Shown here piece by piece: positions 1-64,000 of a stretch of DNA of 64,000 nt. The notes beneath the pieces are model-generated. The model did not search any database. It worked only from the letters and a program-made list of their open reading frames with translations, and was not told the origin of the DNA. Every line of letters starts with the position of its first letter. The stretch's first letter is position 1. The translations under genes and the position numbers were made by a program. Source of the DNA: Geothrix sp. (GTDB lineage Bacteria; Acidobacteriota; Holophagae; Holophagales; Holophagaceae); assembly GCF_020622065.1 (NCBI RefSeq), contig NZ_JAHRYQ010000002.1:64867-128866 (forward strand). The letters are read 5' to 3'.

Positions 1-2
1 GG

Positions 3-89
3 GGCGGCGTCCCCGCGCGAAGGATCGACCGCGAGGAGATGGACCGCATCAAGTCCGAGATCCGAGGCATGTCTGAAACTCTGGGGTGA
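3..89 (+). CDS. C-terminal end of an unidentified protein (partial)
   Basis: An open frame enters from the left edge and stops at a TGA at 87-89. Only 28 residues are visible; they are charged and helical-looking, with an arginine- and glutamate-rich stretch (REEMDRIKSEIRGM). This is too little to recognise a family. Codon usage fits the neighbours, so it is probably the real end of an upstream gene rather than a chance frame. Confidence 0.4.
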   Translation, partial: GGVPARRIDREEMDRIKSEIRGMSETLG

Positions 90-207
90 CAACGGTTATC
101 GTGAGCCTTGGCAGGGATGGAACGCGGGACTAGGCAACGCACGGCGATCCCGGGACAATGGCGGTTTCCCCCCGGGGCCACCCCCCTTCTCACCTCAGGT
201 TCAGCTG

Positions 208-1086
208 ATGCGCAGATTCGCTCTCATCCCCACCCTTCTCGTTCCTGCGGCCCTGGTGGCCCAGGCTCCGGCCCCTTCTCTGGGAGACCGCGTGAAGGCC
301 GAGCGGCCCGCCGTGGACAAGCTCCTGGCCGAGCTGAAGTTCCCCGAGGCCCAGAAGCGGGCCGAGGCCCTGCTTCCTACCGTGAAGCCCGCCTTCGACA
401 AGACCAACAACCAGACCATGGTGCAGAGCTGCGCCACCTACATGGATCTGGGCCAGGCCTACCGCATGGCGCTGGAGACGGCGGACGCGGCCGGCGCCTG
501 GGAGAAGGCCCTCGAGTACGCGAAGACGGCCAAGGCCCTGAGCCTCGAGAGCTACGCGGCCGTGAAGGAACCTTTCACCCAGACCGTGACCTACTACACC
601 GCCTCCGGTGTCCGGGCCAAGCAGGTGCTCGAAGAGAACGCCGATCGCATCAAGGAACTGAAGGCCATGACCACCCTCGATCCGGGCCAGCGCCAGGAAC
701 TGGACCTGGCCCTCGGCGTGGAGAAGGAAGTCGGTGACAGCGCCAAGTGGGTGAAGTTCTTCCAGACCTACCTGGATGTCACCAAGCGCGAGTCCGAAGC
801 CTTCGATCCCCTGGTCACCATCATGGAGAAGAAGCTCCAGGGCGAGCAGGACCAGATCAACGAATACAAGGGCGGCAAGGGCGACAAGACGAAGTGGGTC
901 GAGGCCGTCGTGTCCAGCCCCGCCTACCTCGAGGCCCAGGGCGACAAGGCCGGCAAGGCACGCTTCCTGTATCGTCTCGCGACCCTGGATCCCGAGAGCA
1001 AGAAGGTCCAGCACCAGTTGGACATCCTGAATGGCAAGGCTGCGGCCCCCGCACCCAAGGCCACCAAGAAGGGAAAGAAGGGCTGA
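208..1086 (+). CDS. Secreted alpha-helical (TPR-like) protein, unknown function
   Basis: This 292-residue protein begins with a basic-hydrophobic signal peptide (MRRFALIPTLLVPAALVAQA, cleavage likely after AQA), so it should be exported. The mature part is almost entirely helical, alternates short Ala/Leu/Glu-rich helices in the manner of divergent TPR repeats, and ends in an Ala-Pro-Lys tail (PKATKKGKKG). No catalytic motif is visible. A possible promoter, TTGGCA at 108-113 and TAGGCA at 131-136 with 17-bp spacing, lies upstream. The next gene, rnr, starts 27 bases after its stop, so the two may be cotranscribed. The exported helical-repeat reading is inference; the family is not recognised. 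Confidence 0.75.
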   Translation: MRRFALIPTLLVPAALVAQAPAPSLGDRVKAERPAVDKLLAELKFPEAQKRAEALLPTVKPAFDKTNNQTMVQSCATYMDLGQAYRMALETADAAGAWEKALEYAKTAKALSLESYAAVKEPFTQTVTYYTASGVRAKQVLEENADRIKELKAMTTLDPGQRQELDLALGVEKEVGDSAKWVKFFQTYLDVTKRESEAFDPLVTIMEKKLQGEQDQINEYKGGKGDKTKWVEAVVSSPAYLEAQGDKAGKARFLYRLATLDPESKKVQHQLDILNGKAAAPAPKATKKGKKG

Positions 1087-1112
1087 TCCCTTCCGGGGCT
1101 GTACCCTGAGGC

Positions 1113-3428
1113 ATGGCCCGTCGTTCTTCCTCCCGCATCCCCGTCCGCGCCCCGTCGCGCACCCCTGACCGACGGGAGTCCCCTGGAACGCCCAGGCCCC
1201 AGGTTTCACGGCCCCAGGGCCCGGCGCTCCGGCCGTATGAAAGCTTTGAAGCGGCCTTCATCGGCCATCCCGAGGGCACCGGCGGATTCCTGAGGATCCC
1301 CGGCATGCCCAAGGGCCCAGGTGCGGACCTTCTGGTGGATTGGCGGGACGCCCATGGCGCCATCCACGGGGACCGCGTGGTGGCCGAAGTGAGCGGCGAA
1401 GGCTGGGATGGACGCCTCAAGGCCCGGATCCTGGAGATCAAAGGCCGGGGCGAAGTCCCCCTGCCCGGAACCCTCCAGAAGCAGCCCTGGGGCTGGCGGG
1501 TGGTGCCCCTCGAACCGCGGATCTCCCAGATCATCGCCGTCCCACCGACGGATCTGGCCGAGGATGGCGAGCTCGTCAGCGTGAAGCTCGACGCCGATCC
1601 CGAGGCCAAGCAGCTGCGCGGCACCGTGGTGGCGCGGCTCGGGAAGAAGACCGACCTGAAGATCGAGAACCGCCTCACGGCAGCCCTGTTCAACCTCCGC
1701 ACGACCTTCCCCGATGCCGTCATGAAGGAATTGGCCCCCTTCCCCACCCGCATTGCGGCCGAGTGGCTCCGCGGTAGAGAGGATCTCCGCGAAGTGCTGA
1801 CCTGCACCGTGGATCCGCCCACCGCGAAGGATTTCGACGACGCCATCAGCCTGGAGGCCCTGCCCAAGTCCGAGGGCGGCGGCTGGCTGCTGGGCGTGCA
1901 CATCGCCGATGTGAGCCACTATGTCGCGGAGGGCGGCCCGCTGGACGAGGAGGCCCGCCTGCGCGGCACCTCGGTCTATTTCCCGGATGAAGCTATTCCC
2001 ATGATCCCGGACCGCCTCAGCGGCGACCTCTGCAGCCTGCGCGAAGGCGTGGACCGGCTCACCATGACGGCCTGGATGACGATCTCGCCCGAACTCGAGG
2101 TCGTGGAGACGCGGCTTTCGGAAAGCGTCATCCGCAGCGCGAAGCGCCTCACCTACGACGAGGTGAAGGAGGCCTGCATCGACCTGTCGACCCGCAAGCG
2201 GGCCGAGCTGGGCGAAGCCCTCTGCGCCCACCTGGACGAAGCCCTGGTGCTCTCCCGGCGCCTGACCCAGGTGCGCCTGGAACGCGGAGCCATGAACCTG
2301 GACTCGGAGGAGGCGGAGTTCATCTTCGACGAGGAGGGCCGTCCCGTGGACGCCCGGCGCTATCCCCGCCATGACGCCCACCGCATGATCGAGGAGTTCA
2401 TGCTGCTGGCGAACGAAACGGTGGCGCGCTTCTTCACCCGCAAGAAGATCCCCTCCATCTACCGCATCCACGACGAACCCGATCCGCTGAAGCTGGAGAT
2501 CTTCGCCGAAGTGGCCCGCGCCTTCGGGCTCCTCAAGCCCAAGGAGGTGCCCACGCCGGAGCACCTCAACGCCATGCTCGACAAGATCCGGGGCGGGCCG
2601 CTGGAGGCCATGATCAACAACCTGCTGCTCCGCAGCCTCAAGAAGGCCGAGTACAGCGTCGACAACATCGGCCATTCGGGCCTGGCGCTCCAGGACTACC
2701 TGCACTTCACCAGCCCGATCCGGCGCTATCCCGACCTCATCGTGCATCGCCTGCTGAAGAAGATCCTGCGGGGCGAGCAGCTGCCCGAGAGCCTCCACAG
2801 CCACCTGGCCGTGCTGGCCAAGGGGGCCAGCGATGCGGAACAGAAGGCGACCGAGGCCGAGCGCGAGAACGACAAGTGGAAGGCCTGCCTGCTCATGAAG
2901 TCCCGCATCGGCCAGCGCTTCCGGGGCCGCATCCAGGGCTTCTCGGCCAAGGTGGTGTTCATCACGCTGGAATCGCCCTTCGTGGAGGCCGGTGTGCCCC
3001 TGGCGGCCCTGGGCGGGAACTTCTGGGTGGACGAACATCGGATGAAGGCCACGGGCCTGCGCGGCACCGTGGTGCTCTCCATCGGCGATGCAGTGGAAGT
3101 CGAGATCACCACCGTGGACGAGGATCTCCGCCGCATCAGCGCCTGGCTCACGGAAGCGAAGGCCCAGGATGCGCACGGGAAGGGTTGCGTCTTCGTCCCC
3201 ACGCTGGCCGCGCCGGCCGTGCTGCGCGAAGGGGATCTGGAGCAGCCCCGCCGGAAGGGCGCTTCCCGGACGCGGGAGACACACCCGCAGCGCGAGACCG
3301 CCCCCAAGGGGCGCCCACCCAAGAAGGCCCGCGTGGCCAGCGGCAAAGGCCGGGAAGCCAAGCCCAAGGCGCCTAAAGGAAGCGTCCGGGGGAGCGCACG
3401 GGGCGGGGCCAAGCGGAAGGGCCGATGA
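1113..3428 (+). CDS. rnr: Ribonuclease R (RNB/VacB family 3'-5' exoribonuclease)
   Basis: RNase R degrades structured RNA processively from the 3' end in the cytoplasm. The 771-residue length fits the family. An N-terminal OB-like region is followed by the RNB catalytic domain with the acidic metal-binding cluster DPPTAKDFDDAISLE (about residues 231-245) and the HIADVSHYV block. An S1 RNA-binding domain lies at about 598-685. The last 70 residues form a very basic Lys/Arg/Gly/Pro tail, similar in character to the basic tail of other RNase R proteins. The stop overlaps the ruvC start (ATGA), so the two genes are probably translationally coupled. Confidence 0.95.
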   Translation: MARRSSSRIPVRAPSRTPDRRESPGTPRPQVSRPQGPALRPYESFEAAFIGHPEGTGGFLRIPGMPKGPGADLLVDWRDAHGAIHGDRVVAEVSGEGWDGRLKARILEIKGRGEVPLPGTLQKQPWGWRVVPLEPRISQIIAVPPTDLAEDGELVSVKLDADPEAKQLRGTVVARLGKKTDLKIENRLTAALFNLRTTFPDAVMKELAPFPTRIAAEWLRGREDLREVLTCTVDPPTAKDFDDAISLEALPKSEGGGWLLGVHIADVSHYVAEGGPLDEEARLRGTSVYFPDEAIPMIPDRLSGDLCSLREGVDRLTMTAWMTISPELEVVETRLSESVIRSAKRLTYDEVKEACIDLSTRKRAELGEALCAHLDEALVLSRRLTQVRLERGAMNLDSEEAEFIFDEEGRPVDARRYPRHDAHRMIEEFMLLANETVARFFTRKKIPSIYRIHDEPDPLKLEIFAEVARAFGLLKPKEVPTPEHLNAMLDKIRGGPLEAMINNLLLRSLKKAEYSVDNIGHSGLALQDYLHFTSPIRRYPDLIVHRLLKKILRGEQLPESLHSHLAVLAKGASDAEQKATEAERENDKWKACLLMKSRIGQRFRGRIQGFSAKVVFITLESPFVEAGVPLAALGGNFWVDEHRMKATGLRGTVVLSIGDAVEVEITTVDEDLRRISAWLTEAKAQDAHGKGCVFVPTLAAPAVLREGDLEQPRRKGASRTRETHPQRETAPKGRPPKKARVASGKGREAKPKAPKGSVRGSARGGAKRKGR

Positions 3429-3940
3429 TCGTCGCCCCGTCGCCTGTGCGCTGTCTGGGGGTGGATCCGGGCTCCCTGGCCTGTGGATGGGCCGTGGTCG
3501 AGCGCTTCGGATCGCGGATGACCCTGGTGGAGGCCGGCGTCATCCGCAACCCCCGGGGGGCGGATTTCGACCAGCGGGCCCTGCATATCCATGAACGGCT
3601 GGCGGAGGCCATCGCCGCCCACCATCCCGGCTTCATGGCCGTGGAATCCCCTTTCGTGGAGAAGAACGCCGCCACCGCCTTGAAACTGGGCCAGATCCGC
3701 GGAGGCATCCTGCTCACGGCGGCCCTGCACGGGCTGCCCGTGGGCGACTACAACCCCATGCAGGTGAAGAAGGCCGTCAGCGGCTACGGGTGGGCGGACA
3801 AGAGCCAGGTGGGAAAGATGGTGATGACCCTGCTGAACTTGAAGGAGCCCCTGGCCGCCGATGCGGCGGATGCGGCGGCCGTGGCCATCGGTCATCTCCT
3901 GGCGACCCGGGGTCTGCCGGCGGCTCCGGGACGGGCCTGA
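3425..3940 (+). CDS. ruvC: Crossover junction endodeoxyribonuclease RuvC
   Basis: RuvC resolves Holliday junctions together with RuvAB. The 171-residue protein keeps all four catalytic acids of the RNase H-like fold: Asp14 (GVDPGS), Glu74 (AVESPFVEKNA), Asp146 and Asp149 (ADAADAAAVAIGH). It overlaps rnr by 4 bases. ruvA and ruvB are not adjacent, unlike in many proteobacterial ruv operons. No terminator is obvious directly after it; an AT-rich regulatory region follows. Confidence 0.96.
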   Translation: MIVAPSPVRCLGVDPGSLACGWAVVERFGSRMTLVEAGVIRNPRGADFDQRALHIHERLAEAIAAHHPGFMAVESPFVEKNAATALKLGQIRGGILLTAALHGLPVGDYNPMQVKKAVSGYGWADKSQVGKMVMTLLNLKEPLAADAADAAAVAIGHLLATRGLPAAPGRA

Positions 3941-3961
3941 CCGGGCCTATAACGACCCGAA

Positions 3962-4030
3962 TGTCATGTTTTTCAAGGCCTTCGGAAATTGTCATGCACT
4001 TCATGACAAAAAACTTCGTAACTCATGACA
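3962..4030. promoter_or_regulatory. Array of TGTCATG/CATGACA operator half-sites
   Basis: In an AT-rich island, the heptamer TGTCATG or its complement occurs four times: 3962-3968, 3990-3996, 4002-4008 and 4024-4030. The middle two form a perfect palindrome, TTGTCATG-cactt-CATGACAA (3989-4009). The outer copies point inward in the same arrangement. A further palindrome, ATCATGAT, is at 4074-4081. The array lies 80-145 bases upstream of the small gene at 4107 and looks like a binding platform for a dimeric repressor or activator that I cannot name. Confidence 0.55.
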
Positions 4031-4035
4031 TTTCT

Positions 4036-4050
4036 TGTGATGTCTATCAC
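4036..4050. promoter_or_regulatory. CRP/FNR-family-like binding site
   Basis: TGTGA-N6-TCAC (4036-4050) contains the perfect inverted repeat GTGAT-gtct-ATCAC, close to the CRP consensus TGTGA-N6-TCACA. It sits against a possible -10 hexamer TAGCCT (4051-4056) in front of the 66-residue gene at 4107. A regulator bound here would overlap the core promoter. Assignment to the CRP/FNR family rests on sequence pattern only. Confidence 0.45.
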
Positions 4051-4106
4051 TAGCCTAAGTCATCCGCAATGACGATCATGATGTCCAGGAAGCACACGGA
4101 GCCGCC

Positions 4107-4307
4107 ATGCACATGGACACCGCCGCCCGACAGCACAACCCAGCCTTCTGGACCACCGCTGAGCGGTTGCACGAAGTCTTCAACCAGCTTGAGCACCAGA
4201 TGAGCAGCTCGCCGCGCGGTCTGGCCGTGCTCCGCCAGGTCCAGGCCCTCGAAGCCGAACTCGAAGCCGAAGTGATGCACCGCAGCCGCCGCATCGCCGC
4301 AGCCTGA
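4107..4307 (+). CDS. Small helical protein of 66 residues, unknown function
   Basis: The gene has a good ribosome site (GGAG at 4098-4101, five bases before ATG), its own AT-rich upstream control region and a strong terminator 14 bases after the stop. These argue for a real gene despite its size. The product has no signal peptide or membrane segment. Its second half is a probable amphipathic helix (LRQVQALEAELEAEV) rich in Leu, Glu and Arg, with His and Gln in the first half. An ATG two codons downstream (4113) is an alternative start. The unusually elaborate operator region suggests tightly regulated expression. No family recognised. Confidence 0.7.
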   Translation: MHMDTAARQHNPAFWTTAERLHEVFNQLEHQMSSSPRGLAVLRQVQALEAELEAEVMHRSRRIAAA

Positions 4308-4320
4308 TCGTTTCCTCCTG

Positions 4321-4357
4321 ACGCAGAAGGGCCCGGCGATGCCGGGCCCTTCTGCGT
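4321..4357. terminator. Bidirectional hairpin terminator
   Basis: Perfect 17-bp inverted repeat, ACGCAGAAGGGCCCGGC and its complement, around a GAT loop. It lies between two convergent genes (4107-4307 plus, 4369-6114 minus). The stem has little flanking T-tract on either side, but its position and perfection fit a shared intergenic terminator. Confidence 0.75.
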
Positions 4358-4368
4358 ACCGGCCGAGA

Positions 4369-6114
4369 TCACGGCTTCGGCGGTTCCATCCGGAAGCTGA
4401 AGGTCTTCCAGGGGGCATCCAGCAGGACGCGGGTTTCGCCGCGCCAGCTGAAATCCGGGTTCTCACTGCGGATCAGAAGACTGCCGCCGGCCTGGGAGGC
4501 ATCGAACACAACATTGGGCCTGGATTCGGCCCATGGAGTGGCAGCCGTCGGCTCCTCTGAGGGCCTCGTCCCGATGTGAATGCTCGCCAGCGCCTTGGTG
4601 CCTTCCGACGGCAGGATGTTCAGAACCAAGTTCCCCCGGCCACTGATGCGCAGATAAAGAGTCTTCTGCCCCCCAGAGCCCCGGATCACCCCTCGCACCT
4701 CACCGTCCGCCAGCGGCGCCTCGGGTTGCACGGCCTTGGCGGCCAGCACATCCATCACCAAGGCACGGTAGCGGGTCGCCTCCTCGGTGATGCGCCCTTC
4801 CTCCAGGGCCCTCTCCCCGCAGTTGTAGGCCGCCACGGCTTTCGCCACATCCCCCTGATAGCGGTCCAGGAGAAAGCGCAGGTACTTCGCCCCCGCCGCC
4901 ATGACCTGGGCGGGATCGTTCAGGTCCTTCGCGCCGTAGGTCCGGGCGGTGTCGGGCATGACCTGGAGCAGGCCCAGAGCCCCCAGCGGGCTTCTGGCCG
5001 CTGAGTTGAAGCCGCTCTCCACCCAGGCCATGCTGCGGAGCAGCTGGGGATCCACACCTTCGCGGATCGCCAGGGCATCGAGCTGGGCCACCACCGCGGC
5101 CGGGGCTCCGATGGGAGGGTTCGCCGGAGTGGCCGCCCGCAAGGCCACCACCGCGCAGGGGATCAGGAGGAGGGTGAGAAGCCCCCCATGGAAGCCCGTG
5201 ACGGGCCTGGGCGTGAGCAGCCGTTCGATGCGCGCGAGCAAATGTCCTCCTCGGGCCGCGAGGGCCGGAAACAGCGGGAACGGAAGGGCGGGCTGGAGGT
5301 CATCCAGCGCATTGAGGGCCAGGGCCAGGCGCCGCGGATCGCCGAGGCTCCGGGCCGCCAGATCATCGGCGAGTTCCTCGCGCTCGGCCCGGATCCGGGC
5401 CGAAAGCCACCAGACGGCGGGATGGAAGAAGAGCAGCGTCTCGGCGAGGCCCTGAAGCAGGTTGCCAAGGTAGTCCAGGCGGTGCACATGGGCCAGCTCA
5501 TGGGCCAGGAGCGCCTCCAGATAGGCCTGAGGCAGGCTGGTGAGCAGGGCGACCGGAACCAGCACCACGGGCCTCCACAGGCCGAGGGCCATGGGCGTGT
5601 CGCCCCGCCTCGTCAGGAGCAGACGGACGGAGCACCGCAGGCCCATCCGCTCCGCCAGCGCCTTGACCACAGCCTCCCATTCGCGAGGGGCCGGGGTCCC
5701 CTCCCGTCTCCAGCGCAGGCTGAGCGCGAAGCCCCCGCCCAGGCGCACGGCCATGAGGCCGGCCCCCAGCGCCCACAGCGCCACCAGCACCGGCAGGCGG
5801 GGCTGAAGCGCCGCTTCCAGGCGGGTCAGCAACGGGGGGGCGATGGTCAGCGTCGAAGCGCGGTGGACGGTGGGCGACGCGAGGATCTGGAGGTCCATGC
5901 CGACCTGCCCCGGCCCCGCCGACACGGGGCGGTGGAACCGCCAGGCCGTGCCCGCCGGCACCACCAGGCATAGGAACAGGATCAGACCATTCAAGGCGTG
6001 GCGCGAGCGGTCCCGCAGGAAGAGGCCACCCCCCGCCGCCAGCAGCACCAGGAGACAGCCCTGCCAGAGCGAATGAATGAGGGACCAGCCCAGGATCTGG
6101 ATGAAGGCGGTCAT
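4369..6114 (-). CDS. BlaR1-like M56 metalloprotease fused to a lytic transglycosylase (SLT) domain
   Basis: The 581-residue protein has the BlaR1/MecR1 layout: membrane helices near residues 5-33, 39-57 and 106-124, a zinc protease loop with HELAH (205-209) and a downstream EREELADD helix, then a fourth helix at about 308-326. In BlaR1 the segment after this helix is an extracytoplasmic penicillin-binding sensor. Here it is an SLT-type transglycosylase domain with catalytic-type Glu366 (WVESGFN), GLLQVMP (381-387) and AYNCG (429-433), followed by about 115 residues of beta-rich sequence. Its start overlaps the blaI stop (ATGA). Inference: a sensor-protease that binds or cleaves peptidoglycan and inactivates the neighbouring BlaI repressor. 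Confidence 0.88.
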   Translation of the reverse strand: MTAFIQILGWSLIHSLWQGCLLVLLAAGGGLFLRDRSRHALNGLILFLCLVVPAGTAWRFHRPVSAGPGQVGMDLQILASPTVHRASTLTIAPPLLTRLEAALQPRLPVLVALWALGAGLMAVRLGGGFALSLRWRREGTPAPREWEAVVKALAERMGLRCSVRLLLTRRGDTPMALGLWRPVVLVPVALLTSLPQAYLEALLAHELAHVHRLDYLGNLLQGLAETLLFFHPAVWWLSARIRAEREELADDLAARSLGDPRRLALALNALDDLQPALPFPLFPALAARGGHLLARIERLLTPRPVTGFHGGLLTLLLIPCAVVALRAATPANPPIGAPAAVVAQLDALAIREGVDPQLLRSMAWVESGFNSAARSPLGALGLLQVMPDTARTYGAKDLNDPAQVMAAGAKYLRFLLDRYQGDVAKAVAAYNCGERALEEGRITEEATRYRALVMDVLAAKAVQPEAPLADGEVRGVIRGSGGQKTLYLRISGRGNLVLNILPSEGTKALASIHIGTRPSEEPTAATPWAESRPNVVFDASQAGGSLLIRSENPDFSWRGETRVLLDAPWKTFSFRMEPPKP

Positions 6115-6485
6115 TGCTCCTCCCCGCCCAACATCTCCCGAATGCGGTTCTTCTCGTCGGGGCTGACGGTTCCGGAGCGGAGGGCCGCAAGCACCAGCGC
6201 CGCGGCCGAACCCCCGAACAACCGCTCGGTCAGGTCCGTCACCAGGCCGCCCTCCGTGGTTGCCCGGCTCTGGGCAGGCGCGTAGACATGACTGCGTTGG
6301 CTCTCATCCCGGGTCACCAGGCCCTTCTCCAGCATCACCTGGAACATCCGCAGCACGCCGGTGTACGCATAGTCCTCTCGGCGGCTCAGGTAGGCATGGA
6401 CCTCCTTGACCGTGGCCGGGCCCAGCTCCCACAGGATGCGCAGGAGCTTGAGCTCCACTTCTGTCGGCTTGACGGGACGCTTCAT
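6111..6485 (-). CDS. blaI: BlaI/MecI-family transcriptional repressor
   Basis: This 124-residue winged-helix protein has the family opening (KPTEVELKLLRILWELGPATVKEV) and a central YAYTGVLRMFQVMLEKGLV recognition region, followed by a short dimerisation and cleavage tail. Start ATG at 6485 was chosen over an upstream in-frame extension because the operator lies at 6495-6524, directly before it. BlaI proteins repress their own operon until the partner M56 protease triggers their cleavage. The partner is the overlapping downstream gene. No beta-lactamase gene is linked, so the targets are probably cell-wall genes elsewhere or only this operon. Confidence 0.9.
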   Translation of the reverse strand: MKRPVKPTEVELKLLRILWELGPATVKEVHAYLSRREDYAYTGVLRMFQVMLEKGLVTRDESQRSHVYAPAQSRATTEGGLVTDLTERLFGGSAAALVLAALRSGTVSPDEKNRIREMLGGEEQ

Positions 6486-6494
6486 GGGACCTCT

Positions 6495-6524
6495 TACACA
6501 AGATGGTGTAGACAATTTTGTGTA
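6495..6524 (-). promoter_or_regulatory. Candidate BlaI operator/promoter of the blaI operon
   Basis: Upstream of blaI the half-site TACACAA (6495-6501) and its complement TTGTGTA (6518-6524) form a perfect 7-bp inverted repeat with a 16-bp spacer. Inner copies (GTGTA at 6506-6510, TAGACA at 6509-6514) create overlapping TACAC/GTGTA dyads. ACA/TGT dyads are the hallmark of BlaI/MecI operators. The position, 10-40 bases before the blaI start, fits autoregulation. Confidence 0.6.
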
Positions 6525-6631
6525 TATTCTTCCCGCTGTCAATCCGGAAACAAGCCGGACAGGACCAGGAATGCCGAGCAAGCTCCGGCCGGCTTTGCCA
6601 CACCAGGGTGCGGGGCCCCGAAGAATGAAAA

Positions 6632-6654
6632 GGGCACCCCGAGGAGGGGTGCCC
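6632..6654 (-). terminator. Rho-independent terminator (minus strand)
   Basis: GGGCACCCC and GGGGTGCCC form a perfect 9-bp stem with a 5-base loop, followed on the minus strand by TTTTCATT. It lies about 135 bases after the malic enzyme stop and would end that transcript before blaI. The rest of the 6486-6788 gap holds only the blaI operator and a weaker palindrome near 6719-6736; I see no gene in it. Confidence 0.75.
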
Positions 6655-6788
6655 AGGAGTCTCGGCCGAATGGGTCGTTGGCCGGAAGGGGCTGGCGAAA
6701 ACGGTCGCCCCGAGGGAGGAAAGAGAGTCTCTTCCCGCCCCCCAGGCTAGGCCGCAGTTCCAACCTCACAAGGGGAAAAGAGGCCGAT

Positions 6789-8516
6789 CTAGTTCCGCGC
6801 GATGGTCCCGGGCCGGTAGGCGGTGTAGTGCGGCTCCCACTGGGCCTTGGCGAGGATGGCTTCGAGCTGATCGTCGTCCAGCAGGCGCCCCAGGCCCACA
6901 TTGCGGGCCTCGATGCTCACGGCCTTGGCCACGGCAAGCGACACCTTCCGGATGTCCTTCATCTCCGGCAGGAGCAGGCCCGTGGTCTCCTGGTCGGGGG
7001 TCACGAAGGCACTGATGGCCTTGCTGGCCGCCAGGAACATGCCGTCGGTGATCCGCGAGGCCTTGCATACCAAGGCCCCCAGGCCCACGCCGGGGAAAAT
7101 GTACATGTTGTTGCACTGGGAGGTCTGGAGCATCCGCCCGTTCCAGTCCACCGGCGCGAAGGGGCTGCCCGTGGCCACGAGGCCCTTGCCGTTCGTGGCC
7201 TTCCACACGGCCTCGGGCGAGCACTCGCACTTGTGGGTGGGGTTCGACAGGGCCAGGACGATGGGGCGTTCCGAGTGCTTGGCGGTCTCCGCCAGGATGG
7301 CCTCGCTGAAGAGGTTCGGCTGGGCCGTGACGCCGATGAGCACGGAGGGATGGGCGTTGCGCACCACATCCTGGAGACCGATGCGGGAGGGATCGTCCAG
7401 CTGCCAGCCTTCCACCGCCGAGCGGCACTGGGCCAGCGGCATCTGCGGCCCTTCCAGCAGCGGGTCGCCTTCGATGAGCAGGCCCTGCATGTCCACCGCG
7501 AAGATCCGCTGGCGGGCCTCCGCGTCGGAGAGCCCCTCCTCCTTGAGGGCCGCGCGGATGTTCATGGCGATGCCGGTTCCGGCCTGGCCCATGCCCACGA
7601 TCACATAGCGCTCGTCCTGGAAGCGGCTCTTCTTGATCCGCATGGCCGTCATCAGCGCCGCGAGGGCGGTGGAGCCGGTGCCCTGGATGTCGTCGTTGAA
7701 GGAGAGGATGCGCTCGCGGTAGCGATCGAGGTTCTTGAAGGCCGTCTGCTTGGCGAAGTCCTCCCATTGCAGCAGGGCGCCGGGGAAGTTGCGCTTCACG
7801 CCGAGAACGAACTTCTCCACCAGCTCTTCATACTCCGCCCCCCGGAGGCGGGGCTTGCGGATGCCCAGGTAGAGGGGATCCTCCAGCAGGCGGGGGTTGT
7901 TGGTGCCCACATCCAGGGTGACGGGCAGGCAGACGCCGGGGTGCACGCCACCCGCGGCCACATAGAGGCTGACTTTGCCCACGGGGATACCCATGCCATC
8001 CGAGCCCAGGTCGCCCAGGCCCAGAATGCGCTCGCCATCCGTCACGACGATGAGGTTCACCTGCGGCTGGGAGAGTCCCTGGAAGATCTGGTCGATGTTC
8101 CCGATGTTTTCGGGCGTGATGTAGATGCCCCGGTAACGCCGCTGGATGTGGCTCAACTGAAGGCAGGCCTGGCCCACGGTGGGGGTGTAGATGATGGGCA
8201 CCATCTCGTCCAGGTGATCCATCAGCAGTCGGTAGAAGAGCACCTCGTTCCGGTCCTGGAGGCCCGTGAGGTAGATGTAGCGTTCGAGGTCGTCAGTCTT
8301 GCGCTGGAAGGCTTCGTAGGTGCGGTCCAGCTGGGAATCCAGGGTCGAAATGCCGGGCCGGAGCATGCCATCAAGCCCCAGGCTCAGGCGCTCCTCCTTG
8401 GTGAAGGCAGAGGCCTTGTTCAGATGGGGGTCATTCAGGACCTGGCGACCCCGGACCAAGACCTCGTAGTATTCCTCGCCCGTCAGCGGGTCGATCTTAA
8501 AACCGAAGGTCTTCAT
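6789..8516 (-). CDS. maeA: NAD-dependent malic enzyme
   Basis: The enzyme oxidatively decarboxylates malate to pyruvate in the cytoplasm. The 575-residue length matches the long (MaeA/mitochondrial-type) malic enzymes. It shows the malic domain signatures IIYTPTVGQACLQ and VVTDGERILGLGDLG, the metal-binding FNDDIQGTGS region, and a Rossmann motif VGMGQAGTGIA. A TACACT -10-like hexamer is present on the minus strand at 8600-8605. It is a single-gene unit between YyaL (upstream on the same strand) and the terminator at 6632-6654. Confidence 0.95.
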   Translation of the reverse strand: MKTFGFKIDPLTGEEYYEVLVRGRQVLNDPHLNKASAFTKEERLSLGLDGMLRPGISTLDSQLDRTYEAFQRKTDDLERYIYLTGLQDRNEVLFYRLLMDHLDEMVPIIYTPTVGQACLQLSHIQRRYRGIYITPENIGNIDQIFQGLSQPQVNLIVVTDGERILGLGDLGSDGMGIPVGKVSLYVAAGGVHPGVCLPVTLDVGTNNPRLLEDPLYLGIRKPRLRGAEYEELVEKFVLGVKRNFPGALLQWEDFAKQTAFKNLDRYRERILSFNDDIQGTGSTALAALMTAMRIKKSRFQDERYVIVGMGQAGTGIAMNIRAALKEEGLSDAEARQRIFAVDMQGLLIEGDPLLEGPQMPLAQCRSAVEGWQLDDPSRIGLQDVVRNAHPSVLIGVTAQPNLFSEAILAETAKHSERPIVLALSNPTHKCECSPEAVWKATNGKGLVATGSPFAPVDWNGRMLQTSQCNNMYIFPGVGLGALVCKASRITDGMFLAASKAISAFVTPDQETTGLLLPEMKDIRKVSLAVAKAVSIEARNVGLGRLLDDDQLEAILAKAQWEPHYTAYRPGTIARN

Positions 8517-8647
8517 GGCAGCCCCTTATGCGTGATCGCTGCGCCGCTTGCCGGCGCCAGGCAGGCGCGGGTTCCGCGGATTTCCGCGCGAAGGGACCCA
8601 GTGTAGCGGCCCTGTCGCGGGGTCAGGATCACAACCGCTGCAACCGC

Positions 8648-10642
8648 TCACCTCAGCAGCGTGGCCAACTCCAAGGGCGTCGTGACAGGCACTGCGCAGG
8701 TTTGCCCGCGGCATACGAAGGCGAGCGCCGTTCCTTCCGGGAAGCCCCGGTCCTCATGCAGGGGCAGCAATTGGTCCGACGAGGCCGAGATCACCCGGCC
8801 GGGCAGGTGCCGGCGGTGGACTTCCGCCAGCAGGGCCTGCACGGAGTCGCTGGCCGGATCTCCGGACACGGCCACCTCCAGGGCTTCCCGCAGGGCCAGG
8901 TCCAGGGCGCCCAGCAGACCCAGGAAGGCCCTGGGGGCCCGCGCCAGCCAGGGGCCGAAGCAGCGGAGGACCCCCTCGGCCGCCAGCCGGAAATCCTCGC
9001 GCTGCAGGTGCCGCGACAACCGCAGGAAGGCCCGGGCGGCCAGGGTGTTGCCGCTGGGGACGGCGTTGTCGAAGCCCGGCTTCTGCCGGAAGATCAGATC
9101 GGCCTGGCCTTCTTCAGTGCTGAAGAAACCGCCTTCCGCAGGATCCTGGAAGCGGGCCAGCAGTTCTTCCGCCAGGGCCTCCGCCCAGCGCAGCCAGGCC
9201 GGATCAAAGCCGGCTTCATAGAGATCCACCAGGCCTTCCACCACGGCGGCACCATCTTCCAGGAAGCCGGGCGTGTGCGCCCGGCCCTGGCGCCACACCC
9301 GCAGCAGGCGACCCTCCCGCCAAAGCTCCCGGCGCAGGAAGGCTGCGCAGGCCTGGGCCGCCTCCAGGTACCGGGGATCGCCCAGCACCTGGAAGCCCCG
9401 GGCCAACGCCGACAGGGTGAGGCCATTCCAGGAGGCCAGGATCTTGTCGTCCTTGCCGGGCCGAACCCGGCGGTCCCGCCAGAGGCGCAGCTGTTCCCGC
9501 AGGGCCTTGTCCTCGTCTTCAGAGAGGCCATCCGCCGGGCCCCGGGAGAAGCGATGCACGACGCTCTGGCCATGCCCGAAGGTCCCGGCCTCCGTGATGC
9601 CATAGGCCACGCAGAACCGCGCGCCATTCTCCGGCCCCAGCGCCTCGCGCACCTCCGCCGGCGTGAAGGCGTAGAACTTCCCCTCCTCGCCCTCGCTGTC
9701 CGCATCCTCGCTGGAGTGGAAGCCCCCGCTGGGATCGCGCAGGTCCCGCAGCAAGTAGTCTAGGGTCTCCCGGGCCACCTGGGCGTAGCGGGCCTCACCC
9801 GTGGCCTGGAAGGCCGTGAGGTAGCAGGCGGCCAACTGGGCGTTGTCGTAGAGCATCTTCTCGAAGTGGGGCACCAGCCACTGGCCGTCCACGCTGTAGC
9901 GGGCGAAGCCGCCGCCCAGGTGGTCATACATGCCGCCTTCCCACATGGCGTCCAGCGTGCGGAGCGCCATGACCTGATCCGCCGCGGTGCCCCGCGCCAG
10001 GATCAGCTCCACGGCCATGTGCTGGGGGAACTTCGGGGCCGGGCCGAAGCCGCCCCAGCGGGCATCGAAGCCTTGCCGGAGCTGGGCGAGGGCCGCCTCG
10101 ATCACCTCGCCGTCAGGCCGGTGCGCCCCGGCCTCGACGGTGGCCTGGCGCTGCAGTTCCTCGGCCAGGCTGCGGGCCTGGGTGAGCACCCCGGTCCGAT
10201 CCTCCCGCCACGCCTCGGCGATGCGGGTGAGCAATGGGATGAAGCCCGGCATACCCCCGCGGGATTCCGGCGGGAAGTAGGTGCCGCCATAGAAGGGCTC
10301 CAGCTCTGGCGTGAGCCAGACACTCATGGGCCAGCCGCCCCGGCCCGTGAGCGTTTGCACGGCGTCCATGTAGAGGTCGTCCAGGTCCGGCCGTTCCTCC
10401 CGATCCACCTTGATGCTCACGAAATGGGCGTTCAGGAGTTCGGCCACCGCCGGATTCTCGAAGCTCTCCCGCTCCATGACATGGCACCAGTGGCAGGCGC
10501 TGTAGCCGATGCTCAGGAAGATCGGCTTCTGTTCGGCCCGGGCCCGGGCCAGGGCCTCTTCGCCCCAGGGAAACCAGTCCACCGGGTTGTGGGCGTGTTG
10601 GAGGAGATAGGGGCTGAGGCTTTCGGAAAGGCGGTTGGGCAT
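8648..10642 (-). CDS. YyaL/SSP411-type thioredoxin-domain protein (DUF255)
   Basis: The 664-residue protein has the family N-terminus ([21 protein letters not shown]) with a thioredoxin-like CxxC at Cys50/Cys53 (SACHWCHVM), [10 protein letters not shown] and [12 protein letters not shown] blocks, then a long alpha/alpha-barrel (six-hairpin glycosidase-like) domain with the NAVPSGN block. The family (bacterial YyaL, vertebrate SPATA20) has no settled biochemical role. Start ATG at 10642 gives the conserved N-terminus; the long in-frame extension further upstream runs antisense to ffh and is not used. The start codon lies inside an 11-bp inverted repeat (10637-10673) shared with the divergent ffh promoter region. 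Confidence 0.88.
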
Positions 10643-10673
10643 AATCCCGACTCCTTTTGTCAGGATTATGCCC
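10637..10673. repeat. 11-bp inverted repeat over the yyaL start codon
   Basis: GGGCATAATCC (10637-10647) and GGATTATGCCC (10663-10673) are perfectly complementary with a 15-bp spacer. On the minus strand the second arm contains the yyaL initiation codon, so a hairpin would sequester the start. As DNA it could be an operator in the short divergent promoter region between yyaL and ffh. Neither role can be decided from sequence. Confidence 0.6.
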
Positions 10674-10747
10674 CAGGATCCCTTTTCCAACAGGGGAAAG
10701 TGCATCCCGCCCAGTACAATGAGCGTTTTGGTCCATGCCGGGGTCCC

Positions 10748-12106
10748 ATGTTCGACAGCCTCACCCAGAAACTCAGCCAGGCCATGAAGGCCCTCCGGGG
10801 CCAGTCCAAGCTGACGGAAGCCAACCTCGAAGCCGTGCTGCGCGAAGTGCGCATGGCCCTCCTGGAAGCCGATGTGCATGTGAGCGTGGCCCGCACCTTC
10901 CTCCAGCGGGTGAAGGAGAAGGCCCTGGGCGCCGAGGTCATGCAGGGCCTCAATCCCACCCAGGCCTTCATCGACATCGTCCACCGGGAGCTGGTGGAGA
11001 TCATGGGCGGCCAGGCGCCGGAACACCCCATCGCCTTCGCCGCCAAGCCGCCGACGGTGGTGATGATGGTGGGCCTGCAGGGCGCGGGCAAGACCACCAC
11101 CTGCGGCAAGCTGGCGGTCTTCCTCAAGAAGCTGGGCCGCTCCCCCTTGCTGGTGCCCGCGGATGTCTACCGCCCCGCGGCCATCGAGCAACTGCATGTG
11201 GTGGCCAAAGATGCCGGCGTCCCCTCTTTCCACACGGAGGAAAAGGACCCCGTCGCCATCTGCGGCGCAGCCCTGGCCGAAGCGAAGCTGAAGGGCTGGG
11301 ACACGGTCATCCTCGACACCGCCGGCCGTCTGCACCTGGACGAAACGCTGATGGAGGAGCTGGCCCGCATCAAGACCGCCACCTCGCCGGACGAGATCTT
11401 CTTCGTGGCCGATGCCATGACGGGCCAGGACGCCGTCCGGAGCGCCACCGCCTTCCACGAGAAGCTGGGCATCACGGGCGTGGTGCTCACCAAAACCGAC
11501 GGCGACACCCGCGGCGGCGCGGCCTTCAGCATCAAGCAGGCCACGGGCCAGCCCCTGAAGTTCGTGGGCGAGGGAGAGAAGCTGGAGGACTTCCAGCGCT
11601 TCCACCCCGACCGCATGGCCCAGCGCATCCTGGGCATGGGCGATGTCCTCAGCCTCATCGAGCACGCCAAGGACAAGCTCGACGAGAAGGAAGCCGAGGT
11701 CATGGCCAAGCGCCTGGCCAAGAACCAGTTCACGCTCGAGGACATGCGCAAGCAGTTCCAGCAGGTGCAGAAGCTGGGCTCCATGAACAAGATCCTCGGC
11801 ATGCTGCCGGGCCTGGGGCAGATGAAGGATCAGCTGGCGAGCGTGGCCACCGACAAGCGCATCAAGCATCTCGAGGCCATCATCAACTCCATGACGCCCG
11901 CCGAGCGCGCCAACCACAACCTGCTGGACGGCAAACGCAAGCGGCGCATCGCCTCGGGCAGCGGCCGCCCCGTGAGCGAGATTAACCAGCTCATCAAGCA
12001 GTTCGTGGAGACGAAGAAGATGATGGGGCAGATGAACGATCCCAAGTTCATGGCCCGCATGCAGCGCATGGCCAAGATGGGCGGCGGGCCCAACCTGCCC
12101 TTCTAG
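10748..12106 (+). CDS. ffh: Signal recognition particle protein Ffh
   Basis: Ffh is the SRP GTPase that binds signal peptides with 4.5S RNA and targets ribosomes to FtsY at the membrane. The 452-residue protein has the N helix bundle, G1 [10 protein letters not shown] (109-118), [15 protein letters not shown], and a methionine-rich M domain ending [13 protein letters not shown]. Start ATG at 10748 matches the standard MFDSLTQKL opening; a longer in-frame extension lies antisense to yyaL and was rejected. A TACAAT -10-like hexamer is at 10715-10720. Its stop overlaps the GTG start of the following TPR gene by one base. Confidence 0.97.
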
Positions 12107-13593
12107 TGACCTCCCTTCGGCCGGAGCCCCGCTCGACCAGGACCTGGCTGATCCTGGTGGTGCTGCTGGGCCTGCTGCTGGGGGGTCTGGCGCTATGGCG
12201 CGCGAAGACGGGCAGCCGGAAGGTCCTGCGGGTGCTCATCATCGCTCCCGCCTCCGGCCAGCCGGACCTGGATCCCGGCCTCGAAACCCTGATGGCCGAC
12301 CACCTCGAGGTGCTGGCGGGAGCCGCGGTCACCCACCTCGCGGCGATTCCCGATCCCGCCACCCTCCGGCAGATGCCCGGAGGTGTGCTGCTGTTCCGCT
12401 TCCAGGCCCGCCGGGAGAATCAGCGCCTGGCCCTGACCATGGCCTGGATCACTTCGGCCCAGCTGATGGCCGGACAACCGTGGGTCCAGGAATCGCTGCC
12501 CCCGCTCGACCCCAGGGAGGCCCTGGACACCTGGATCCAGCACTGGCCCCTGAAAGCCTCCCAACGCTTCCGCTCGGACCTCCTGCCCAAGTCGCCAGAC
12601 CACTTCTGGACCCTGCTGCAGGCCATGTCCATCCGGAATGACCTGGAAGCCACGAACCACTTGCCTGCCTCCCGGCGGCTGGTGGAGGACGAACCGGAGT
12701 GCGCCACGGCCTGGGTCACCCTGGGCGACCACCTCTACCGCAGCCTGTGGGTGAGCCCCGAACAGGCCGGCATTGGACTCAATTCCCTTACCCACAAGGC
12801 CTTCCAACGGGCCGTGGCCCTGGTTCCGGGCCACCCCCGGGCCACCTTCCTCTGGTCCCTCATGCTCACCGATACCGGAAACCAGAGCCTCGCCTTGGGG
12901 GTCCTGCGGGAGGCCGCGCGGCTCCGGCCGAACGCCCCGGACCTCTACCAGGGTTTCGCGTATGCCGGCCGCACGGCGGGCCTCCTGGCCGGGGCAAGCT
13001 CAGCGCTGGCGAAACGGAAGGCCCTGCTGTCCCCCTTGGGCGGGGCTTCCGCCTGGACGGTCGGAACGACCAACCTCTATCTTGGGAACTGGACCGCCTT
13101 CGAACAGGAACTGCAGGAGGCCCGCGCGGTCCGCAGGGAACCGGACATCCTGTTCTATCAGGGCTACCTCGCGCTGCTGAAGGGTGACCGCCAGGGTGCC
13201 CTCCTCCACATGACGGCCGGCAGCGAGCTGGGGGGTGCGGGTCCCTTCCAGAATCTCTGCGAGGTCTACCGCGCTCTCCTGGAGGGCCGCACAGAGCAGG
13301 GGCTGGCCCAACTCCGGCTCATCGACGAGGTCCGCGGCAAGGTGCGGATCCCCGATGGGGAGCTGACCTTCAAGCAGGCGGAGGCCTACGCACTCCTGGG
13401 CGACGCCGACCGGGCCATGGACTGCGCCACGCGGGCCTTCGTCCAGGGATTCAGCTGCGCCCGCTGGTTCGAGAACTCGCCGTTCCTGGAACGCATGCGG
13501 GCCCACCCCCGCTGGCCCATGCTCCGGCGGAACATCCGTGAGCGGCAGGCCGTGCTGGAAGGGACCTTCCCGGTCTCGGCCTTCGGCCCCTGA
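12106..13593 (+). CDS. Membrane-anchored TPR-containing protein, unknown function
   Basis: Translation most likely starts at a GTG that shares its first base with the ffh stop, implying coupling. The 495-residue product has one N-terminal membrane helix ([19 protein letters not shown]), an alpha/beta segment of about 120 residues, and then helical repeats of TPR type (for example around [20 protein letters not shown] and [20 protein letters not shown]). TPR domains mediate protein contacts; no catalytic motif is seen. Linkage to ffh may be incidental. Confidence 0.8.
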
Positions 13594-13601
13594 ATTTGCG
13601 C

Positions 13602-13630
13602 TTGGGCAGGACGCCTTTCCGCGATACACT
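13602..13630 (+). promoter_or_regulatory. Candidate promoter of the rpsP operon
   Basis: TTGGGC (13602-13607) and TACACT (13625-13630) are separated by 17 bases, about 20 bases before the rpsP start. The -10 hexamer TACACT recurs before several other genes in this window, which supports it. Confidence 0.4.
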
Positions 13631-13650
13631 TTCCTGCTCAGGGAGTGCCC

Positions 13651-13893
13651 ATGCTTTCGATCCGTCTTGCTCGCAATGGTGCCAAGAAGCGCCCGTTCTA
13701 CCACATCGTCGTCTCCGAGAACGACCGCATCCCCACCGGCCGCGCCGTGGAAGTGCTGGGCTTCGTGAACCCCATCGCCGGTTCCGGCGAGGCGGTGCGC
13801 ATCGACGCCGAGAAGGCCAAGTCCTGGCTGCAGAAGGGCGCCCAGCCCTCCAAGACCGTGCTCGATCTGTTCAAGAAGAACCAGATCATCTAG
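13651..13893 (+). CDS. rpsP: 30S ribosomal protein S16
   Basis: The 80-residue protein shows the S16 signature MLSIRLARNGAKKRPFYHIV and the GRAVEVLGFVNP block, at the usual length. Start ATG at 13651 has GGGAG at 13641-13645; an in-frame GTG two codons earlier is less likely. It heads the rpsP-khpA-rimM ribosome-maturation cluster. Confidence 0.98.
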   Translation: MLSIRLARNGAKKRPFYHIVVSENDRIPTGRAVEVLGFVNPIAGSGEAVRIDAEKAKSWLQKGAQPSKTVLDLFKKNQII

Positions 13894-13909
13894 CCCGATT
13901 CAGATCCAT

Positions 13910-13935
13910 GAAAGCCGGGCCGAGGTCCGGCTTTC
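13910..13935 (+). terminator. Terminator or attenuator between rpsP and khpA
   Basis: GAAAGCCGG and CCGGCTTTC form a 9-bp stem with an 8-base loop, followed by TTTGTT. It lies in the 63-base gap after rpsP and could partly end the transcript, giving more S16 than downstream products. Confidence 0.6.
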
Positions 13936-13956
13936 TTTGTTCCATGCGGAGCGACC

Positions 13957-14211
13957 ATGAATCTTGAAGCCTTCCTGCGCGATGTCCTGACGCCCCTCCT
14001 GGATCATCCTGAGGCCCTCCGCATTGAGATCAGCGGCGAGGGGAAGAAGCGCGATGTCCTCGTCTTCGCCGATCCCAAGGACCGCGGCCGCATCATCGGC
14101 AAGCACGGGCGCATGATTTCCGCCCTGCGGACCCTCTGCAAGACCGCCGGCGAGAAGGCAGGCCTCGTGGTGGGCCTCGAACTCGACGACGAGGACGAGC
14201 GGGAGGCTTAG
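13957..14211 (+). CDS. khpA: KH-domain RNA-binding protein (KhpA/YlqC family)
   Basis: An 84-residue single KH domain protein with the RNA-binding GxxG loop in IIGKHGRMIS (residues 46-55) and an acidic C-terminal tail (ELDDEDEREA). KhpA proteins bind many RNAs, often with KhpB. The position between rpsP and rimM is typical. The stop TAG is followed directly by the rimM start. Confidence 0.93.
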   Translation: MNLEAFLRDVLTPLLDHPEALRIEISGEGKKRDVLVFADPKDRGRIIGKHGRMISALRTLCKTAGEKAGLVVGLELDDEDEREA

Positions 14212-14763
14212 ATGCTCCTCGCGGGCCATCTCGCCAAAGTGCAGGGACTCAAGGGCGAGTTCCTCTTTCATTCGGTCATGGACGAACCCGGACGCCTTGA
14301 GGGCATCCAGGGTCTGGTGCTGGCCCCGCCCCACCTGAACCTGGAAAGCGCCGAGGCGGCCCCGCCCGCCCGCACCGTCGCCCTGCGAAGCTTCCGCTGG
14401 CACCAGGACCGCCCCTGCCTGGCCTTCAAGGACATCCCCGACCGCACCGCCGCCGAGCCTCTCAAGGGCTGGGCGCTCTGGATGCCCGAGACCGCCGCCG
14501 AACTTCCCGAGGGCGAGACCTTCCGGCACCAGTGGATCGGTTGCGAGGTCTTCATCGCAGGCCGGAAGGTCGGCGAGGTGCTGCGCCTTGATCCCGGTCC
14601 TGCGGGCTACGACATGGTGGTGATGCGCGACCTCCGGCCCGGGCGCACCGGCCAGCGGGACATCCCCTACATCAAGGCCTGGTGGACCCTCGACCTGCCC
14701 AATCGCCGCCTGGACCTCGATCCGCCCGAGGGCCTGCTGGATGTCAACCAGGCCGGGGACTGA
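14212..14763 (+). CDS. rimM: Ribosome maturation factor RimM
   Basis: RimM binds S19 and assists 30S head assembly. The 183-residue protein has the N-terminal barrel opening (LAGHLAKVQGLKGEFLF), RSFRWHQDRPCLAFK, and a PRC-barrel C-terminal half with WIGCEV and DIPYIKAWWTLDLPNRRL followed by DPPEGLLD. Start is immediately adjacent to the khpA stop. In most bacteria trmD and rplS follow; here the next gene is a DUF4442 protein, so the operon is truncated. Confidence 0.93.
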   Translation: MLLAGHLAKVQGLKGEFLFHSVMDEPGRLEGIQGLVLAPPHLNLESAEAAPPARTVALRSFRWHQDRPCLAFKDIPDRTAAEPLKGWALWMPETAAELPEGETFRHQWIGCEVFIAGRKVGEVLRLDPGPAGYDMVVMRDLRPGRTGQRDIPYIKAWWTLDLPNRRLDLDPPEGLLDVNQAGD

Positions 14764-14766
14764 CCC

Positions 14767-15252
14767 GTGGCCGGGGCCCTGCAGCGGTTCAGGCAGACCT
14801 TTGGCATGCGCCTCTTCGGCTGGCTGAAGATCCCCCTCCTGGCTTCCGTGCATCCCAGCGTCGTGGAACTCAGTGAAACCCGCTGCGTGGTCCGGGTTCC
14901 GCTTCGACGCTGGACCCGGAATCACCTGGGTTCGATGTACTTTGGCGCCCTGGCCATTGGGGCGGACTGTGCCGGGGGCCTGCTCGCCATGGACCAGATC
15001 AAGCGATCCGGGCAGCCGGTGTCCCTGGTCTTCAAGGCCTTCCAGGCCACCTTTCTCAAGCGTCCCGAATCCGATGTCTACTTCATCTGCGAGGATGGCG
15101 AGGCCATCCGCGACCAGGTGCGCCGGGCCCTGGCTTCGGAGGACCGCATCACCGAACCCATGGCCATCCAGGCGGCAGTGAAGGCCCCGGATGGGACCTT
15201 CGAGCCCGTGGCGACTTTCGTGCTCGAGCTCAGCCTCAAGCGCCGGAGCTGA
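14767..15252 (+). CDS. DUF4442 hotdog-fold (thioesterase-like) protein
   Basis: The 161-residue protein has a GTG start three bases after rimM. Its pattern RWTRNHLGSMYFGALAIGADC..LLAM matches the DUF4442/YiiD-type hotdog thioesterase-like family, in which the N-H-x-G-S/T motif sits at the substrate pocket. A paralogue lies at 22850-23311. Likely cytoplasmic; an acyl-CoA or related thioester substrate is guessed from fold only. Confidence 0.75.
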   Translation: MAGALQRFRQTFGMRLFGWLKIPLLASVHPSVVELSETRCVVRVPLRRWTRNHLGSMYFGALAIGADCAGGLLAMDQIKRSGQPVSLVFKAFQATFLKRPESDVYFICEDGEAIRDQVRRALASEDRITEPMAIQAAVKAPDGTFEPVATFVLELSLKRRS

Positions 15253-15260
15253 GGCCGGCT

Positions 15261-15833
15261 TCAGGAGCGAGCGACGATGCCCTCGATCCCCCGGGCGCAG
15301 CGGTTCGTGATGGTCTCAAAGGCCTCCACCACTTTGATGACCTCCGCCAGGGTCTTGAGGACCTCCCCGCGGAGCGTCCGTCCTCCGGGCAGGTTCACGG
15401 GCTCGTCTCCCTTGGCTGCGGCCCGGTTCAGCTGGTCCCGCCTCGTTTCGAGATAGTGCCGGACGAACGACCACCATTGACCGAACTGGTTGACCCGGCG
15501 GGCCACCTTCTTCGGAAACCCCGCATCCTTCGGCTCCCTCTCCAACTGGGCATGCAGCCCCTGGAGCATCGCCGCGAGGCTTCCCTGAAAGTCCGGCCCC
15601 AAGGGCGTCCCCGCGTCGAAGCGCTCGTCCCCGAAGGCCATCCGCAAATCTTCGAAATCCGCCCGATTCGAGAAGGCCCCGGCGGCCTGCTTGGCCGTGG
15701 TCTGCAGCTCGGTCTCCATCGCCCGGACCAGGTCCATGGCCTGGCGGGCCCGCCGGGTCTCGCTCCGCTCGCATCCGATGGAAGCCATCATGAGCAGCAT
15801 CAGGCCCATTGGCAGGCACGCACGAACCCTCAT
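15261..15833 (-). CDS. Putative lipoprotein, unknown function
   Basis: The N-terminus is a lipoprotein signal (MRVRACLPMGLMLLMMASIG, then Cys21 as the lipidated residue in a lipobox SIGC). The remaining 170 residues are helical and charged, with no motif I recognise; segments such as RARQAMDLVRAMETELQTTAK suggest a helical bundle. It converges on the DUF4442 gene with an 8-base gap. Probably anchored in the outer membrane, by lipobox inference only. Confidence 0.72.
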   Translation of the reverse strand: MRVRACLPMGLMLLMMASIGCERSETRRARQAMDLVRAMETELQTTAKQAAGAFSNRADFEDLRMAFGDERFDAGTPLGPDFQGSLAAMLQGLHAQLEREPKDAGFPKKVARRVNQFGQWWSFVRHYLETRRDQLNRAAAKGDEPVNLPGGRTLRGEVLKTLAEVIKVVEAFETITNRCARGIEGIVARS

Positions 15834-15888
15834 TCATCTGCTCCTGTACCTCCTATCGGAAGGATCAGGAGCATCTTGAGCGGGCCGG

Positions 15889-16506
15889 TCAGGCTCCCGC
15901 GAGGCGGATCTGGTGGACGAATTTCTCGATGCCCGCCAGCAGCATCTCGATGGCGATGGCGGTCAGCACCAGGCCCATGAGCCGCTCGAAGGCCAGGGTC
16001 ACCTGCTCCCCCAGGAAATCCGCGATCTTCTCCGCGAAGCCCAGCACCACGGCCGAGATCGCCATGGCCACGGACAGAGCCCCCAGCCATTCCCAGAGCC
16101 GGTGCGGCTCGCGGCTGACCAGCAGCAGCACCGTGGCGATGGCTGATGGGCCGGCGATGAAGGGGATGGCCAGGGGCACGAGGAAGGGCTCCCCGTGGAT
16201 GGGGTGGTCAGCCCCCCGGCCCTCGGGATGGGGGAAGACCATCTTCAACGCGATGAGGAAGAGGATCACGCCGCCCGCGATCCCGAGCGAGGTGTCCGTG
16301 AGGTGCATGAGGCGCAGCACCTTCTGCCCGAAGAACGCGAAGAAGAGCAGGATGGCGAAGGCGAACAGCACCTCGCGGACGATGATCCGCTGCCGCCGGG
16401 CCGGATCCACCTGCCGCAACAGCCCGATGAAGAGCGGGATGTTGCCCAGGGGATCGGTCACCAGCACCAGCAGCACGACCGCGGAGATGAAGGAAGACGA
16501 ATCCAT
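15889..16506 (-). CDS. MarC-family integral membrane protein
   Basis: The 205-residue protein has six predicted membrane helices and the MarC signatures: VTDPLGNIPLFIGLL near the N-terminus and FLVPLAIPFIAGPSAIATVLLL in the middle. MarC/YhgN proteins (UPF0056) are of unsettled function; the old link to multiple antibiotic resistance was not upheld. It lies 4 bases after the sppA stop, so it is likely in the same transcript. Confidence 0.9.
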   Translation of the reverse strand: MDSSSFISAVVLLVLVTDPLGNIPLFIGLLRQVDPARRQRIIVREVLFAFAILLFFAFFGQKVLRLMHLTDTSLGIAGGVILFLIALKMVFPHPEGRGADHPIHGEPFLVPLAIPFIAGPSAIATVLLLVSREPHRLWEWLGALSVAMAISAVVLGFAEKIADFLGEQVTLAFERLMGLVLTAIAIEMLLAGIEKFVHQIRLAGA

Positions 16507-16510
16507 GAAG

Positions 16511-18283
16511 CTATTTCAGATCGAGTTCGAAGGGCAGCCTGGCGTAGACGCCCCTGGGGTCGTTCAGCGAGGTCAGCAGGTCCACCTGCCGCAGAAGGCC
16601 TCCCGCCAGCGCATCCACGGGGCCCGGTTTCGCCAGCTTCCGGGGCTTGCCACCCAGGCTCTTCAGCAGCTCCTTGAGCGTGTCCTGCTCCCGCTCGGGG
16701 CCGACCAGGTAGTAGTCCCCGTCCGCCTTGGCCAGGGTCGCCGCGTGCTTCACCGCCGCGCCGAGTCCGCCGATCTCGTCCACCAGGCCCAGCTTGAGGG
16801 CCTCCTGGCCCGACCACACGCGCCCCTGGGCGATCTCGTGGACGGCTTCCTTCTTCATCTTCCGGCTGTCGGCCACCTTGGTCACGAACTGGTCGTAGAT
16901 GCGGTCCACCAGGCCCTGGATGCGCGTCAGCTCCAGGTCGTTCTTGGGCCGCGTCAGGGTCATGGGGTTGGCCAGCTTCGCGGTCTGGACACTGTCCCAG
17001 GTGATGCCGTGCTCGTTGGCCAGCTTCTTCACATTGGGCAGCAGGCCGAAGACGCCGATGGAACCCGTGATGGTGCTGGGCTCGGCGAAGATGCGGTCGC
17101 CGTAGGTGCTGATCCAGTAGCCGCCCGAGGCCGCCAGGTGCCCCATGGACACCACCAGGGGCTTCACCTTCTTCGTGAGGATGACTTCCCGCTGGATGAG
17201 CTCCGAGGCGGAAGCGCTCCCGCCAGGGCTGTTCACGCGCAGCACCACGGCCTTGACGCGCTCATCGAGGCGCAGGCGGCGCAGCTCCCGGCTGAGGCGT
17301 TCGCCGCCCACCTGGGTGGACTTGCCTTCGCCATCCACGATCTCGCCCTCGGCCACGACGACGGCGATGCGGGTCTTGCCGGTCTTCGCCTCGCCGGGGA
17401 TGCCGGCGTAGGTGGCCAGGGTGATCTGGGGGAAATCCTTATCCTTGGACTGCTTCCCGGCCAGCTTCTTCAGCTCGTCGAGCACTTCGTCATAGGGCGC
17501 GATGCGGTCGATCAGGCTCAGCTTCTTCGCCTCGTCCGCTTCGATGAGCCCCCGTTCGTCCGCGATGGCCTGCAGCTCCGCCGGAGCCTTCTTCCGGTCC
17601 TTGGCGACCGTCTCCTTCCACTCGGACCAGATGTCGTCGAGCAGCTTCTGCACCTGTTCGCGGTTGGGTTCACTCATGCGGTCAGTGATGAAGGGCTCCA
17701 CCGCGCTCTTGTACTTGCCCACGCGGGTTACCTGAACCTCCACGCCGTACTTCTTGAAGGCCTCGCCGAAGAACATGGGCTCGCTGGCCAGGCCGTTCAG
17801 TTCCATCTCGCCGAAGGGGTTCATGAACACGGTCGTGGCGCCGGCGGCCAGGTAGAAGTCCCGCTTCGCCCAGCCCAGGTTGTAGGCCAGCACGGGCTTC
17901 TTCGCCTTGAACCGCTGGATGGCCTCCCGCAGCTCCCGCAGCTGGGCAGGACCGGCGCCCTGCAGGTTGCCCGTGAGGAACAGGGCCGTGATGCGGCTGT
18001 CGGCGGCGGCCCGGTCCAGGGCCTCGATGGCCGCCGGAAGCGCCTGGCTGTGGCTCCCGGCGCCACCCAGGGCCTCGCTGAGGGCCTCGCTGGGTTCAGG
18101 ATCGCGGTCACCATCCGACAGGCTGGTGTCCAGGTCGAAGATCAGCACGGCCTTGGTCGGGACCGTGGGCTTGCCGGAGGAGCCGACGGCCGCCAGCAGG
18201 CCGAAGAACAGGAAGACGGCCAACCCGCCAGCCACCATCAGGGCCAGCAGGGCGGCGAAGAAACTCTTGAAGAAGTCCTTCAT
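16511..18283 (-). CDS. sppA: Signal peptide peptidase SppA (67-kDa type)
   Basis: SppA is a membrane-anchored serine protease that degrades cleaved signal peptides. The 590-residue duplicated form has an N-terminal anchor (FFAALLALMVAGGLAVFLFF) and the nucleophile motif VLRVNSPGGSASASE (Ser352), with AASGGYWIST and STITGSIGVFG after it. By eye, the position of the E. coli general base Lys209 (YLASFANKIW) aligns with Thr151 here (YLAAGATTVF), and the corresponding C-terminal-half position is Arg (GDRIF). Start ATG at 18283 was preferred to one seven codons upstream. Either another lysine, such as Lys140, serves or activity is altered. Confidence 0.92.
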   Translation of the reverse strand: MKDFFKSFFAALLALMVAGGLAVFLFFGLLAAVGSSGKPTVPTKAVLIFDLDTSLSDGDRDPEPSEALSEALGGAGSHSQALPAAIEALDRAAADSRITALFLTGNLQGAGPAQLRELREAIQRFKAKKPVLAYNLGWAKRDFYLAAGATTVFMNPFGEMELNGLASEPMFFGEAFKKYGVEVQVTRVGKYKSAVEPFITDRMSEPNREQVQKLLDDIWSEWKETVAKDRKKAPAELQAIADERGLIEADEAKKLSLIDRIAPYDEVLDELKKLAGKQSKDKDFPQITLATYAGIPGEAKTGKTRIAVVVAEGEIVDGEGKSTQVGGERLSRELRRLRLDERVKAVVLRVNSPGGSASASELIQREVILTKKVKPLVVSMGHLAASGGYWISTYGDRIFAEPSTITGSIGVFGLLPNVKKLANEHGITWDSVQTAKLANPMTLTRPKNDLELTRIQGLVDRIYDQFVTKVADSRKMKKEAVHEIAQGRVWSGQEALKLGLVDEIGGLGAAVKHAATLAKADGDYYLVGPEREQDTLKELLKSLGGKPRKLAKPGPVDALAGGLLRQVDLLTSLNDPRGVYARLPFELDLK

Positions 18284-18339
18284 GACGGGCTCCGGAAAGG
18301 TCATTCAGGATCGCACGAACACGGCCCCACGGCCGAGGC

Positions 18340-18882
18340 TCATGGATGGAGCCGCGCCGCCAGGGAGAGGAACTTCTCCAGGGCCCTCGGGACCGAAGCG
18401 GCGGTGCGGGAGTCGGTGGGCGCGCCCTCCGCATCCAGCTGCTGGTCCGCATGAGGCACCGTGATGGCTTCCGGCAGGGCCAGCGCGCCCATGTTGGCGA
18501 GGGTGGCCCGCCAGGCCACCAGGCCGCGGGCGCCGCCGAAGGCTCCGGGGCTCGCACTGCAGAGCAGCACCGGCAGGTCGGGCCAGGGGCTGGGTTTCAT
18601 GGTGCTGAGCCAGTCCACGGCATTCTTCAGGTGCCCCGGAATGCCCGAGTTGTACTCCGGCGACACGATGACCAGCCCGTGGGCTTCCCGGAGGGCGCCA
18701 TGCAGGGTCAGGGCTTCGGCCGAGGGCGCGGCGCCCTCCTCGTAGAGCGGCAGGCGCAGCGCCTCCCCGGTGAAGGCCGCCACCTCGTGGCCCCGGCCTT
18801 CCAGCGTCTGGGCGAGGTGGCGCAGCAGCCGGGCGTTGAGGGAACCGGCGCGGAGACTTCCGCCTACCAGTGCCAGCTTCAT
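18340..18882 (-). CDS. NADPH-dependent FMN reductase
   Basis: The 180-residue flavodoxin-fold protein has the family N-terminus (MKLALVGGSLRAGSLNARLL), the flavin-contact motif SPEYNSGIPGHLKNAVDWLS and a GARG loop. Members reduce FMN, quinones or azo dyes with NAD(P)H. Start ATG at 18882 has a strong ribosome site (AGGGAGG). It is divergent from the bacilliredoxin gene, sharing an 84-base promoter region that holds a CRP/FNR-like palindrome, which would suit redox control. Confidence 0.9.
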   Translation of the reverse strand: MKLALVGGSLRAGSLNARLLRHLAQTLEGRGHEVAAFTGEALRLPLYEEGAAPSAEALTLHGALREAHGLVIVSPEYNSGIPGHLKNAVDWLSTMKPSPWPDLPVLLCSASPGAFGGARGLVAWRATLANMGALALPEAITVPHADQQLDAEGAPTDSRTAASVPRALEKFLSLAARLHP

Positions 18883-18910
18883 GGGTCCTCCCTTGTGATG
18901 GGACCAAGTG

Positions 18911-18922
18911 TGATCTAGATCA
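18911..18922. promoter_or_regulatory. CRP/FNR-like palindrome in a divergent promoter
   Basis: TGATCTAGATCA is a perfect 12-bp palindrome. With flanks it reads GTGAT-N4-ATCAA, one base from the FNR consensus TTGAT-N4-ATCAA. It lies between divergent FMN reductase and bacilliredoxin genes, about where a -35 region for the latter would be. Confidence 0.5.
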
Positions 18923-18924
18923 AT

Positions 18925-18946
18925 CTTGACTCGATTGGTAAACTTT
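18925..18946 (+). promoter_or_regulatory. 22-bp element shared with the nfu promoter
   Basis: This element matches 36831-36852 at 17 of 22 positions, including an identical TTGGTAAACTTT-type end (TTGGTAAACTTT here). Both copies start with a C-nT-GAC half (TTGAC or CTGAC) and lie 14-20 bases before the ATG. The weak dyad TTGAC...GGTAAA resembles Rrf2-family (IscR-like) sites. TAAACT within it could also be a -10 hexamer. Confidence 0.5.
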
Positions 18947-18966
18947 TTGCCTGAACGGAGAACCTC

Positions 18967-19395
18967 ATGTCGAACTACCCCGAATACATGGTCGCCCCGA
19001 TGCGCGAGGAACTGATCCAGGTTGGCTTCCGGCAACTGCTGACGCCGGCCCAGGTGGACGCGGCGCTGCAGGCCCCGGGCACCACGCTGCTGGTGGTGAA
19101 CAGCGTCTGCGGCTGCGCGGCGGCCGGGGCCCGGCCCGGCGTCACGGAGGCCCTGCGGACCCAGGACCTGCGCTTCGACCATCTGGTGACTGTCTTCGCC
19201 GGCATGGAGAAGGAGGCCACCGCCCAGGCCCGCGAATACTTCGAGGGCGCCATGCCCACCAGCCCCCAGGCCGCCATCCTCAAGGACGGCCAGCTCGTCC
19301 ACCTCATGCAGCGCCAGGATTTCCTGGGCCACAGTCCCGAGGAGATCGCGGCCACGCTGACCTCCGCCTACCGCCGGACTGTGGCCGCCAGCTGA
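18967..19395 (+). CDS. BrxA/BrxB-family bacilliredoxin
   Basis: The 142-residue protein has the family N-terminus (YPEYMVAPMREELIQVGF) and the CGC active-site motif (NSVCGCAAAGARPG, Cys48 and Cys50), plus MPTSPQAAI and FLGHSPEEI. Bacilliredoxins remove bacillithiol from oxidised protein thiols in organisms that make it. Its upstream region carries a CRP/FNR-like palindrome and an element shared with the Fe-S gene at 36867. Specific assignment to BrxA or BrxB is not possible. Confidence 0.9.
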   Translation: MSNYPEYMVAPMREELIQVGFRQLLTPAQVDAALQAPGTTLLVVNSVCGCAAAGARPGVTEALRTQDLRFDHLVTVFAGMEKEATAQAREYFEGAMPTSPQAAILKDGQLVHLMQRQDFLGHSPEEIAATLTSAYRRTVAAS

Positions 19396-19438
19396 TTCCA
19401 CCCCGGGACTTGAAGTAGGCTGGGCGTCGGAGAACCCG

Positions 19439-20557
19439 ATGCCCAAGCCCCTGTCCCACTTCAAGATCGTGGATCTGTCCTGCGTGCTTGCCGGTCCGTT
19501 CTCCACCCAGCTGCTGGCGGATTTCGGCGCCGAGGTGCAGAAGCTGGAGCCTCCGGAAGGCGACCCCACCCGTGGCTGGGGCCCCCCTTTCGAGCACGGC
19601 GAGTCAGGCGAGAGCGCCTATTTTCGCTGCGCCAACCGGGGCAAGCGCAGCCGCCCCATCGACCTGCACACGGAAGAGGGCAGGGCCGACCTCTTCGACC
19701 TTCTGAAGGACGCCGATGTGCTGGTGGAGAACTTCCGGGCCGACTCCGCGGACCGCCTGGGGCTCGGCTGGAAGCGGCTTCACGCCAAGTTCCCCAAGCT
19801 CATCCTGGCCTCCGTCCGGGGTTTCGCCTCGGATGTCACCGCCTCCCGCCGCGCGGGCTACGACTTCATCATCCAGGCGGAGAGCGGCTGGATGGCCATC
19901 ACCGGCGAGCAGGAGGGGCGCCCCATGAAGGTGGGCGTGGCCCTGGTGGATGTCCTGGCGGGGCTCTACTGCGCCAACGGCATCCAGGCCGCCCTGCTCC
20001 ACCGCGAGCGCACCGGCGAGGCCCTCCACATCGAGGTGCCCCTGATGGAAGCCGCCCTGGCGGGCCTGGTGAATGTCGCGGCCGGCGCCCTCATGACCGG
20101 CAAGCCCCCGCAGCGCTGGGGCAATGCCCATCCCCAGATCGTGCCCTACCAGTCTTTCCGGTGCAGCGATGGCGATGTGGCCATCGGCGTGGGCAGCGAC
20201 CGCCAGTTCGAGGTGCTCGCCATGTGGCTGGACCTGGACCTCGACGCCCGCCCCGAATGGAAGCAGAACCGGGGCCGCGTGAAGGACCGGGCGGAGCTCG
20301 TGGCCCTCATCGAGGCCCGCACCTTGGCCAGCACCGTGGAAAGCGTGCTCGCCATGTGCGAAGCCAACGCCATCCCCGCCAGCCGGGTGCGGAGCGTGGA
20401 CGAGGTGCTCTTCCGCAAGGGCGGCGAGCTGCATAACCTGCTGCAGCCCCTCTTCGAGGCGGAGACCCACACGATGATCCCCACCCTGGCCGCGCCGGTG
20501 CTGCTCAATGGCGAGCGGGCCTGCGCCGCCCTTCCCCCGCCCCGCTGGAAGCCATGA
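19439..20557 (+). CDS. CaiB/BaiF family (class III) CoA-transferase
   Basis: The 372-residue protein has the family pattern: LAGPFSTQLLADFGAEVQKLE at the N-terminus, NRGKRS, VENFRADSADRLGLGW, and YDFIIQAESGWMAITGE; the catalytic-type aspartate is in VGVALVDVLAGLYCANGI. These enzymes move CoA between carboxylic acids through an aspartyl-CoA intermediate; the substrate cannot be read from sequence. GGAG lies six bases before the ATG. The stop overlaps the start of the DciA-like gene (ATGA). Confidence 0.92.
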   Translation: MPKPLSHFKIVDLSCVLAGPFSTQLLADFGAEVQKLEPPEGDPTRGWGPPFEHGESGESAYFRCANRGKRSRPIDLHTEEGRADLFDLLKDADVLVENFRADSADRLGLGWKRLHAKFPKLILASVRGFASDVTASRRAGYDFIIQAESGWMAITGEQEGRPMKVGVALVDVLAGLYCANGIQAALLHRERTGEALHIEVPLMEAALAGLVNVAAGALMTGKPPQRWGNAHPQIVPYQSFRCSDGDVAIGVGSDRQFEVLAMWLDLDLDARPEWKQNRGRVKDRAELVALIEARTLASTVESVLAMCEANAIPASRVRSVDEVLFRKGGELHNLLQPLFEAETHTMIPTLAAPVLLNGERACAALPPPRWKP

Positions 20558-20949
20558 AGCGCACTCCGCGCCTCGTCCCTCTCGGGGCCCGCCTGCCCAA
20601 CCAGAAGGCGGAAGCCCGGCTGCGCCAGGCCTGGCCCTTCGTCGTGGGGCCCGCCCTGGCGGACCGCACGCGCCCCCTGCGCGTGGAGCGCGACATTCTC
20701 GTCATGGGCTGCTGGGAGCTCGCCCGCATCGGCCCCCTGCGCGAAGCCGCGGCGGCCGTCTGGCCCCAGATCCGCGACCGCATCCGCCGGGCGCTCGGAC
20801 TCACCCTGTCCGGCCTCCAGGTCGTGCCCTGCGACCCCCCGGTGGAGACACCCGCCGCCCCCAAGGACCCCGATCCCCTTCGCCGCGCCCTGCGCCTGCT
20901 CGAAGCCCGCCGCAAAGAGCGGATCCGCCTCGGCCTGGAGTCCGAATAG
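20554..20949 (+). CDS. DUF721/DciA-like protein
   Basis: The 131-residue protein has the DUF721 core (WPFVVGPALADRTRPLRV.RDILVMGCWELARIGPL). In many bacteria DUF721 proteins such as DciA load the replicative helicase DnaB. The C-terminal third is basic (RRALRLLEARRKERIRLGL). It overlaps the CoA-transferase gene by four bases and lies just before the tRNA-Pro gene. Family match is good; the helicase-loading role is inferred. Confidence 0.75.
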   Translation: MKRTPRLVPLGARLPNQKAEARLRQAWPFVVGPALADRTRPLRVERDILVMGCWELARIGPLREAAAAVWPQIRDRIRRALGLTLSGLQVVPCDPPVETPAAPKDPDPLRRALRLLEARRKERIRLGLESE

Positions 20950-20957
20950 CTGCATGC

Positions 20958-20986
20958 TGGACGCCCCCGTCCGTTTCCAGTAGAGT
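20958..20986 (+). promoter_or_regulatory. Candidate promoter of tRNA-Pro
   Basis: TGGACG (20958-20963) and TAGAGT (20981-20986) with a 17-base spacer place a start site near 20993, a few bases before the tRNA. Confidence 0.45.
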
Positions 20987-20996
20987 CAAACCTTCG

Positions 20997-21106
<110 letters not shown>

Positions 21107-21113
<7 letters not shown>

Positions 21114-21141
21114 AAGCAGGCGAGAGGATTCGGACCTCCGA
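21107..21141 (-). repeat. Inverted partial copy of the tRNA-Pro 3' end
   Basis: Read on the minus strand, this segment repeats the T-arm and 3' end of the tRNA just upstream (21045-21074), differing by a 5-base insertion and one substitution. Together with the hairpin it makes a near-palindrome of about 100 bases. It lacks the 5' half and cannot be a functional tRNA. Confidence 0.75.
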
Positions 21142-21169
21142 ATGGGACCACCCGAGGCGTGCCTTGATG
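21133..21169 (+). repeat. Copy 1 of a 37-base direct repeat
   Basis: Matches 21260-21296 with a single A/G difference (GACCTCCGAATGGGACC, one variable base, CCCGAGGCGTGCCTTGATG). It ends in an 8-bp hairpin GGCGTGCC-ttgat-GGCACGCC (21156-21176). The start of the unit is the inverted tRNA T-arm copy. Confidence 0.75.
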
Positions 21170-21259
21170 GCACGCCGAAGCGGGACCGGCGGCTGGCGAA
21201 GCCAGACGCAGTTCGAATCCACACCCGGATGGGTCGAACCCCCAGAAGGAGAGGCGGCC

Positions 21260-21296
21260 GACCTCCGAATGGGACCGCCCGAGGCGTGCCTTGATG
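21260..21296 (+). repeat. Copy 2 of a 37-base direct repeat
   Basis: Second copy of the unit at 21133-21169. Between the copies are further T-arm-like fragments (GTTCGAATCC at 21211-21220 and GGGTCGAACCCC at 21231-21242), so this stretch is a mosaic of tRNA-derived pieces. Confidence 0.75.
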
Positions 21297-21485
21297 TCCT
21301 GCCATGGCCGGACGCATCCAAACCCGCGCCTCGGTGGGTCGCGATCCAATCGAGGAAACGGCTCAATCCATTCCAAGCCCGTGGTCAGACCACGCGCAGG
21401 TCCATTCTCGCCTTTCGTGATCCTCGGCTTCCCGTCTCCCGGGCTACAATGATCGGTTCCGCCCGCCGGACGGGGAGCCCACTCG

Positions 21486-21812
21486 ATGACCGATGCCTGC
21501 ACCATCTTCACCACTTGCGGCAGCGAGGAAACCGCCCTGACCATTGCGGCGGCCCTGGTGGACCAGGCGTACGCGGCCTGCGTGAACATCGTCCCCAGCA
21601 TCAAGAGCTATTACTACTTCAAGGGCGAGACCCATTTGGATGAAGAGGTCATGCTGATCATCAAGACCACCCGGGAGCTCTTCCCCCAGGTCTCGGAAGT
21701 GATCACGGACCTGCACACCTATGAGGTCCCCGAAATTCTGATGTTCCCCGTCGAAGAAGGCTCCGAGCCGTTCCTCGACTGGATCCGCCAGAGCGTGAAC
21801 CGGCTGGCCTGA
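21486..21812 (+). CDS. cutA: Divalent-cation tolerance protein CutA
   Basis: The 108-residue protein has the CutA1 signatures: [51 protein letters not shown] and [10 protein letters not shown]. CutA forms very stable trimers; its role in copper tolerance is disputed. It lies just before glpX with a 47-base gap. Confidence 0.95.
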
Positions 21813-21859
21813 CCCGGCCCCGCCCTCGACCACCACGCCGTCTACCCGGGAGTCTCCCC

Positions 21860-22840
21860 ATGGAACATACCCTGTCCCTCGAATTCCTGCGGGTGGTCGA
21901 AGAGGCTGCCCTCGCCTGCGCCACCTCCATCGGCCATGGCCGCCGCAAGCACAGCGACAAGCTCGCCGTGGAGGCCATGCGGAAGGCCATGGAGACCGTC
22001 CGCATGGATGGGACCATCGTCATCGGCGAAGGCGAGCGGGACGAGGCGCCCATGCTCTACATCGGCGAGAAGGTGGGCATGGGGGCGGATCTGGACGGGG
22101 ACCACCCGGCGGTGGACATTGCGGTGGATCCGCTGGAAGGGACGAACCTCTGCGCCACGGGTGCCTCCAATGCCATCGCCGTCCTGGCGGCCACGGAAAA
22201 GGGGGGCCTGCTCCACGCGCCGGACCTCTACATGGAGAAGCTCGTGGTGGGCCCTGCCGCCAAGGGCAAGGTGAGCCTCGATGCCCCGGTGCAGGAAACC
22301 CTCGACATCATCGCCAAGTCCCTGGATCGCCAGGTCTCCGAGATCACCGTCAGCGTCCTCGACCGCGACCGCCACGCCCAGCTCATCGCCGACATCCGCA
22401 AGGCCGGCGCCCGCATCCAGCTCATCGGCGATGGCGACCTCAGCGCCGCCATCAGCGCCGCCGTGAGCGGCACGGGCATCCATGCGGTGATGGGCACCGG
22501 CGGGGCCCCCGAGGGCGTGCTGTCCGCCGCCGCCCTGAAGTGCCTCAATGGCGAGATCCTGGGCCGCCTCAAGGTGGATACCAACACCGCCAGCCGCGAA
22601 AAGGCCGAAGCCATGGGTGTGGATTTCAACCGCATCTACCGCACCGACGACCTCTGTCCCGGCAAGCAGGTGGTGTTCGCCGCCTGCGGCGTGACCCACG
22701 GCAACCTGCTGCAGGGCGTGCGCCACTTCGGCCACGGCTCCCGCACCTCCAGCCTCATCCTCACCTACGGCAGCCGCCAGGTGCGCTTCATCGACACCGT
22801 TCACATCAAGGACGGCGAAACCGTGACGGTGCGCTTCTAG
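21860..22840 (+). CDS. glpX: Class II fructose-1,6-bisphosphatase (GlpX)
   Basis: GlpX hydrolyses fructose-1,6-bisphosphate in gluconeogenesis. The 326-residue protein contains the metal-binding motif [15 protein letters not shown], the phosphatase motif VDPLEGTN, and [10 protein letters not shown] and [15 protein letters not shown] blocks typical of the family. GGGAG precedes the start by seven bases. With the malic enzyme and amino-acid uptake genes it fits growth on peptides, where gluconeogenesis is needed. Confidence 0.96.
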
Positions 22841-22849
22841 GCCCTGGCC

Positions 22850-23311
22850 TTGCGTGAATCCCTCCGCACCCGCCTCTTCCGCTGGGCCTTCAACCTGTGG
22901 CCCTGCTTCCGCGGCACGGGCGCGCGGGTGGCCTACATCGCCGCCGACTGGTCCGAGATCCGGGTCCGCCTCCCTCTTTCCTGGCGGACCCGCAACTATG
23001 TGGGTACCATCTTCGGCGGCAGCCTGTACGCCGGGGTGGATCCCTTCTACATGCTCATGTTGATCCACCGCCTGGGCCCCGAGTTCGTCGTGTGGGACAA
23101 GGCCGCCTCCATCCGGTTCCGGAAGCCCGGGCGCAGCACGCTGAGCGCCACCTTCCGGGTGGACGAAGCCGAGGTGGCGGAGATCCGCCGGCTGCTCCGG
23201 GAGCAACCCAAGGTCGACCGCACCTACGCGGTGGACCTGCGGGACGCCGATGGCGTCATCCATGCGGAAATTCAGAAAGTGGTTCACATATCCCTTCGAA
23301 TTCCTTCCTGA
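22850..23311 (+). CDS. Second DUF4442 hotdog-fold (thioesterase-like) protein
   Basis: A TTG start nine bases after glpX gives a 153-residue protein. LSWRTRNYVGTIFGGSLYAGVDPFYMLML is the same motif region as in the protein at 14767-15252 (RRWTRNHLGSMYFGAL), so the two are paralogues. Fold family is reasonable; substrate unknown. Confidence 0.75.
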   Translation: MRESLRTRLFRWAFNLWPCFRGTGARVAYIAADWSEIRVRLPLSWRTRNYVGTIFGGSLYAGVDPFYMLMLIHRLGPEFVVWDKAASIRFRKPGRSTLSATFRVDEAEVAEIRRLLREQPKVDRTYAVDLRDADGVIHAEIQKVVHISLRIPS

Positions 23312-23343
23312 TAGGCTTTTACCCTCATCATACGAGGTCATTC

Positions 23344-25368
23344 ATGGCAACCCCCCTGCGCGCATCCCTCTGCCTCTGCCTGGGCCTGGCGGCCTTCTCC
23401 CTGGTGGCCCAGCCCAAACCGGGGGTCGATCCCGCGAACCTCGACACCACCGTGAAGCCCTGCGACGACTTCTACGCCTACGCCAACGGCGGCTGGCTGA
23501 AATCCCACAGCCTTCCGGCGGACAAATCCCGGTACGGCACCATGGAGGAACTGAGCGAGCGCAACCGCGCCATCCTCAAGCAGATCCTTGAGGAGACCAG
23601 CGCCAAGACCGCCTGGACCAAGGGCAGCGTCCAGCAGAAACTGGGCGACTTCTACGCCTCCGGCATGAACGAAGCCGCCATCGAGAAGCGGGGCCTGACA
23701 CCGCTGAAGCCGGTGCTGGCCACCATCGAGGGACTGAAAGACGCGAAGCAGCTCCCCCTCCTCCTGGCGAAGCTGCACAACCAGGGCCTGCCCGGCGGCT
23801 TCGGCTTCTTCGTCCGCCAGGATGCCAAGGAATCCACCCGCTACCTGGGCTATCTCAACCAGGGGGGCACGGGACTCCCCGACCGCGACTACTACCTGAA
23901 GGATGACGCCCGCAGCCGGGACATCCGCGCCAAATACGAGGCTCACATCGCCAAGATGCTGGAGCTGGCGGGCGATGCCCCCAGCCTCGCCCAGGCCCGC
24001 GCCAAGGTGGTCCTGGATCTCGAGACCCGCATGGCCCAGGCCCAGTGGACCCGCGTGGAGATGCGGGATCCGCAGAGGACCTACAACAAGCGGACCCTGG
24101 ACAAGCTGGTCTCCGAAGTGCCCGGTTTCGACTGGAAAAGCTACTTCCAGGCCCGGGGCGTGAAGCAGGCGGACCTGAACCTTACCCAGCCGTCCTTCTT
24201 CCACGCCTTCGGCAAGCTCGCCGCCGAGGTGCCCGCTCCCCAGTGGCGCACCTACCTCCGCTGGCAGGCCCTCAGCGCCACCGCCAACCTGCTGCCCAAG
24301 GCCTTCGGCGAAGAGTCCTTCGCCTTCCACGGCAAGATCCTGAACGGCACCCCCGAGCGCGAACCCCGCGCGAAGCGCATCGAGGCCACCACGGACGGCA
24401 TGCTGGGCGAGGCCCTGGGCCAGCTGTATGTGAAGACCGCCTTCCCGCCCGAATCGAAGAAGCGGGTGCTCGACATGGTGGAGAACCTCCGGGTGGCCCT
24501 GCGCGAACGCATCGCCAACCTGGACTGGATGGGCGCCGACACCAAGCAGCAGGCCCTCAAGAAGCTCAACGCCTTCGGTGTGAAGATCGGCTATCCCGAC
24601 AAGTGGAAGACCTACGCCTTCGAGGTGAGGCGCGACGACTACTTCGGCAATGTGCGCCGGGCGGCGGCCTTCCGCATCCAGGAAAACCTGAAGAAGCTTG
24701 GTCATCCCATCGACAGGACGGAGTGGGGCATGACGCCGCCCACCGTGAACGCCTACTACAGCCCCACGATGAACGAGATCGTCTTCCCGGCCGGCATCCT
24801 CCAGCCGCCCTTCTTCGATCCCAAGGCCGATGACGCCGTGAACTACGGCGCCCTGGGCTTCGTCATCGGCCACGAGATGACCCACGGCTTCGACGACAGC
24901 GGCAGCCAGTTCGACGCCGAAGGCAACCTCAAGAACTGGTGGACCGACGCGGACAAGAAGGCCTATGCCTCCCGCACCGACCTGGTGGTCAAGCAGTACG
25001 ACGCCTATGAACCCATCAAGGGCGAGCATGTGAACGGCAAGCTCACGCTGGGCGAGAACATCGCCGACATCGGCGGCTTGAAGATCGCCTTCGCCGCCTA
25101 CCAGAACAGCCTGAAGGGCAAGGCCGTCCCCGCCCCCATCGACGGTTTCACCGGCCCCCAGCGCTTCTTCCTCGGCGCCGCCACCGTGTGGCGCAACCAC
25201 ATCCGCGAGGCCGCCCTCTCCGTGCGCCTCAAGACCGATCCCCACAGCCCCGGCCGCGAGCGGGTCAACGGCCCCCTCTCCAACCTGCCCGAGTTCTACG
25301 AGGCGTTCGGCTGCGCCGATGGCCAGGCCATGAAGCGGGACGCGAAGGTGCGTCCGGCCATCTGGTAG
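23344..25368 (+). CDS. M13-family (neprilysin-like) metallopeptidase, copy 1
   Basis: The 674-residue protein starts with a signal peptide (LCLCLGLAAFSLVAQ) and has the M13 N-terminal pattern (KPCDDFYAYANGGWL) and zinc site HEMTHGFDD (His510-His514) with the third ligand in GENIADIGG (Glu571). NAYYSPTMNEIVFPAGILQPPFF precedes the zinc site. M13 enzymes cleave short extracellular peptides. Start ATG at 23344 gives the signal peptide; the in-frame extension upstream overlaps the DUF4442 gene. A close paralogue follows. Confidence 0.95.
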   Translation: MATPLRASLCLCLGLAAFSLVAQPKPGVDPANLDTTVKPCDDFYAYANGGWLKSHSLPADKSRYGTMEELSERNRAILKQILEETSAKTAWTKGSVQQKLGDFYASGMNEAAIEKRGLTPLKPVLATIEGLKDAKQLPLLLAKLHNQGLPGGFGFFVRQDAKESTRYLGYLNQGGTGLPDRDYYLKDDARSRDIRAKYEAHIAKMLELAGDAPSLAQARAKVVLDLETRMAQAQWTRVEMRDPQRTYNKRTLDKLVSEVPGFDWKSYFQARGVKQADLNLTQPSFFHAFGKLAAEVPAPQWRTYLRWQALSATANLLPKAFGEESFAFHGKILNGTPEREPRAKRIEATTDGMLGEALGQLYVKTAFPPESKKRVLDMVENLRVALRERIANLDWMGADTKQQALKKLNAFGVKIGYPDKWKTYAFEVRRDDYFGNVRRAAAFRIQENLKKLGHPIDRTEWGMTPPTVNAYYSPTMNEIVFPAGILQPPFFDPKADDAVNYGALGFVIGHEMTHGFDDSGSQFDAEGNLKNWWTDADKKAYASRTDLVVKQYDAYEPIKGEHVNGKLTLGENIADIGGLKIAFAAYQNSLKGKAVPAPIDGFTGPQRFFLGAATVWRNHIREAALSVRLKTDPHSPGRERVNGPLSNLPEFYEAFGCADGQAMKRDAKVRPAIW

Positions 25369-25380
25369 TCCGCTCCGTGA

Positions 25381-25405
25381 CTCCGGGAGGCGGTGCCTCC
25401 CGGAG
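25381..25405 (+). terminator. Hairpin between the two M13 genes
   Basis: CTCCGGGAGGC-ggt-GCCTCCCGGAG is a perfect 11-bp stem with a 3-base loop and no T-tract. It ends four bases before the next ATG, so it could be a terminator, an RNA-processing or stability stem, or a translation-control element for the second peptidase. Confidence 0.55.
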
Positions 25406-25409
25406 CTAG

Positions 25410-27446
25410 ATGAAAGGAACTGCATTGAACCTTCGATCTGCATGGCTCGTCTCGGCGCTGATGGCGTCGCTCATGGCGGAAACGCCTGCCCGCCCGGAGG
25501 CCCGGCCCATCCTCGGCGTGGATCCCGCTCACATCCACGCGGCTGCCTCCCCCTGCAAGGACTTCTACGCCTATGCCAACGGCGCCTTCGACAAGGTGGC
25601 GATCCCCGGCGAGTACGCCTCCTACGGCGTGAACCAGGAGATCGATGAACGGAACTTCGCGATCCTGAAGGGCATCCTCGAAGCCTCCGCCCGGACCGGC
25701 GGTCCCAAGGGCAGCATTCCCCAGCGCGTGGGCGACTTCTACGCCTCGGGCATGGACGAGGCCCTCATCGAGAAGGCGGGCCTCGCCCCCCTGGCACCCC
25801 TGTTCACCGCGATCCAGGCCGTGAAGACGCCCCAGGACCTCGTGGCTGAAATGGGCCGGCTCCACGCCCTCGGCATCCACGCCGGGTTCAGTTTCGGCGT
25901 CCAGGTCGACGACAAGGACAGCAGCGCCATGATCGCCAGCTTCTGGCAGGGCGGTCTCGGGTTGCCCGAGCGCGACTACTACCTGCGCCCGGGGAAGGAG
26001 GCCGAGGCCATCCGCCAGGCCTATGAAGGCCATGTGGCCCGGATCTTCACGCTGGCCGGGGACAGCGCCGAGGCCGCCCGCGCCGCGGCCCGCACGGTCA
26101 TGGCCCTGGAGACGAAGCTGGCCCAGGCCTCCCGCACCCTCGTCGCGCTGCGGGATCCTCAGGCCAACTACCACAAGCTGGCCCGCAAGGACCTCGCTGC
26201 CACGGCCCCCCTGGACTGGAACGCCTATTTCGCCACCGTGGCCCTTCCCGCCGGGGAGACCCATGTGCTGGTGGGCCAGCCCGAGTTCTTCAAGGCCCTG
26301 GGCGGCCTCCTCGGTTCCGAGCCGATGGGGACCTGGCAGGTCTACCTCCGCTGGCATGTCCTGCGGAGCGCCTCGCCCTTCCTGGGCTCCGCCTTCGTCA
26401 CGGAGAACTTCGCCTTCTATGGGAAGACCCTCTCGGGCACCACCGAGCTGCGCCCCCGCTGGAAGCGCGTCCTCGCCGCCGCCGATCGCGCCCTGGGCGA
26501 AGACCTCGGCCAGCTCTTCGTGAAGACCGCCTTCAGCCCGGCCGCCAAGGACCGCGCGCTCCAGATGGTCCACTTCCACAAAGAGGCCATGCGGGCCCGC
26601 ATCCTGGCCGCCGACTGGATGGTCGAAGCCACCAAGGCCGAGGCCCTCAAGAAGCTCGACACCATGCGCAGCAAGGTCGGCTATCCCGACCGCTGGCGCG
26701 ACTACGGCAGCCTCCAGGTCTCGCGCCGGCCCTATGTCCTGAATGTCCAGACCGCGGCCGTCTTTGATTTCCAGCGCCGCATGGCCAAGCTCGGCAAGCC
26801 GGTGGACCGGAACGAGTGGCACATGACGCCGCAGACCAACAACGCCTACTACGACCCCAGCCAGAACGAGATGTGCTTCCCGGCCGGCATCCTCCAGCCT
26901 CCCTTCTTCGACGAGAAGGCCGATGACGCCTCCAACTACGGCGCCCTGGCCTCCACCATCGGCCACGAGCTGACCCACGGCTTCGACGATCAGGGCCGGC
27001 AGTACGACTGGCAAGGCAACCTGAAGGACTGGTGGACCGCCGAAGACGCCAAGCGCTTCGAGGTCCGCGCCAACCACATCGTGAAGCAGTACGATGCCTT
27101 CGAGGTGCTGCCGGGCCTGCACATCAACGGCAAGCTCACCCTCGGGGAGAACATCGCCGACATCGGCGGGCTGCGCGTGTCCTACGAGGCCTTCAAGCTG
27201 GCCACCAAGGGCAAGGCTCTGAAGTCGGTGGACGGCTTCACGCCGGACCAGCGGTTCTTCATCGCCTTCGCCCAGGGCTGGCGCACCAACCAGCGCACCG
27301 AGCAGCTCAAGCTGCAGGTGACCACGGATGTGCATTCGCCCGTGAAGTGGCGCGTACTGGGACCCGTGGCGGATTTCCCCGAGTTCCGCCAGGCCTTCCA
27401 GTGCGGGGCCGCCCCCGCCGGCCAGGCCGCCACGGCCATCTGGTGA
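25410..27446 (+). CDS. M13-family (neprilysin-like) metallopeptidase, copy 2
   Basis: A 678-residue paralogue of the preceding gene with the same architecture: signal peptide, SPCKDFYAYANGAF, NAYYDPSQNEMCFPAGILQPPFF, zinc site HELTHGFDD (His519-His523) and GENIADIGG (Glu580). The ATG at 25410 lies directly after the hairpin. A TTG at 25425 with AAAGGA six bases upstream, giving MNLRSAWLVSALMASL as signal peptide, is an equally good start. Tandem duplication with divergence suggests different peptide preferences. Confidence 0.94.
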   Translation: MKGTALNLRSAWLVSALMASLMAETPARPEARPILGVDPAHIHAAASPCKDFYAYANGAFDKVAIPGEYASYGVNQEIDERNFAILKGILEASARTGGPKGSIPQRVGDFYASGMDEALIEKAGLAPLAPLFTAIQAVKTPQDLVAEMGRLHALGIHAGFSFGVQVDDKDSSAMIASFWQGGLGLPERDYYLRPGKEAEAIRQAYEGHVARIFTLAGDSAEAARAAARTVMALETKLAQASRTLVALRDPQANYHKLARKDLAATAPLDWNAYFATVALPAGETHVLVGQPEFFKALGGLLGSEPMGTWQVYLRWHVLRSASPFLGSAFVTENFAFYGKTLSGTTELRPRWKRVLAAADRALGEDLGQLFVKTAFSPAAKDRALQMVHFHKEAMRARILAADWMVEATKAEALKKLDTMRSKVGYPDRWRDYGSLQVSRRPYVLNVQTAAVFDFQRRMAKLGKPVDRNEWHMTPQTNNAYYDPSQNEMCFPAGILQPPFFDEKADDASNYGALASTIGHELTHGFDDQGRQYDWQGNLKDWWTAEDAKRFEVRANHIVKQYDAFEVLPGLHINGKLTLGENIADIGGLRVSYEAFKLATKGKALKSVDGFTPDQRFFIAFAQGWRTNQRTEQLKLQVTTDVHSPVKWRVLGPVADFPEFRQAFQCGAAPAGQAATAIW

Positions 27447-27453
27447 GGCGGGG

Positions 27454-28068
27454 ATGAAACCCCTCCTCGTCGGCCTCGCGATCCTGGCCAGCCCCGGTCT
27501 CGCCGCCCAGGACAATCCTGACGGCAACCGCATGGGCATCGGCCTGGCCGCGGTGGCGCCGGTCGGAACCTGGGGCTCCTCCTTCGCCATCGGCTTCCAG
27601 GCCGGGCTCCAGATCCACTTCAACCGGGAGAGCCGGCACCTGGGCCGCCTCCGCATCGACTACCTGCAGTCCGACACGAGCCATCCCGTCCAGGTCGGGG
27701 TCTGGGGAATCTGGAACGGCACCGCCTATGTCCCCACCCCCCAACTGGCTGACAGCCGGATGGAGGGCTATTCCGTGGCCTACGAGTGGATGCCCCACCT
27801 GGAAGGCCACAGCCGCAGCGGCCTGTATGGCATCTTCGGCATGGGCGGTACGCTGTGGAATGAAACCCGGCGGAACATCACCACCTACCCCGGCACCTAC
27901 ACCGACTCCGATCTGGGCTTCACCCTCAGCGCCGGCGCGGGCTGGAGATTCAATTCCCATGCCGCCCTGGAGGCCCGGTTCGTGAACACCGATCTCTCCT
28001 TCAACGGCCACCACCGCTACGGCTCGACCCGCTCCTACCTGGCCTTCGGCACCAGCCTCCGCTTCTGA
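27454..28068 (+). CDS. Outer-membrane beta-barrel-like protein
   Basis: The 204-residue protein starts with a signal peptide (MKPLLVGLAILASPGLAAQ). It continues in alternating hydrophobic/polar strands with Gly and aromatic residues and ends in Phe (AFGTSLRF), the usual C-terminal signal for barrel insertion. An eight-strand OmpW/OmpA-type barrel is likely. It follows the second M13 gene by seven bases, so it is probably cotranscribed. A second barrel of this kind is at 44032-44766. Confidence 0.75.
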   Translation: MKPLLVGLAILASPGLAAQDNPDGNRMGIGLAAVAPVGTWGSSFAIGFQAGLQIHFNRESRHLGRLRIDYLQSDTSHPVQVGVWGIWNGTAYVPTPQLADSRMEGYSVAYEWMPHLEGHSRSGLYGIFGMGGTLWNETRRNITTYPGTYTDSDLGFTLSAGAGWRFNSHAALEARFVNTDLSFNGHHRYGSTRSYLAFGTSLRF

Positions 28069-28091
28069 ACCCCTCTTCCACAAGGATCCCC

Positions 28092-29741
28092 ATGCGCATC
28101 CGTCCCTTGGTCCTCCTCGCCACCCTCCTGGCCGCCGGTGCGGCCCTGGAGGCCTGCACCAACCTGCTCGTGACCAAGGGCGCGAGCAAGGATGGCTCGA
28201 CCATGATCACCTACGCCGCCGACAGCCACACGCTCTACGGCGAGCTCTACTTCAAGCGCGGCGGCCGGCACCTGCCCGGCGAGAAGCGGGACATCCGCGA
28301 GTGGGACAGCGGCTACACCTTCGACACGGGCAAGCTGCTGGGCCAGATCCCCGAAGCGCCCGTGACCTACACCCGCGTCGGGAACATGAACGAGCACCAG
28401 CTCACCATCGCCGAGACCACCTTCGGGGGCCGGAAGGACCTCGCGGGCCCCAGCGGCATCATCGATTACGGCAGCCTCATCTACATCGCCCTGGAACGCG
28501 CCAAGACCGCCCGCGAAGCCATCGAGGTCATGACGAAGCTGACGGAGGAGTTCGGCTACGCCAGCACCGGCGAGAGCTTCTCCATCGCCGACCCCAACGA
28601 GGTGTGGATCCTCGAGATGATCGGCAAGGGGAAGGGCCAGAAGGGCTCGCTGTGGGTCGCCTACAAGCTGCCCGACGGCACCATCAGCGCCCACGCCAAC
28701 CAGGCCCGCATCCGCCAGTTCCCCCAGAACGACCCGAAGACCGCGATCTACAGCAAGGATCTGATCCCCTTCGCCCGCGAGAAGGGCTGGTTCAAGGGCG
28801 AAGACAAGAGCTTCAGCTTCGCCGACACCTACGCGCCCCTGACCTTCGGCGCCCTCCGCGGCTGCGAGGCCCGGGTCTGGAGCATCTTCAACCGGGCCGC
28901 CAAGAGCCAGAAGATCCCCATGGACTTCGTGAAGGCTGAAAAGGGCGCCAAGCCCATGCCGCTCTACATCAAGCCCGACCAGAAGCTCGATGTGCGCGAT
29001 GCCATGGAGCTCATGCGCGACCACTACGAAGGCACCGACTTCGACATGACCAAGGACTTCGGCGCCGGCCCCTACAAGCTGCCCTACCGCTGGCGGCCCA
29101 TGGGCTTCAAGATCGACGGCCAGGACTATGTCCACGAGCGGGCCATCAGCACTCAGCAGACCGGCTTCTCCTTCGTGAGCCAGGCCCGCTCCTGGATGCC
29201 TGATCCCGTGGGTGGCGTCCTCTGGTTCGGCGTCGACGACACCTACACCACGGTCTATGTGCCCATCTCCTGCGGCATCAAGGAAACACCCAAGGCCTTC
29301 GCCATCGGCACCGGCAACTTCGATGCCTTCAACTGGGACAGCGCCTACTGGACTTTCAACTTCGTCTCCAACTACACCTACACCCGCTGGAGCGACATGA
29401 TCGTGGATGTCCAGAAGGTGCAGCGCGAGTTCGAGGGCCGCTACCTGGCCGACCAGGCCGAGGTGGACCGCACCGCCCTGGAGCTCTACAAGCAGAACCC
29501 CGGGGCCGCCCGCGAATACCTCACCCAGTACGCCGCCAAGGAGACCGAGCAGCTCATGGCCCGTTGGAAGAAGCTGGGCGAATTCCTCATCTGGAAGTAC
29601 ATGGACGGGAATGTCCGCAACGAGAAGGGCGAGGTCACCCACCCCAAGGCCCCTGAGGATTGGCTGCGCTGCATCGTCAAGGACCACGGCGAGGTCATCA
29701 AGGTGAAGAAGGTCGAGGGCCTGGCACTCGACGAGGAGTAA
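28092..29741 (+). CDS. C69-family dipeptidase (PepD-like)
   Basis: The 549-residue protein has a hydrophobic leader that ends at ALEACTNLLVTKGAS; Cys22 fits the N-terminal nucleophile of C69 (Ntn-hydrolase) dipeptidases, exposed by removal of the leader. GSTMITYAADSH, TYTRVGNMNEHQLTIAETTFGGR and ISAHANQARIRQFP blocks match the family. It should cleave dipeptides released by the M13 enzymes. A strong terminator follows. Confidence 0.9.
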   Translation: MRIRPLVLLATLLAAGAALEACTNLLVTKGASKDGSTMITYAADSHTLYGELYFKRGGRHLPGEKRDIREWDSGYTFDTGKLLGQIPEAPVTYTRVGNMNEHQLTIAETTFGGRKDLAGPSGIIDYGSLIYIALERAKTAREAIEVMTKLTEEFGYASTGESFSIADPNEVWILEMIGKGKGQKGSLWVAYKLPDGTISAHANQARIRQFPQNDPKTAIYSKDLIPFAREKGWFKGEDKSFSFADTYAPLTFGALRGCEARVWSIFNRAAKSQKIPMDFVKAEKGAKPMPLYIKPDQKLDVRDAMELMRDHYEGTDFDMTKDFGAGPYKLPYRWRPMGFKIDGQDYVHERAISTQQTGFSFVSQARSWMPDPVGGVLWFGVDDTYTTVYVPISCGIKETPKAFAIGTGNFDAFNWDSAYWTFNFVSNYTYTRWSDMIVDVQKVQREFEGRYLADQAEVDRTALELYKQNPGAAREYLTQYAAKETEQLMARWKKLGEFLIWKYMDGNVRNEKGEVTHPKAPEDWLRCIVKDHGEVIKVKKVEGLALDEE

Positions 29742-29768
29742 CCCAGGGTTGGAACCCTGCCCTTTTCG

Positions 29769-29801
29769 GTAGGAAGGCCCCGCGCTGCGGGGCCTTCCTA
29801 C
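29769..29801 (+). terminator. Terminator after the C69 gene
   Basis: GTAGGAAGGCCCCGC-gct-GCGGGGCCTTCCTAC is a perfect 15-bp stem with a 3-base loop, closing the peptidase operon. Design (long GC-rich perfect stem, triloop, little T) matches 4321-4357. Confidence 0.75.
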
Positions 29802-29859
29802 TTGTGACGCCCGCCGTTCCTGACCCCATGGGATGATGTGCGGTTCCCCGAGGTCTTCC

Positions 29860-31638
29860 ATGCGTCATCCGGATCCGCATTCGTACTACGATTCCGCCCA
29901 GCCCAGGGCCCGGCGCCTGCGCCTGAAGCTGGGTGTGGACTTTGCCGCCAAGCGCATCGATGGTGAAGTGGTGCTGGAGTTCGGCAGCCCGGTCTCGGGC
30001 ACCCTCGACCTCGACACCAAGGGCCTGGAGATCCGTTCCGTGCAGGTGCCGGGTCACGGCCCCATCCCCTGGGAGCTGGGCGAGGCGGACGCCATCCTGG
30101 GCCAGCGGCTGCGCCTGGAGGTGCCGGCAGCCACACTGGAGGTCGCCATCAGCTACCGGACGGGCGCCGAGGCCATGGCCCTCCAGTGGCTGGACCCCGA
30201 GCAGACCGAAGGGAAGGTCGCACCCTACCTCTTCAGCCAGTGCCAGCAGATCCACGCCCGCACCATGGTTCCCTGCCAGGACACGCCCATCGCCCGCGTG
30301 GCCTATCTCGCGGAAGTGACCGTGCCCGAGGGGCTCACTGCCGTGATGTCGGCAGGCCCCGCCGGGGATGAGGCGCTCGGCGATGGCCGTCATGTCTACC
30401 GCTTCACCATGCCCCAGCCCATCCCCTCGTACCTGCTGGCCCTGGCCGTGGGACGCCTGGAATCGCGGGATCTCAGCCCCCGCGCCCGGGTGTGGGCCGA
30501 ACCCGAGACGGTGGCCGCCGCAGCCTGGGAATTCGCCGGTGTGGAAGACATGATCGTGAAAGCGGAAGGCCTCTTCGGTCCCTACCCGTGGGATCGCTAC
30601 GACATGCTCGTCCTGCCCCCCTCCTTCCCCTACGGCGGCATGGAGAACCCGCGCATGACCTTCCTCACGCCCACCCTGCTGGCGGGCGACCGCAGCCTGG
30701 TGGATGTGGTGGCCCACGAACTGGCCCACAGCTGGACCGGCAACCTCGTCACCAACGCCAGCATGGAGCACTTCTGGCTGAACGAGGGCTTCACCGTGTG
30801 GGCGGAGCGCCGCATCCTCCGCATTCTCCACGGCGACGACGCCGCCGCCCTGGGCTGGGCCATGGGGCAGAAGGCCCTGGAGGACAGCCTCGACCGCTTC
30901 AAGAACGAGCCCCAGCTCACCGTGTTGCGCATGCACCTGGAAGGCATCGATCCCGATGACGCCTTCTCCAGCATCCCCTACGAGAAGGGGGCGCGCCTGG
31001 TGGCGGCCCTGGAGCGGGAGGTTGGCGAAGAGCGGTTCCTGCACTTCATCCGCGACTACATGGACTCGTTCCGCTTCACCTCCATCACCACGGAGCAGTT
31101 CTGCGCCTTCGTGGAGGCGAAACTCCCGGGGGCCCTTGCCGCCGTGGATGCCCGTGCCTACCTGGATCAGCCTGGTTTGCCTGCCACCGCCCCCGAGTTC
31201 CGCAGCGTACAGCTGGATACCCTCACGGTGCTGGCCGAGAGCTGGATCGAGGGGGGTCGCCCCAGCGCTCACCAGATCGCCTCGTGGAAGCCCGCGGAGT
31301 TGCAGGTCTACCTCCAGAAGCTGCCGCGCCAGCTCACCCAGGCGGATTGCGCCTGGCTGGACGAGCACTTCAAGCTCATGGGCCGGGGCAACCACGAGAT
31401 CCTGGTGGAGTGGCTGACGCTGGCCGCTGCCGCTGACTACGAACCGGCCTTCGCACGCATCCGCGAAGTACTGATGCGGGTGGGACGCATGAAGTACCTC
31501 CGGCCGCTCTATGGCGCCCTGGGCCAGCATCCGCGCACCCGCACCCTGGCCCGCGAGATCTTCGCTGCCGCCAGTCCCGGCTACCACGGCCTGTCGCGCC
31601 GCGTGGTGGCATCCGTCCTCGAAGCCTATCCCGCCTAG
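29860..31638 (+). CDS. M1-family aminopeptidase (LTA4H-like)
   Basis: The 592-residue protein has the exopeptidase motif GGMEN (259-263), zinc site HELAHSWTGNLVTN (His286, His290) and third ligand in WLNEGF (Glu309), plus the C-terminal helical region typical of leukotriene-A4-hydrolase-type aminopeptidases. There is no signal peptide, so it is probably cytoplasmic and trims imported peptides. Start ATG at 29860 has GAGG six bases upstream; an ATG 9 codons earlier lacks a site. It is followed at 15 bases by the OPT transporter. Confidence 0.95.
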   Translation: MRHPDPHSYYDSAQPRARRLRLKLGVDFAAKRIDGEVVLEFGSPVSGTLDLDTKGLEIRSVQVPGHGPIPWELGEADAILGQRLRLEVPAATLEVAISYRTGAEAMALQWLDPEQTEGKVAPYLFSQCQQIHARTMVPCQDTPIARVAYLAEVTVPEGLTAVMSAGPAGDEALGDGRHVYRFTMPQPIPSYLLALAVGRLESRDLSPRARVWAEPETVAAAAWEFAGVEDMIVKAEGLFGPYPWDRYDMLVLPPSFPYGGMENPRMTFLTPTLLAGDRSLVDVVAHELAHSWTGNLVTNASMEHFWLNEGFTVWAERRILRILHGDDAAALGWAMGQKALEDSLDRFKNEPQLTVLRMHLEGIDPDDAFSSIPYEKGARLVAALEREVGEERFLHFIRDYMDSFRFTSITTEQFCAFVEAKLPGALAAVDARAYLDQPGLPATAPEFRSVQLDTLTVLAESWIEGGRPSAHQIASWKPAELQVYLQKLPRQLTQADCAWLDEHFKLMGRGNHEILVEWLTLAAAADYEPAFARIREVLMRVGRMKYLRPLYGALGQHPRTRTLAREIFAAASPGYHGLSRRVVASVLEAYPA

Positions 31639-31653
31639 CGCCCAGGAGCCTTC

Positions 31654-33714
31654 ATGTCCCACGGATCCGAATCCCAGGAGATCAAGGGCCTGCCCGCGAA
31701 TGCGCGGCGGGCGCTGGAGCCCGGCGAGAGCTACATCCCCCTGGTGCCCCAGGACGGCATGCCCGAGACCACACCTCGCGCCATCACCATGGGCCTCATC
31801 TTCTGCGCGATCTTCAGCATGGCGGCGGCCTACCTGGCCCTGAAGCTGGGCCAGGGCATCGAGGCCGCCATCCCCATCGCCATCCTGGCCGTGGGCCTGA
31901 GCCGCTTCTTCCCGCGCAAGAACACGATCCTCGAGAATGTCATCGTCCAGAGCATCGGCGCCAACAGCAGCCATGTGGTGAGCGGCGCGGCTTTCACCAT
32001 CCCCGCCCTCTACATCCTGGCCCAGACGCCCGGCAGCGGCGTGCCCACGCCCACGCTGTGGCAGGTGGTGCTGGTGAGCTTCCTGGGCGGCTGCATCGGC
32101 ATCCTGTTCCTCGTGCCCCTGCGCCACCACTTCATGGTCGAGAACCACGGCATCTTCCCCTGGCCCGAAGCCACCGCCACCGCCGAGATCCTGGTGACGG
32201 GCGAGAAGGCCGGCAACCAGGCCAAGGAACTGGCCGTGGCCGCGGGCATCGGCGCCGCCTATGACGGCATCACCTCGATCTTCCGCGGCATGGGTGAGTA
32301 CCTGCGCCTGGAGCATGTCTGGGTGGGTCGGGCGCTCCGGGACAGGTTCATGTCCTTCAACTTCCTGAACAGCGCGGCGACGCTCGGCATCGGCTACATC
32401 ATCGGCCTGAAGTATTCCGCCGTGATCGCAGCCGGCTCGTTCTTCAGCATGTTCGTGCTGGTGCCCCTCTTCCACGCCATCGGCCAGTATGTGCCCCTGG
32501 TCGTGGCACCCGGTACCAAGCTCATCGCCGACATGACCCCGGAACAGGTCTTCTTCTCCTACATCCGCATCGTGGGCGTGGGCGCCATCGCGGGCGCGGG
32601 GGTCATGGGTGTACTGGCCTCCATGCCCAACATGATCCGCAGCATCATCAGCAACATGAAAGCCCTCATGAACCGCGACGCCGCGGCGGAGTCCCCCAAG
32701 ACGGCCGTCCGCACGGAACGCAGCATCGCGGGCTCCATGGTCGCCGTGGGCCTCGTCACCGCCATGGTGGGCACCATGGCTTTCCTCAGCTTCGGCCTAG
32801 GCATCAAGCAGGCCCTGATGCCCGCCCTCACGGCCACCCTCGTGGTGATGGTCATCTCCTTCTTCTTCGCTCCGGTGGCCGCCCGCGCCATCGCCACCAT
32901 CGGCACCAACCCCATCAGCGGCATGACCATGCTCACCCTCGTCATCACCGGCGTGCTGATGCTGAAGCTGAACTTCACCGGCGGCTACGGGATGTTCCTC
33001 ACCATGATGGTGGGCGGCATCGTCTGCACGGCCCTGGCGGCCTCAGGCGCCTTCAGCACCGACCTGAAGATCGGCCACTGGATCGGCGCCACGCCCGCCC
33101 GCCAGATCGCCTGGAAGTTCGTGGGCACCTTCGTGGCAGCGCTCTTCACCGGCATCGCCATGTGGCTCATGGCCAAGCAGGTGAACCTGGACGGCACCAT
33201 GGCGCTGGGCACCTCCATCCCCGCGCCCCAGGCCAGCGCCATGAAGGCCATCCTCGAAGGCATCTTCGGCACCGTGTCCATGCCCCTGCGCTGGTACGCC
33301 TTCGGCCTCGGCGTCATGCTCTCCATCGTGCTGCGCATGGTGGAGCTGCCCGCCCTGGGCTTCGCGCTGGGCATGTACCTGCCCATCGAGCTGAACACGC
33401 CCCTCTTCCTGGGCGGCCTGCTGGCCCACTGGGTGAACCGGCCGATGTCTTCTAAAGATGGGGCCGGCACCAGCGAGGCCGACGCCAAAGCCCGCGAGAA
33501 CCGCGGCGTGCTCATCGCCAGCGGCCTCATGGCCGGCGGCGCCATCATGGGCGTGGTGGCCAGCTTCATCAAGCTCAAGTGGACCGAGGGCTTCCCCCTC
33601 CTCACCGCCCACCAGGCCGAAGGCGCCCTCGGCGAATGGCTCGGCCTCACCGCCCTGGTGGCCCTCTGCCTCTATGTCGTCGTCTACAGCCGGCGGGCCA
33701 AGGGCGAGGCGTAA
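31654..33714 (+). CDS. OPT-family oligopeptide transporter
   Basis: A 686-residue polytopic membrane protein with many hydrophobic helices. It carries family blocks near SRFFPRKNTILENVIVQSIG, LVPLRHHFMVENHGIFPWPEATATAEIL and GIGYIIGLKYSAVIAAGSFF. OPT proteins import oligopeptides (some members move metal chelates) with protons. Placement directly after an aminopeptidase and near four secreted or leader-bearing peptidases makes peptide import the best guess. Confidence 0.94.
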   Translation: MSHGSESQEIKGLPANARRALEPGESYIPLVPQDGMPETTPRAITMGLIFCAIFSMAAAYLALKLGQGIEAAIPIAILAVGLSRFFPRKNTILENVIVQSIGANSSHVVSGAAFTIPALYILAQTPGSGVPTPTLWQVVLVSFLGGCIGILFLVPLRHHFMVENHGIFPWPEATATAEILVTGEKAGNQAKELAVAAGIGAAYDGITSIFRGMGEYLRLEHVWVGRALRDRFMSFNFLNSAATLGIGYIIGLKYSAVIAAGSFFSMFVLVPLFHAIGQYVPLVVAPGTKLIADMTPEQVFFSYIRIVGVGAIAGAGVMGVLASMPNMIRSIISNMKALMNRDAAAESPKTAVRTERSIAGSMVAVGLVTAMVGTMAFLSFGLGIKQALMPALTATLVVMVISFFFAPVAARAIATIGTNPISGMTMLTLVITGVLMLKLNFTGGYGMFLTMMVGGIVCTALAASGAFSTDLKIGHWIGATPARQIAWKFVGTFVAALFTGIAMWLMAKQVNLDGTMALGTSIPAPQASAMKAILEGIFGTVSMPLRWYAFGLGVMLSIVLRMVELPALGFALGMYLPIELNTPLFLGGLLAHWVNRPMSSKDGAGTSEADAKARENRGVLIASGLMAGGAIMGVVASFIKLKWTEGFPLLTAHQAEGALGEWLGLTALVALCLYVVVYSRRAKGEA

Positions 33715-33727
33715 GCATTGCTTTACT

Positions 33728-33806
33728 GATCCACCCCAAAGACACCAACGCACGAAGCCAAAGCGACTCCGGCTTTCTTCCTGTTCTCGTGTCTTCGGGG
33801 TGGATC
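33728..33806. terminator. Bidirectional long-stem terminator
   Basis: An 18-base arm starting GATCCACCCC (33728-33745) pairs with 33789-33806 with one mismatch. The 43-base loop contains a small hairpin (AAGCC...GGCTT). It separates convergent OPT and inositol monophosphatase genes and is followed by TTTC. Confidence 0.65.
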
Positions 33807-33811
33807 TTTCG

Positions 33812-34624
33812 CTAGGCTCGGAGGCTCTCAAGCAGTTCCGGCGCCACGCCCCGCGTCCCCACGACCATGTTCCCGGTCTCGAACCACCCCTGCCCGCCAT
33901 CCCAGTCGGTGATGACACCGCCGGCCTCCTGCACCAGCAGCGCGCCCGCGGCGAGGTCCCAGGGCTTGAGGCCCAGCTCGAAGTAGCCGTCGAAGATGCC
34001 GCAGGCCACATGGGCCAAGTCCAGGGCGGCGCTGCCGGCCCGGCGGATGCCCTTGGCCCGCGGAAACACGCGGCCCAGCGCCGCGTTGAACCTCGGCCAG
34101 CGGTCGCCCAGCTGGAAGGCGAAGCCGGTGGCCAGGAAGGCCCCGTCCAGACCCGCCTGTTGCGAGACGCGCATGGGCTTCCCGTTCCAGGTGGCACCCT
34201 GGCCCCGCACGGCCAGGAAGCAGTCCTCGCGCAGGGGGTCCAGCACGCAGCCCACCACGGGGCCCTCGGCATCCCACAGGGCCACGGAGACGCACCAGTG
34301 GGGGAAACCCTGGACGAAGTTCAGGGTGCCGTCCAGGGGATCGACAATCCAGCGAGGCTCCACGAGGGGACCGCTCGGCCCTTCGCCTCCGCGCACCTCG
34401 GGCGGGGTGAACCCGCCCTCCTCGCCAAGAAACCCGTACCCCGGGAAGCGGGTGTACAACTCGGCACGGATGGCGGCCTCGGCATCGCGGTCCGCGGCGC
34501 TCACCACATCGTTCTTGGTCTTCTCGGTGATGGTGGCGGGATCGAGCCGACGAAAGAAACCGAGCAGGATCTTACCGCCGGCCTGGGCCGCGGCCACGCA
34601 GGCATCCCGTTGCGCTTCATGCAT
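33812..34624 (-). CDS. suhB: Inositol monophosphatase family protein
   Basis: The 270-residue protein has the family motifs: GEEGG metal ligand, WIVDPLDGTLNFVQGFP (the DPLDGT motif) and KPWDLAAGALLVQEAGG (WD..AG). Members remove phosphate from inositol-1-phosphate or related substrates; in E. coli SuhB also acts in rRNA transcription. Cytoplasmic. It follows the SDR-DUF2867 gene on the same strand with two bases between, so the three minus-strand genes 36797-33812 form one operon. Confidence 0.9.
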   Translation of the reverse strand: MHEAQRDACVAAAQAGGKILLGFFRRLDPATITEKTKNDVVSAADRDAEAAIRAELYTRFPGYGFLGEEGGFTPPEVRGGEGPSGPLVEPRWIVDPLDGTLNFVQGFPHWCVSVALWDAEGPVVGCVLDPLREDCFLAVRGQGATWNGKPMRVSQQAGLDGAFLATGFAFQLGDRWPRFNAALGRVFPRAKGIRRAGSAALDLAHVACGIFDGYFELGLKPWDLAAGALLVQEAGGVITDWDGGQGWFETGNMVVGTRGVAPELLESLRA

Positions 34625-34626
34625 GA

Positions 34627-36123
34627 TCAGGCCCCCGGGCCTGATTGTGTCATGGCGGCTTCGGCGCGGCGCTTCAGGGCCCGGATCATCCCCGGGAACA
34701 CGAACAGGTGGAAGGGCAGGACGGAATACCAGTAGAGGAGGCCCAGGAGGCCGTGGGGCTCGAAGAATGCGGTCTGCTCCAGCCGGGAGCCGCTCCCTTC
34801 GGCCCGCACGGTGAACTGCAGCCAGGCACGCCCATCCAGCCTCATTTCGGACCGGAGGCGCAGCAGGCGCTCCGGCTCCAGCGCTTCCACGCGCCAGAAG
34901 TCCACGGGATCACCGACGCGGAGGTCCCGCGGGTGGCGCCGTCCCCGGCGCATCCCCAGGCCGCCCACCGCGCGATCCAGGAATCCTCGGATCTGCCAGA
35001 GCCAGTTCCCTGCGGGCCAGCCGTTCTCGCCCCCCAGCGCGCAGAAAGCCTGGAACACGGCCCGGGGAGGGGCCTTGACATGGCGGTGGTGGCGCTCGAG
35101 GAACATGCCCTCGTGAGAGCCGAGGACCTGCTCCTCCTGCTCGCGGGAGAGGCTCGTGGCCCAGGTGGTCTCCACCGCATCCTCATCCAGACGCTGCAGG
35201 GCCAGGGCCAAGGCCTCGCGGTAGGCCATGGGCCGCACCCGGAAGACCTCCAGGGCCCGGGGATCGCGGACCACCACCTCGGTGGTCATCCCTTCGATCA
35301 GGGGTTTGACCAGCTCCAGGGGGATGGGCGTGACCATGTCCACCCACAGGGCGGACAGGATCGGCAGCGGCACGCGCATGGGAAGGATGAGCCGGCGCAG
35401 GCCGCGGATCTCGGCATAGCCCAGCATCATCCGCCGGTAGTCGAGGACATCCTGGCCACCGATCTCGAAGACGCCCTCCACCTCGGGGTGTTCGAGCGCT
35501 TCCGTAAGGTAGCCCAGCACATCGCGCACGCCGATGGGTTGGCAGCGGGTGTTCACCCAGCGCGGGGTGATCATGATGGGCAGCCGCTCCGTCAGGTGGC
35601 GGATCATCTCGAAGCTGACGCTGCCGCTGCCCACGATCACCGCGGCCCGGAATTCCAGCACCGGCACGCCCGAGGAACCCAGGGCGGCCCCCACCTCCTG
35701 GCGGCTGGCCAGGTGATCGCTGCGGTGGCGGGTGGGATCCCCCAGGCCCCCAAGGTAGATGATCCGGCGCACCCCGGCCTTCGCGCAGGCGGCGGCGAAA
35801 GTGAGGGCCTGCCGCAGATCCCTCCCCCGGAAATCGGGGCTGTCTTCGGCCATGGCGTGGACCAGGTAGTAGACCTGGGACACTCCCTGCAGCGCAGCCT
35901 CGAGGGATGCCGGGTCGGACACATCGCCCTTGACCAGTTCCACGCCCGGCCAGGGGCGGCCCGCCAGCCGCTCGGGATTGCGGGCGAGGCACCGGATCCG
36001 GCGGCCCGCCGCCAGGAGCCGGGGCACCAGGCGGCCCCCGATGTAGCCCGTGGCGCCGGTCACCAGGATGAGCGGCTTCCCCGGGTCCATCCGATTGGCG
36101 CCTTCGGGCCGCGGCGAAGTCAT
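34627..36123 (-). CDS. SDR-family NAD(P)-binding protein with C-terminal DUF2867
   Basis: The 498-residue protein has an N-terminal Rossmann fold (VTGATGYIGGRLVPRLLAAG, about residues 21-40) of the NmrA/atypical SDR type. A C-terminal domain from about residue 350 (RHHRHVKAPPRAVFQAFCALGGENGW...) matches DUF2867, a START-like polyketide cyclase-type domain, and it ends in a hydrophobic stretch (LLGLLYWYSVLPFHLFVFPG). The substrate is unknown. It overlaps the upstream Dph6-like gene by four bases (ATGA). Confidence 0.85.
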   Translation of the reverse strand: MTSPRPEGANRMDPGKPLILVTGATGYIGGRLVPRLLAAGRRIRCLARNPERLAGRPWPGVELVKGDVSDPASLEAALQGVSQVYYLVHAMAEDSPDFRGRDLRQALTFAAACAKAGVRRIIYLGGLGDPTRHRSDHLASRQEVGAALGSSGVPVLEFRAAVIVGSGSVSFEMIRHLTERLPIMITPRWVNTRCQPIGVRDVLGYLTEALEHPEVEGVFEIGGQDVLDYRRMMLGYAEIRGLRRLILPMRVPLPILSALWVDMVTPIPLELVKPLIEGMTTEVVVRDPRALEVFRVRPMAYREALALALQRLDEDAVETTWATSLSREQEEQVLGSHEGMFLERHHRHVKAPPRAVFQAFCALGGENGWPAGNWLWQIRGFLDRAVGGLGMRRGRRHPRDLRVGDPVDFWRVEALEPERLLRLRSEMRLDGRAWLQFTVRAEGSGSRLEQTAFFEPHGLLGLLYWYSVLPFHLFVFPGMIRALKRRAEAAMTQSGPGA

Positions 36124-36797
36124 GCGGGCACCAGATCCGCGAAGACAAAGCCGTCGCGCACCACCACTTCACCCCCCCGGACGGCCACCGGGTGGCGGAA
36201 CATCGGCCCATCCCAGGCGAAGGTGTGGAACTCCCCCCGCTCGCCGCAGGGGTCCACCGTCGGGGGGAGGTCCGCCAGCAATGAAGCATCAAAGGCCCGG
36301 CCCGCGAAAGACGCGGCCAGCGCGCGGGGATCCACGCAGACCAGGGTGGCCTTCAACCCGGCAGCCACCATGTCGGCGGCGACGCCGGTCGTGTCGGGAT
36401 TCCAGATGGGAAAGAGGGGGCTGAGCCCCGTCCCCGCCAGCTTCTGGATGCGATAGTCGCGGACATCCTCCAGGAACAGGTCCCCGAAGGCCATGGCCTC
36501 GACCCCGGTCTCCACCGCCCGGGCACAGACCTGGGCCATGCGGGCCTCATAGGCCTCGTTGGAGCAGGGCCAGGGGAGCGGCACCTTCCACAAGGGCAGA
36601 CCTGCGGCCTCCGCCTGGGCCTCCAGCAGGGCCTCCCGGACCCCATGCATGGCCACGCGGTCGAACGCCTCATTGGTGGTGGTGAGCAGCCCCACCACCT
36701 CCACCTCGCTCGATTGCCGGAGGACATGCAGGGCCCAGGCGGCATCCTTGCCGCTGGACCAGCTCAAGAGGGCCTTGGTCCGCGTCGTCCGTGTCAT
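36120..36797 (-). CDS. Dph6/diphthine-ammonia-ligase-like PP-loop ATPase
   Basis: The 225-residue protein has a PP-loop (SWSSGKDAAWAL, residues 12-23) and family blocks AMHGVREALLEAQAEAAGLPL and FGDLFLEDVRDYR. Eukaryotic Dph6 amidates diphthine on EF2; bacteria lack diphthamide, so the bacterial members must have another amidation or adenylation role, not known to me. Start ATG at 36797. It is divergent from the nfu gene, with the shared 22-bp element between. Confidence 0.85.
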   Translation of the reverse strand: MTRTTRTKALLSWSSGKDAAWALHVLRQSSEVEVVGLLTTTNEAFDRVAMHGVREALLEAQAEAAGLPLWKVPLPWPCSNEAYEARMAQVCARAVETGVEAMAFGDLFLEDVRDYRIQKLAGTGLSPLFPIWNPDTTGVAADMVAAGLKATLVCVDPRALAASFAGRAFDASLLADLPPTVDPCGERGEFHTFAWDGPMFRHPVAVRGGEVVVRDGFVFADLVPA

Positions 36798-36830
36798 GGG
36801 ATCTCCGATCCCAGTATGTCTCTCGAAATT

Positions 36831-36852
36831 CCTGACGGATTTGGTAAACTTT
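36831..36852 (+). promoter_or_regulatory. 22-bp element shared with the bacilliredoxin promoter
   Basis: Second copy of the element at 18925-18946: CTGAC half, then TTGGTAAACTTT, 14 bases before the nfu ATG, with ribosome site AGGGAG downstream. An Rrf2/IscR-like regulator would make sense before an Fe-S assembly gene. Confidence 0.5.
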
Positions 36853-36866
36853 ATAGGGAGCCCTCC

Positions 36867-37409
36867 ATGCCCAAAGTCATCAACATCGAACCCACCCCCA
36901 ATCCCGACGCCCTGAAATTCCTGGTGCATCCGGCCATCCTCAAGGCAGGATCCCGGTCCTTCAAGGATTTCGGCGCCGCCGTGGGTGACCCGCTGGGCTC
37001 CAGCCTCTTCGGGCTGGGCAAGGTGACCTCTGTCTTCTACATGGACCGCTTCGTCACCGTGAACAAGGAGGCCTCGGCGGAGTGGAGCGACCTTATCGAT
37101 CCCATCTGCGAGGCCATCGAGGATCTCAAGCTGCCGGAGGACGCCACCGGCGATGTGGCCGCCCAGCCCGGAGGCGATGCCGACGCGACCCTGGAGCGCA
37201 TCAACCAGCTGCTGGACACCCGCATCCGCCCCGGGCTCGCGGGGGATGGCGGCGGCCTGGAGGTGATCTCCTTCGACGGCCAGACCCTCCAGATCAGCTA
37301 CCACGGGGCCTGCGGCTCCTGCCCGTCTTCCACCAGCGGCACCCTGCGCTACATCGAGGGACTGCTCCAGGAGGAGATCAGTCCCAGCCTCCGCGTCGTC
37401 AGCTGGTAA
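36867..37409 (+). CDS. Nfu-type Fe-S cluster scaffold protein
   Basis: The 180-residue protein has an Nfu N-terminal domain (INIEPTPNPDALKFLV, and SLFGLGKVTSVFYMDRFVTV) and a C-terminal NifU domain with the cluster ligand motif GACGSCPSS (Cys149, Cys152) and IRPGLAGDGGGLEVI. It receives or delivers 4Fe-4S clusters in the cytoplasm. The N-domain plus C-domain layout matches eukaryotic NFU1. No other Suf or Isc gene is nearby. Confidence 0.94.
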   Translation: MPKVINIEPTPNPDALKFLVHPAILKAGSRSFKDFGAAVGDPLGSSLFGLGKVTSVFYMDRFVTVNKEASAEWSDLIDPICEAIEDLKLPEDATGDVAAQPGGDADATLERINQLLDTRIRPGLAGDGGGLEVISFDGQTLQISYHGACGSCPSSTSGTLRYIEGLLQEEISPSLRVVSW

Positions 37410-37468
37410 GTTCCCCCCTGCCCTTGCACCCCGCGAAAAGCCCGCCACCCTAGGGGGGACGACTGGAG

Positions 37469-38476
37469 ATGAGCGTGAGCCCAGCGAAGGTGGCCAAGCG
37501 ACGCAGCGCCAAGGCAGATCACCTCGCCGCGCTGGCGGATCTCCTGAATGCCAGCCGGGCCGACCCAGTCCACCTCTTCGAGCACGGCTTGGCCCTCCTG
37601 GTGGATCGCCTTGGCGTGGACCGGGCCATGCTCACGCGCGTCACCGCCCTGGGCTACGAGGTGTTCTGGTGGGCCATGGGGAACGGGGCCACCATGGCCG
37701 GCGTATTCGAGGCACCCGAACAGGGGTTCTGCCCTTGGGTCATGGCCCATCCGGACCGGCCCCTCACCATCCGCGATGCGGCCTCCGAGGTCCGATGGCG
37801 CAAGAGCCCCGCCTGGACCGCCCTCGGCATCCGGGCCTACGCCGGCGTGGCCCTGAAGATCGGCGATCAGGCCGTGGGAACCCTGTGCGTGCAGCATCAC
37901 GCGACCCGGGCCTTTGACCACGGCGAGGTCGCCTTGATTCGCGCCATGGGCGATCTCATGGCCCGTACGCTGGAATCGGAGAACCTGAAGCAGGAGCTCC
38001 GGTCCGCCCTCGAAGCCCTGGAGTTGAGCAGCGCCATCGTGGAGGACAGCGCACTCCAGAGCCCGCGGTCCGGCCTTCCGAATCGCCACTACCTCGACAT
38101 CTGGCGACGGGCCTCGCTCTTCATGGCCCGGCGTCGTCAGGAACCCATGGCCCTCGCCCTCTGGTCCCAACCCATGGTCGCGGGCACCAAGGGCCGTCTG
38201 GGCGCGGCCGTAGCCCATCTGCGGGGCGAAGATCTCATCATCGAGCTGTCCGCCGACCAGTATCTCCTGCTCATGCCGCACACCACCGAAGCCGGCGCAG
38301 AGGTGCTGTTGGAGCGGCTTCACGAGACGCTCGGCCGCCACCCCACCGGCGCCACGCTCTGGCTTCCCGACGGGAAGGACATGACCTTGAAGTCCGCTTT
38401 GACGCGCGTGGGTAAAGCCTTTACGGACGCCTGCCGCGAGGGTTCACCGCTGGTCTGGATTCGTCCCAAGGGATGA
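37469..38476 (+). CDS. GAF-domain protein with degenerate GGDEF-like domain
   Basis: The 335-residue protein has a GAF-like sensor region at about residues 20-175 (PWVMAHPDRPLTIRDA..., AYAGVALKIGDQAVGTLCV). After a helical linker it carries a GGDEF-like fold start (SGLPNRHYLDIW, about residues 205-216). The signature loop is ELSADQYLLLMPH instead of GGDEF, so diguanylate cyclase activity is unlikely. GTG at 37475 with GGAG six bases upstream is an alternative start. It may act as a ligand-binding or scaffold protein. Confidence 0.75.
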   Translation: MSVSPAKVAKRRSAKADHLAALADLLNASRADPVHLFEHGLALLVDRLGVDRAMLTRVTALGYEVFWWAMGNGATMAGVFEAPEQGFCPWVMAHPDRPLTIRDAASEVRWRKSPAWTALGIRAYAGVALKIGDQAVGTLCVQHHATRAFDHGEVALIRAMGDLMARTLESENLKQELRSALEALELSSAIVEDSALQSPRSGLPNRHYLDIWRRASLFMARRRQEPMALALWSQPMVAGTKGRLGAAVAHLRGEDLIIELSADQYLLLMPHTTEAGAEVLLERLHETLGRHPTGATLWLPDGKDMTLKSALTRVGKAFTDACREGSPLVWIRPKG

Positions 38477-38566
38477 CCCGCAACCTGCTCGCTGGCCCGT
38501 TCCGCGGGTCCATGGGAAGATGAAAGGCTCTGGTACGGCCGGTGAAACCCGGCCCCATGGAGGTGG

Positions 38567-40630
38567 ATGTTGGAAACCCCGACCCTGGTGAAAGCGGCCC
38601 TGAACGCGATGGACGGGCAGACGGCCCCCAGCCGCGAGGATCTCTGCCACTGGTACGAACTGATGCACCTCGGGCGCCTGCTGGACGGCAAGGCGCCCAA
38701 CTATCTGAAGCAGGCCATCGGCTGGTCGTACCACGCGCCCTGCGCGGGCCACGACGGCATCCAGCTGGCCGCGGGCCTGGCCTTCCGGCCGGGCCGCGAC
38801 TTCCTCTTCCCCTACTATCGCGACCTGATGACCTGCCTCGCCGCGGGCCTCACGCCCGAAGAGATCATCCTCAACGGCATCTCCAAGGCCACCGATCCGG
38901 CCAGCGGCGGCCGCCACATGAGCAACCACTTCGCGAAGCCCTCCATCGGCATCCAGAATGTGTCCAGCCTCACCGGCAACCACACCCAGCATGCCGTGGG
39001 CCTGGCCCGCGCCGTGAAGACCTACGGCCGCGACAGCGTGGTGTTCTGCAGCCAGGGCGAGTCCTCCCTGTCCGAGGGCTACTGTTCCGAGAGCATCAAC
39101 GGGGCGGACCGCGAGAAGCTGCCCGTGATCTTCGTGATCCAGGACAACGGCTACGGCATCTCCGTGCCCAAGCGCGACCAGAGCGCCAACGAGTACATCT
39201 GCGACAACTTCAGCGGCTTCCCGAACCTGAAGATCATCAAGTGCGATGGGCTCGACTTCCTCGACTCCACGCGCGCCATGGGCGAGGCCCTGGCCCATGT
39301 CCGCGCCGGCCACGGCCCCGCAATGGTCTACGCCATGTGCGTCCGCATCGGCAGCCACTCCAACTCGGATCGCCACGAACTCTACCGCGACGAGGCCGAA
39401 CTGGCGGAGGCCAAGGCGAAGGATCCCCTGCCCCGCTTCCGCGCCTATTGCCTGGACAAGGGCCTCAGCGAAGCTGAACTCGTCGCCATCGAGACCGAGA
39501 ACCAGGCCCGCTACCTGGCCGCCCACGACAAGGCCATGGCCGCGCCCAGCCCGGATCCCGCCAGCATCTACGATTTCGTGATTCCCGAAGGCTGGGTTTC
39601 CGCCCAGTACCCCGACGGCACCCACCAGGCCACCGGCGACACCCTCAGCGTGATCGCGGCCCTGAACCAGACCCTGAAGGAGGAGTTCCGCCACAACCCG
39701 GACACCTTCATCTGGGGCCAGGACATGGCCAACAAGGACAAGGGCGGCATCTTCAATGTGTCGAAGGGCATGCAGCCCGAATTCGGCGAGAAGCGCGTGT
39801 TCAACGCCCCCATCGCCGAGGACTTCATCATCGGCACGGCCAACGGCTTCTCGCGCCTCGACGACAAGATCCGCGTGGTGGTCGAGGGCGCCGAGTTCGC
39901 CGACTACATCTGGCCCGGGGCAGAGCAGATCGTGGAATGCAGCCACGACTATTGGCGCAGCAATGGCCAGTTCGCGCCCAACATCACCATCCGCCTGGCT
40001 TCCGGCGGCTACATCGGCGGCGGCCTCTACCACTCACAGAATGTCGAGGGCTGGCTCACCACCCTGCCCGGCATCCGCGTGGTGGTGCCCGCCTTCGCCG
40101 ACGATGCTGCGGGCCTGCTCCGCACCGCCATGCGCAGCCGGGGGACGACGCTCTACCTCGAACCGAAATTCCTCTACAACGCCAAGATGGCCCATGCCGT
40201 GGTGCCGCCGGACTTCGCCGTGCCCTTCGGCAAGGCCCGCGTCCGCCGCGAAGGCGCCGATCTCACCATCCTCGCCTACGGCACACCCGTCCACTTCGCC
40301 CTGGAGGCCGCCGCCAAGCTGGAGAAGGAGGGCAGGTCCGCGGAAGTGATCGACCTCCGCAGCCTCAGCCCCCTGGACACGCCGGCCATCATCAAGTCGG
40401 TCAAGAAGACGCACCGCGTGCTCATCGCCCACGAGGACAAGGTCTTCGGCGGTTTCGGCGGCGAGCTGGCGGCCATCTGCGCCTCCGAGTGCTTCCCCTG
40501 GCTGGATGCCCCGGTCGAGCGCGTGGGTTCGGAGTTCACCCCCGTGGGCTTCAACCGGATCCTCGAGCGCGCCGTCCTGCCCAATGCCGACAAGGTGCTG
40601 GCGGCGGCCCGCAAGGTCCTTTCGTTCTAG
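38567..40630 (+). CDS. Fused alpha-beta 2-oxoacid dehydrogenase E1 component
   Basis: The 687-residue protein joins E1-alpha (about 1-330: GGRHMSNHFAKPSIGIQN, thiamine-diphosphate region FCSQGESSLSEG...IQDNGYGIS) and E1-beta (about 355-687: VVEGAEFADYIWPGAEQIV, VIDLRSLSPLD). The usual GDG of the cofactor motif is GES here (164-166), with Asp193-Asn194 at the far end. Fused E1 enzymes of this type usually act on branched-chain 2-oxoacids, but substrate is not proven. No E2 or E3 gene is adjacent. GGAGG precedes ATG by three bases; TTG at 38570 is an alternative. Confidence 0.88.
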   Translation: MLETPTLVKAALNAMDGQTAPSREDLCHWYELMHLGRLLDGKAPNYLKQAIGWSYHAPCAGHDGIQLAAGLAFRPGRDFLFPYYRDLMTCLAAGLTPEEIILNGISKATDPASGGRHMSNHFAKPSIGIQNVSSLTGNHTQHAVGLARAVKTYGRDSVVFCSQGESSLSEGYCSESINGADREKLPVIFVIQDNGYGISVPKRDQSANEYICDNFSGFPNLKIIKCDGLDFLDSTRAMGEALAHVRAGHGPAMVYAMCVRIGSHSNSDRHELYRDEAELAEAKAKDPLPRFRAYCLDKGLSEAELVAIETENQARYLAAHDKAMAAPSPDPASIYDFVIPEGWVSAQYPDGTHQATGDTLSVIAALNQTLKEEFRHNPDTFIWGQDMANKDKGGIFNVSKGMQPEFGEKRVFNAPIAEDFIIGTANGFSRLDDKIRVVVEGAEFADYIWPGAEQIVECSHDYWRSNGQFAPNITIRLASGGYIGGGLYHSQNVEGWLTTLPGIRVVVPAFADDAAGLLRTAMRSRGTTLYLEPKFLYNAKMAHAVVPPDFAVPFGKARVRREGADLTILAYGTPVHFALEAAAKLEKEGRSAEVIDLRSLSPLDTPAIIKSVKKTHRVLIAHEDKVFGGFGGELAAICASECFPWLDAPVERVGSEFTPVGFNRILERAVLPNADKVLAAARKVLSF

Positions 40631-40638
40631 GAGTCTCC

Positions 40639-41493
40639 ATGCAGTTCGGTCCCTGGGATGTCCAGATCGTCAGCGGCGGCACCTTCCGGCTGGATGGCGG
40701 TGCCATGTTCGGCACGGTGCCGAAGGTCGTCTGGAACAAGCTCTACCCGGCCGACGAGGAGAACCAGATCCTCATGGCCACCAACTGCCTGCTGATCCGC
40801 GGCGAGGTGGACGGGAGGAAGCACATCATCCTCGTGGACAACGGCAACGGCGACAAGGAGACCGACGACTTCATGGCCCGCTTCAAGTTCGAGGGCCGGG
40901 GCGTGCTGGATGCGAACCTCGCGAAACATGGCGTGAAGCCCGCGGACATCACCCTCTGCATCCTGACCCACCTTCACTTCGACCACGCAGGCGGCAGCAC
41001 GCGCTTCGATGCGGCCGGCGGACTCGTCCCCAGTTTTCCCAACGCCCGCCATGTGGTGCAGGCGAAGGATCTCGCCGATGCGAAACACCCCCACCTGCGG
41101 GTGAAGGCCAGCTACCTGCCCCAGAACTGGGAACCCCTGGAGGCTGCGGACCTTCTCGACACCGTGGACGGCGCCGCCGAGATCCTCCCCGGCATCTCCG
41201 TGCGCCCCGCCCCCGGCCACATCGAAGGCCTGCAGAATGTGGTGATCGAGGGCGGTGGCCAGCGGCTGGTCTACCTGGCCGACCTCATCCCCACCGCCCG
41301 TCACATCCAGCCCGCCTGGGTCATGGGCTATGACCTGGATGTCGTCACCTGCGTGAACGAGCGCCAGAAGCTGCTTCAGGAAGTCGCAGGCACGGGCACC
41401 GTCTGCATCTTCGAGCACGATCCCGACTTCCCCGCCGGCACCGTCAGCCGCGATGCGAAGGGGAAGTACGCCGTGACGCCGGTGGCCCTTTAG
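40639..41493 (+). CDS. MBL-fold metallo-hydrolase
   Basis: The 284-residue protein has the metal motif THLHFDHAGG (His111, His113, Asp115, His116), a further ligand in PAPGHIEG, and Asp in YLADLIPT. There is no signal peptide. It starts eight bases after the E1 gene, so they are likely cotranscribed. Members hydrolyse thioesters, lactones or phosphoesters; the E1 context hints at a thioester or acyl substrate, but this is guesswork. Confidence 0.88.
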   Translation: MQFGPWDVQIVSGGTFRLDGGAMFGTVPKVVWNKLYPADEENQILMATNCLLIRGEVDGRKHIILVDNGNGDKETDDFMARFKFEGRGVLDANLAKHGVKPADITLCILTHLHFDHAGGSTRFDAAGGLVPSFPNARHVVQAKDLADAKHPHLRVKASYLPQNWEPLEAADLLDTVDGAAEILPGISVRPAPGHIEGLQNVVIEGGGQRLVYLADLIPTARHIQPAWVMGYDLDVVTCVNERQKLLQEVAGTGTVCIFEHDPDFPAGTVSRDAKGKYAVTPVAL

Positions 41494-41556
41494 CGGCCGG
41501 TCACCGGACTCGCACGCCGCGCCGCGCTAGACTGGAACCCTCAGTCCGGGAGTTCC

Positions 41557-41997
41557 ATGTCCTTCACCCCAGGATCCAGGCGCGGCGCCATGGCCGACAT
41601 CAACATGACGCCCCTCATCGATGTGATGCTGGTGCTGCTGATCATCTTCATGATCGCGGCGCCCATGATGACCACGGGCGTGGATGTGAAGCTGCCCGAG
41701 AGCCGCACGGGCCGCAACCTGGAGAGCGAGGCCCTCACGGTGTCCGTCACCTTCGACGGCCGCCTGCAGTTCGACAAGGCCTTCATGGCCCTGCCCGTGC
41801 TGGCCAACCAGCTGAAGGCCCGGGCCCAGAGCGGCGGCAAGCGCCCGGTGCTGGTGCGCGCCGATCACAATGTGCCCTATGGCCGCGTCATCCAGGTGGT
41901 GGACGCCATCCGGGAGGCGGGCTTCACCCAGGTGGGCTTCGTCACCGCCGCCGCGCCCGCCGTCCCGCCCCCCTCCCTCGGCACCGACGCGAAATGA
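41557..41997 (+). CDS. ExbD/TolR-family proton-channel subunit
   Basis: The 146-residue protein has one membrane helix near its N-terminus ([16 protein letters not shown]) with the channel aspartate Asp22 in MTPLIDVML, then a periplasmic domain ending [23 protein letters not shown]. ExbD/TolR works with ExbB/TolQ to energise TonB/TolA. No ExbB/TolQ gene is present nearby. A TAGACT -10-like hexamer lies at 41528-41533. It overlaps the next gene by four bases. Confidence 0.92.
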
Positions 41998-42809
41998 GCC
42001 AGGATCTCCAGGCCTACCTCCGCAGCCGCTCCCATCTGGGCGAGCTGGGATGGTCCTCGGGGCTGGCCCTGAGCCTGGCCTTGCACCTCGCCGTGGGGGT
42101 GGCCTTCTTCTGGCCCCGGGGCGGCTCTTCGGACCAACCCGAGGAGGCCAAGGTCACCTGGGTGAACCTGCCCGCGGCCATGGGTGGCACTTCCGGCGGG
42201 TCCGACGCCATGGAGGTGGGCAAGGCCGGCGAGCGCCTGCGGCGCGTGGAGGAGGTGGCTCCCGTCCGCGACACCTCGCCTTCCGCCACGGCTCCCGACC
42301 CCTTCGCCACGAAGACCACCAAGGCCGCCGCCCGGGGCGACAGCAAGGATGCCGCCAGCCAGGGCACCGGCACCACCGCGGCCAAGGGCAAGACCGCCAC
42401 GCCCAATCCCGTGGCCGGCGCCGTGGGTTCGGGCAACGGCGCGGCCTTCGGCGCCGGCAGCGGCATCCCCGGCCTCAACCCCAGCGCCGGCGTGCAGGGG
42501 GGCGTGGGCCTCGTGGGCGGGGTGGATGGCAACTTCCCCTTCGTCTGGTATCTCCAGCAGGTCCAGGCCCGCATCACTTCCAACTGGAACCGGGTGTCGA
42601 GCACCCAGGGCCGTGTGCAGATCTACTTCCGCATCGCCCGGGACGGCAGCCTCGACCGGGTGCGCATCGAGGTGCCCAGCGGGAACGCCGCCATGGATGA
42701 AAGCGCCCGCATGGCCGTCCTCCGCGCCGCGCCGCTCCAGCGGCTGCCCGAGGGCTATGACGGCCAGTACCTCGGCGTGCGGTTCTGGTTCACCTACCTG
42801 GGAAATTGA
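41994..42809 (+). CDS. TonB/TolA-type energy transducer
   Basis: The 271-residue protein has an N-terminal membrane anchor ([18 protein letters not shown]), a long Gly/Ala/Thr/Lys low-complexity linker (about 60-170), and a C-terminal TonB/TolA-like domain ([16 protein letters not shown]..., [19 protein letters not shown]). It should cross the periplasm and be driven by ExbB/ExbD-type proteins. TolA or TonB cannot be decided; a Pal/TolB partner is not seen here. It overlaps exbD (ATGA). Confidence 0.88.
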
Positions 42810-42826
42810 CCGGCTACACTCACACG

Positions 42827-44035
42827 ATGCTCCCCCTCCTGCCCTTCGTGGCCGCCTACGCCCAGGTCCAGGCACCGCCCGCCTGCACGGTCGTCGTGGA
42901 ACCCAGTGAGGTCCGCCCGGGCGAGTCGGTGCTCCTCCGCTGGACCTGCCCGCAGGTACCCCGGGTGCGCCTGGAACCGGGCGGCATGATCCTGCCGGGC
43001 GGTTCGCAGGTGACCCTCCGCCCCTCGTACACCACCACCTACCGTCTTTTCGATGGATCGCCGGGAGGCGCGGAACTGGGCCACGCGGAGGTGCGCGTCA
43101 CCCCCGGGCTCCCACTGGGTGAAGCCGCCCGCATCTGCGCCTTTGATGCCAGCGCCAAAGCCGTGCTGCCGGGTGAGCCCGTGGTGCTGCGCTGGGAATG
43201 CGCGGGCAGCGCCAAGGTGCGCCTCGAACCCGGCGGCATGGAGCTGGACGGCAAGAGCGAAGTGACCGTCACGCCCCTGGAGAGTACGCGCTACACCATC
43301 ACCGCCAACAACGCCGCTGGGGGCCAGAGCCGTACGGTGGAGGTGGCGGTGCTGGGGCACCAGGCCCTTGCCATCGCCAAAACCCCCACCGCCACGGTTT
43401 GCAGCTTCGATGCCAGCCGCACCATGGTGAAACCCGGCGAGCAGGTGGACCTGCGCTGGATCTGCCAGGGGGACGCCAAGGTGCGCCTGGAGCCCGGGGG
43501 TCTGGAGCTGGACGGCCAGTCCAGCATCGCCGTGGTCCCGGAGAAGACCACCGTCTACACCCTGAGCGTGAGCAACCTCATGGGCGGGTCCTCCCGCAGC
43601 GTCGAAGTCCGCGTGGAGGCGCCCCGCCGGGTGCTCACGGAAAAGGACCTGGCGGATCCGGAAGAGGCGATCAAGCCGCTGGACCGCATGGACCTGCCCG
43701 AAGCCCTGCACCGCGGCGCGGCGCTGCGCAGCGCCGCGCCAGCAGGTTCCTGGACCCTCCGGCTCGTGGTCTCCGGCCATGCGCCGGGCCTCAAACAGGT
43801 CGCCCGGGCCGCAGGCCCCAAGGCGCCGGAGGTCATCGTGCTGCCCTATGTCCGCCCGGATGGCTTCCGCTGGTGGCAGGCCTGCTACGGCGTCTTCCCC
43901 ACCCGCGCCGCCGCCCAGAAGGCCTGGCACGGCGCCCCGGCCGCCCTGAAGAAGGCGTTCCGGGATGCCCTGCCGCTGCGCCTCCAGAAGCTTCCGGGAG
44001 TTCCGGAGGCGGCAGCAGAATCGGGAGCGCCTTAG
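42827..44035 (+). CDS. Secreted protein with three Cys-paired Ig-like repeats and a SPOR-like domain
   Basis: A short signal peptide (MLPLLPFVAAYAQ) leads into three tandem repeats of about 70-85 residues. Each opens with a cysteine and has a second cysteine 21 residues later (Cys20/41, 104/125, 192/213; LRWxC), then the shared string VRLEPGG and a TxYxL/I strand. The C-terminal segment (about 308-395: GSWTLRLVVSGH, WWQACYGVFPTRAAAQKAW) looks like a SPOR peptidoglycan-binding domain. Start ATG at 42827 was chosen for the signal peptide; a TTG at 42806 overlaps the previous gene. Context suggests a cell-wall-bound partner of the TonB/Tol-like pair. Confidence 0.75.
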   Translation: MLPLLPFVAAYAQVQAPPACTVVVEPSEVRPGESVLLRWTCPQVPRVRLEPGGMILPGGSQVTLRPSYTTTYRLFDGSPGGAELGHAEVRVTPGLPLGEAARICAFDASAKAVLPGEPVVLRWECAGSAKVRLEPGGMELDGKSEVTVTPLESTRYTITANNAAGGQSRTVEVAVLGHQALAIAKTPTATVCSFDASRTMVKPGEQVDLRWICQGDAKVRLEPGGLELDGQSSIAVVPEKTTVYTLSVSNLMGGSSRSVEVRVEAPRRVLTEKDLADPEEAIKPLDRMDLPEALHRGAALRSAAPAGSWTLRLVVSGHAPGLKQVARAAGPKAPEVIVLPYVRPDGFRWWQACYGVFPTRAAAQKAWHGAPAALKKAFRDALPLRLQKLPGVPEAAAESGAP

Positions 44036-44766
44036 AGCCGCACGCCCAGCGTGATCCGCACATCCCGGCTCGGCCGGACCTGCGCCAGGTAGGCCTCACT
44101 CATCCGCCAGTCGTTCGGTCCTGGATTCACGGCGGGGATCGACGAGCCGAAGCCCGTTCCCAGGGAGATCTTCTGGAAGGACCGGAAGCCTCCCTGGTCC
44201 TGGGTGAGCGTGTAGCTGACGGCGACGAGCATGTCCCGGTAGTTGTGGCTGACGGAGTACTGGTCGTAGGTGAAGGTGCCGTTGACCTGGGTCTGGCGCC
44301 GCCCCGTGATGCTCATGTCGTGGGAGCGCGATCCCAGGCTCAGGCCGACCTCACCGACGGGCAGCTGCCGGGTCACGGTCACGCCCAGCAGCGTGGACTT
44401 GTAGTCCGCAGAGCCGTTGTAGGTCTCGCGGAGGGTGGAGCCGACCGCGTAGTTCTCACCGGAATGGTAGAGCGATGGGTGGGACAACCCTTCCGAATAC
44501 TGGCCTTGGAGCCACAGCCCCCAGAGGCCGCGGCGGGCCACCTGATAGCCCACATGCACACCGCCCTGGTACCACAGGCCCGTGAACCGGCTGGTGACCA
44601 CCGTGTAGGGCATCACGGGGAAGTTCCCGTTGCTGCTGATGGTCCCCTTCGATTCCTGCCCGATGGCAAAGGAGCCGCCCAGCTCCCATTCCCCGGCCTG
44701 GGCGCTGATGCCCACGCAAACCAGCGGCATGAGGACCCTCAACAGCCGCCGCACCTTGATTTCCAT
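44032..44766 (-). CDS. Outer-membrane beta-barrel-like protein
   Basis: The 244-residue protein has a signal peptide (LRVLMPLVCVGISAQA) and then alternating amphipathic strands rich in Gly, Tyr and Trp (GLWYQGGVHVGYQVARRGLWGLWLQ), ending VRITLGVRL. It resembles the protein at 27454-28068 in style. It converges on the Ig-repeat gene with a 4-base overlap. AGGA lies about seven bases before the ATG. The 208 bases upstream (44767-44974) contain no gene that I can support. Confidence 0.7.
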   Translation of the reverse strand: MEIKVRRLLRVLMPLVCVGISAQAGEWELGGSFAIGQESKGTISSNGNFPVMPYTVVTSRFTGLWYQGGVHVGYQVARRGLWGLWLQGQYSEGLSHPSLYHSGENYAVGSTLRETYNGSADYKSTLLGVTVTRQLPVGEVGLSLGSRSHDMSITGRRQTQVNGTFTYDQYSVSHNYRDMLVAVSYTLTQDQGGFRSFQKISLGTGFGSSIPAVNPGPNDWRMSEAYLAQVRPSRDVRITLGVRL

Positions 44767-44974
44767 AATCCCATCCTGATCGAAGCGGGCCTGGGCGCAG
44801 GGATACCCGGGCATCCGAGGAGCCGTCTGCGCCGAAACAGCGCCTGCGGCGGACATACCGACCCCACCAGATGGCTCCACGGGAAGTCCTGCCGGGCGGC
44901 CGAAGGAAAAGCTCCCTAGACTCTGTCCGGTCGCCCGGAGCCGGTCAACCCTGCCTTCCCGGGCCGGCCCGCGG

Positions 44975-45490
44975 TCAGCCCCGGGTGACCTCGATCTCGA
45001 AGGCCTCACCGCTCATGTTTGCGTCCAGGGTGTCCACGATGAAGTAGAGGGTGCGGGTCTCACGGCTGGGGTTCTGGTAGGTGGCCTGGGGTTCGCCGGA
45101 ATGGATCCGGTTCTGGAGCAGGCCCTGTTCATCGCGGCCCCACGCGTTCACGGCCAGGACCCGGAACCAGGCCTTCCGGCCTTCCACCACATGGACCTTC
45201 ACCTTCCCGCCCGCGGGCACCTCGATGGCATAGGCCCGCCATCCGCTGACATCCGGAATCTTGTCCTTCACTCGGACACTGCCCGCCGGAAGCTGGAGGG
45301 CGGAGAGGGAAGGCCCCCGGCGGGCGGACCGGCGTGCCTCGCCCAGGAGGCTGGAGTCCGCCCCGGCATCCGGCACCTGGGGCGTCATGGGCCCCCGCGG
45401 GGCCTGGGGAAGGTCCTTGGCCTCCACCACGGGGAGGGGGGCCGAGACCTGAATCAGCAAGGCAGGAATCAGCAGCATGGAAGGAATCAT
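44975..45490 (-). CDS. Secreted protein, unknown function
   Basis: The 171-residue protein starts MIPSMLLIPALLIQVSAPL, a likely signal peptide, with GGAGG five bases before ATG 45490. The C-terminal 110 residues look beta-rich (VPAGGKVKVHVVEGRKAWFRVLAVNAWG, TRTLYFIVDTLDANMSGEAFEIEV), like a carbohydrate-binding or pre-peptidase-type sandwich. No catalytic motif. It follows lpxB on the same strand after 79 bases. Confidence 0.7.
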   Translation of the reverse strand: MIPSMLLIPALLIQVSAPLPVVEAKDLPQAPRGPMTPQVPDAGADSSLLGEARRSARRGPSLSALQLPAGSVRVKDKIPDVSGWRAYAIEVPAGGKVKVHVVEGRKAWFRVLAVNAWGRDEQGLLQNRIHSGEPQATYQNPSRETRTLYFIVDTLDANMSGEAFEIEVTRG

Positions 45491-45569
45491 GGGCACCTCC
45501 GCTCATCAGATGCCGCCAAGGGGGAGCAAGGTTCGGGAGGGCGGAGCTCCGCCATGGAACCGATTCGCC

Positions 45570-46697
45570 TCAGAGCTTCCCTAGCAGGTCCTCGGCCACG
45601 CGCGCCGCGGCGCCAGGTTCGCCGAGATGCCCCCGCACTTCCCCCAGCTCGGCTCGAAGGCGCCGGGCCGTCTCGGGCTCCAGCAGCCGGGCCAGCTCCC
45701 GGCCGAGCCGCTCGGGATTGACCTCGTCCTGCAGCAGTTCCCGGGCCACCTCGCGCCGCGCCACCACATTGGCCAGACCGAAGTGGGGGACCTTCACGAT
45801 GCGCCGGGCCATCTGGTAGGTGAGCGCGTTCAGCTTGTAGACGATGGCGAAGGGGGTGCCCAGCAGGGCGGTCTCCAGGGTGGCGGTACCCGAGGCCACC
45901 AGGGCCGCATCCGCATGGGCCCGGGCCGCGTAGGTGCGGCCCTCCACCAGCGTCACGGGGGCGGCCTTCAGGTGGGCCCGCACGAAGGCCGGATCCAGGG
46001 TGGGGGCCACGGGGAGCACCCACTGCACCTCGGGCCGGGCGGTCCGCCACTGCTCCGCCAGCTCGGCCATGGGCGGCAGCAGATGCTGGATCTCGCCCGT
46101 GCGACTGCCCGGCAGCAGCGCCACCAGGGGCCGGGCCGGGTCGAGGCCCGCTTCCGCAAAGAAGGTGGCGCGGTCGCACTCGGGCTTCACCACCTCCACC
46201 AGGGGGTGCCCCACGAAGCAGGCCTCCACCGGATAGCCCCTGAACAGCTCCGGCTCGAAATCGAAGAGGCAGTAGAGCGTATCCAGGGTACGACCCAGCT
46301 CCGGGATGCGGCCCTTCTTCCAGGCCCACACCTGGGGGCACACATACTGGTGCAGCTTCACGCCGGGCAGCTGCCTGCGCAGGGCCTTGGCCAGCCGCAG
46401 GTTGAAGCCGGGGTAGTCGATGAGCAGCGCCCCGGCGATGCCCTCTTCCGCCGCGGCAGCCAGGATCTGCTTGAAGAGCCGGTTCAGGCGCGGCAGGTGC
46501 TTGATCACCTCCACGAAGCCCACCACGGCCAGGTCCTTCACATCCGCCAGCTTGCGATCCAGGAAGGGGGTCATGCGCGGGCCGCCCACGCCGATGATCC
46601 GCAGGTCCGGGCGCCGGGCCTTCAATTCGCGGAGCAGCTCCGCGCCGTGCAGATCGCCGGAGTCCTCTCCGGCGATGACCAGCAGGGTCTGCGTCAT
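45570..46697 (-). CDS. lpxB: Lipid-A-disaccharide synthase LpxB
   Basis: LpxB (GT19) joins UDP-2,3-diacylglucosamine and lipid X into the lipid A disaccharide at the inner membrane. The 375-residue protein has AGEDSGDLHGAELLRELK, IDYPGFNLRLAKALR, YVCPQVWAWKKGRI, LPGSRTGEI and VASGTATLETALLG. This marks the organism as an LPS producer. It overlaps the upstream gene by four bases. Confidence 0.96.
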   Translation of the reverse strand: MTQTLLVIAGEDSGDLHGAELLRELKARRPDLRIIGVGGPRMTPFLDRKLADVKDLAVVGFVEVIKHLPRLNRLFKQILAAAAEEGIAGALLIDYPGFNLRLAKALRRQLPGVKLHQYVCPQVWAWKKGRIPELGRTLDTLYCLFDFEPELFRGYPVEACFVGHPLVEVVKPECDRATFFAEAGLDPARPLVALLPGSRTGEIQHLLPPMAELAEQWRTARPEVQWVLPVAPTLDPAFVRAHLKAAPVTLVEGRTYAARAHADAALVASGTATLETALLGTPFAIVYKLNALTYQMARRIVKVPHFGLANVVARREVARELLQDEVNPERLGRELARLLEPETARRLRAELGEVRGHLGEPGAAARVAEDLLGKL

Positions 46698-47398
46698 GAA
46701 TGGCCCCCCACGCCATCGCCATCCGGCCCCGGCAGGAGGTGCCTGCCGAATACCACGCTGTCGTCCGGCACCACCGGCCGGCCCAGGGCCGTGGCGGGCA
46801 TCTCCGCAGGGAACAGCACGGGCGGATGGGCCGCCTCCAGCACCGCCGCCTGGGTCTGGAAGACGCCAGGATCCACCGCAGGCAGGGCCATGTCCCAACG
46901 GTAGCCGAGCCGCTGCAGCGGGCGCAGGTCCGAACCGGGCCCGCAGACGCCGCACCAGAGGCGGTCCGCCAGCAGCTCGGCATCGGTGGTGCCCGGATGC
47001 CAGCAGAAACCCACCGCCTCGGCCCGGGCCTGCCGCAGCAGGTCCACCAGCGCGGCCTCGGCGCCTGCCTCGATCTTCAGGGCCAGCTTCGGTCCCCGCC
47101 CGGAGGTGGCCTCCAGGAGGGATTCCAGGTGGCCGAGGATCCGGAAGCCCGCCTCGCGGGTCTCCGGTCGGCTCACGGGAAGGGCGAGGAAATCCGGGCC
47201 CAGGCCATGACGCAGCACCTCCAGGGCCTCCTCCACCGGGGACCGGCCCGGCAGATGCACGACATGCACGGCAGCCCCCCGGCGCACGGCCGGGGCCCAC
47301 GCTGCGTGGAGGGCGCCGTCCCAATCCAGGGCCACCGGCCCCATGGGAACCCAGCGCGCGGGATCAAGGCTGGACGAAATCAGGGGCACGAACCGCAT
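46694..47398 (-). CDS. Conserved hypothetical protein upstream of lpxB
   Basis: The 234-residue protein overlaps lpxB (ATGA), so it is translated with it. Alternating hydrophobic strands and helices (HVVHLPGRSPVEEALEVL, LALKIEAGAEAALVDLL, VGFCWHPGTTDAELLADRLW) suggest an alpha/beta or TIM-barrel fold. I do not recognise the family. Start ATG 47398 has no clear ribosome site, so the start is uncertain. LpxI or LpxH could be expected at such a spot, but their motifs are absent. Confidence 0.65.
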   Translation of the reverse strand: MRFVPLISSSLDPARWVPMGPVALDWDGALHAAWAPAVRRGAAVHVVHLPGRSPVEEALEVLRHGLGPDFLALPVSRPETREAGFRILGHLESLLEATSGRGPKLALKIEAGAEAALVDLLRQARAEAVGFCWHPGTTDAELLADRLWCGVCGPGSDLRPLQRLGYRWDMALPAVDPGVFQTQAAVLEAAHPPVLFPAEMPATALGRPVVPDDSVVFGRHLLPGPDGDGVGGHS

Positions 47399-47426
47399 GG
47401 GTTTATCATGGAGCAACGGAGGCGCC

Positions 47427-47789
47427 ATGGGCCGCATTTTCACCTTGGATGAAGCGCGGGCCCTGATGCCCCAGGTGAAGGCCATCACAGAACCTGTCTA
47501 CACACTGGCTGCGAGTCTGGCCGAGGAATTGAGCCAGGCGGAGGACGCCAAGGACGAGGCACGGTCCGAGGCCCTGCGCGAGCGGCTCCAGGTCCTCGTG
47601 CAAAGCTGGCAGCAGAGCATGCAGGACCTCGAGGCCGAAGTGAAGGGCCTCTGGCTGGTCGATTTCGATTCCGGCGACGGCTACTGGTGCTGGGCCTACC
47701 CCGAAGAAGCCCTCGACCACTGGCACAGCTATGAAGGCGGCTTCCGCTCCCGCGTGCCCGTGGATCAGCGGCCGGGCGTGCAGGCCTAG
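47427..47789 (+). CDS. DUF2203 family protein
   Basis: The 120-residue protein has the DUF2203 pattern: N-terminal RIFTLDEARALMPQVK, a long central helix, and the C-terminal GYWCWAYPEEALDHWHSYEGGFRSR block. Function unknown. ACGGAGG lies four bases before ATG 47427. The next gene (alkyltransferase-like) begins five bases after its stop. Confidence 0.88.
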   Translation: MGRIFTLDEARALMPQVKAITEPVYTLAASLAEELSQAEDAKDEARSEALRERLQVLVQSWQQSMQDLEAEVKGLWLVDFDSGDGYWCWAYPEEALDHWHSYEGGFRSRVPVDQRPGVQA

Positions 47790-47793
47790 CCCG

Positions 47794-48243
47794 ATGCCGA
47801 GGCCGAAGCCTGCGAAGCGTCTCGAGCCGCCCGCGCCGACGCGGGACTTCCGCGCCGCGGTCCTGGCCGTGGTGGCGCAGATTCCGGAGGGGCACCTCGC
47901 CTCCTACGGCCAGGTGGCGCTGCTGGCGGGTTTCCCCCAGCGCCCGCGCCAGGTGGGCATGGTGCTGTCGGGCCTTCCGGAAAACACGGACCTGCCCTGG
48001 CACCGCGTGGTGAACACCCGGGGCTATGTCCCCAGCCGGGGCCGCTGGTGGGGGGCCTTCGAGCAAATCGGGCGCCTGCGCGACGAAGGCATCGAAGTCG
48101 ATGACCAAGGCAACCTCGACCTCGAGGCCCATCGGTGGAGCGGCGAGCCTCCGCCCCCCAGACGCTCCAGGCGAAGCGCCACGGCCGCACCGGCCGCCGG
48201 AAAGGCCGCCCGACCAATCCCGAGGACCCGGAAGAAGGGGTGA
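47794..48243 (+). CDS. Alkyltransferase-like (ATL) protein
   Basis: The 149-residue protein matches the C-terminal domain of O6-alkylguanine-DNA alkyltransferases (IPEGHLASYGQVALLAG, RQVGMVLSG). The acceptor cysteine of PCHRV is replaced by Trp69 (PWHRVVNTRGYV). ATL proteins bind alkylated guanine without repair and hand it to nucleotide excision repair. The C-terminal 30 residues form a basic Pro/Arg tail not found in the core family. Confidence 0.9.
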   Translation: MPRPKPAKRLEPPAPTRDFRAAVLAVVAQIPEGHLASYGQVALLAGFPQRPRQVGMVLSGLPENTDLPWHRVVNTRGYVPSRGRWWGAFEQIGRLRDEGIEVDDQGNLDLEAHRWSGEPPPPRRSRRSATAAPAAGKAARPIPRTRKKG

Positions 48244-48334
48244 GGCCCACCCCCCCGCCTTTCACGAAGGTTCCTTTCCGCCCACCCTGCCGGGGCCGAG
48301 ATCGCTCAGGTACACTGGTGTCTGCGGAGGGGCC

Positions 48335-48570
48335 ATGAAGGTTCGCGTGTCGGTGCAGTTGAAGCCCGGAATCCTGGATCCCCAGGGCAAGGCGGTGGAG
48401 CAGGGCCTGCATGGCTTCGGCTTCGCGGTGGACCATGTGCGCATCGGCCGCCTCATCGAGATGGAGGTCCCGGGCACGGATCCCGCCGAGGTGAAGGCCA
48501 AGGCCCTGGCCATGTGCGACAAGCTGCTGGTCAACCCGGTGATGGAGAAAGCCTCCATCGAGGTGGTCTG

Positions 48571-48571
<1 letters not shown>
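48335..48571 (+). CDS. purS: Phosphoribosylformylglycinamidine synthase subunit PurS
   Basis: The 78-residue protein has the PurS pattern VSVQLKPGILDPQGKAVEQGLHGFG and KALAMCDKLLVNPVMEKASIEVV. It bridges PurL and PurQ in the FGAM synthase complex. A TACACT -10-like hexamer is at 48311-48316 and GGAGG is seven bases before the ATG. Its stop overlaps the purQ start (TGATG). Confidence 0.95.
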
Positions 48572-49269
<698 letters not shown>

Positions 49270-49342
49270 GTCAAGGCCTGAGCCAGATGGGATCGACCCT
49301 CGGGGCCCGGAAAAGGCCCTTGGCAGAGCCTTGTGAAAATTC

Positions 49343-49397
49343 CATGCCCAACAAAATCTTTTCCTGTCATCCTTCCTGGGACGCCCCGGTGGGCATG
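49343..49397 (+). terminator. Possible terminator or leader structure after purQ
   Basis: CATGCCCA (49343-49350) pairs with TGGGCATG (49390-49397), followed directly by TCTTTTTATT. The 39-base loop is large, so this could instead be a leader element of the AraC-type gene that begins at 49416. Confidence 0.4.
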
Positions 49398-49415
49398 TCT
49401 TTTTATTCCTGAGCC

Positions 49416-50273
49416 ATGAGCGAAACTGAAACCAAAAACCTTCAGACCTACACCAGCGGCCCCCTTCGCCTGGCCGTTCTCAAGCGCGACCCGGTGCCCG
49501 CCAAGCTGCTGCCGGCGCGGGAAGCCTGGACGCTGTTGCAGCCCACCCATGCGGTGCGCGTCTGCACCAGCGAAGACCGCGAAGAGGGGGTGATCCGTTC
49601 CGGCGACCTGGCCCTCCTGCTCCCGGGGTTCGGTCACACGCTGAAGCGTCACCACGCCAATGCGCCCTTCGGCTTCACGGCCCTGTTCCTGGAAGGCCCC
49701 TTCCCGGAGCCCCTGCTCTCCTCGCTGCAGAACCCGCCGCGGAAATGGCAGGAATCCAGCTTCGCCGTGCTGCGGAGCCTCAGCCTCAAGCAGCTGTTCA
49801 GCATCTTCACGCAGGAACTGGCCAACCCCGACGGCGTGCAGCTCATGACCCGCGAGCTGTTCCTCATCCTGCTGGGTGCCGAGCTCTCCCGCCTGACGGA
49901 AAAAGAGGACCGGGGCCGCTTCCCCTACCGCCTGAACCGCTCGACCCTGCAGCTGGTGCTGGACCACATGGAAGTCCACATCGGCGCGAAGAACAGCGTG
50001 CCTGAGCTGGCCACCATGGCCCGCTGCACGCCGGACCACTTCATCCGCCTCTTCCGCGAGGCCACCAGCACCACGCCCCACCAGTACCTCATCGAGCGCC
50101 GTCTCCAGCGCGCCGTCACCCTGCTGGCCAACGGCGAGCGTCCCAGCGATGTGGCGAAGATCCTCGGTTTCTACGATGCCAGCGCCTTCACCCGCGCCTT
50201 CAAGCGCCGCTTCGGCGTGCCCCCCAGCGAATACGCGCAGGAAGCCTACGACCGGCAGTTCCCGAAGAAGTAG
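49416..50273 (+). CDS. AraC-family transcriptional regulator
   Basis: The 285-residue protein has a cupin-like N-terminal sensor region and a C-terminal double helix-turn-helix (about 180-278: NSVPELATMARCTPDHFIRLFREAT, ERPSDVAKILGFYDASAFTRAFKRRFGVPPSEY). The ligand is unknown. The neighbours are purQ and, convergent to it, a Lys/Ala-rich exported protein; no obvious target gene is adjacent. Confidence 0.92.
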   Translation: MSETETKNLQTYTSGPLRLAVLKRDPVPAKLLPAREAWTLLQPTHAVRVCTSEDREEGVIRSGDLALLLPGFGHTLKRHHANAPFGFTALFLEGPFPEPLLSSLQNPPRKWQESSFAVLRSLSLKQLFSIFTQELANPDGVQLMTRELFLILLGAELSRLTEKEDRGRFPYRLNRSTLQLVLDHMEVHIGAKNSVPELATMARCTPDHFIRLFREATSTTPHQYLIERRLQRAVTLLANGERPSDVAKILGFYDASAFTRAFKRRFGVPPSEYAQEAYDRQFPKK

Positions 50274-50308
50274 GCCGTCAGGAGCCCACTCTGGAGGGTC
50301 CATGCAAA

Positions 50309-50327
50309 AGCCCGGCTTCGCCGGGCT
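50309..50327 (-). terminator. Rho-independent terminator (minus strand)
   Basis: AGCCCGGC-ttc-GCCGGGCT, followed on the minus strand by TTTTGC. It ends the transcript of the Lys/Ala-rich gene at 50375-50731. Confidence 0.6.
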
Positions 50328-50339
50328 GAGCGAGGGGGT

Positions 50340-50371
50340 CCGGGGGTATGCGCGTAGCGCGGAACCCCCGG
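50340..50371 (-). terminator. Second hairpin directly after the Lys/Ala-rich gene
   Basis: CCGGGGGT (50340-50347) and ACCCCCGG (50364-50371) enclose an inner GCGC-gta-GCGC stem. It ends three bases from the stop codon and sits beside the terminator at 50309-50327, making a tandem structure. Confidence 0.45.
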
Positions 50372-50374
50372 AAT

Positions 50375-50731
50375 TTATTGAGCGGCCTTCTCGGTCACGG
50401 CCTTGGCCTTGGTGGCGCCCTTTTCGGCGCCCTTCCGGGTCTTGCCCTTGGCTTTGTCCGTACCGGCCTTGGCGGCGCCTTCGCCCTTGGCGGTGGCGGC
50501 CTTCACCTGGTCGCCGGCCACGGGGACGGCCCCGGCCTTGGCATCGACCTTGGCTTTCGCATCGGAGGCCTTCTTGTCGGCCTTGGCCTTGGACTGATCG
50601 GCCTTTTCATCCGCCTTGGCCTTCCCCTTGTCGACGGTCGCATCCGCCTGTTTCTTGAGGTCATCCTTGCTGGGAATCTGCGCTGAGAGCGCCAGCGCGG
50701 CGCCCAGCATCACGGGAAGAAGAAGCTTCAT
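50375..50731 (-). CDS. Small exported Lys/Ala/Asp-rich protein
   Basis: The 118-residue protein has a signal peptide (MKLLLPVMLGAALALSAQ). After it comes a low-complexity, highly charged helix built from KADxKA-type repeats (DKGKAKADEKADQSKAKADK). Such Lys/Ala repeats resemble histone-H1-like or LEA-like sequences; here the protein should be periplasmic. GGAGG precedes ATG 50731. Function unknown. Confidence 0.7.
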   Translation of the reverse strand: MKLLLPVMLGAALALSAQIPSKDDLKKQADATVDKGKAKADEKADQSKAKADKKASDAKAKVDAKAGAVPVAGDQVKAATAKGEGAAKAGTDKAKGKTRKGAEKGATKAKAVTEKAAQ

Positions 50732-50777
50732 CGGAACCTCCACTGAAGACTGAAAACGAGAGATTGAAGACGGCCCC

Positions 50778-51224
50778 TCAGGGCTTGCACACCTTGCAGG
50801 CCTTGTAGCCGGCCTTGTCGGCCTCGGCTGCCGAAGCGAAGGAGGTCCGGTTGGCATCCTTCATCTTCGCGGCGACCTTGCAGTCGGCCCGGTGGTAGGT
50901 CTTGGAGTCCTTGTTGGCGATGATGGCCGTCGAGGCGGCCACGGCCTTGGCTGGAGCAGCCTTGGCAGCCGCGGCGGGCGCGGGTTTGGCCGGCGCGGGC
51001 GCCGGGGCCGCGGCGGGGGCCGGAGCGGGCTTCGCCGCGGCCGGAGCAGGTTTGGCAGGGGTGGCAGCGGTCGCGGGAGCAGCCTTCGCAGCCGCGGCCT
51101 CGACCTTCTTGGCCTTCTTCTCAGCCTTCTTCTCGGCAGCGGTCTTGGGTGCGGTGGGCTTGGGTTCCTGGGCGGTGGCCACCACGGAGGCAGCCAGGAA
51201 GAGGGCGATCAGGATGTGTTTCAT
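50778..51224 (-). CDS. Exported Ala/Pro/Lys-linker protein with Ada-like Cys/His C-terminal domain
   Basis: The 148-residue protein has a signal peptide (MKHILIALFLAASVVATAQ), about 85 residues of Ala/Pro/Lys repeats (APAAAKPAPAPAAAPAPAPAK is typical of the region), and a C-terminal domain SKTYHRADCKVAAKM...GYKACKVCKP. The domain matches the small Ada-type zinc-binding fold seen at the end of secreted nucleases and competence proteins. AAGGAG precedes the ATG. Likely a periplasmic metal- or nucleic-acid-binding protein; the role is inferred only. Confidence 0.7.
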   Translation of the reverse strand: MKHILIALFLAASVVATAQEPKPTAPKTAAEKKAEKKAKKVEAAAAKAAPATAATPAKPAPAAAKPAPAPAAAPAPAPAKPAPAAAAKAAPAKAVAASTAIIANKDSKTYHRADCKVAAKMKDANRTSFASAAEADKAGYKACKVCKP

Positions 51225-51272
51225 GCGTTCTCCTTGGGAGGTGAGTCAGGGTGGGCCTCACCCTGGGGACTG

Positions 51273-52880
51273 TCAACGGGGGACGGCGCAGGAGACCGGG
51301 AAGCGGGGCGGGCGCCGGGCGCGCGTGGCCTGCTCGAAACCGAAGGCCAGCTTCAGCAGCGGGCCCTCCTGCCAAGGCCCGCTCACGAACGAGAGGCCCA
51401 GGGGCATCCCGAAGGCGTACCCGGCGGGAACCGTGATGTGGGGACAGCCCGCCACGGCCGCCGGGCTGGAGAAGCTGAGGCTGGAGCTGTCGCCGTTCAG
51501 GTGGTCGATGAGCCAGGCCGGGCCTCCGGTGGGCCCCACCAGGGCATGCAGCTGGTGCTTCTCCAGCAGGCTGGTGATGTCCCGCCGCGCCTGGGCGCAG
51601 GTCTCCAGGGCCTTGAGGTAGGCGGGGTCCGTCAACGGCCCCTTGGCCTGGGCCAGCTTCAGGATCTCCTGGCCGAAGAAGGGCATCTCCCGCCCCTTCT
51701 CCCGCTCGTCGAAGGCCATGAGCCCTTCCAGGTTCCTCACGGCCCCGCCCCTTCCGGCCAGGTAGGCCTCCAGGTCCGCCTTGAACTCGTAGAGCAGCAC
51801 CTCGAACTCCGCATCGTCATAGGCCGAGGACTTCAGCTCCACATCCACCAGGGTGGCGCCCTGCGCCGTGAGCGCCTCCAGGGCGGGTCGGATCACCGCA
51901 TCCACATGGGCATGGACGCCCAGGAGGTTCTTCACCACGCCGAGGCGCGCGCCCTTCAGGCCATCCGCCACGAGGAAGCGGGTGTAGTCGGCCTCCCGCC
52001 GGGCGTCCGCTTCACGGGTGGCGGCGTCCCGGGGGTCGCTGCCGGCCAGGACAGTCAGCAGGACCGCCGCGTCGCGCACCGTGCGCGTCATGGGGCCAGC
52101 CGTGTCCTGGGTGTGGGAGATGGGAATGATGCCGCTCCGGCTCACCAGACCCACCGTGGGCTTCAGGCCCACCACACCATTGGCGTTGGCCGGGCTCACC
52201 ACGGAGCCGTCCGTTTCCGTGCCCACGGCCACGGCACAGAGGCTGGCCGCCACCGCGGAGCCAGACCCGGAGCTGGAGCCGCTGGGACTGCGGTCAAGGG
52301 CGTAGGGGTTGCGCGTCTGCCCACCGCGCCCGCTCCAGCCGCTGCTGCTGCGGGTGGACCGGAAATTCGCCCACTCGCTGAGGTTCGTCTTCCCCAGGAC
52401 CACGGCTCCGGCCTCGCGCAGCTTCCGCACGAGGAAGGCGTCCTCCCTGGGCGCGGGGGCCTCGGCCAGCGCCAGCGATCCCGCCGTGGTCTTCATGCCG
52501 TCCGCCGTGTCGATGTTGTCCTTGAGGAGCACCGGAATGCCATGCAGCGGGCCTCGGAGCTTGCCCGCCTTCCGTTCCGCATCCAGGGTCCTGGCCAGCG
52601 CCAAGGCCTCCGGGTTCAGCTCGATCACCGCGTTCAGCTTCGGCCCCGCCTGATCCAGGGCCCGGATGCGGGCCTGGTACTTCCGCACCAGGTCCGCCGC
52701 CGTCCAGTGGCCCTCGGCCAAGCCCGCCTGAAGGCCGGCCACGGTGGCCTCCTCGAGAACCAGCCCCTTCACCGGAGCAACCTTCAGGTCGCCCCCGGTG
52801 AGCGCCGCCGCACCCGTAGCCAGGCCCACCCCCAGGAACGAGCGGCGATCGAGAGCCAGGGAATCGTCTTCGCGCGGCAT
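51273..52880 (-). CDS. Tat-exported amidase (amidase-signature family)
   Basis: The 535-residue protein begins with a twin-arginine signal ([17 protein letters not shown], Arg12-Arg13). It carries the Ser-cisSer-Lys triad of amidase-signature enzymes: Lys120 (VLLKDNIDT), Ser cluster [13 protein letters not shown] (about 200-212) and Ser226 ([10 protein letters not shown]). Members hydrolyse amides or aryl-acylamides; unlike GatA this one is exported. The 48-base gap on its downstream side separates it from the Ada-like gene. Confidence 0.92.
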
Positions 52881-53006
52881 GGGTGGTCCTTCGATGGGGT
52901 GAAAGGATCATACCGCCGGCCGGTCCGCCGGTTCCCGGAGCGCGTTCGCCGATCCGCACCTGCACCGGGGTAGGCGGCGGCGGATCCTGTGATCCGGGAG
53001 GCTCCC

Positions 53007-53195
53007 ATGGCCGCGTTCCTGCTCTGGCTCATCCTGCTGGTGGTCTGCTGGCCCCTGGCCCTTCTGGCGCTGATCCTCTACCCGCTGATCTGGCTGCTGC
53101 TCCTGCCTTTCCGCCTCCTGGGCTTCGCGGTGGAAGGCGCCTTCGGGCTGGTGAAGGGGTTGTTTCTGCTGCCGGCGCGCCTCCTCGGGCGATGA
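53007..53195 (+). CDS. Small two-helix membrane protein of 62 residues
   Basis: An almost entirely hydrophobic protein (AAFLLWLILLVVCWPLALLALILYPLIWLLLLPF region in two helices) with a basic C-terminal tail (PARLLGR). CGGGAGG lies five bases before ATG 53007; an ATG six codons earlier lacks one. It sits between the divergent amidase gene and glnA. Function unknown. Confidence 0.7.
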   Translation: MAAFLLWLILLVVCWPLALLALILYPLIWLLLLPFRLLGFAVEGAFGLVKGLFLLPARLLGR

Positions 53196-53276
53196 GCGAC
53201 GGGAAGCGAGGGTTGAGCCAGATCACATTCTTTGTTGATCTATCGATCTAGAATGACCGGGTCCCATGGAGGCCCC

Positions 53277-54695
<1,419 letters not shown>

Positions 54696-54732
54696 AACCT
54701 GGCGGGAAACGATCTGAAGCCCGATATTGGCT

Positions 54733-54761
54733 CCGGCGCGGCTCCCCAGCCGGATCGCCGG
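54733..54761 (+). terminator. Hairpin after glnA
   Basis: CCGGCG-CGGCT-cccc-AGCCG-gat-CGCCGG, an 11-bp interrupted stem with no T-tract. Weak candidate for the glnA terminator; it also lies close upstream of the small gene at 54780. Confidence 0.35.
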
Positions 54762-54779
54762 GCCGCGCGGGAGGCCACC

Positions 54780-54968
54780 ATGGATGTCTACCTGGACCCC
54801 AAGGAAACGGAACTCGTGATGGGGCTGCTCGAACACCGCCTCGAAGGGCTCCAGCGGGAAATCCACCACACGGACAGCCGGTCCTTCAAGGCGGAGCTCA
54901 AGGCCGAAGAGGCCCTGGCGCAGGAGGTTCTGGCCAAGCTGAAGACCCCCGCCGCCATGGGGATCTAG
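54780..54968 (+). CDS. Small helical protein of 62 residues, unknown function
   Basis: Short acidic/basic helical protein (ETELVMGLLEHRLEGLQREI, FKAELKAEEALAQEVLAKL) with no signal peptide or membrane helix. GGGAGGCC lies five to ten bases before ATG. It resembles small cytoplasmic coiled proteins; the family is not recognised. It converges on the methyltransferase-like gene with a six-base gap. Confidence 0.6.
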   Translation: MDVYLDPKETELVMGLLEHRLEGLQREIHHTDSRSFKAELKAEEALAQEVLAKLKTPAAMGI

Positions 54969-54974
54969 GGGTGC

Positions 54975-55433
54975 CTAGATCCACCGCCGCACGCGGCGGA
55001 CATAGGCGTCGTAGGCCGCGCCGAACTGAGCCCGCAGCCGGGCCTCCTCCCGGGCGATGACGAGGCAGTTCAGGAGAAGCACCAGGACGGGAACTGTCAG
55101 CAGCACCCAGGCCGAGTCCAGCAGCATCCCGAACCCGGCGAGGCAGGCCGAGAGGCCCAGGTAGAGGGGATTCCGGGAATACCCGAAGGGGCCCGAGGTC
55201 AGGAGCGCCGTGGCCGCTCCATTGGGGTTCGGCGTGGTCCCCGCGCCCTTGAAGGTGATCAACGCCCACCCGCCGAGGACCAGGAAGCCGGCCAGCAGTG
55301 CGGCGCCCATCCCATGCCTCAGGGCATCCGGAAGGTGCGTGCCGAGGGGCCGCAGGAACCCCAGACCCCAGCCCGCCAGGAGGCAGGCCAGGAAGAGGAG
55401 CGGGGGCTGGGGAGACCTCTGGTGTTCGGACAT
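54975..55433 (-). CDS. Isoprenylcysteine/phospholipid methyltransferase-family membrane protein
   Basis: The 152-residue protein has about four membrane helices and the ICMT/PEMT-like C-terminal signature: LLTSGPFGYSRNPLYLGLSA and, near the end, EARLRAQFGAAYDAYVRRVRRWI (E..L...FG..Y..Y...V.R). Members methylate lipids or prenyl cysteine; the bacterial substrate is unknown. Start ATG 55433 was preferred to an ATG 12 codons upstream. Confidence 0.82.
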   Translation of the reverse strand: MSEHQRSPQPPLLFLACLLAGWGLGFLRPLGTHLPDALRHGMGAALLAGFLVLGGWALITFKGAGTTPNPNGAATALLTSGPFGYSRNPLYLGLSACLAGFGMLLDSAWVLLTVPVLVLLLNCLVIAREEARLRAQFGAAYDAYVRRVRRWI

Positions 55434-55481
55434 GCCTGCCTCCCCTTCCCGGGGGGAGAGGATACCCACACCGCCACCGGG

Positions 55482-57794
55482 TCAGGTCAGGGACTTCTCG
55501 AGGGCCTCCCCGTGCAGCGCCTTCAGGTCCGCCGCCTCGGCATCCAGCAGGGGCTGGCCATCCACGGCCAGGGTGATGCGCGCGCCGCCCGTGGTGCCAA
55601 TCTTGGCAAAGGGCACCCGGTGGGTGGCGCAGAGCGTCGCCAGGCTGCCTTCGCCTTCGGCGGCCACGCTCACCACGATGCGGCCGGCCGTCTCGCCGAA
55701 CAGCAGGCTGTCCAGGCGCAGGGCCCCCTTCGTCAACATCAGCTGGCAGCCCATGCCCTCGCCATCATCCGCACCGAAGGCGCTCTCCAGCGCGGTGACC
55801 AGCAGGCCGCCCTCGCTGGTGTCGTGGGCGCTGCGGATCAGCCCCAGGCGGATGCCCTCGCGCACGCAGGCCTGCAGGCGCAGCTCCTCGTCCAGGCGCA
55901 GCTCGGGGCAGGCGCCTTCCACCTTGCCCGTGCGGAGCTTCAAGTACTCGCTGCCGCCCAGCTCGTCGCGGGTCTCGCCCAACAGGAAGATGCCGTCGTG
56001 GGCCGCGCGGAAAGACGATCCGCAAATGCGGTTGCCCACCTTCGACAGGGCCGTGGCATCCGGCGCGTCGATGGCCACCGGGCCCGCGCAATCCTCGACA
56101 AGACCCACGGCGGCGATCATGGGCGTGGGGAAGATGCTCTGGCCTTCGGTGTCGTTGTAGAGGCTCACATTGCCGCTGACGATGGGCACATCCAGAGCCA
56201 GGCAGGCCTGGCGGATGCCTAGGCAGCCCTGCTCGAAGGTCCACATGTTCTCGGGCTTCTCGGGGTTGCCGTAGTTGAGGCAGTCCGTGAGGCCGATGGG
56301 CTCGGCACCCACGCAGGCCAGGTTGCGGCAGGCCTCGGCCACCGCATGGGCGGCGCCCCAGAAGGGATCCAGGTAGCAGAAGCGGCTGTTGCAGTCGCTC
56401 GACATGGCCACGGCCTTGCCCGTGTCCTGGCCCGCCTCGTCCTTCACGCGGATGATGCCCGCGTCGCCTCGGCCCATGCCCAGCAGGGTGTTGCTACGCA
56501 CGGTGCCGTCGTACTGCTCGAAGATCCAGCGCTTGCTCGCCACCGTGGGCGCCTGGAGGAGCTGGCGCAGGGTGCGCTCCACTTCCGCAGGCTTGAGGTC
56601 CGCCGGCAGGGGGGCCGCGTTCACTGCGGCCAGGTAGCCGGGGCGCTGGCGAGGCCGGTCGTATTTGGGCGCCGCATCCACCAGGGGCTGGATGGGCAGG
56701 TTGATGACGGGCTCGCCGTGCCAGCTGCCGATGAAGCGGCCGCTGTCGGTGACTTCGCCCACCACGCAGGCGTCCAGGCCCCACTTGTGCAGCACGGCGA
56801 CGATCTTCTCTTCGCAGCCGGGGCGCGCCACCAGCAGCATGCGCTCCTGGCTTTCGCTGAGCATCAGCTCGAAGGGGGTCATGCCCTCTTCGCGCATGGG
56901 CACTTGGTCCAGCCGGATCTCCAGACCCGTGCCCGCCCGGCTGGCCATCTCGAAGCTGCTGGAGGTGAGGCCCGCGGCGCCCATGTCCTGGATGCCGATG
57001 ACCCAGTCGGTCTGGAAGATCTCCAGGCAGGCCTCGAGCAGCAGCTTTTCCGTGAAGGGGTCGCCCACCTGCACCGTGGGACGCTTCTCCTCGCTGCCCT
57101 CGCCAAATTCGGCCGAGGCCATGCTGGCGCCGTGGATGCCGTCGCGGCCGGTCTTCGAGCCGATGTACATCATCTTGTTGCCGATGCCCGAGGCGAAGCC
57201 CTTGAAGATCTTGTCGCTGCGCAGCACGCCCAGAGTGAATGCGTTCACGAGGATGTTGCCGTTGTAGCTGGCGTCGAAGGCCACATCGCCGCCCAGCATG
57301 GGGATGCCCATGCAGTTGCCGTAGCCCGAGATGCCTGCGGCCACGCCTTTCACCAGGCCCTTCATGCGCGGCGCGTCGATCTCTCCGAAGCGCAGGCTGT
57401 TGAGGTTGGCCAGAGGCCGGGCGCCCATGGTGAACACATCGCGCAGGATGCCGCCCACCCCCGTGGCCGCGCCCTGGTAGGGCTCGATGAAGCTGGGGTG
57501 GTTGTGGCTCTCCATCTTGAAGGCCACGGCCCAGCCATCGCCGATGTCCACCACACCCGCGTTCTCGCCAGGGCCCTGAAGGACGCGGGGACCTTCCGTG
57601 GGCAGGTTCTTCAGGTGGACTCGGCTGGACTTGTAGGAGCAGTGCTCGCTCCACATGGCGCTGAACACGCCCAGTTCCGGGTAGGTGGGCAGGCGGCCAT
57701 CCAGAAGACGCAGGAGCACCTGCCACTCGTCCTTGGACAGCCCCAGCTCCAGGGCCAGGGATTCGGTGACAGCCGGTTCGTGGGCAGCGGACAT
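55482..57794 (-). CDS. purL: Phosphoribosylformylglycinamidine synthase PurL (small type)
   Basis: The 770-residue protein is the small PurL that pairs with PurS and PurQ. It shows [47 protein letters not shown], the Gly-rich [16 protein letters not shown] block and SNVSLYND-type sequence ([18 protein letters not shown]). It catalyses ATP-dependent amidation of FGAR to FGAM. It lies alone on the minus strand, 6.2 kb from purSQ. Confidence 0.97.
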
Positions 57795-57855
57795 GGAGGC
57801 TCCGGAAGCCTTGATTCTAGCGGTTTCGCCGGGGCCGAACGAGGCTTGACATCCT

Positions 57856-58995
57856 TCAGGACGGTTCGGGCTCCACCGGCGCCATGGGGGATTCCCCGCC
57901 TTCGTAGGTGCGGCGCAGCACCCCCTGGACGAGGCGCTGGAAGAAAGTCCCCCGTTCCGGGTTGAACACGATGGAGACCGTGGCCTTCAGCTCGGTGCCC
58001 AGTTCGAGCAGGGGACCCCCCTCGATGCCCGTGCCCAGCAGCAGGAAGGGCACCCGGCCCTGGACGGGTTCCAGGAGGGCCTTCATCCGGCGCCGCTCGT
58101 CCAACCCCAGGCTGGGCACATGGAAGAGCAGCAGCGCCGGATGCTGGGCCAGGGCCTCCTTGATCGCGGAGACCGTCGGTGCCACGCGGTGCAAAGGCTG
58201 GAGGCCCCCCAGGAGGTTCTGAAGCTTCTCCTCGAGCGCCGCATCCCCGGACACCAGCGCGAGCCCTCTCGCCTGGATGACGGTTGCGCGGGACTCCTCC
58301 GTGGCCACGGCGGTTTCGATGCCCCGCCGGGAGATGCGTTCCAGGTCCTCTTCCCGGTGCTCGAAGACCCAGCGGGAGAGGGGGTGCAACACCCGCTCGT
58401 CCAGCTGGGGCCGGAACTCGATCCCGAAGGTCCGGCCATGCACATGGCGGACCTTGACCTTCGTGTTGATCCGGATGCCCTCCACCAGCGAGATGGTCAC
58501 GGCCATCTCGTCCCCGGCCTGGAGTTCTCCCTGCAGGATGTCCCGGGTGCTGTAGATCCGCGCCCCGGTGGTGCTGATGTCCACCAAGGTCCCCGTGACG
58601 AGGTCGTACTTGGGGGTGCTGAAGGTCACGGGCACCCGGCCCACCCGCTCCACCCGGTAGGCCGAGCGGTGGTCTTCCTCGTAGAGGGTCTCCGGAATCG
58701 CCAAGCGGAGGGTCCGGCGCCCCTCAGCCAAGCCGAAACCGAGGAGCTGGGTGGAGGCTTCCAGGAAGCTCACGCCGTGGGGGAACCGCAGGCGCAGATC
58801 GGTATTGCGCAGGCCGTACAGGGCATCCTCGCGGCCCATGGTGGCGGCGGCCTGGAGGTCGTTGGCCTCCAGACGCAGGAACGACGATTCGAACCGGAGG
58901 TAGGGCGTGACCAGGATCATCAGTTCGCGCCGGTCGCAGGCGCGTCTGAGGATCTCCTCGATCGCTTCCGGATTTCGGATCAGGTTGCCCGCCAA
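57856..58995 (-). CDS. PilZ-domain protein with C-terminal receiver-like domain
   Basis: The 379-residue protein has a YcgR-type N-terminal domain (1-100). A PilZ domain follows with both c-di-GMP-binding motifs, Arg110-Ser-Ala-Tyr-Arg114 (RSAYR) and Asp139-Ile-Ser...Gly144 (DISTTG). The last 130 residues ([47 protein letters not shown]) look like a receiver fold without a clear phospho-aspartate pocket. It is likely a c-di-GMP effector. Divergent from the radical SAM gene. Confidence 0.85.
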
Positions 58996-59090
58996 GTCTC
59001 CCCCGCCTTCGGAATGCCCGCTGTCTCTGGAATGTCTGTATCCATCATGGGTACCGTTCCGTACACTGAAAAGCTCTGCTTTTGGACCCC

Positions 59091-60746
59091 ATGACCCCGC
59101 CCCGCACCCTCCTCACCTACAGCGCCCCCCGAAGCGGTTTCGGGGATGAATGGATGACTTTCCTTCCCATTGGTCTCGGCTATCTGCAGGCGATGCTGAA
59201 GTCCCGTTCCTTCCCCTGCCGGGTGGCCAACCTGAGCGGCCGGGGCCGGAAGGAGGTCCTGGCCTACCTGAAGGCCCAGAATCCAGCCGTGATGGGCGTC
59301 TCCATGTTCACCTTCAACCGGAAGCGATCCTACGAGCTGCTGGCCTGGGCCCGGGAAGCCTGCCCGGAGGCCATCCTCCTGGCCGGCGGCCCCCACCCCA
59401 CCCATCTGGCCGAGGAGGTCTTCGAGGACTGCCCCGCCCTGGACGCCATCGTGCAGGGCGAGGGCGAGGCCGTGCTCCTGGGGATTGCCGAGCGGCTCAA
59501 GACGGCCCCAGGGTCGGATCTCTGGCGGCGAACGCCGGGGCTCATCCTCCGCGAAGGCCCCACCCTGCCTCAGCCGCCTCTGGAAGACCTCGATGGCGTG
59601 GGCATTCCCGCCGAGCACCTGGAGGCGGATTTTCTCAATGATGTGGGCCAGCTGGCCTACCTGAGCACCAGCCGCGGCTGTCCCGCCACCTGCAACTTCT
59701 GCAATACCCCGGAGTTCTGGGGCACCTCCATCCGCTTCCGTAGCGCCCCGTCGGTGCTGCGCGAGATGCGCCTGCTCCGGGAGCAGCACGGCCTCACCTA
59801 CTTCAGCTTCCGGGATGACACCTTCACCGCCAACCGCGACCGCGTGCTCACCCTCATGAAGGGCATCCAGGACAGCGGCCTCCATCCCCTGTGGAACTGC
59901 CAGAGCCGCGTGAACCTGGTGGACGAGGATCGCCTGGTGGCCATGAAGCGCGCCGGTTGCGAGTTCATGCAGTTCGGCGTGGAGCACGGCAGCGAGCGGG
60001 TGCTGCAGCTGCTGGACAAGGGCACCAACCTGCGGCATGCCCGAAAGGCTCTGGGCCTGGTGCGCAAGGTGGGCATGAACCTGGGCATCTACCTCATCAC
60101 CGGCATCCCCGGCGAGACCTGGGCGGATGTGGAGGAGACTGCGACCTTCGTCCGGGACACGCGGCCCCAGGACTGTCAGATCAGCCCCCTGGCCCTCTAC
60201 CCGGGGACGCGGATGTTCGACCAGTACCGTGCCGAGGGCCGCATCCAGAAGGACTTCTACCGGGCCAGCGGCGATGCCGAGGTCTTTGCGCGGGTCGATG
60301 CCCACACCGAGAAGGCCCTGCGCCACATCGACCAGGTGGCTCAGCAGGCCAAGGCGAAGTCCCGCTTCACGCCCGCCGAATTCGCCGAGCAGAAGCGCTG
60401 GCTGGGTTTCTGCTCCGTCACCAACCTGCTCTGCGGCGAGGCCGCCGAAGAAGAAGGGCGCTTCGTCGAAGCCGAAGCCGAATACGCCGAGATCATCGCG
60501 CGGGAACCTGCCAATCCCTGGGGCTTCATGAAGCGCGCCCTGCTGCGGGAGAAGCTCGGACAGCTGGACCGGGCCCGCGCCGACCTGGCCGAAGTGCTGG
60601 CCCTGGCCCCCGGCAATCCCGAAGCCACCGAGCTGGCGGGCCTGTGGGGCCTCAAGAAGACCAAGGCCCGGACCAAGAAACCCGCCCACGGCCCCACCGC
60701 CGAGATGAAGGGCGCCGAAGCCTACCTCAGCCGGCCGAAGATGTAG
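59091..60746 (+). CDS. B12-binding-domain radical SAM protein with C-terminal TPR region
   Basis: The 551-residue protein has an N-terminal cobalamin-binding-like domain (LLAGGPHPTHLAEEVFEDCPALDAIVQGEGE) lacking a DxHxxG motif. The radical SAM domain has Cys197, Cys201 and Cys204 (RGCPATCNFC), then FRDDTF, GVEHGSERVLQLLDKG and YLITGIPGET. The C-terminal 120 residues carry TPR-like helices (EAEAEYAEIIAREPANPWGF, DRARADLAEVLALAPGNPEA). Substrate unknown. ATG 59091 was preferred to a TTG three codons upstream. Its 3' end overlaps pnuC by 20 bases. Confidence 0.9.
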   Translation: MTPPRTLLTYSAPRSGFGDEWMTFLPIGLGYLQAMLKSRSFPCRVANLSGRGRKEVLAYLKAQNPAVMGVSMFTFNRKRSYELLAWAREACPEAILLAGGPHPTHLAEEVFEDCPALDAIVQGEGEAVLLGIAERLKTAPGSDLWRRTPGLILREGPTLPQPPLEDLDGVGIPAEHLEADFLNDVGQLAYLSTSRGCPATCNFCNTPEFWGTSIRFRSAPSVLREMRLLREQHGLTYFSFRDDTFTANRDRVLTLMKGIQDSGLHPLWNCQSRVNLVDEDRLVAMKRAGCEFMQFGVEHGSERVLQLLDKGTNLRHARKALGLVRKVGMNLGIYLITGIPGETWADVEETATFVRDTRPQDCQISPLALYPGTRMFDQYRAEGRIQKDFYRASGDAEVFARVDAHTEKALRHIDQVAQQAKAKSRFTPAEFAEQKRWLGFCSVTNLLCGEAAEEEGRFVEAEAEYAEIIAREPANPWGFMKRALLREKLGQLDRARADLAEVLALAPGNPEATELAGLWGLKKTKARTKKPAHGPTAEMKGAEAYLSRPKM

Positions 60747-61308
60747 CCTCCGCCTTCAGCGCCCGCCGCCATTCCAGCAGGCCCGTGACGCACAGCACCT
60801 GGTAGACGAGATACAGCGCGCTGGTCACATAGAGCCCCTTGTAGATCAGCAGCCCCACGGAGATGCAGTTGGCCGTGAGCCACACCAGCCAGTTCTCGAT
60901 CCATTTGCGGGTCATCATGAACTGGGCGACGAGGCTGAGGGCCGTGATCAGGGAATCCAGCACGGGCACGGTGCTGTTCGTGTACCGGCGGAGCAGCCAG
61001 GTCAAAGCGACCGTGATGCCCGCGACACCCCCCGCCAGCAAGACGGCCGTCGCCGGCTTGACCCGGGTGACGGTCAGGGCGCCATGGTCCCGCCCCCCGT
61101 GGAGCCAACTCCACCACCCGTAGATCGAGATGGCGATGTAGAAGCCCTGCAGCCCGACATCCGCGTAGAGACCGGTGCGGTAGAACAGGGCGATGAAAAC
61201 CAGGTTATTGGCGATGCCGAGCGGCCAGTTCCAGATGTTCTGGCGCACCAGCAGGGCCACGCAGGCGGCCCCGGTGAGGAACCCGAAGACCTCCATCCAA
61301 CCCGGCAT
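60727..61308 (-). CDS. pnuC: Nicotinamide riboside transporter PnuC
   Basis: The 193-residue protein has about seven membrane helices and PnuC motifs: LLVRQNIWNWPLGIANNLVF, YGWWSW (the WxxW signature) and KWIENWLVWLTANCISVGLLIYKG. It imports nicotinamide riboside for NAD synthesis. It is the third gene of the minus-strand pyrF cluster and overlaps the convergent radical SAM gene by 20 bases. No NadR kinase is nearby. Confidence 0.92.
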   Translation of the reverse strand: MPGWMEVFGFLTGAACVALLVRQNIWNWPLGIANNLVFIALFYRTGLYADVGLQGFYIAISIYGWWSWLHGGRDHGALTVTRVKPATAVLLAGGVAGITVALTWLLRRYTNSTVPVLDSLITALSLVAQFMMTRKWIENWLVWLTANCISVGLLIYKGLYVTSALYLVYQVLCVTGLLEWRRALKAEATSSAG

Positions 61309-61850
61309 CAGTCCTCGTGTTTCAGGTTGGGGCTGCGCTCCAGCACCATGAGCACCAGCCGCTCCAGCTCATCCACCAGGAGAAAGCGGAGAACCGGGTC
61401 GGCGGGGCCGGTGCGGCCGGGCTCGCCGCCCCCGCGCAGCACGAAGAAGGGGCCCGACCGCTCCAGGCGGGAGATCCGCTTCCAGAGCAGGCGCCCCGCG
61501 CCCAGCTTCCTGGCCAGCGGTGCCGGCAGCGCGTTGTGCTCGACGGTGAGGCCCAGCTCATCCACCAGCACCTGGGAACCCTCCACCAGCAGCACCCCCA
61601 GCAGGGTGCCGATGAGGAGCAGGCTGCCGGCCACCACGGCGCCGATGGCCGCAATGACCGCAACCCAGAAGGACCAGGTGGGTTCGCTCGCGGCCTCGGC
61701 CACCTTCAGGGAGGCCCGCAGCACAGGAAGGCGTTCGAGGATCTGGGCCAGGGCGCGCACCCCCACCAGCCAGGAACCGGCGAAGAGCAGGACCGCCATG
61801 GCGCGCTGGGCGAAGGAGGGCCGGAAGACGAGGGGGGAACCGACGGTCAT
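61308..61850 (-). CDS. Membrane protein, unknown function (PH-like C-terminus possible)
   Basis: The 180-residue protein has two N-terminal membrane helices (AMAVLLFAGSWLVGVRALA and WVAVIAAIGAVVAGSLLLIGTLLGVLL). The cytoplasmic half (GSQVLVDELGLTVEH..., RLLWKRISRLERSGPFFVLRGG) resembles bacterial PH-like (DUF304-type) domains. The stop shares one base with the pnuC start, and it overlaps pyrF by four bases, so all three are coupled. Confidence 0.65.
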   Translation of the reverse strand: MTVGSPLVFRPSFAQRAMAVLLFAGSWLVGVRALAQILERLPVLRASLKVAEAASEPTWSFWVAVIAAIGAVVAGSLLLIGTLLGVLLVEGSQVLVDELGLTVEHNALPAPLARKLGAGRLLWKRISRLERSGPFFVLRGGGEPGRTGPADPVLRFLLVDELERLVLMVLERSPNLKHED

Positions 61851-62575
61851 CGGCCTTCCATCTCCGCCACGATGCCCTCCGCCGCCGCCGCGGGATCCGC
61901 CGCGTGGGTGATGGGCCGCCCCACCACCAGCCAGGTGGAGCCTTGCTTCAGGGCCTGGGCGGGCGTCATGACGCGGGCCTGATCCTGGGTGGCGGCACCC
62001 GCGGGCCGGATGCCCGGGGTCAAGCGATGGAAAGCCTCGCCGCAGGCCTCGCGGATGCTGTCCGCCTCCCAGGCCGAGCAGACGACGCCGCCGCAGCCGG
62101 CCTGCTGGGCCAGCTTCGCGTAGGCCAGGGCCAGATCTTCAGGCCGGCCCGCGTGGCCCAGGGCCGCCAGGGCCTCCCGGTCCAGGCTGGTCAACACCGT
62201 CACCGCCAGCAGCTCCGTGCGGCCCCCGGCGGCCCGATGGGCGCGCACGGCTTCGACCGCGGCCTCCAGCATGGCGGGGCCGCCCTGGGCGTGGACATTG
62301 ATGAGGCGGGGATCCAGTTGGAGCAGCACCTCCAGGGCCCGGCGCACGGTGGTGGGAATGTCGTGGAGCTTCAGATCCAGGAACACCGGCACCCGGGTCT
62401 GCAACGCCTTCACGAAGGCGGGCCCTTCGGCGCAGAACAGTTCCAGCCCCACCTTCAGCATGCCCACCCGGCCCGCCAGGCGGTCCGCCATGGCCAGGGC
62501 CTCCTTGGCCGTGGGCAGGTCGAGGGCCACCACGAGGCGCTCCCGGGGCGTGAGGTTGGCAGGGGCAGGGCTCAA
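61847..62575 (-). CDS. pyrF: Orotidine 5'-phosphate decarboxylase
   Basis: PyrF makes UMP from OMP. The 242-residue protein has the active-site motif DLKLHDIPTT (Asp67, Lys69, Asp72) and the phosphate-binding end STWLVVGRPITHAADP. The start is TTG at 62575 with GGGAG five bases upstream; no ATG is available in the right place. It heads a minus-strand unit with the PH-like protein and pnuC. Confidence 0.95.
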   Translation of the reverse strand: MSPAPANLTPRERLVVALDLPTAKEALAMADRLAGRVGMLKVGLELFCAEGPAFVKALQTRVPVFLDLKLHDIPTTVRRALEVLLQLDPRLINVHAQGGPAMLEAAVEAVRAHRAAGGRTELLAVTVLTSLDREALAALGHAGRPEDLALAYAKLAQQAGCGGVVCSAWEADSIREACGEAFHRLTPGIRPAGAATQDQARVMTPAQALKQGSTWLVVGRPITHAADPAAAAEGIVAEMEGR

Positions 62576-62624
62576 GACGACTCCCGTATGATGCGGAGGA
62601 TCATTCTGCCATCAAGGGAGCTCC

Positions 62625-63587
62625 GTGTTGCTGACCGTTCCATCCCCTTCCTCGCCCCCGGCTGAGATCCGGCCCGCGCCGCCGACGCCCGCCGAGCGGG
62701 AGGAGCGCCTGCTCGAGGCCTACGACTGGGGCCGCCCCCTGCCCCCGGCGCAGCCCGGTCCGGGCGCGGCAGCCGACCGTTGGCTGCGGGCCGCCGCCAC
62801 CTTCGACCCCGGAACCGCCCTGCCGGGCAACCCCTTCCCCCCGGGGGCGGCCCACCGGGAGGCGGAAGCGCTGCGGGCCCTCCTGAAGGCCCCCCCCAGT
62901 CAGCTCGGGAGGCGCCTCGCGGCCCTGCCCCTCCGCCAATCCGGCACGACCCTGGCCCTCTGGCGCTGGGGCCAGGCCCAGGTCTGCCAAGGGCACTTCC
63001 CCCTCGAGGTGCGGCAGGCCTGGGAGGACCGCCTCCTGGCCGCCGGCCCGGCCCTCACGCGCGGCTATGCCCTGCGCCACGCCCTCTGCTGGGCCCTGGC
63101 GGAGAAGGACGAGACCCGGTTCGCCGCGCTCAAGGCCCTCGCCACCCTGGAGACAGAATCCATCGTGGCGGGCTTCCAGCGCCTCTTCGGCCTGCTGGGC
63201 GGCCCCACCCCCGACCTGCGCCTGTGGAACCTGCCGGGCCTGGATTACCAGGACCTGCGGCTGGACCAGCTGGGGGCTCCCCAGGTGTGGATCTGCCCGG
63301 CCGGCAAGGGACCGCTGCCGGACCTTCCGCCCCGCGTGGCCTGGGTCATCCCCAGCGCCGAGGCCAGCCTGGATGCCCGCAGTGCCAGCCTTCCCGAACA
63401 CCTCCTGGAGGAGGGCCGGGCCCTCGCCACGCGCCTCCTGGCCGCGGGGAGGACCGCCCGCTTCGCCCCCAGCCGCCCGGCCTTCGAGGCGCTGGGTCTG
63501 GTCTGGTTCCCCATCCTCATCGACCTCGACGCCCAGGGAACCGTCAGGACCATCCGCATGGGGGACGCGGCACCACCGCGTCCCTGA
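62625..63587 (+). CDS. Hypothetical protein, Leu/Ala/Pro-rich, unknown function
   Basis: GTG start at 62625 with AAGGGAG four bases upstream. The 320-residue protein has a Pro-rich N-terminus (30 residues), a helical middle (LRHALCWALAEKDETRFAALKALATLE) and an alpha/beta C-terminal part ending FPILIDLDAQGTVRTIRMGD. The part from about residue 210 (PQVWICPAGKGPLPDL...VAWVIPS) resembles a thioredoxin-like fold without cysteines. No confident family. Confidence 0.65.
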   Translation: MLLTVPSPSSPPAEIRPAPPTPAEREERLLEAYDWGRPLPPAQPGPGAAADRWLRAAATFDPGTALPGNPFPPGAAHREAEALRALLKAPPSQLGRRLAALPLRQSGTTLALWRWGQAQVCQGHFPLEVRQAWEDRLLAAGPALTRGYALRHALCWALAEKDETRFAALKALATLETESIVAGFQRLFGLLGGPTPDLRLWNLPGLDYQDLRLDQLGAPQVWICPAGKGPLPDLPPRVAWVIPSAEASLDARSASLPEHLLEEGRALATRLLAAGRTARFAPSRPAFEALGLVWFPILIDLDAQGTVRTIRMGDAAPPRP

Positions 63588-63608
63588 GTCCATCCCGCGA
63601 AGGGGATG

Positions 63609-64000
63609 TCACCCGATCCCGCAGCCCTGCAGCCAGCCGGCCACCGTGCCCCAGACCAGGTGCGACCAGTAGTGGAACCCCCGCCGCACGGGCTTCGCGG
63701 TGTAGCTGGCGTGGAGCCGGTCCTTGAGCATCGGGTAGTTGCCATCGGGATCCAGGACCGCCGCCACGACGGGCGAGTTGAACTCGTAGGTGATCCACCG
63801 ATCCTGGCCATCCCAGACGAGCCGCTGCTCCTCCCGGTTCTCCAGCCGCACCCACAGCGTGATCGGCACCTTGAGGCCCCCCCTCCGCTCGAGGGTGATG
63901 GAACCCACCCGGCCAGGCGCGGCGGGCTGCGGCGCGGCGAAGACAGGCCCCTTCTCCGAGATCAGCCAGCCGCCCTGGGTGACCTCCTGGGACTTCGCGC
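63609..64000 (-). CDS. C-terminal part of an M1-like metallopeptidase (partial)
   Basis: An open minus-strand frame continues beyond the right edge; only the last 130 residues or so are visible. The sequence VPITLWVRLENREEQRLVWDG...YEFNSPVVAAVLDPDGNYPML resembles the beta-sandwich C-terminus of M1-family (gluzincin) peptidases that follow the zinc domain. The zinc site itself would lie outside the window, so the assignment is tentative. It ends RRGFHYWSHLVWGTVAGWLQGCGIG, possibly membrane-associated. Confidence 0.55.
   Translation of the reverse strand, partial: AKSQEVTQGGWLISEKGPVFAAPQPAAPGRVGSITLERRGGLKVPITLWVRLENREEQRLVWDGQDRWITYEFNSPVVAAVLDPDGNYPMLKDRLHASYTAKPVRRGFHYWSHLVWGTVAGWLQGCGIG

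Follow-up and report, generated by a model that had tools for sequence, protein, structure and literature searches.

A 64,000-nucleotide stretch of Geothrix sp. DNA (the window) encodes a BlaI-type repressor and, overlapping its gene, an M56 membrane protease in which a lytic transglycosylase (SLT) domain replaces the β-lactam-binding domain of BlaR1; this domain is predicted to lie on the outer side of the inner membrane, about 20 residues away. We consider it probable that this BlaR1-like protein is a receptor that watches over the wall and, by releasing BlaI, induces itself and, in some species, deacetylation of the wall.

Architecture of the M56-SLT receptor

The receptor gene and its domains lie as follows.
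4369..6114, (-) strand: M56-SLT receptor gene, 581 amino acids, ATG start (open reading frame call, Pfam and motifs)
5137..6114, (-) strand: BlaR1-like membrane protease part, residues 1-326 (Pfam, AlphaFold2 model, hydropathy)
5488..5502, (-) strand: HELAH zinc site, residues 205-209 (translation, orthologue alignment)
4795..5082, (-) strand: SLT lytic transglycosylase domain, residues 345-440 (Pfam PF01464, conservation, model)
5017..5019, (-) strand: Glu366, predicted catalytic acid (present in 18/18 fusion sequences examined)
4372..4716, (-) strand: β-rich tail, residues 467-581 (sequence lengths, model)

In Pfam, residues 103-251 match Peptidase_M56 (79 bits, cut-off 31), while residues 351-439 match SLT (81.8 bits, cut-off 21.3). 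Residues H205/E206/H209, D214, E246, D250 and R298 of the protease part are those of the BlaR1 gluzincin site at the same spacing (+4), giving HEXXH and EXXXD motifs with the conserved Asp and Arg, and are invariant among eight aligned orthologues, the window's included; both these residues and the Nout-Cout topology match those described for BlaR1 (PMC9834060). Hydropathy predicts TM segments near residues 15-33, 40-58, 107-125 and 307-325, with an extra hydrophobic segment (176-194) where BlaR1 has its re-entrant loop, and the membrane part of an AlphaFold2 model superposes on BlaR1 (8exs) with a Z of 19.7 over 252 residues (rmsd 4.8), so that the BlaR1 membrane fold of four TM helices and a re-entrant loop is found by prediction. 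The loop at residues 59-106 is variable; in BlaR1, it is EL1 that docks in the sensor. The gluzincin site is predicted to face the cytoplasm and the SLT domain, which begins about 20 residues past TM4, to be extracytoplasmic, in keeping with the four helices, cytoplasmic HELAH and outward-facing SLT domain proposed in an earlier note on this DNA. The linker is so short that the domain may fall short of the mature wall.

By sequence, the SLT domain belongs to family 1, with its fold, the catalytic glutamate E366 (ES motif), GLLQVMP as the G-L-Q-M motif and AYNCG as the AYN motif, all as intact as the same note had described, and we infer that it is catalytic. Together with the helix that follows, it is the most conserved region of the receptor (84–86% mean pairwise identity among eight orthologues), the SLT domain itself averaging 84.4% against 77.1% for the protease. 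Comparison of the SLT part of the model with MltF and Slt gives Z values up to 7.7, which fall within the range rated common by the fold-search tool and come from a moderately confident part of the model (pLDDT about 50-80; the tail is poor). The β-rich tail is absent, by length, from the shorter fusions of G331, G342, G096 and Plesiocystis. The protein is thus an M56 receptor of BlaR1 build, but it is no BlaR1/MecR1 in the strict sense because the penicillin-binding C-terminal sensor is missing: Pfam finds no transpeptidase domain, which would hold the SXXK serine, and puts SLT after TM4, and the receptor scores 37 bits against the NCBIfam BlaR1 model (cut-off 400).

A putative blaI operator

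Upstream of the receptor gene lie the repressor gene and its putative control region.
6111..6485, (-) strand: blaI, 124 amino acids, BlaI/MecI/CopY-type repressor (Pfam PF03965 Penicillinase_R)
6495..6524, (-) strand: 30-bp BlaI-type operator, two boxes (conserved 9/9 loci)
6509-6524, (-) strand: operator box 1, TACACAAAATTGTCTA
6495-6510, (-) strand: operator box 2, TACACCATCTTGTGTA
6537..6542, (-) strand: -35-like TTGACA of the blaI promoter (in 9/9 loci, the window's included)
6515..6520, (-) strand: -10-like CAAAAT, within operator box 1

The blaI product carries a Penicillinase_R winged helix (89.4 bits, cut-off 22.6), and its gene shares 4 bases of overlap with the M56-SLT gene. The two 16-bp candidate boxes have TA in common, are conserved at all nine loci aligned by eye (the window's among them) and overlap blaI's own promoter, a sigma-70-like TTGACA-16-CAAAAT (10/12) at 6542-6515, an arrangement consistent with an autoregulatory operator to which BlaI would bind. 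The operator, repressor and overlapping M56 gene named in the earlier note are therefore borne out.

A deacetylase gene shares the operator

Without mismatch, the operator 16-mer occurs at only one other site in the genome (C2:871147-871162), before a gene for a secreted CE4-type deacetylase. Because this sole other box precedes such an enzyme, and because the link recurs in 8/8 genomes found to hold both genes, the idea of a cell-wall circuit gains independent support. Across 17 same-genus fusion genomes, eight of them scanned after the two-target rule had been set, all 27 TACACANNNNTGTGTA sites (at most one mismatch) lie either at blaI (21) or before the secreted polysaccharide deacetylase (6), and in 11 of the 17 the scan found no site beyond the gene's own. 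Among sister-genus genomes, the operator of G363 is altered, with a matching change at both genes, and in G370 the deacetylase gene stands divergent from blaI, twice. The operator site is moreover a conserved island inside a diverged upstream region (6 genomes). From these sequence comparisons, BlaI appears to control two targets, its own operon and, in some species, the deacetylase.

This second output is not universal, since no member of the deacetylase group is present in Plesiocystis or in 14 of the 22 fusion-bearing Acidobacteriota. The related deacetylases of the 41-46% group showed no operator site with two or fewer mismatches at any of 20 loci, and the locus of the more distant G342 deacetylase (33%) has no TAC-N10-GTA box. 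Operator scans of the window's own genome and the same-genus fusion genomes saw no wide regulon at the sensitivity used, and pointed to no β-lactamase or other gene beyond the blaI operon and the deacetylase; at three mismatches, both strands of the own genome gave 42 matches and the reversed pattern gave 73, too loose a setting for weak sites to be assessed.

The deacetylase, encoded outside the window, has the NodB domain PF01522 (65.9 bits) common to PgdA-type peptidoglycan GlcNAc deacetylases (CE4/NodB), with the CE4 motifs FDDGP and HxxxH (here NHTxxH) in 8/8 aligned sequences, and among PDB entries it comes closest in sequence to the peptidoglycan GlcNAc deacetylases 5o6y and 4l1g. Compared with the PgdA type it forms a divergent subgroup, set apart by a C-terminal part of its own. 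What we take to be the third CE4 motif reads RFTFLREG, presumably in place of the form usual in PgdA-type enzymes. Peptidoglycan is thus a tentative substrate, given this third motif and scores far under every NCBIfam cut-off, including that of the curated PgdA model (55 bits, cut-off 400).

Distribution and origins of the fusion

The earlier note had proposed a search for M56-SLT fusions beside blaI in other genomes, and these exist: of 396 Acidobacteriota genomes searched, 22 carry the fusion in an uninterrupted frame, and it is present in 3 of 282 from Myxococcota, with blaI directly upstream in 27/27 fusion operons seen. Operator boxes were seen at fusion operons as well, in a search that covered loci other than the two Myxococcota ones found last. 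Phylum matches extending only partway into SLT (e.g. G123) were left out of the count, and two look-alike matches, G141 and G284:C240, held no fusion once read. The M56 genes of G355 and G036 showed no SLT when read, and no SLT match turned up at ten other M56 loci in genomes of the same genus or of Geothrix. A viral scan gave two weak SLT loci.

For the 16 fusions tested, the AU test rejects a single origin (p 0.004). Seven long-branch rows, picked after viewing the first tree, were dropped beforehand, and the tested group was itself set with knowledge of that tree. The free tree came from a quick search, and it missed better trees in two later tests, in which single clades of Holophagaceae-type fusions (p 0.60) and of Plesiocystis, G342 and G096 (p 0.87) were not rejected. 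The trees took in neither of the two Myxococcota fusions found last.

A putative wall-sensing circuit

If the receptor works as we propose, BlaI would at rest occupy the 16-bp TAC-N10-GTA boxes that cover the blaI promoter and, where a species has the gene, also lie over or beside the promoter of the secreted CE4 (NodB-type) deacetylase. An SLT domain encountering altered peptidoglycan, for which accessible glycan strands, turnover fragments and an occupied or blocked active site are candidates, would then pack differently against the membrane domain and so switch on the cytoplasmic zinc protease, which would inactivate BlaI, presumably by cleavage. The output would be more receptor and more deacetylase, and N-deacetylation would shield the wall glycan when lysozyme-like enzymes or transglycosylases attack it. 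Of the interpretation offered in the earlier note, the architecture, the pairing with BlaI and, by prediction, the extracytoplasmic position of the SLT domain are supported, while direct sensing of wall state by the SLT domain, through binding or cleavage relayed to the protease, is the part that we infer. The domains and motifs, the model's matches to BlaR1 and to MltF/Slt, the two-target regulon, the conserved island at the operator site, the operator co-change in G363, the divergent adjacency in G370, the site-free loci of the 41-46% deacetylase group, the kinship by sequence between the deacetylase and peptidoglycan GlcNAc deacetylases, the higher identity of the SLT domain than of the protease and the presence of blaI in every operon all count for a wall receptor.

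In a narrower form of this reading, overlapping with it, the SLT domain would detect inhibitors or attackers in place of wall state, the bait being either an enzyme fold that bulgecin-like inhibitors of transglycosylases bind or a lysozyme-exposed wall. N-deacetylation is a usual defence against lysozyme, and the fold searches brought up structures of Slt, MltE, MltF and MltD with bulgecin bound. Analogies point the same way: BlaR1 sees penicillin with a penicillin-binding fold (PMC9834060), and RsiV is a receptor that answers lysozyme directly (PMC4183432). The operator sites showed no resistance gene for such compounds, however, and we regard this version as possible but on the unlikely side.

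We think it distinctly unlikely that the SLT domain is instead the output, an inducible membrane-anchored wall-cutting enzyme whose dose is set by autoregulation while the M56 part answers another signal, such as membrane state or misfolding, or the binding of a cytoplasmic peptidoglycan fragment to BlaI. Such a role would suit the catalytic Glu kept in every fusion sequence examined and the same-genus genomes with no site beyond the gene's own, and a peptidoglycan dipeptide is reported to release BlaI/MecI directly (PMC3305447). Yet the SLT domain occupies the exact position of the BlaR1 sensor, straight after TM4, and the deacetylase as co-target would be left unexplained. This genome has, moreover, five BlaI-M56 pairs, and three of the M56 paralogues bear quite different tails at that position (no Pfam domain above cut-off), as swappable sensors would; the paralogue operators are of TACGA and TACGG types. 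A chance fusion that plays no part in signalling, or an artefact of assembly or of a frameshift, has nothing besides the oddity of the fusion to recommend it and is extremely improbable, given at least two origins, blaI present each time, a strongly constrained SLT domain and an intact gene in the 22 Acidobacteriota and 3 Myxococcota genomes, the former of which rule out an assembly error or frameshift and uphold the fusion as genuine.

Comparison with known receptors

The proposed wall receptor resembles BlaR1/BlaI and MecR1/MecI of Staphylococcus and Bacillus in its blaI-type repressor, four-TM M56 gluzincin, C-terminal domain predicted to be extracytoplasmic, operator overlapping the promoter, and autoregulation with a defence-like target. 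It differs in having a lytic transglycosylase where those receptors have a penicillin-binding sensor, a polysaccharide deacetylase as co-target in place of β-lactamase or PBP2a, and TAC-N10-GTA operator boxes. The SLT fold and motifs are common to MltF and Slt; in MltF an LT domain is likewise joined to another domain with a regulatory role, but to our knowledge both are free-standing wall enzymes with neither an intramembrane-protease fusion nor a repressor partner. RsiV/SigV of Bacillus subtilis is likewise an envelope receptor through which wall attack leads to regulated proteolysis of a gene regulator, although there an anti-sigma factor is cut by signal peptidase and BlaI has no part (PMC4183432).

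Among the matches listed from open-licence full text, none described an M56-SLT or BlaI-deacetylase system, which is weak evidence of absence. We tentatively suggest a new class of envelope receptor, with at least two origins, in which a BlaR1-like protease reads the wall through a working lytic transglycosylase serving as probe or bait and induces itself together with wall N-deacetylation, a sense-and-armour circuit against wall-cutting enzymes or inhibitors. Outside β-lactam resistance, few signals and targets of BlaI-M56 pairs are known to us, though such pairs are common. In the M56-SLT system both ends are legible from sequence, with a domain like a wall-cutting enzyme in the sensor position and a co-target like a wall-modifying one, and the question of what BlaR1-like receptors sense becomes directly testable. 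Repeated uptake of the SLT domain makes M56 receptors look like a general wall-sensing chassis, and penicillin detection would be one special case.

The M56-SLT receptor and its operon

The operon consists of two genes on the minus strand of the window, the M56-SLT gene starting within the last codons of blaI, with a gap of nine bases between a 30-bp operator and the blaI start:

6495-6524, minus strand: BlaI-type operator
6485-6111, minus strand: blaI, 124 aa; Penicillinase_R far above cut-off (Pfam)
6114-4369, minus strand: M56-SLT gene, 581 aa; Peptidase_M56 followed by SLT (lytic transglycosylase), each far above cut-off (Pfam)

The earlier note described blaI with an overlapping M56 gene carrying an SLT domain at the sensor position; Pfam domains, open frames and gene overlap all agree with this. 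The NCBIfam BlaR1 model covers the protease part only, at a tenth of its cut-off. After the M56-SLT gene lies a G+C-rich palindrome with no run of T, absent from the computed scan of the window, and beyond it on the opposite strand is what we take to be a ruvC-like gene; the upstream neighbour of the operon is presumably a malic-enzyme-like gene. The host genome comprises 3.35 Mb in two contigs. Named M56 matches include Geothrix and Holophagaceae, and an Acidobacteria metagenome bin matches the whole M56-SLT protein at 64% identity.

The catalytic or structural residues named in the cited text of the BlaR1 cryo-EM study (H201EXXH, D210, E242XXXD and R294; PMC9834060) all recur at +4 in the fusion protein (H205, D214, E246, D250, R298) and are invariant in eight orthologs, the window's and seven at 64–72% identity. 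An AlphaFold2 model built on a 20-row alignment is of high confidence at residues 1–60 and 101–270 (block means 88–97), and its membrane part is predicted to have the BlaR1 fold (Z 19.7 across 252 residues). The SLT part is modelled with moderate confidence only (block means about 50–80) and matches MltF (Z 7.7, 97–106 residues) as well as Slt; this Z range can mean no more than a common arrangement, so it is the sequence match that makes the SLT assignment sure. Hydropathy places the fourth helix at residues 307–325, with the SLT domain starting about 20 residues later, and homology with the Nout-Cout topology of BlaR1 predicts that the domain is periplasmic, as the earlier note had proposed. 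Among the eight orthologs, mean pairwise identity is highest in the SLT domain (84.4%) and the helix that follows (85.6%), lower in the protease (77.1%) and lowest in the long 59–106 loop (45%). The catalytic Glu is kept in 18 of 18 fusion sequences looked at, including that of G342, a genome of another family.

Distribution and origins

A search of 396 Acidobacteriota genomes with the protease-SLT part (E 1e-25) found open-frame fusions in at least 22, a lower bound because at most five candidates were scored per genome. Sixteen belong to the same genus, four (G408, G363, G370 and G331) to three other genera of the family, and two (G342 and G096) to another family. Open frames in 22 genomes rule out a frameshift or assembly error, the alternative raised in the earlier note. 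A nearer search gave a gapped copy in G009, and a scan of named genomes gave a further fusion in the myxobacterium Plesiocystis pacifica SIR-1, in whose phylum (282 genomes) matches occurred in three, Plesiocystis, G513 and G630, the latter two being fusions when read. Matches in G141 and G284:C240 were look-alikes and proved to be non-fusions. G370 has another copy, truncated by a contig end; with it included, blaI lies directly upstream in 27 of 27 fusion operons read. The overlap between the two genes is 4 bases in 15 of the 18 loci with coordinates compared and 1 base in three; on contig C53 of G370 they do not overlap.

Another type of M56-SLT fusion, which lacks the beta tail, was seen in two genomes of Acidobacteriota and three of Myxococcota (L219, L220, L102, L258 and L259). 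Operators were inspected in three of these and are of the TACGA type, and the two Acidobacteriota loci contain no deacetylase match.

On a tree built from 89 M56 domains, 16 of them from fusions, the fusion label needs five changes, of which starred branches force only one. With seven long-branch rows removed, a single clade of all 16 fusions is rejected (lnL 58.7 lower, AU p 0.004), while one clade is permitted for the Holophagaceae-type fusions (p 0.60), and one also for Plesiocystis, G342 and G096 together (p 0.87). Read by eye, the SLT sequences show this twofold division as well: most of the first type end in a KAVQP-like motif also found in a stand-alone transglycosylase of the family, and those of the second have an insert and no tail. 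M56 receptors have captured SLT at least twice, a claim limited to this number because the tree search was quick.

A stand-alone SLT protein of the same genome (C2:1064410-1064865) is 44% identical to the fused domain, shares the KAVQP end and has near relatives in almost every same-genus genome among the matches listed. It may be the donor of the fused domain.

Operators of the BlaI-M56 pairs

The 30-bp element stands behind TTGACA in each of nine same-genus loci compared, among them the window's, and overlaps the predicted blaI promoter. It is composed of two 16-bp boxes with TA in common, in the window TACACAAAATTGTCTA and TACACCATCTTGTGTA. Three other BlaI-M56 pairs of the genome have boxes of about TAC-N10-GTA build with other letters (TACAC/TAGAC, TACGG and TACGA types, by eye), as though every pair had an operator address of its own:

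genome C2:195000-208000: BlaI-M56 pair (L011)
genome C1:296000-309000: BlaI-M56 pair (L012)
genome C2:990000-1003000: BlaI-M56 pair (L013)

Their tails after TM4 differ (roughly 540, 220 and 380 residues, respectively), with no Pfam domain found above cut-off, and the pairs look like parallel circuits with separate addresses. The operators of Plesiocystis and of G342 and G096 are of the TACGA type (by eye). A minimal pair (L014:6070-7427, genome C2:427k) has a 319-aa M56 protein with HEEGH in place of HELAH and almost no tail; it adjoins what we take to be RND, membrane-fusion and cation-efflux (CDF-like) genes, and is possibly a metal-response version. Three M56 matches within about 6 kb (G005:C7:47021-52802) hint at tandem expansion of these receptors within one genome.

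A deacetylase as probable second target

Scanning the genome with TACACAANATKGTSTA gave matches without mismatch at the operator and one other place only:

genome C2:871147-871162: TACACAATTTTGTGTA, beside a TATACT hexamer, 58 bases before the gene of a 311-aa secreted polysaccharide deacetylase

This protein matches PF01522 (65.9 bits) and has a signal-peptide-like start (by eye); the FDDGP and NHTxxH motifs are present in 8 of 8 sequences aligned. Every curated deacetylase model among the matches listed scored far below cut-off. Among solved structures, the top sequence matches are peptidoglycan N-acetylglucosamine deacetylases (E 5e-13), and peptidoglycan is the likeliest substrate.

To cover relatives, the next scan used TACACANNNNTGTGTA and allowed up to one mismatch. 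In nine fusion genomes it found 13 sites (10 at blaI, 3 ahead of the deacetylase gene), and in eight further same-genus fusion genomes, searched after the site rule was fixed, 14 (11 and 3), so that 27 of 27 sites across 17 fusion genomes lie at one gene or the other. The reversed pattern occurs at 7 places in the same 17 genomes; 11 same-genus genomes with no fusion found have two sites, neither at blaI nor at the deacetylase, and five of the reversed pattern. At this threshold the scan misses one box in some genomes, misses the blaI operator itself in G254, and gives zero sites in G006 and none in G408. In six aligned upstream regions the box is a conserved island amid diverged sequence.

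In the sister genus g15 the operator motif is altered. G363 has TACACCTTGCAATGTACATTATTTATCGTACATTGGTTGTCGTA at blaI and TACATTTTTTATCGTACATTATAATTCGTA at the deacetylase on another contig, the same new letters at both genes. In G370, two blaI/M56-SLT operons are each transcribed divergently from the gene of a 76% identical deacetylase, and three shared boxes lie in the space that separates them. Together with the same-genus sites, these cases link fusion and deacetylase, by operator or position, in 8 of 8 genomes found with both (deacetylase group at 60% identity or more). A regulon of two targets, the blaI operon and the deacetylase, is highly probable. At the thresholds used, 14 of the 22 fusion genomes have no member of this group: three (G189, G226, G408) have only a 44–46% group, G342 only a 33% relative, and ten none. 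Nor was the group found in G009 or Plesiocystis. Among 20 loci of the 41–46% group examined at two mismatches, none has a site.

Proposed mechanism

By homology, BlaI would keep the blaI and deacetylase promoters shut until cleaved by the M56 protease. In BlaR1, according to the cited text, the active site of the sensor is filled by an outer loop, which penicillin displaces (PMC9834060). The equivalent loop of the fusion protein could occupy the SLT groove until glycan strands, turnover fragments or an inhibitor push it out; the short linker would favour contact with nascent strands or soluble fragments rather than with the mature layer. It seems reasonably likely that the SLT domain is the sensor of the receptor. 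A further input from the cytoplasm is possible, since the cited text of PMC3305447 reports direct release of BlaI by a peptidoglycan dipeptide. In genomes with the deacetylase, the sensor's own substrate would be altered by the output, giving feedback; in those that lack it, only autoregulation was found, so the SLT domain may also be an effector.

The receptor is built like BlaR1 and probably works like it, but is not a BlaR1 because the defining beta-lactam sensor is missing. Among the papers listed in a literature search, none describes the M56-SLT/BlaI combination, its repeated occurrence or the two-gene regulon for the wall. The M56 receptor, BlaI, SLT and CE4 (the deacetylase family) are parts of known kinds, and the fusion with BlaI is a variant of the BlaR1/BlaI kind; the combination itself appears to be new.
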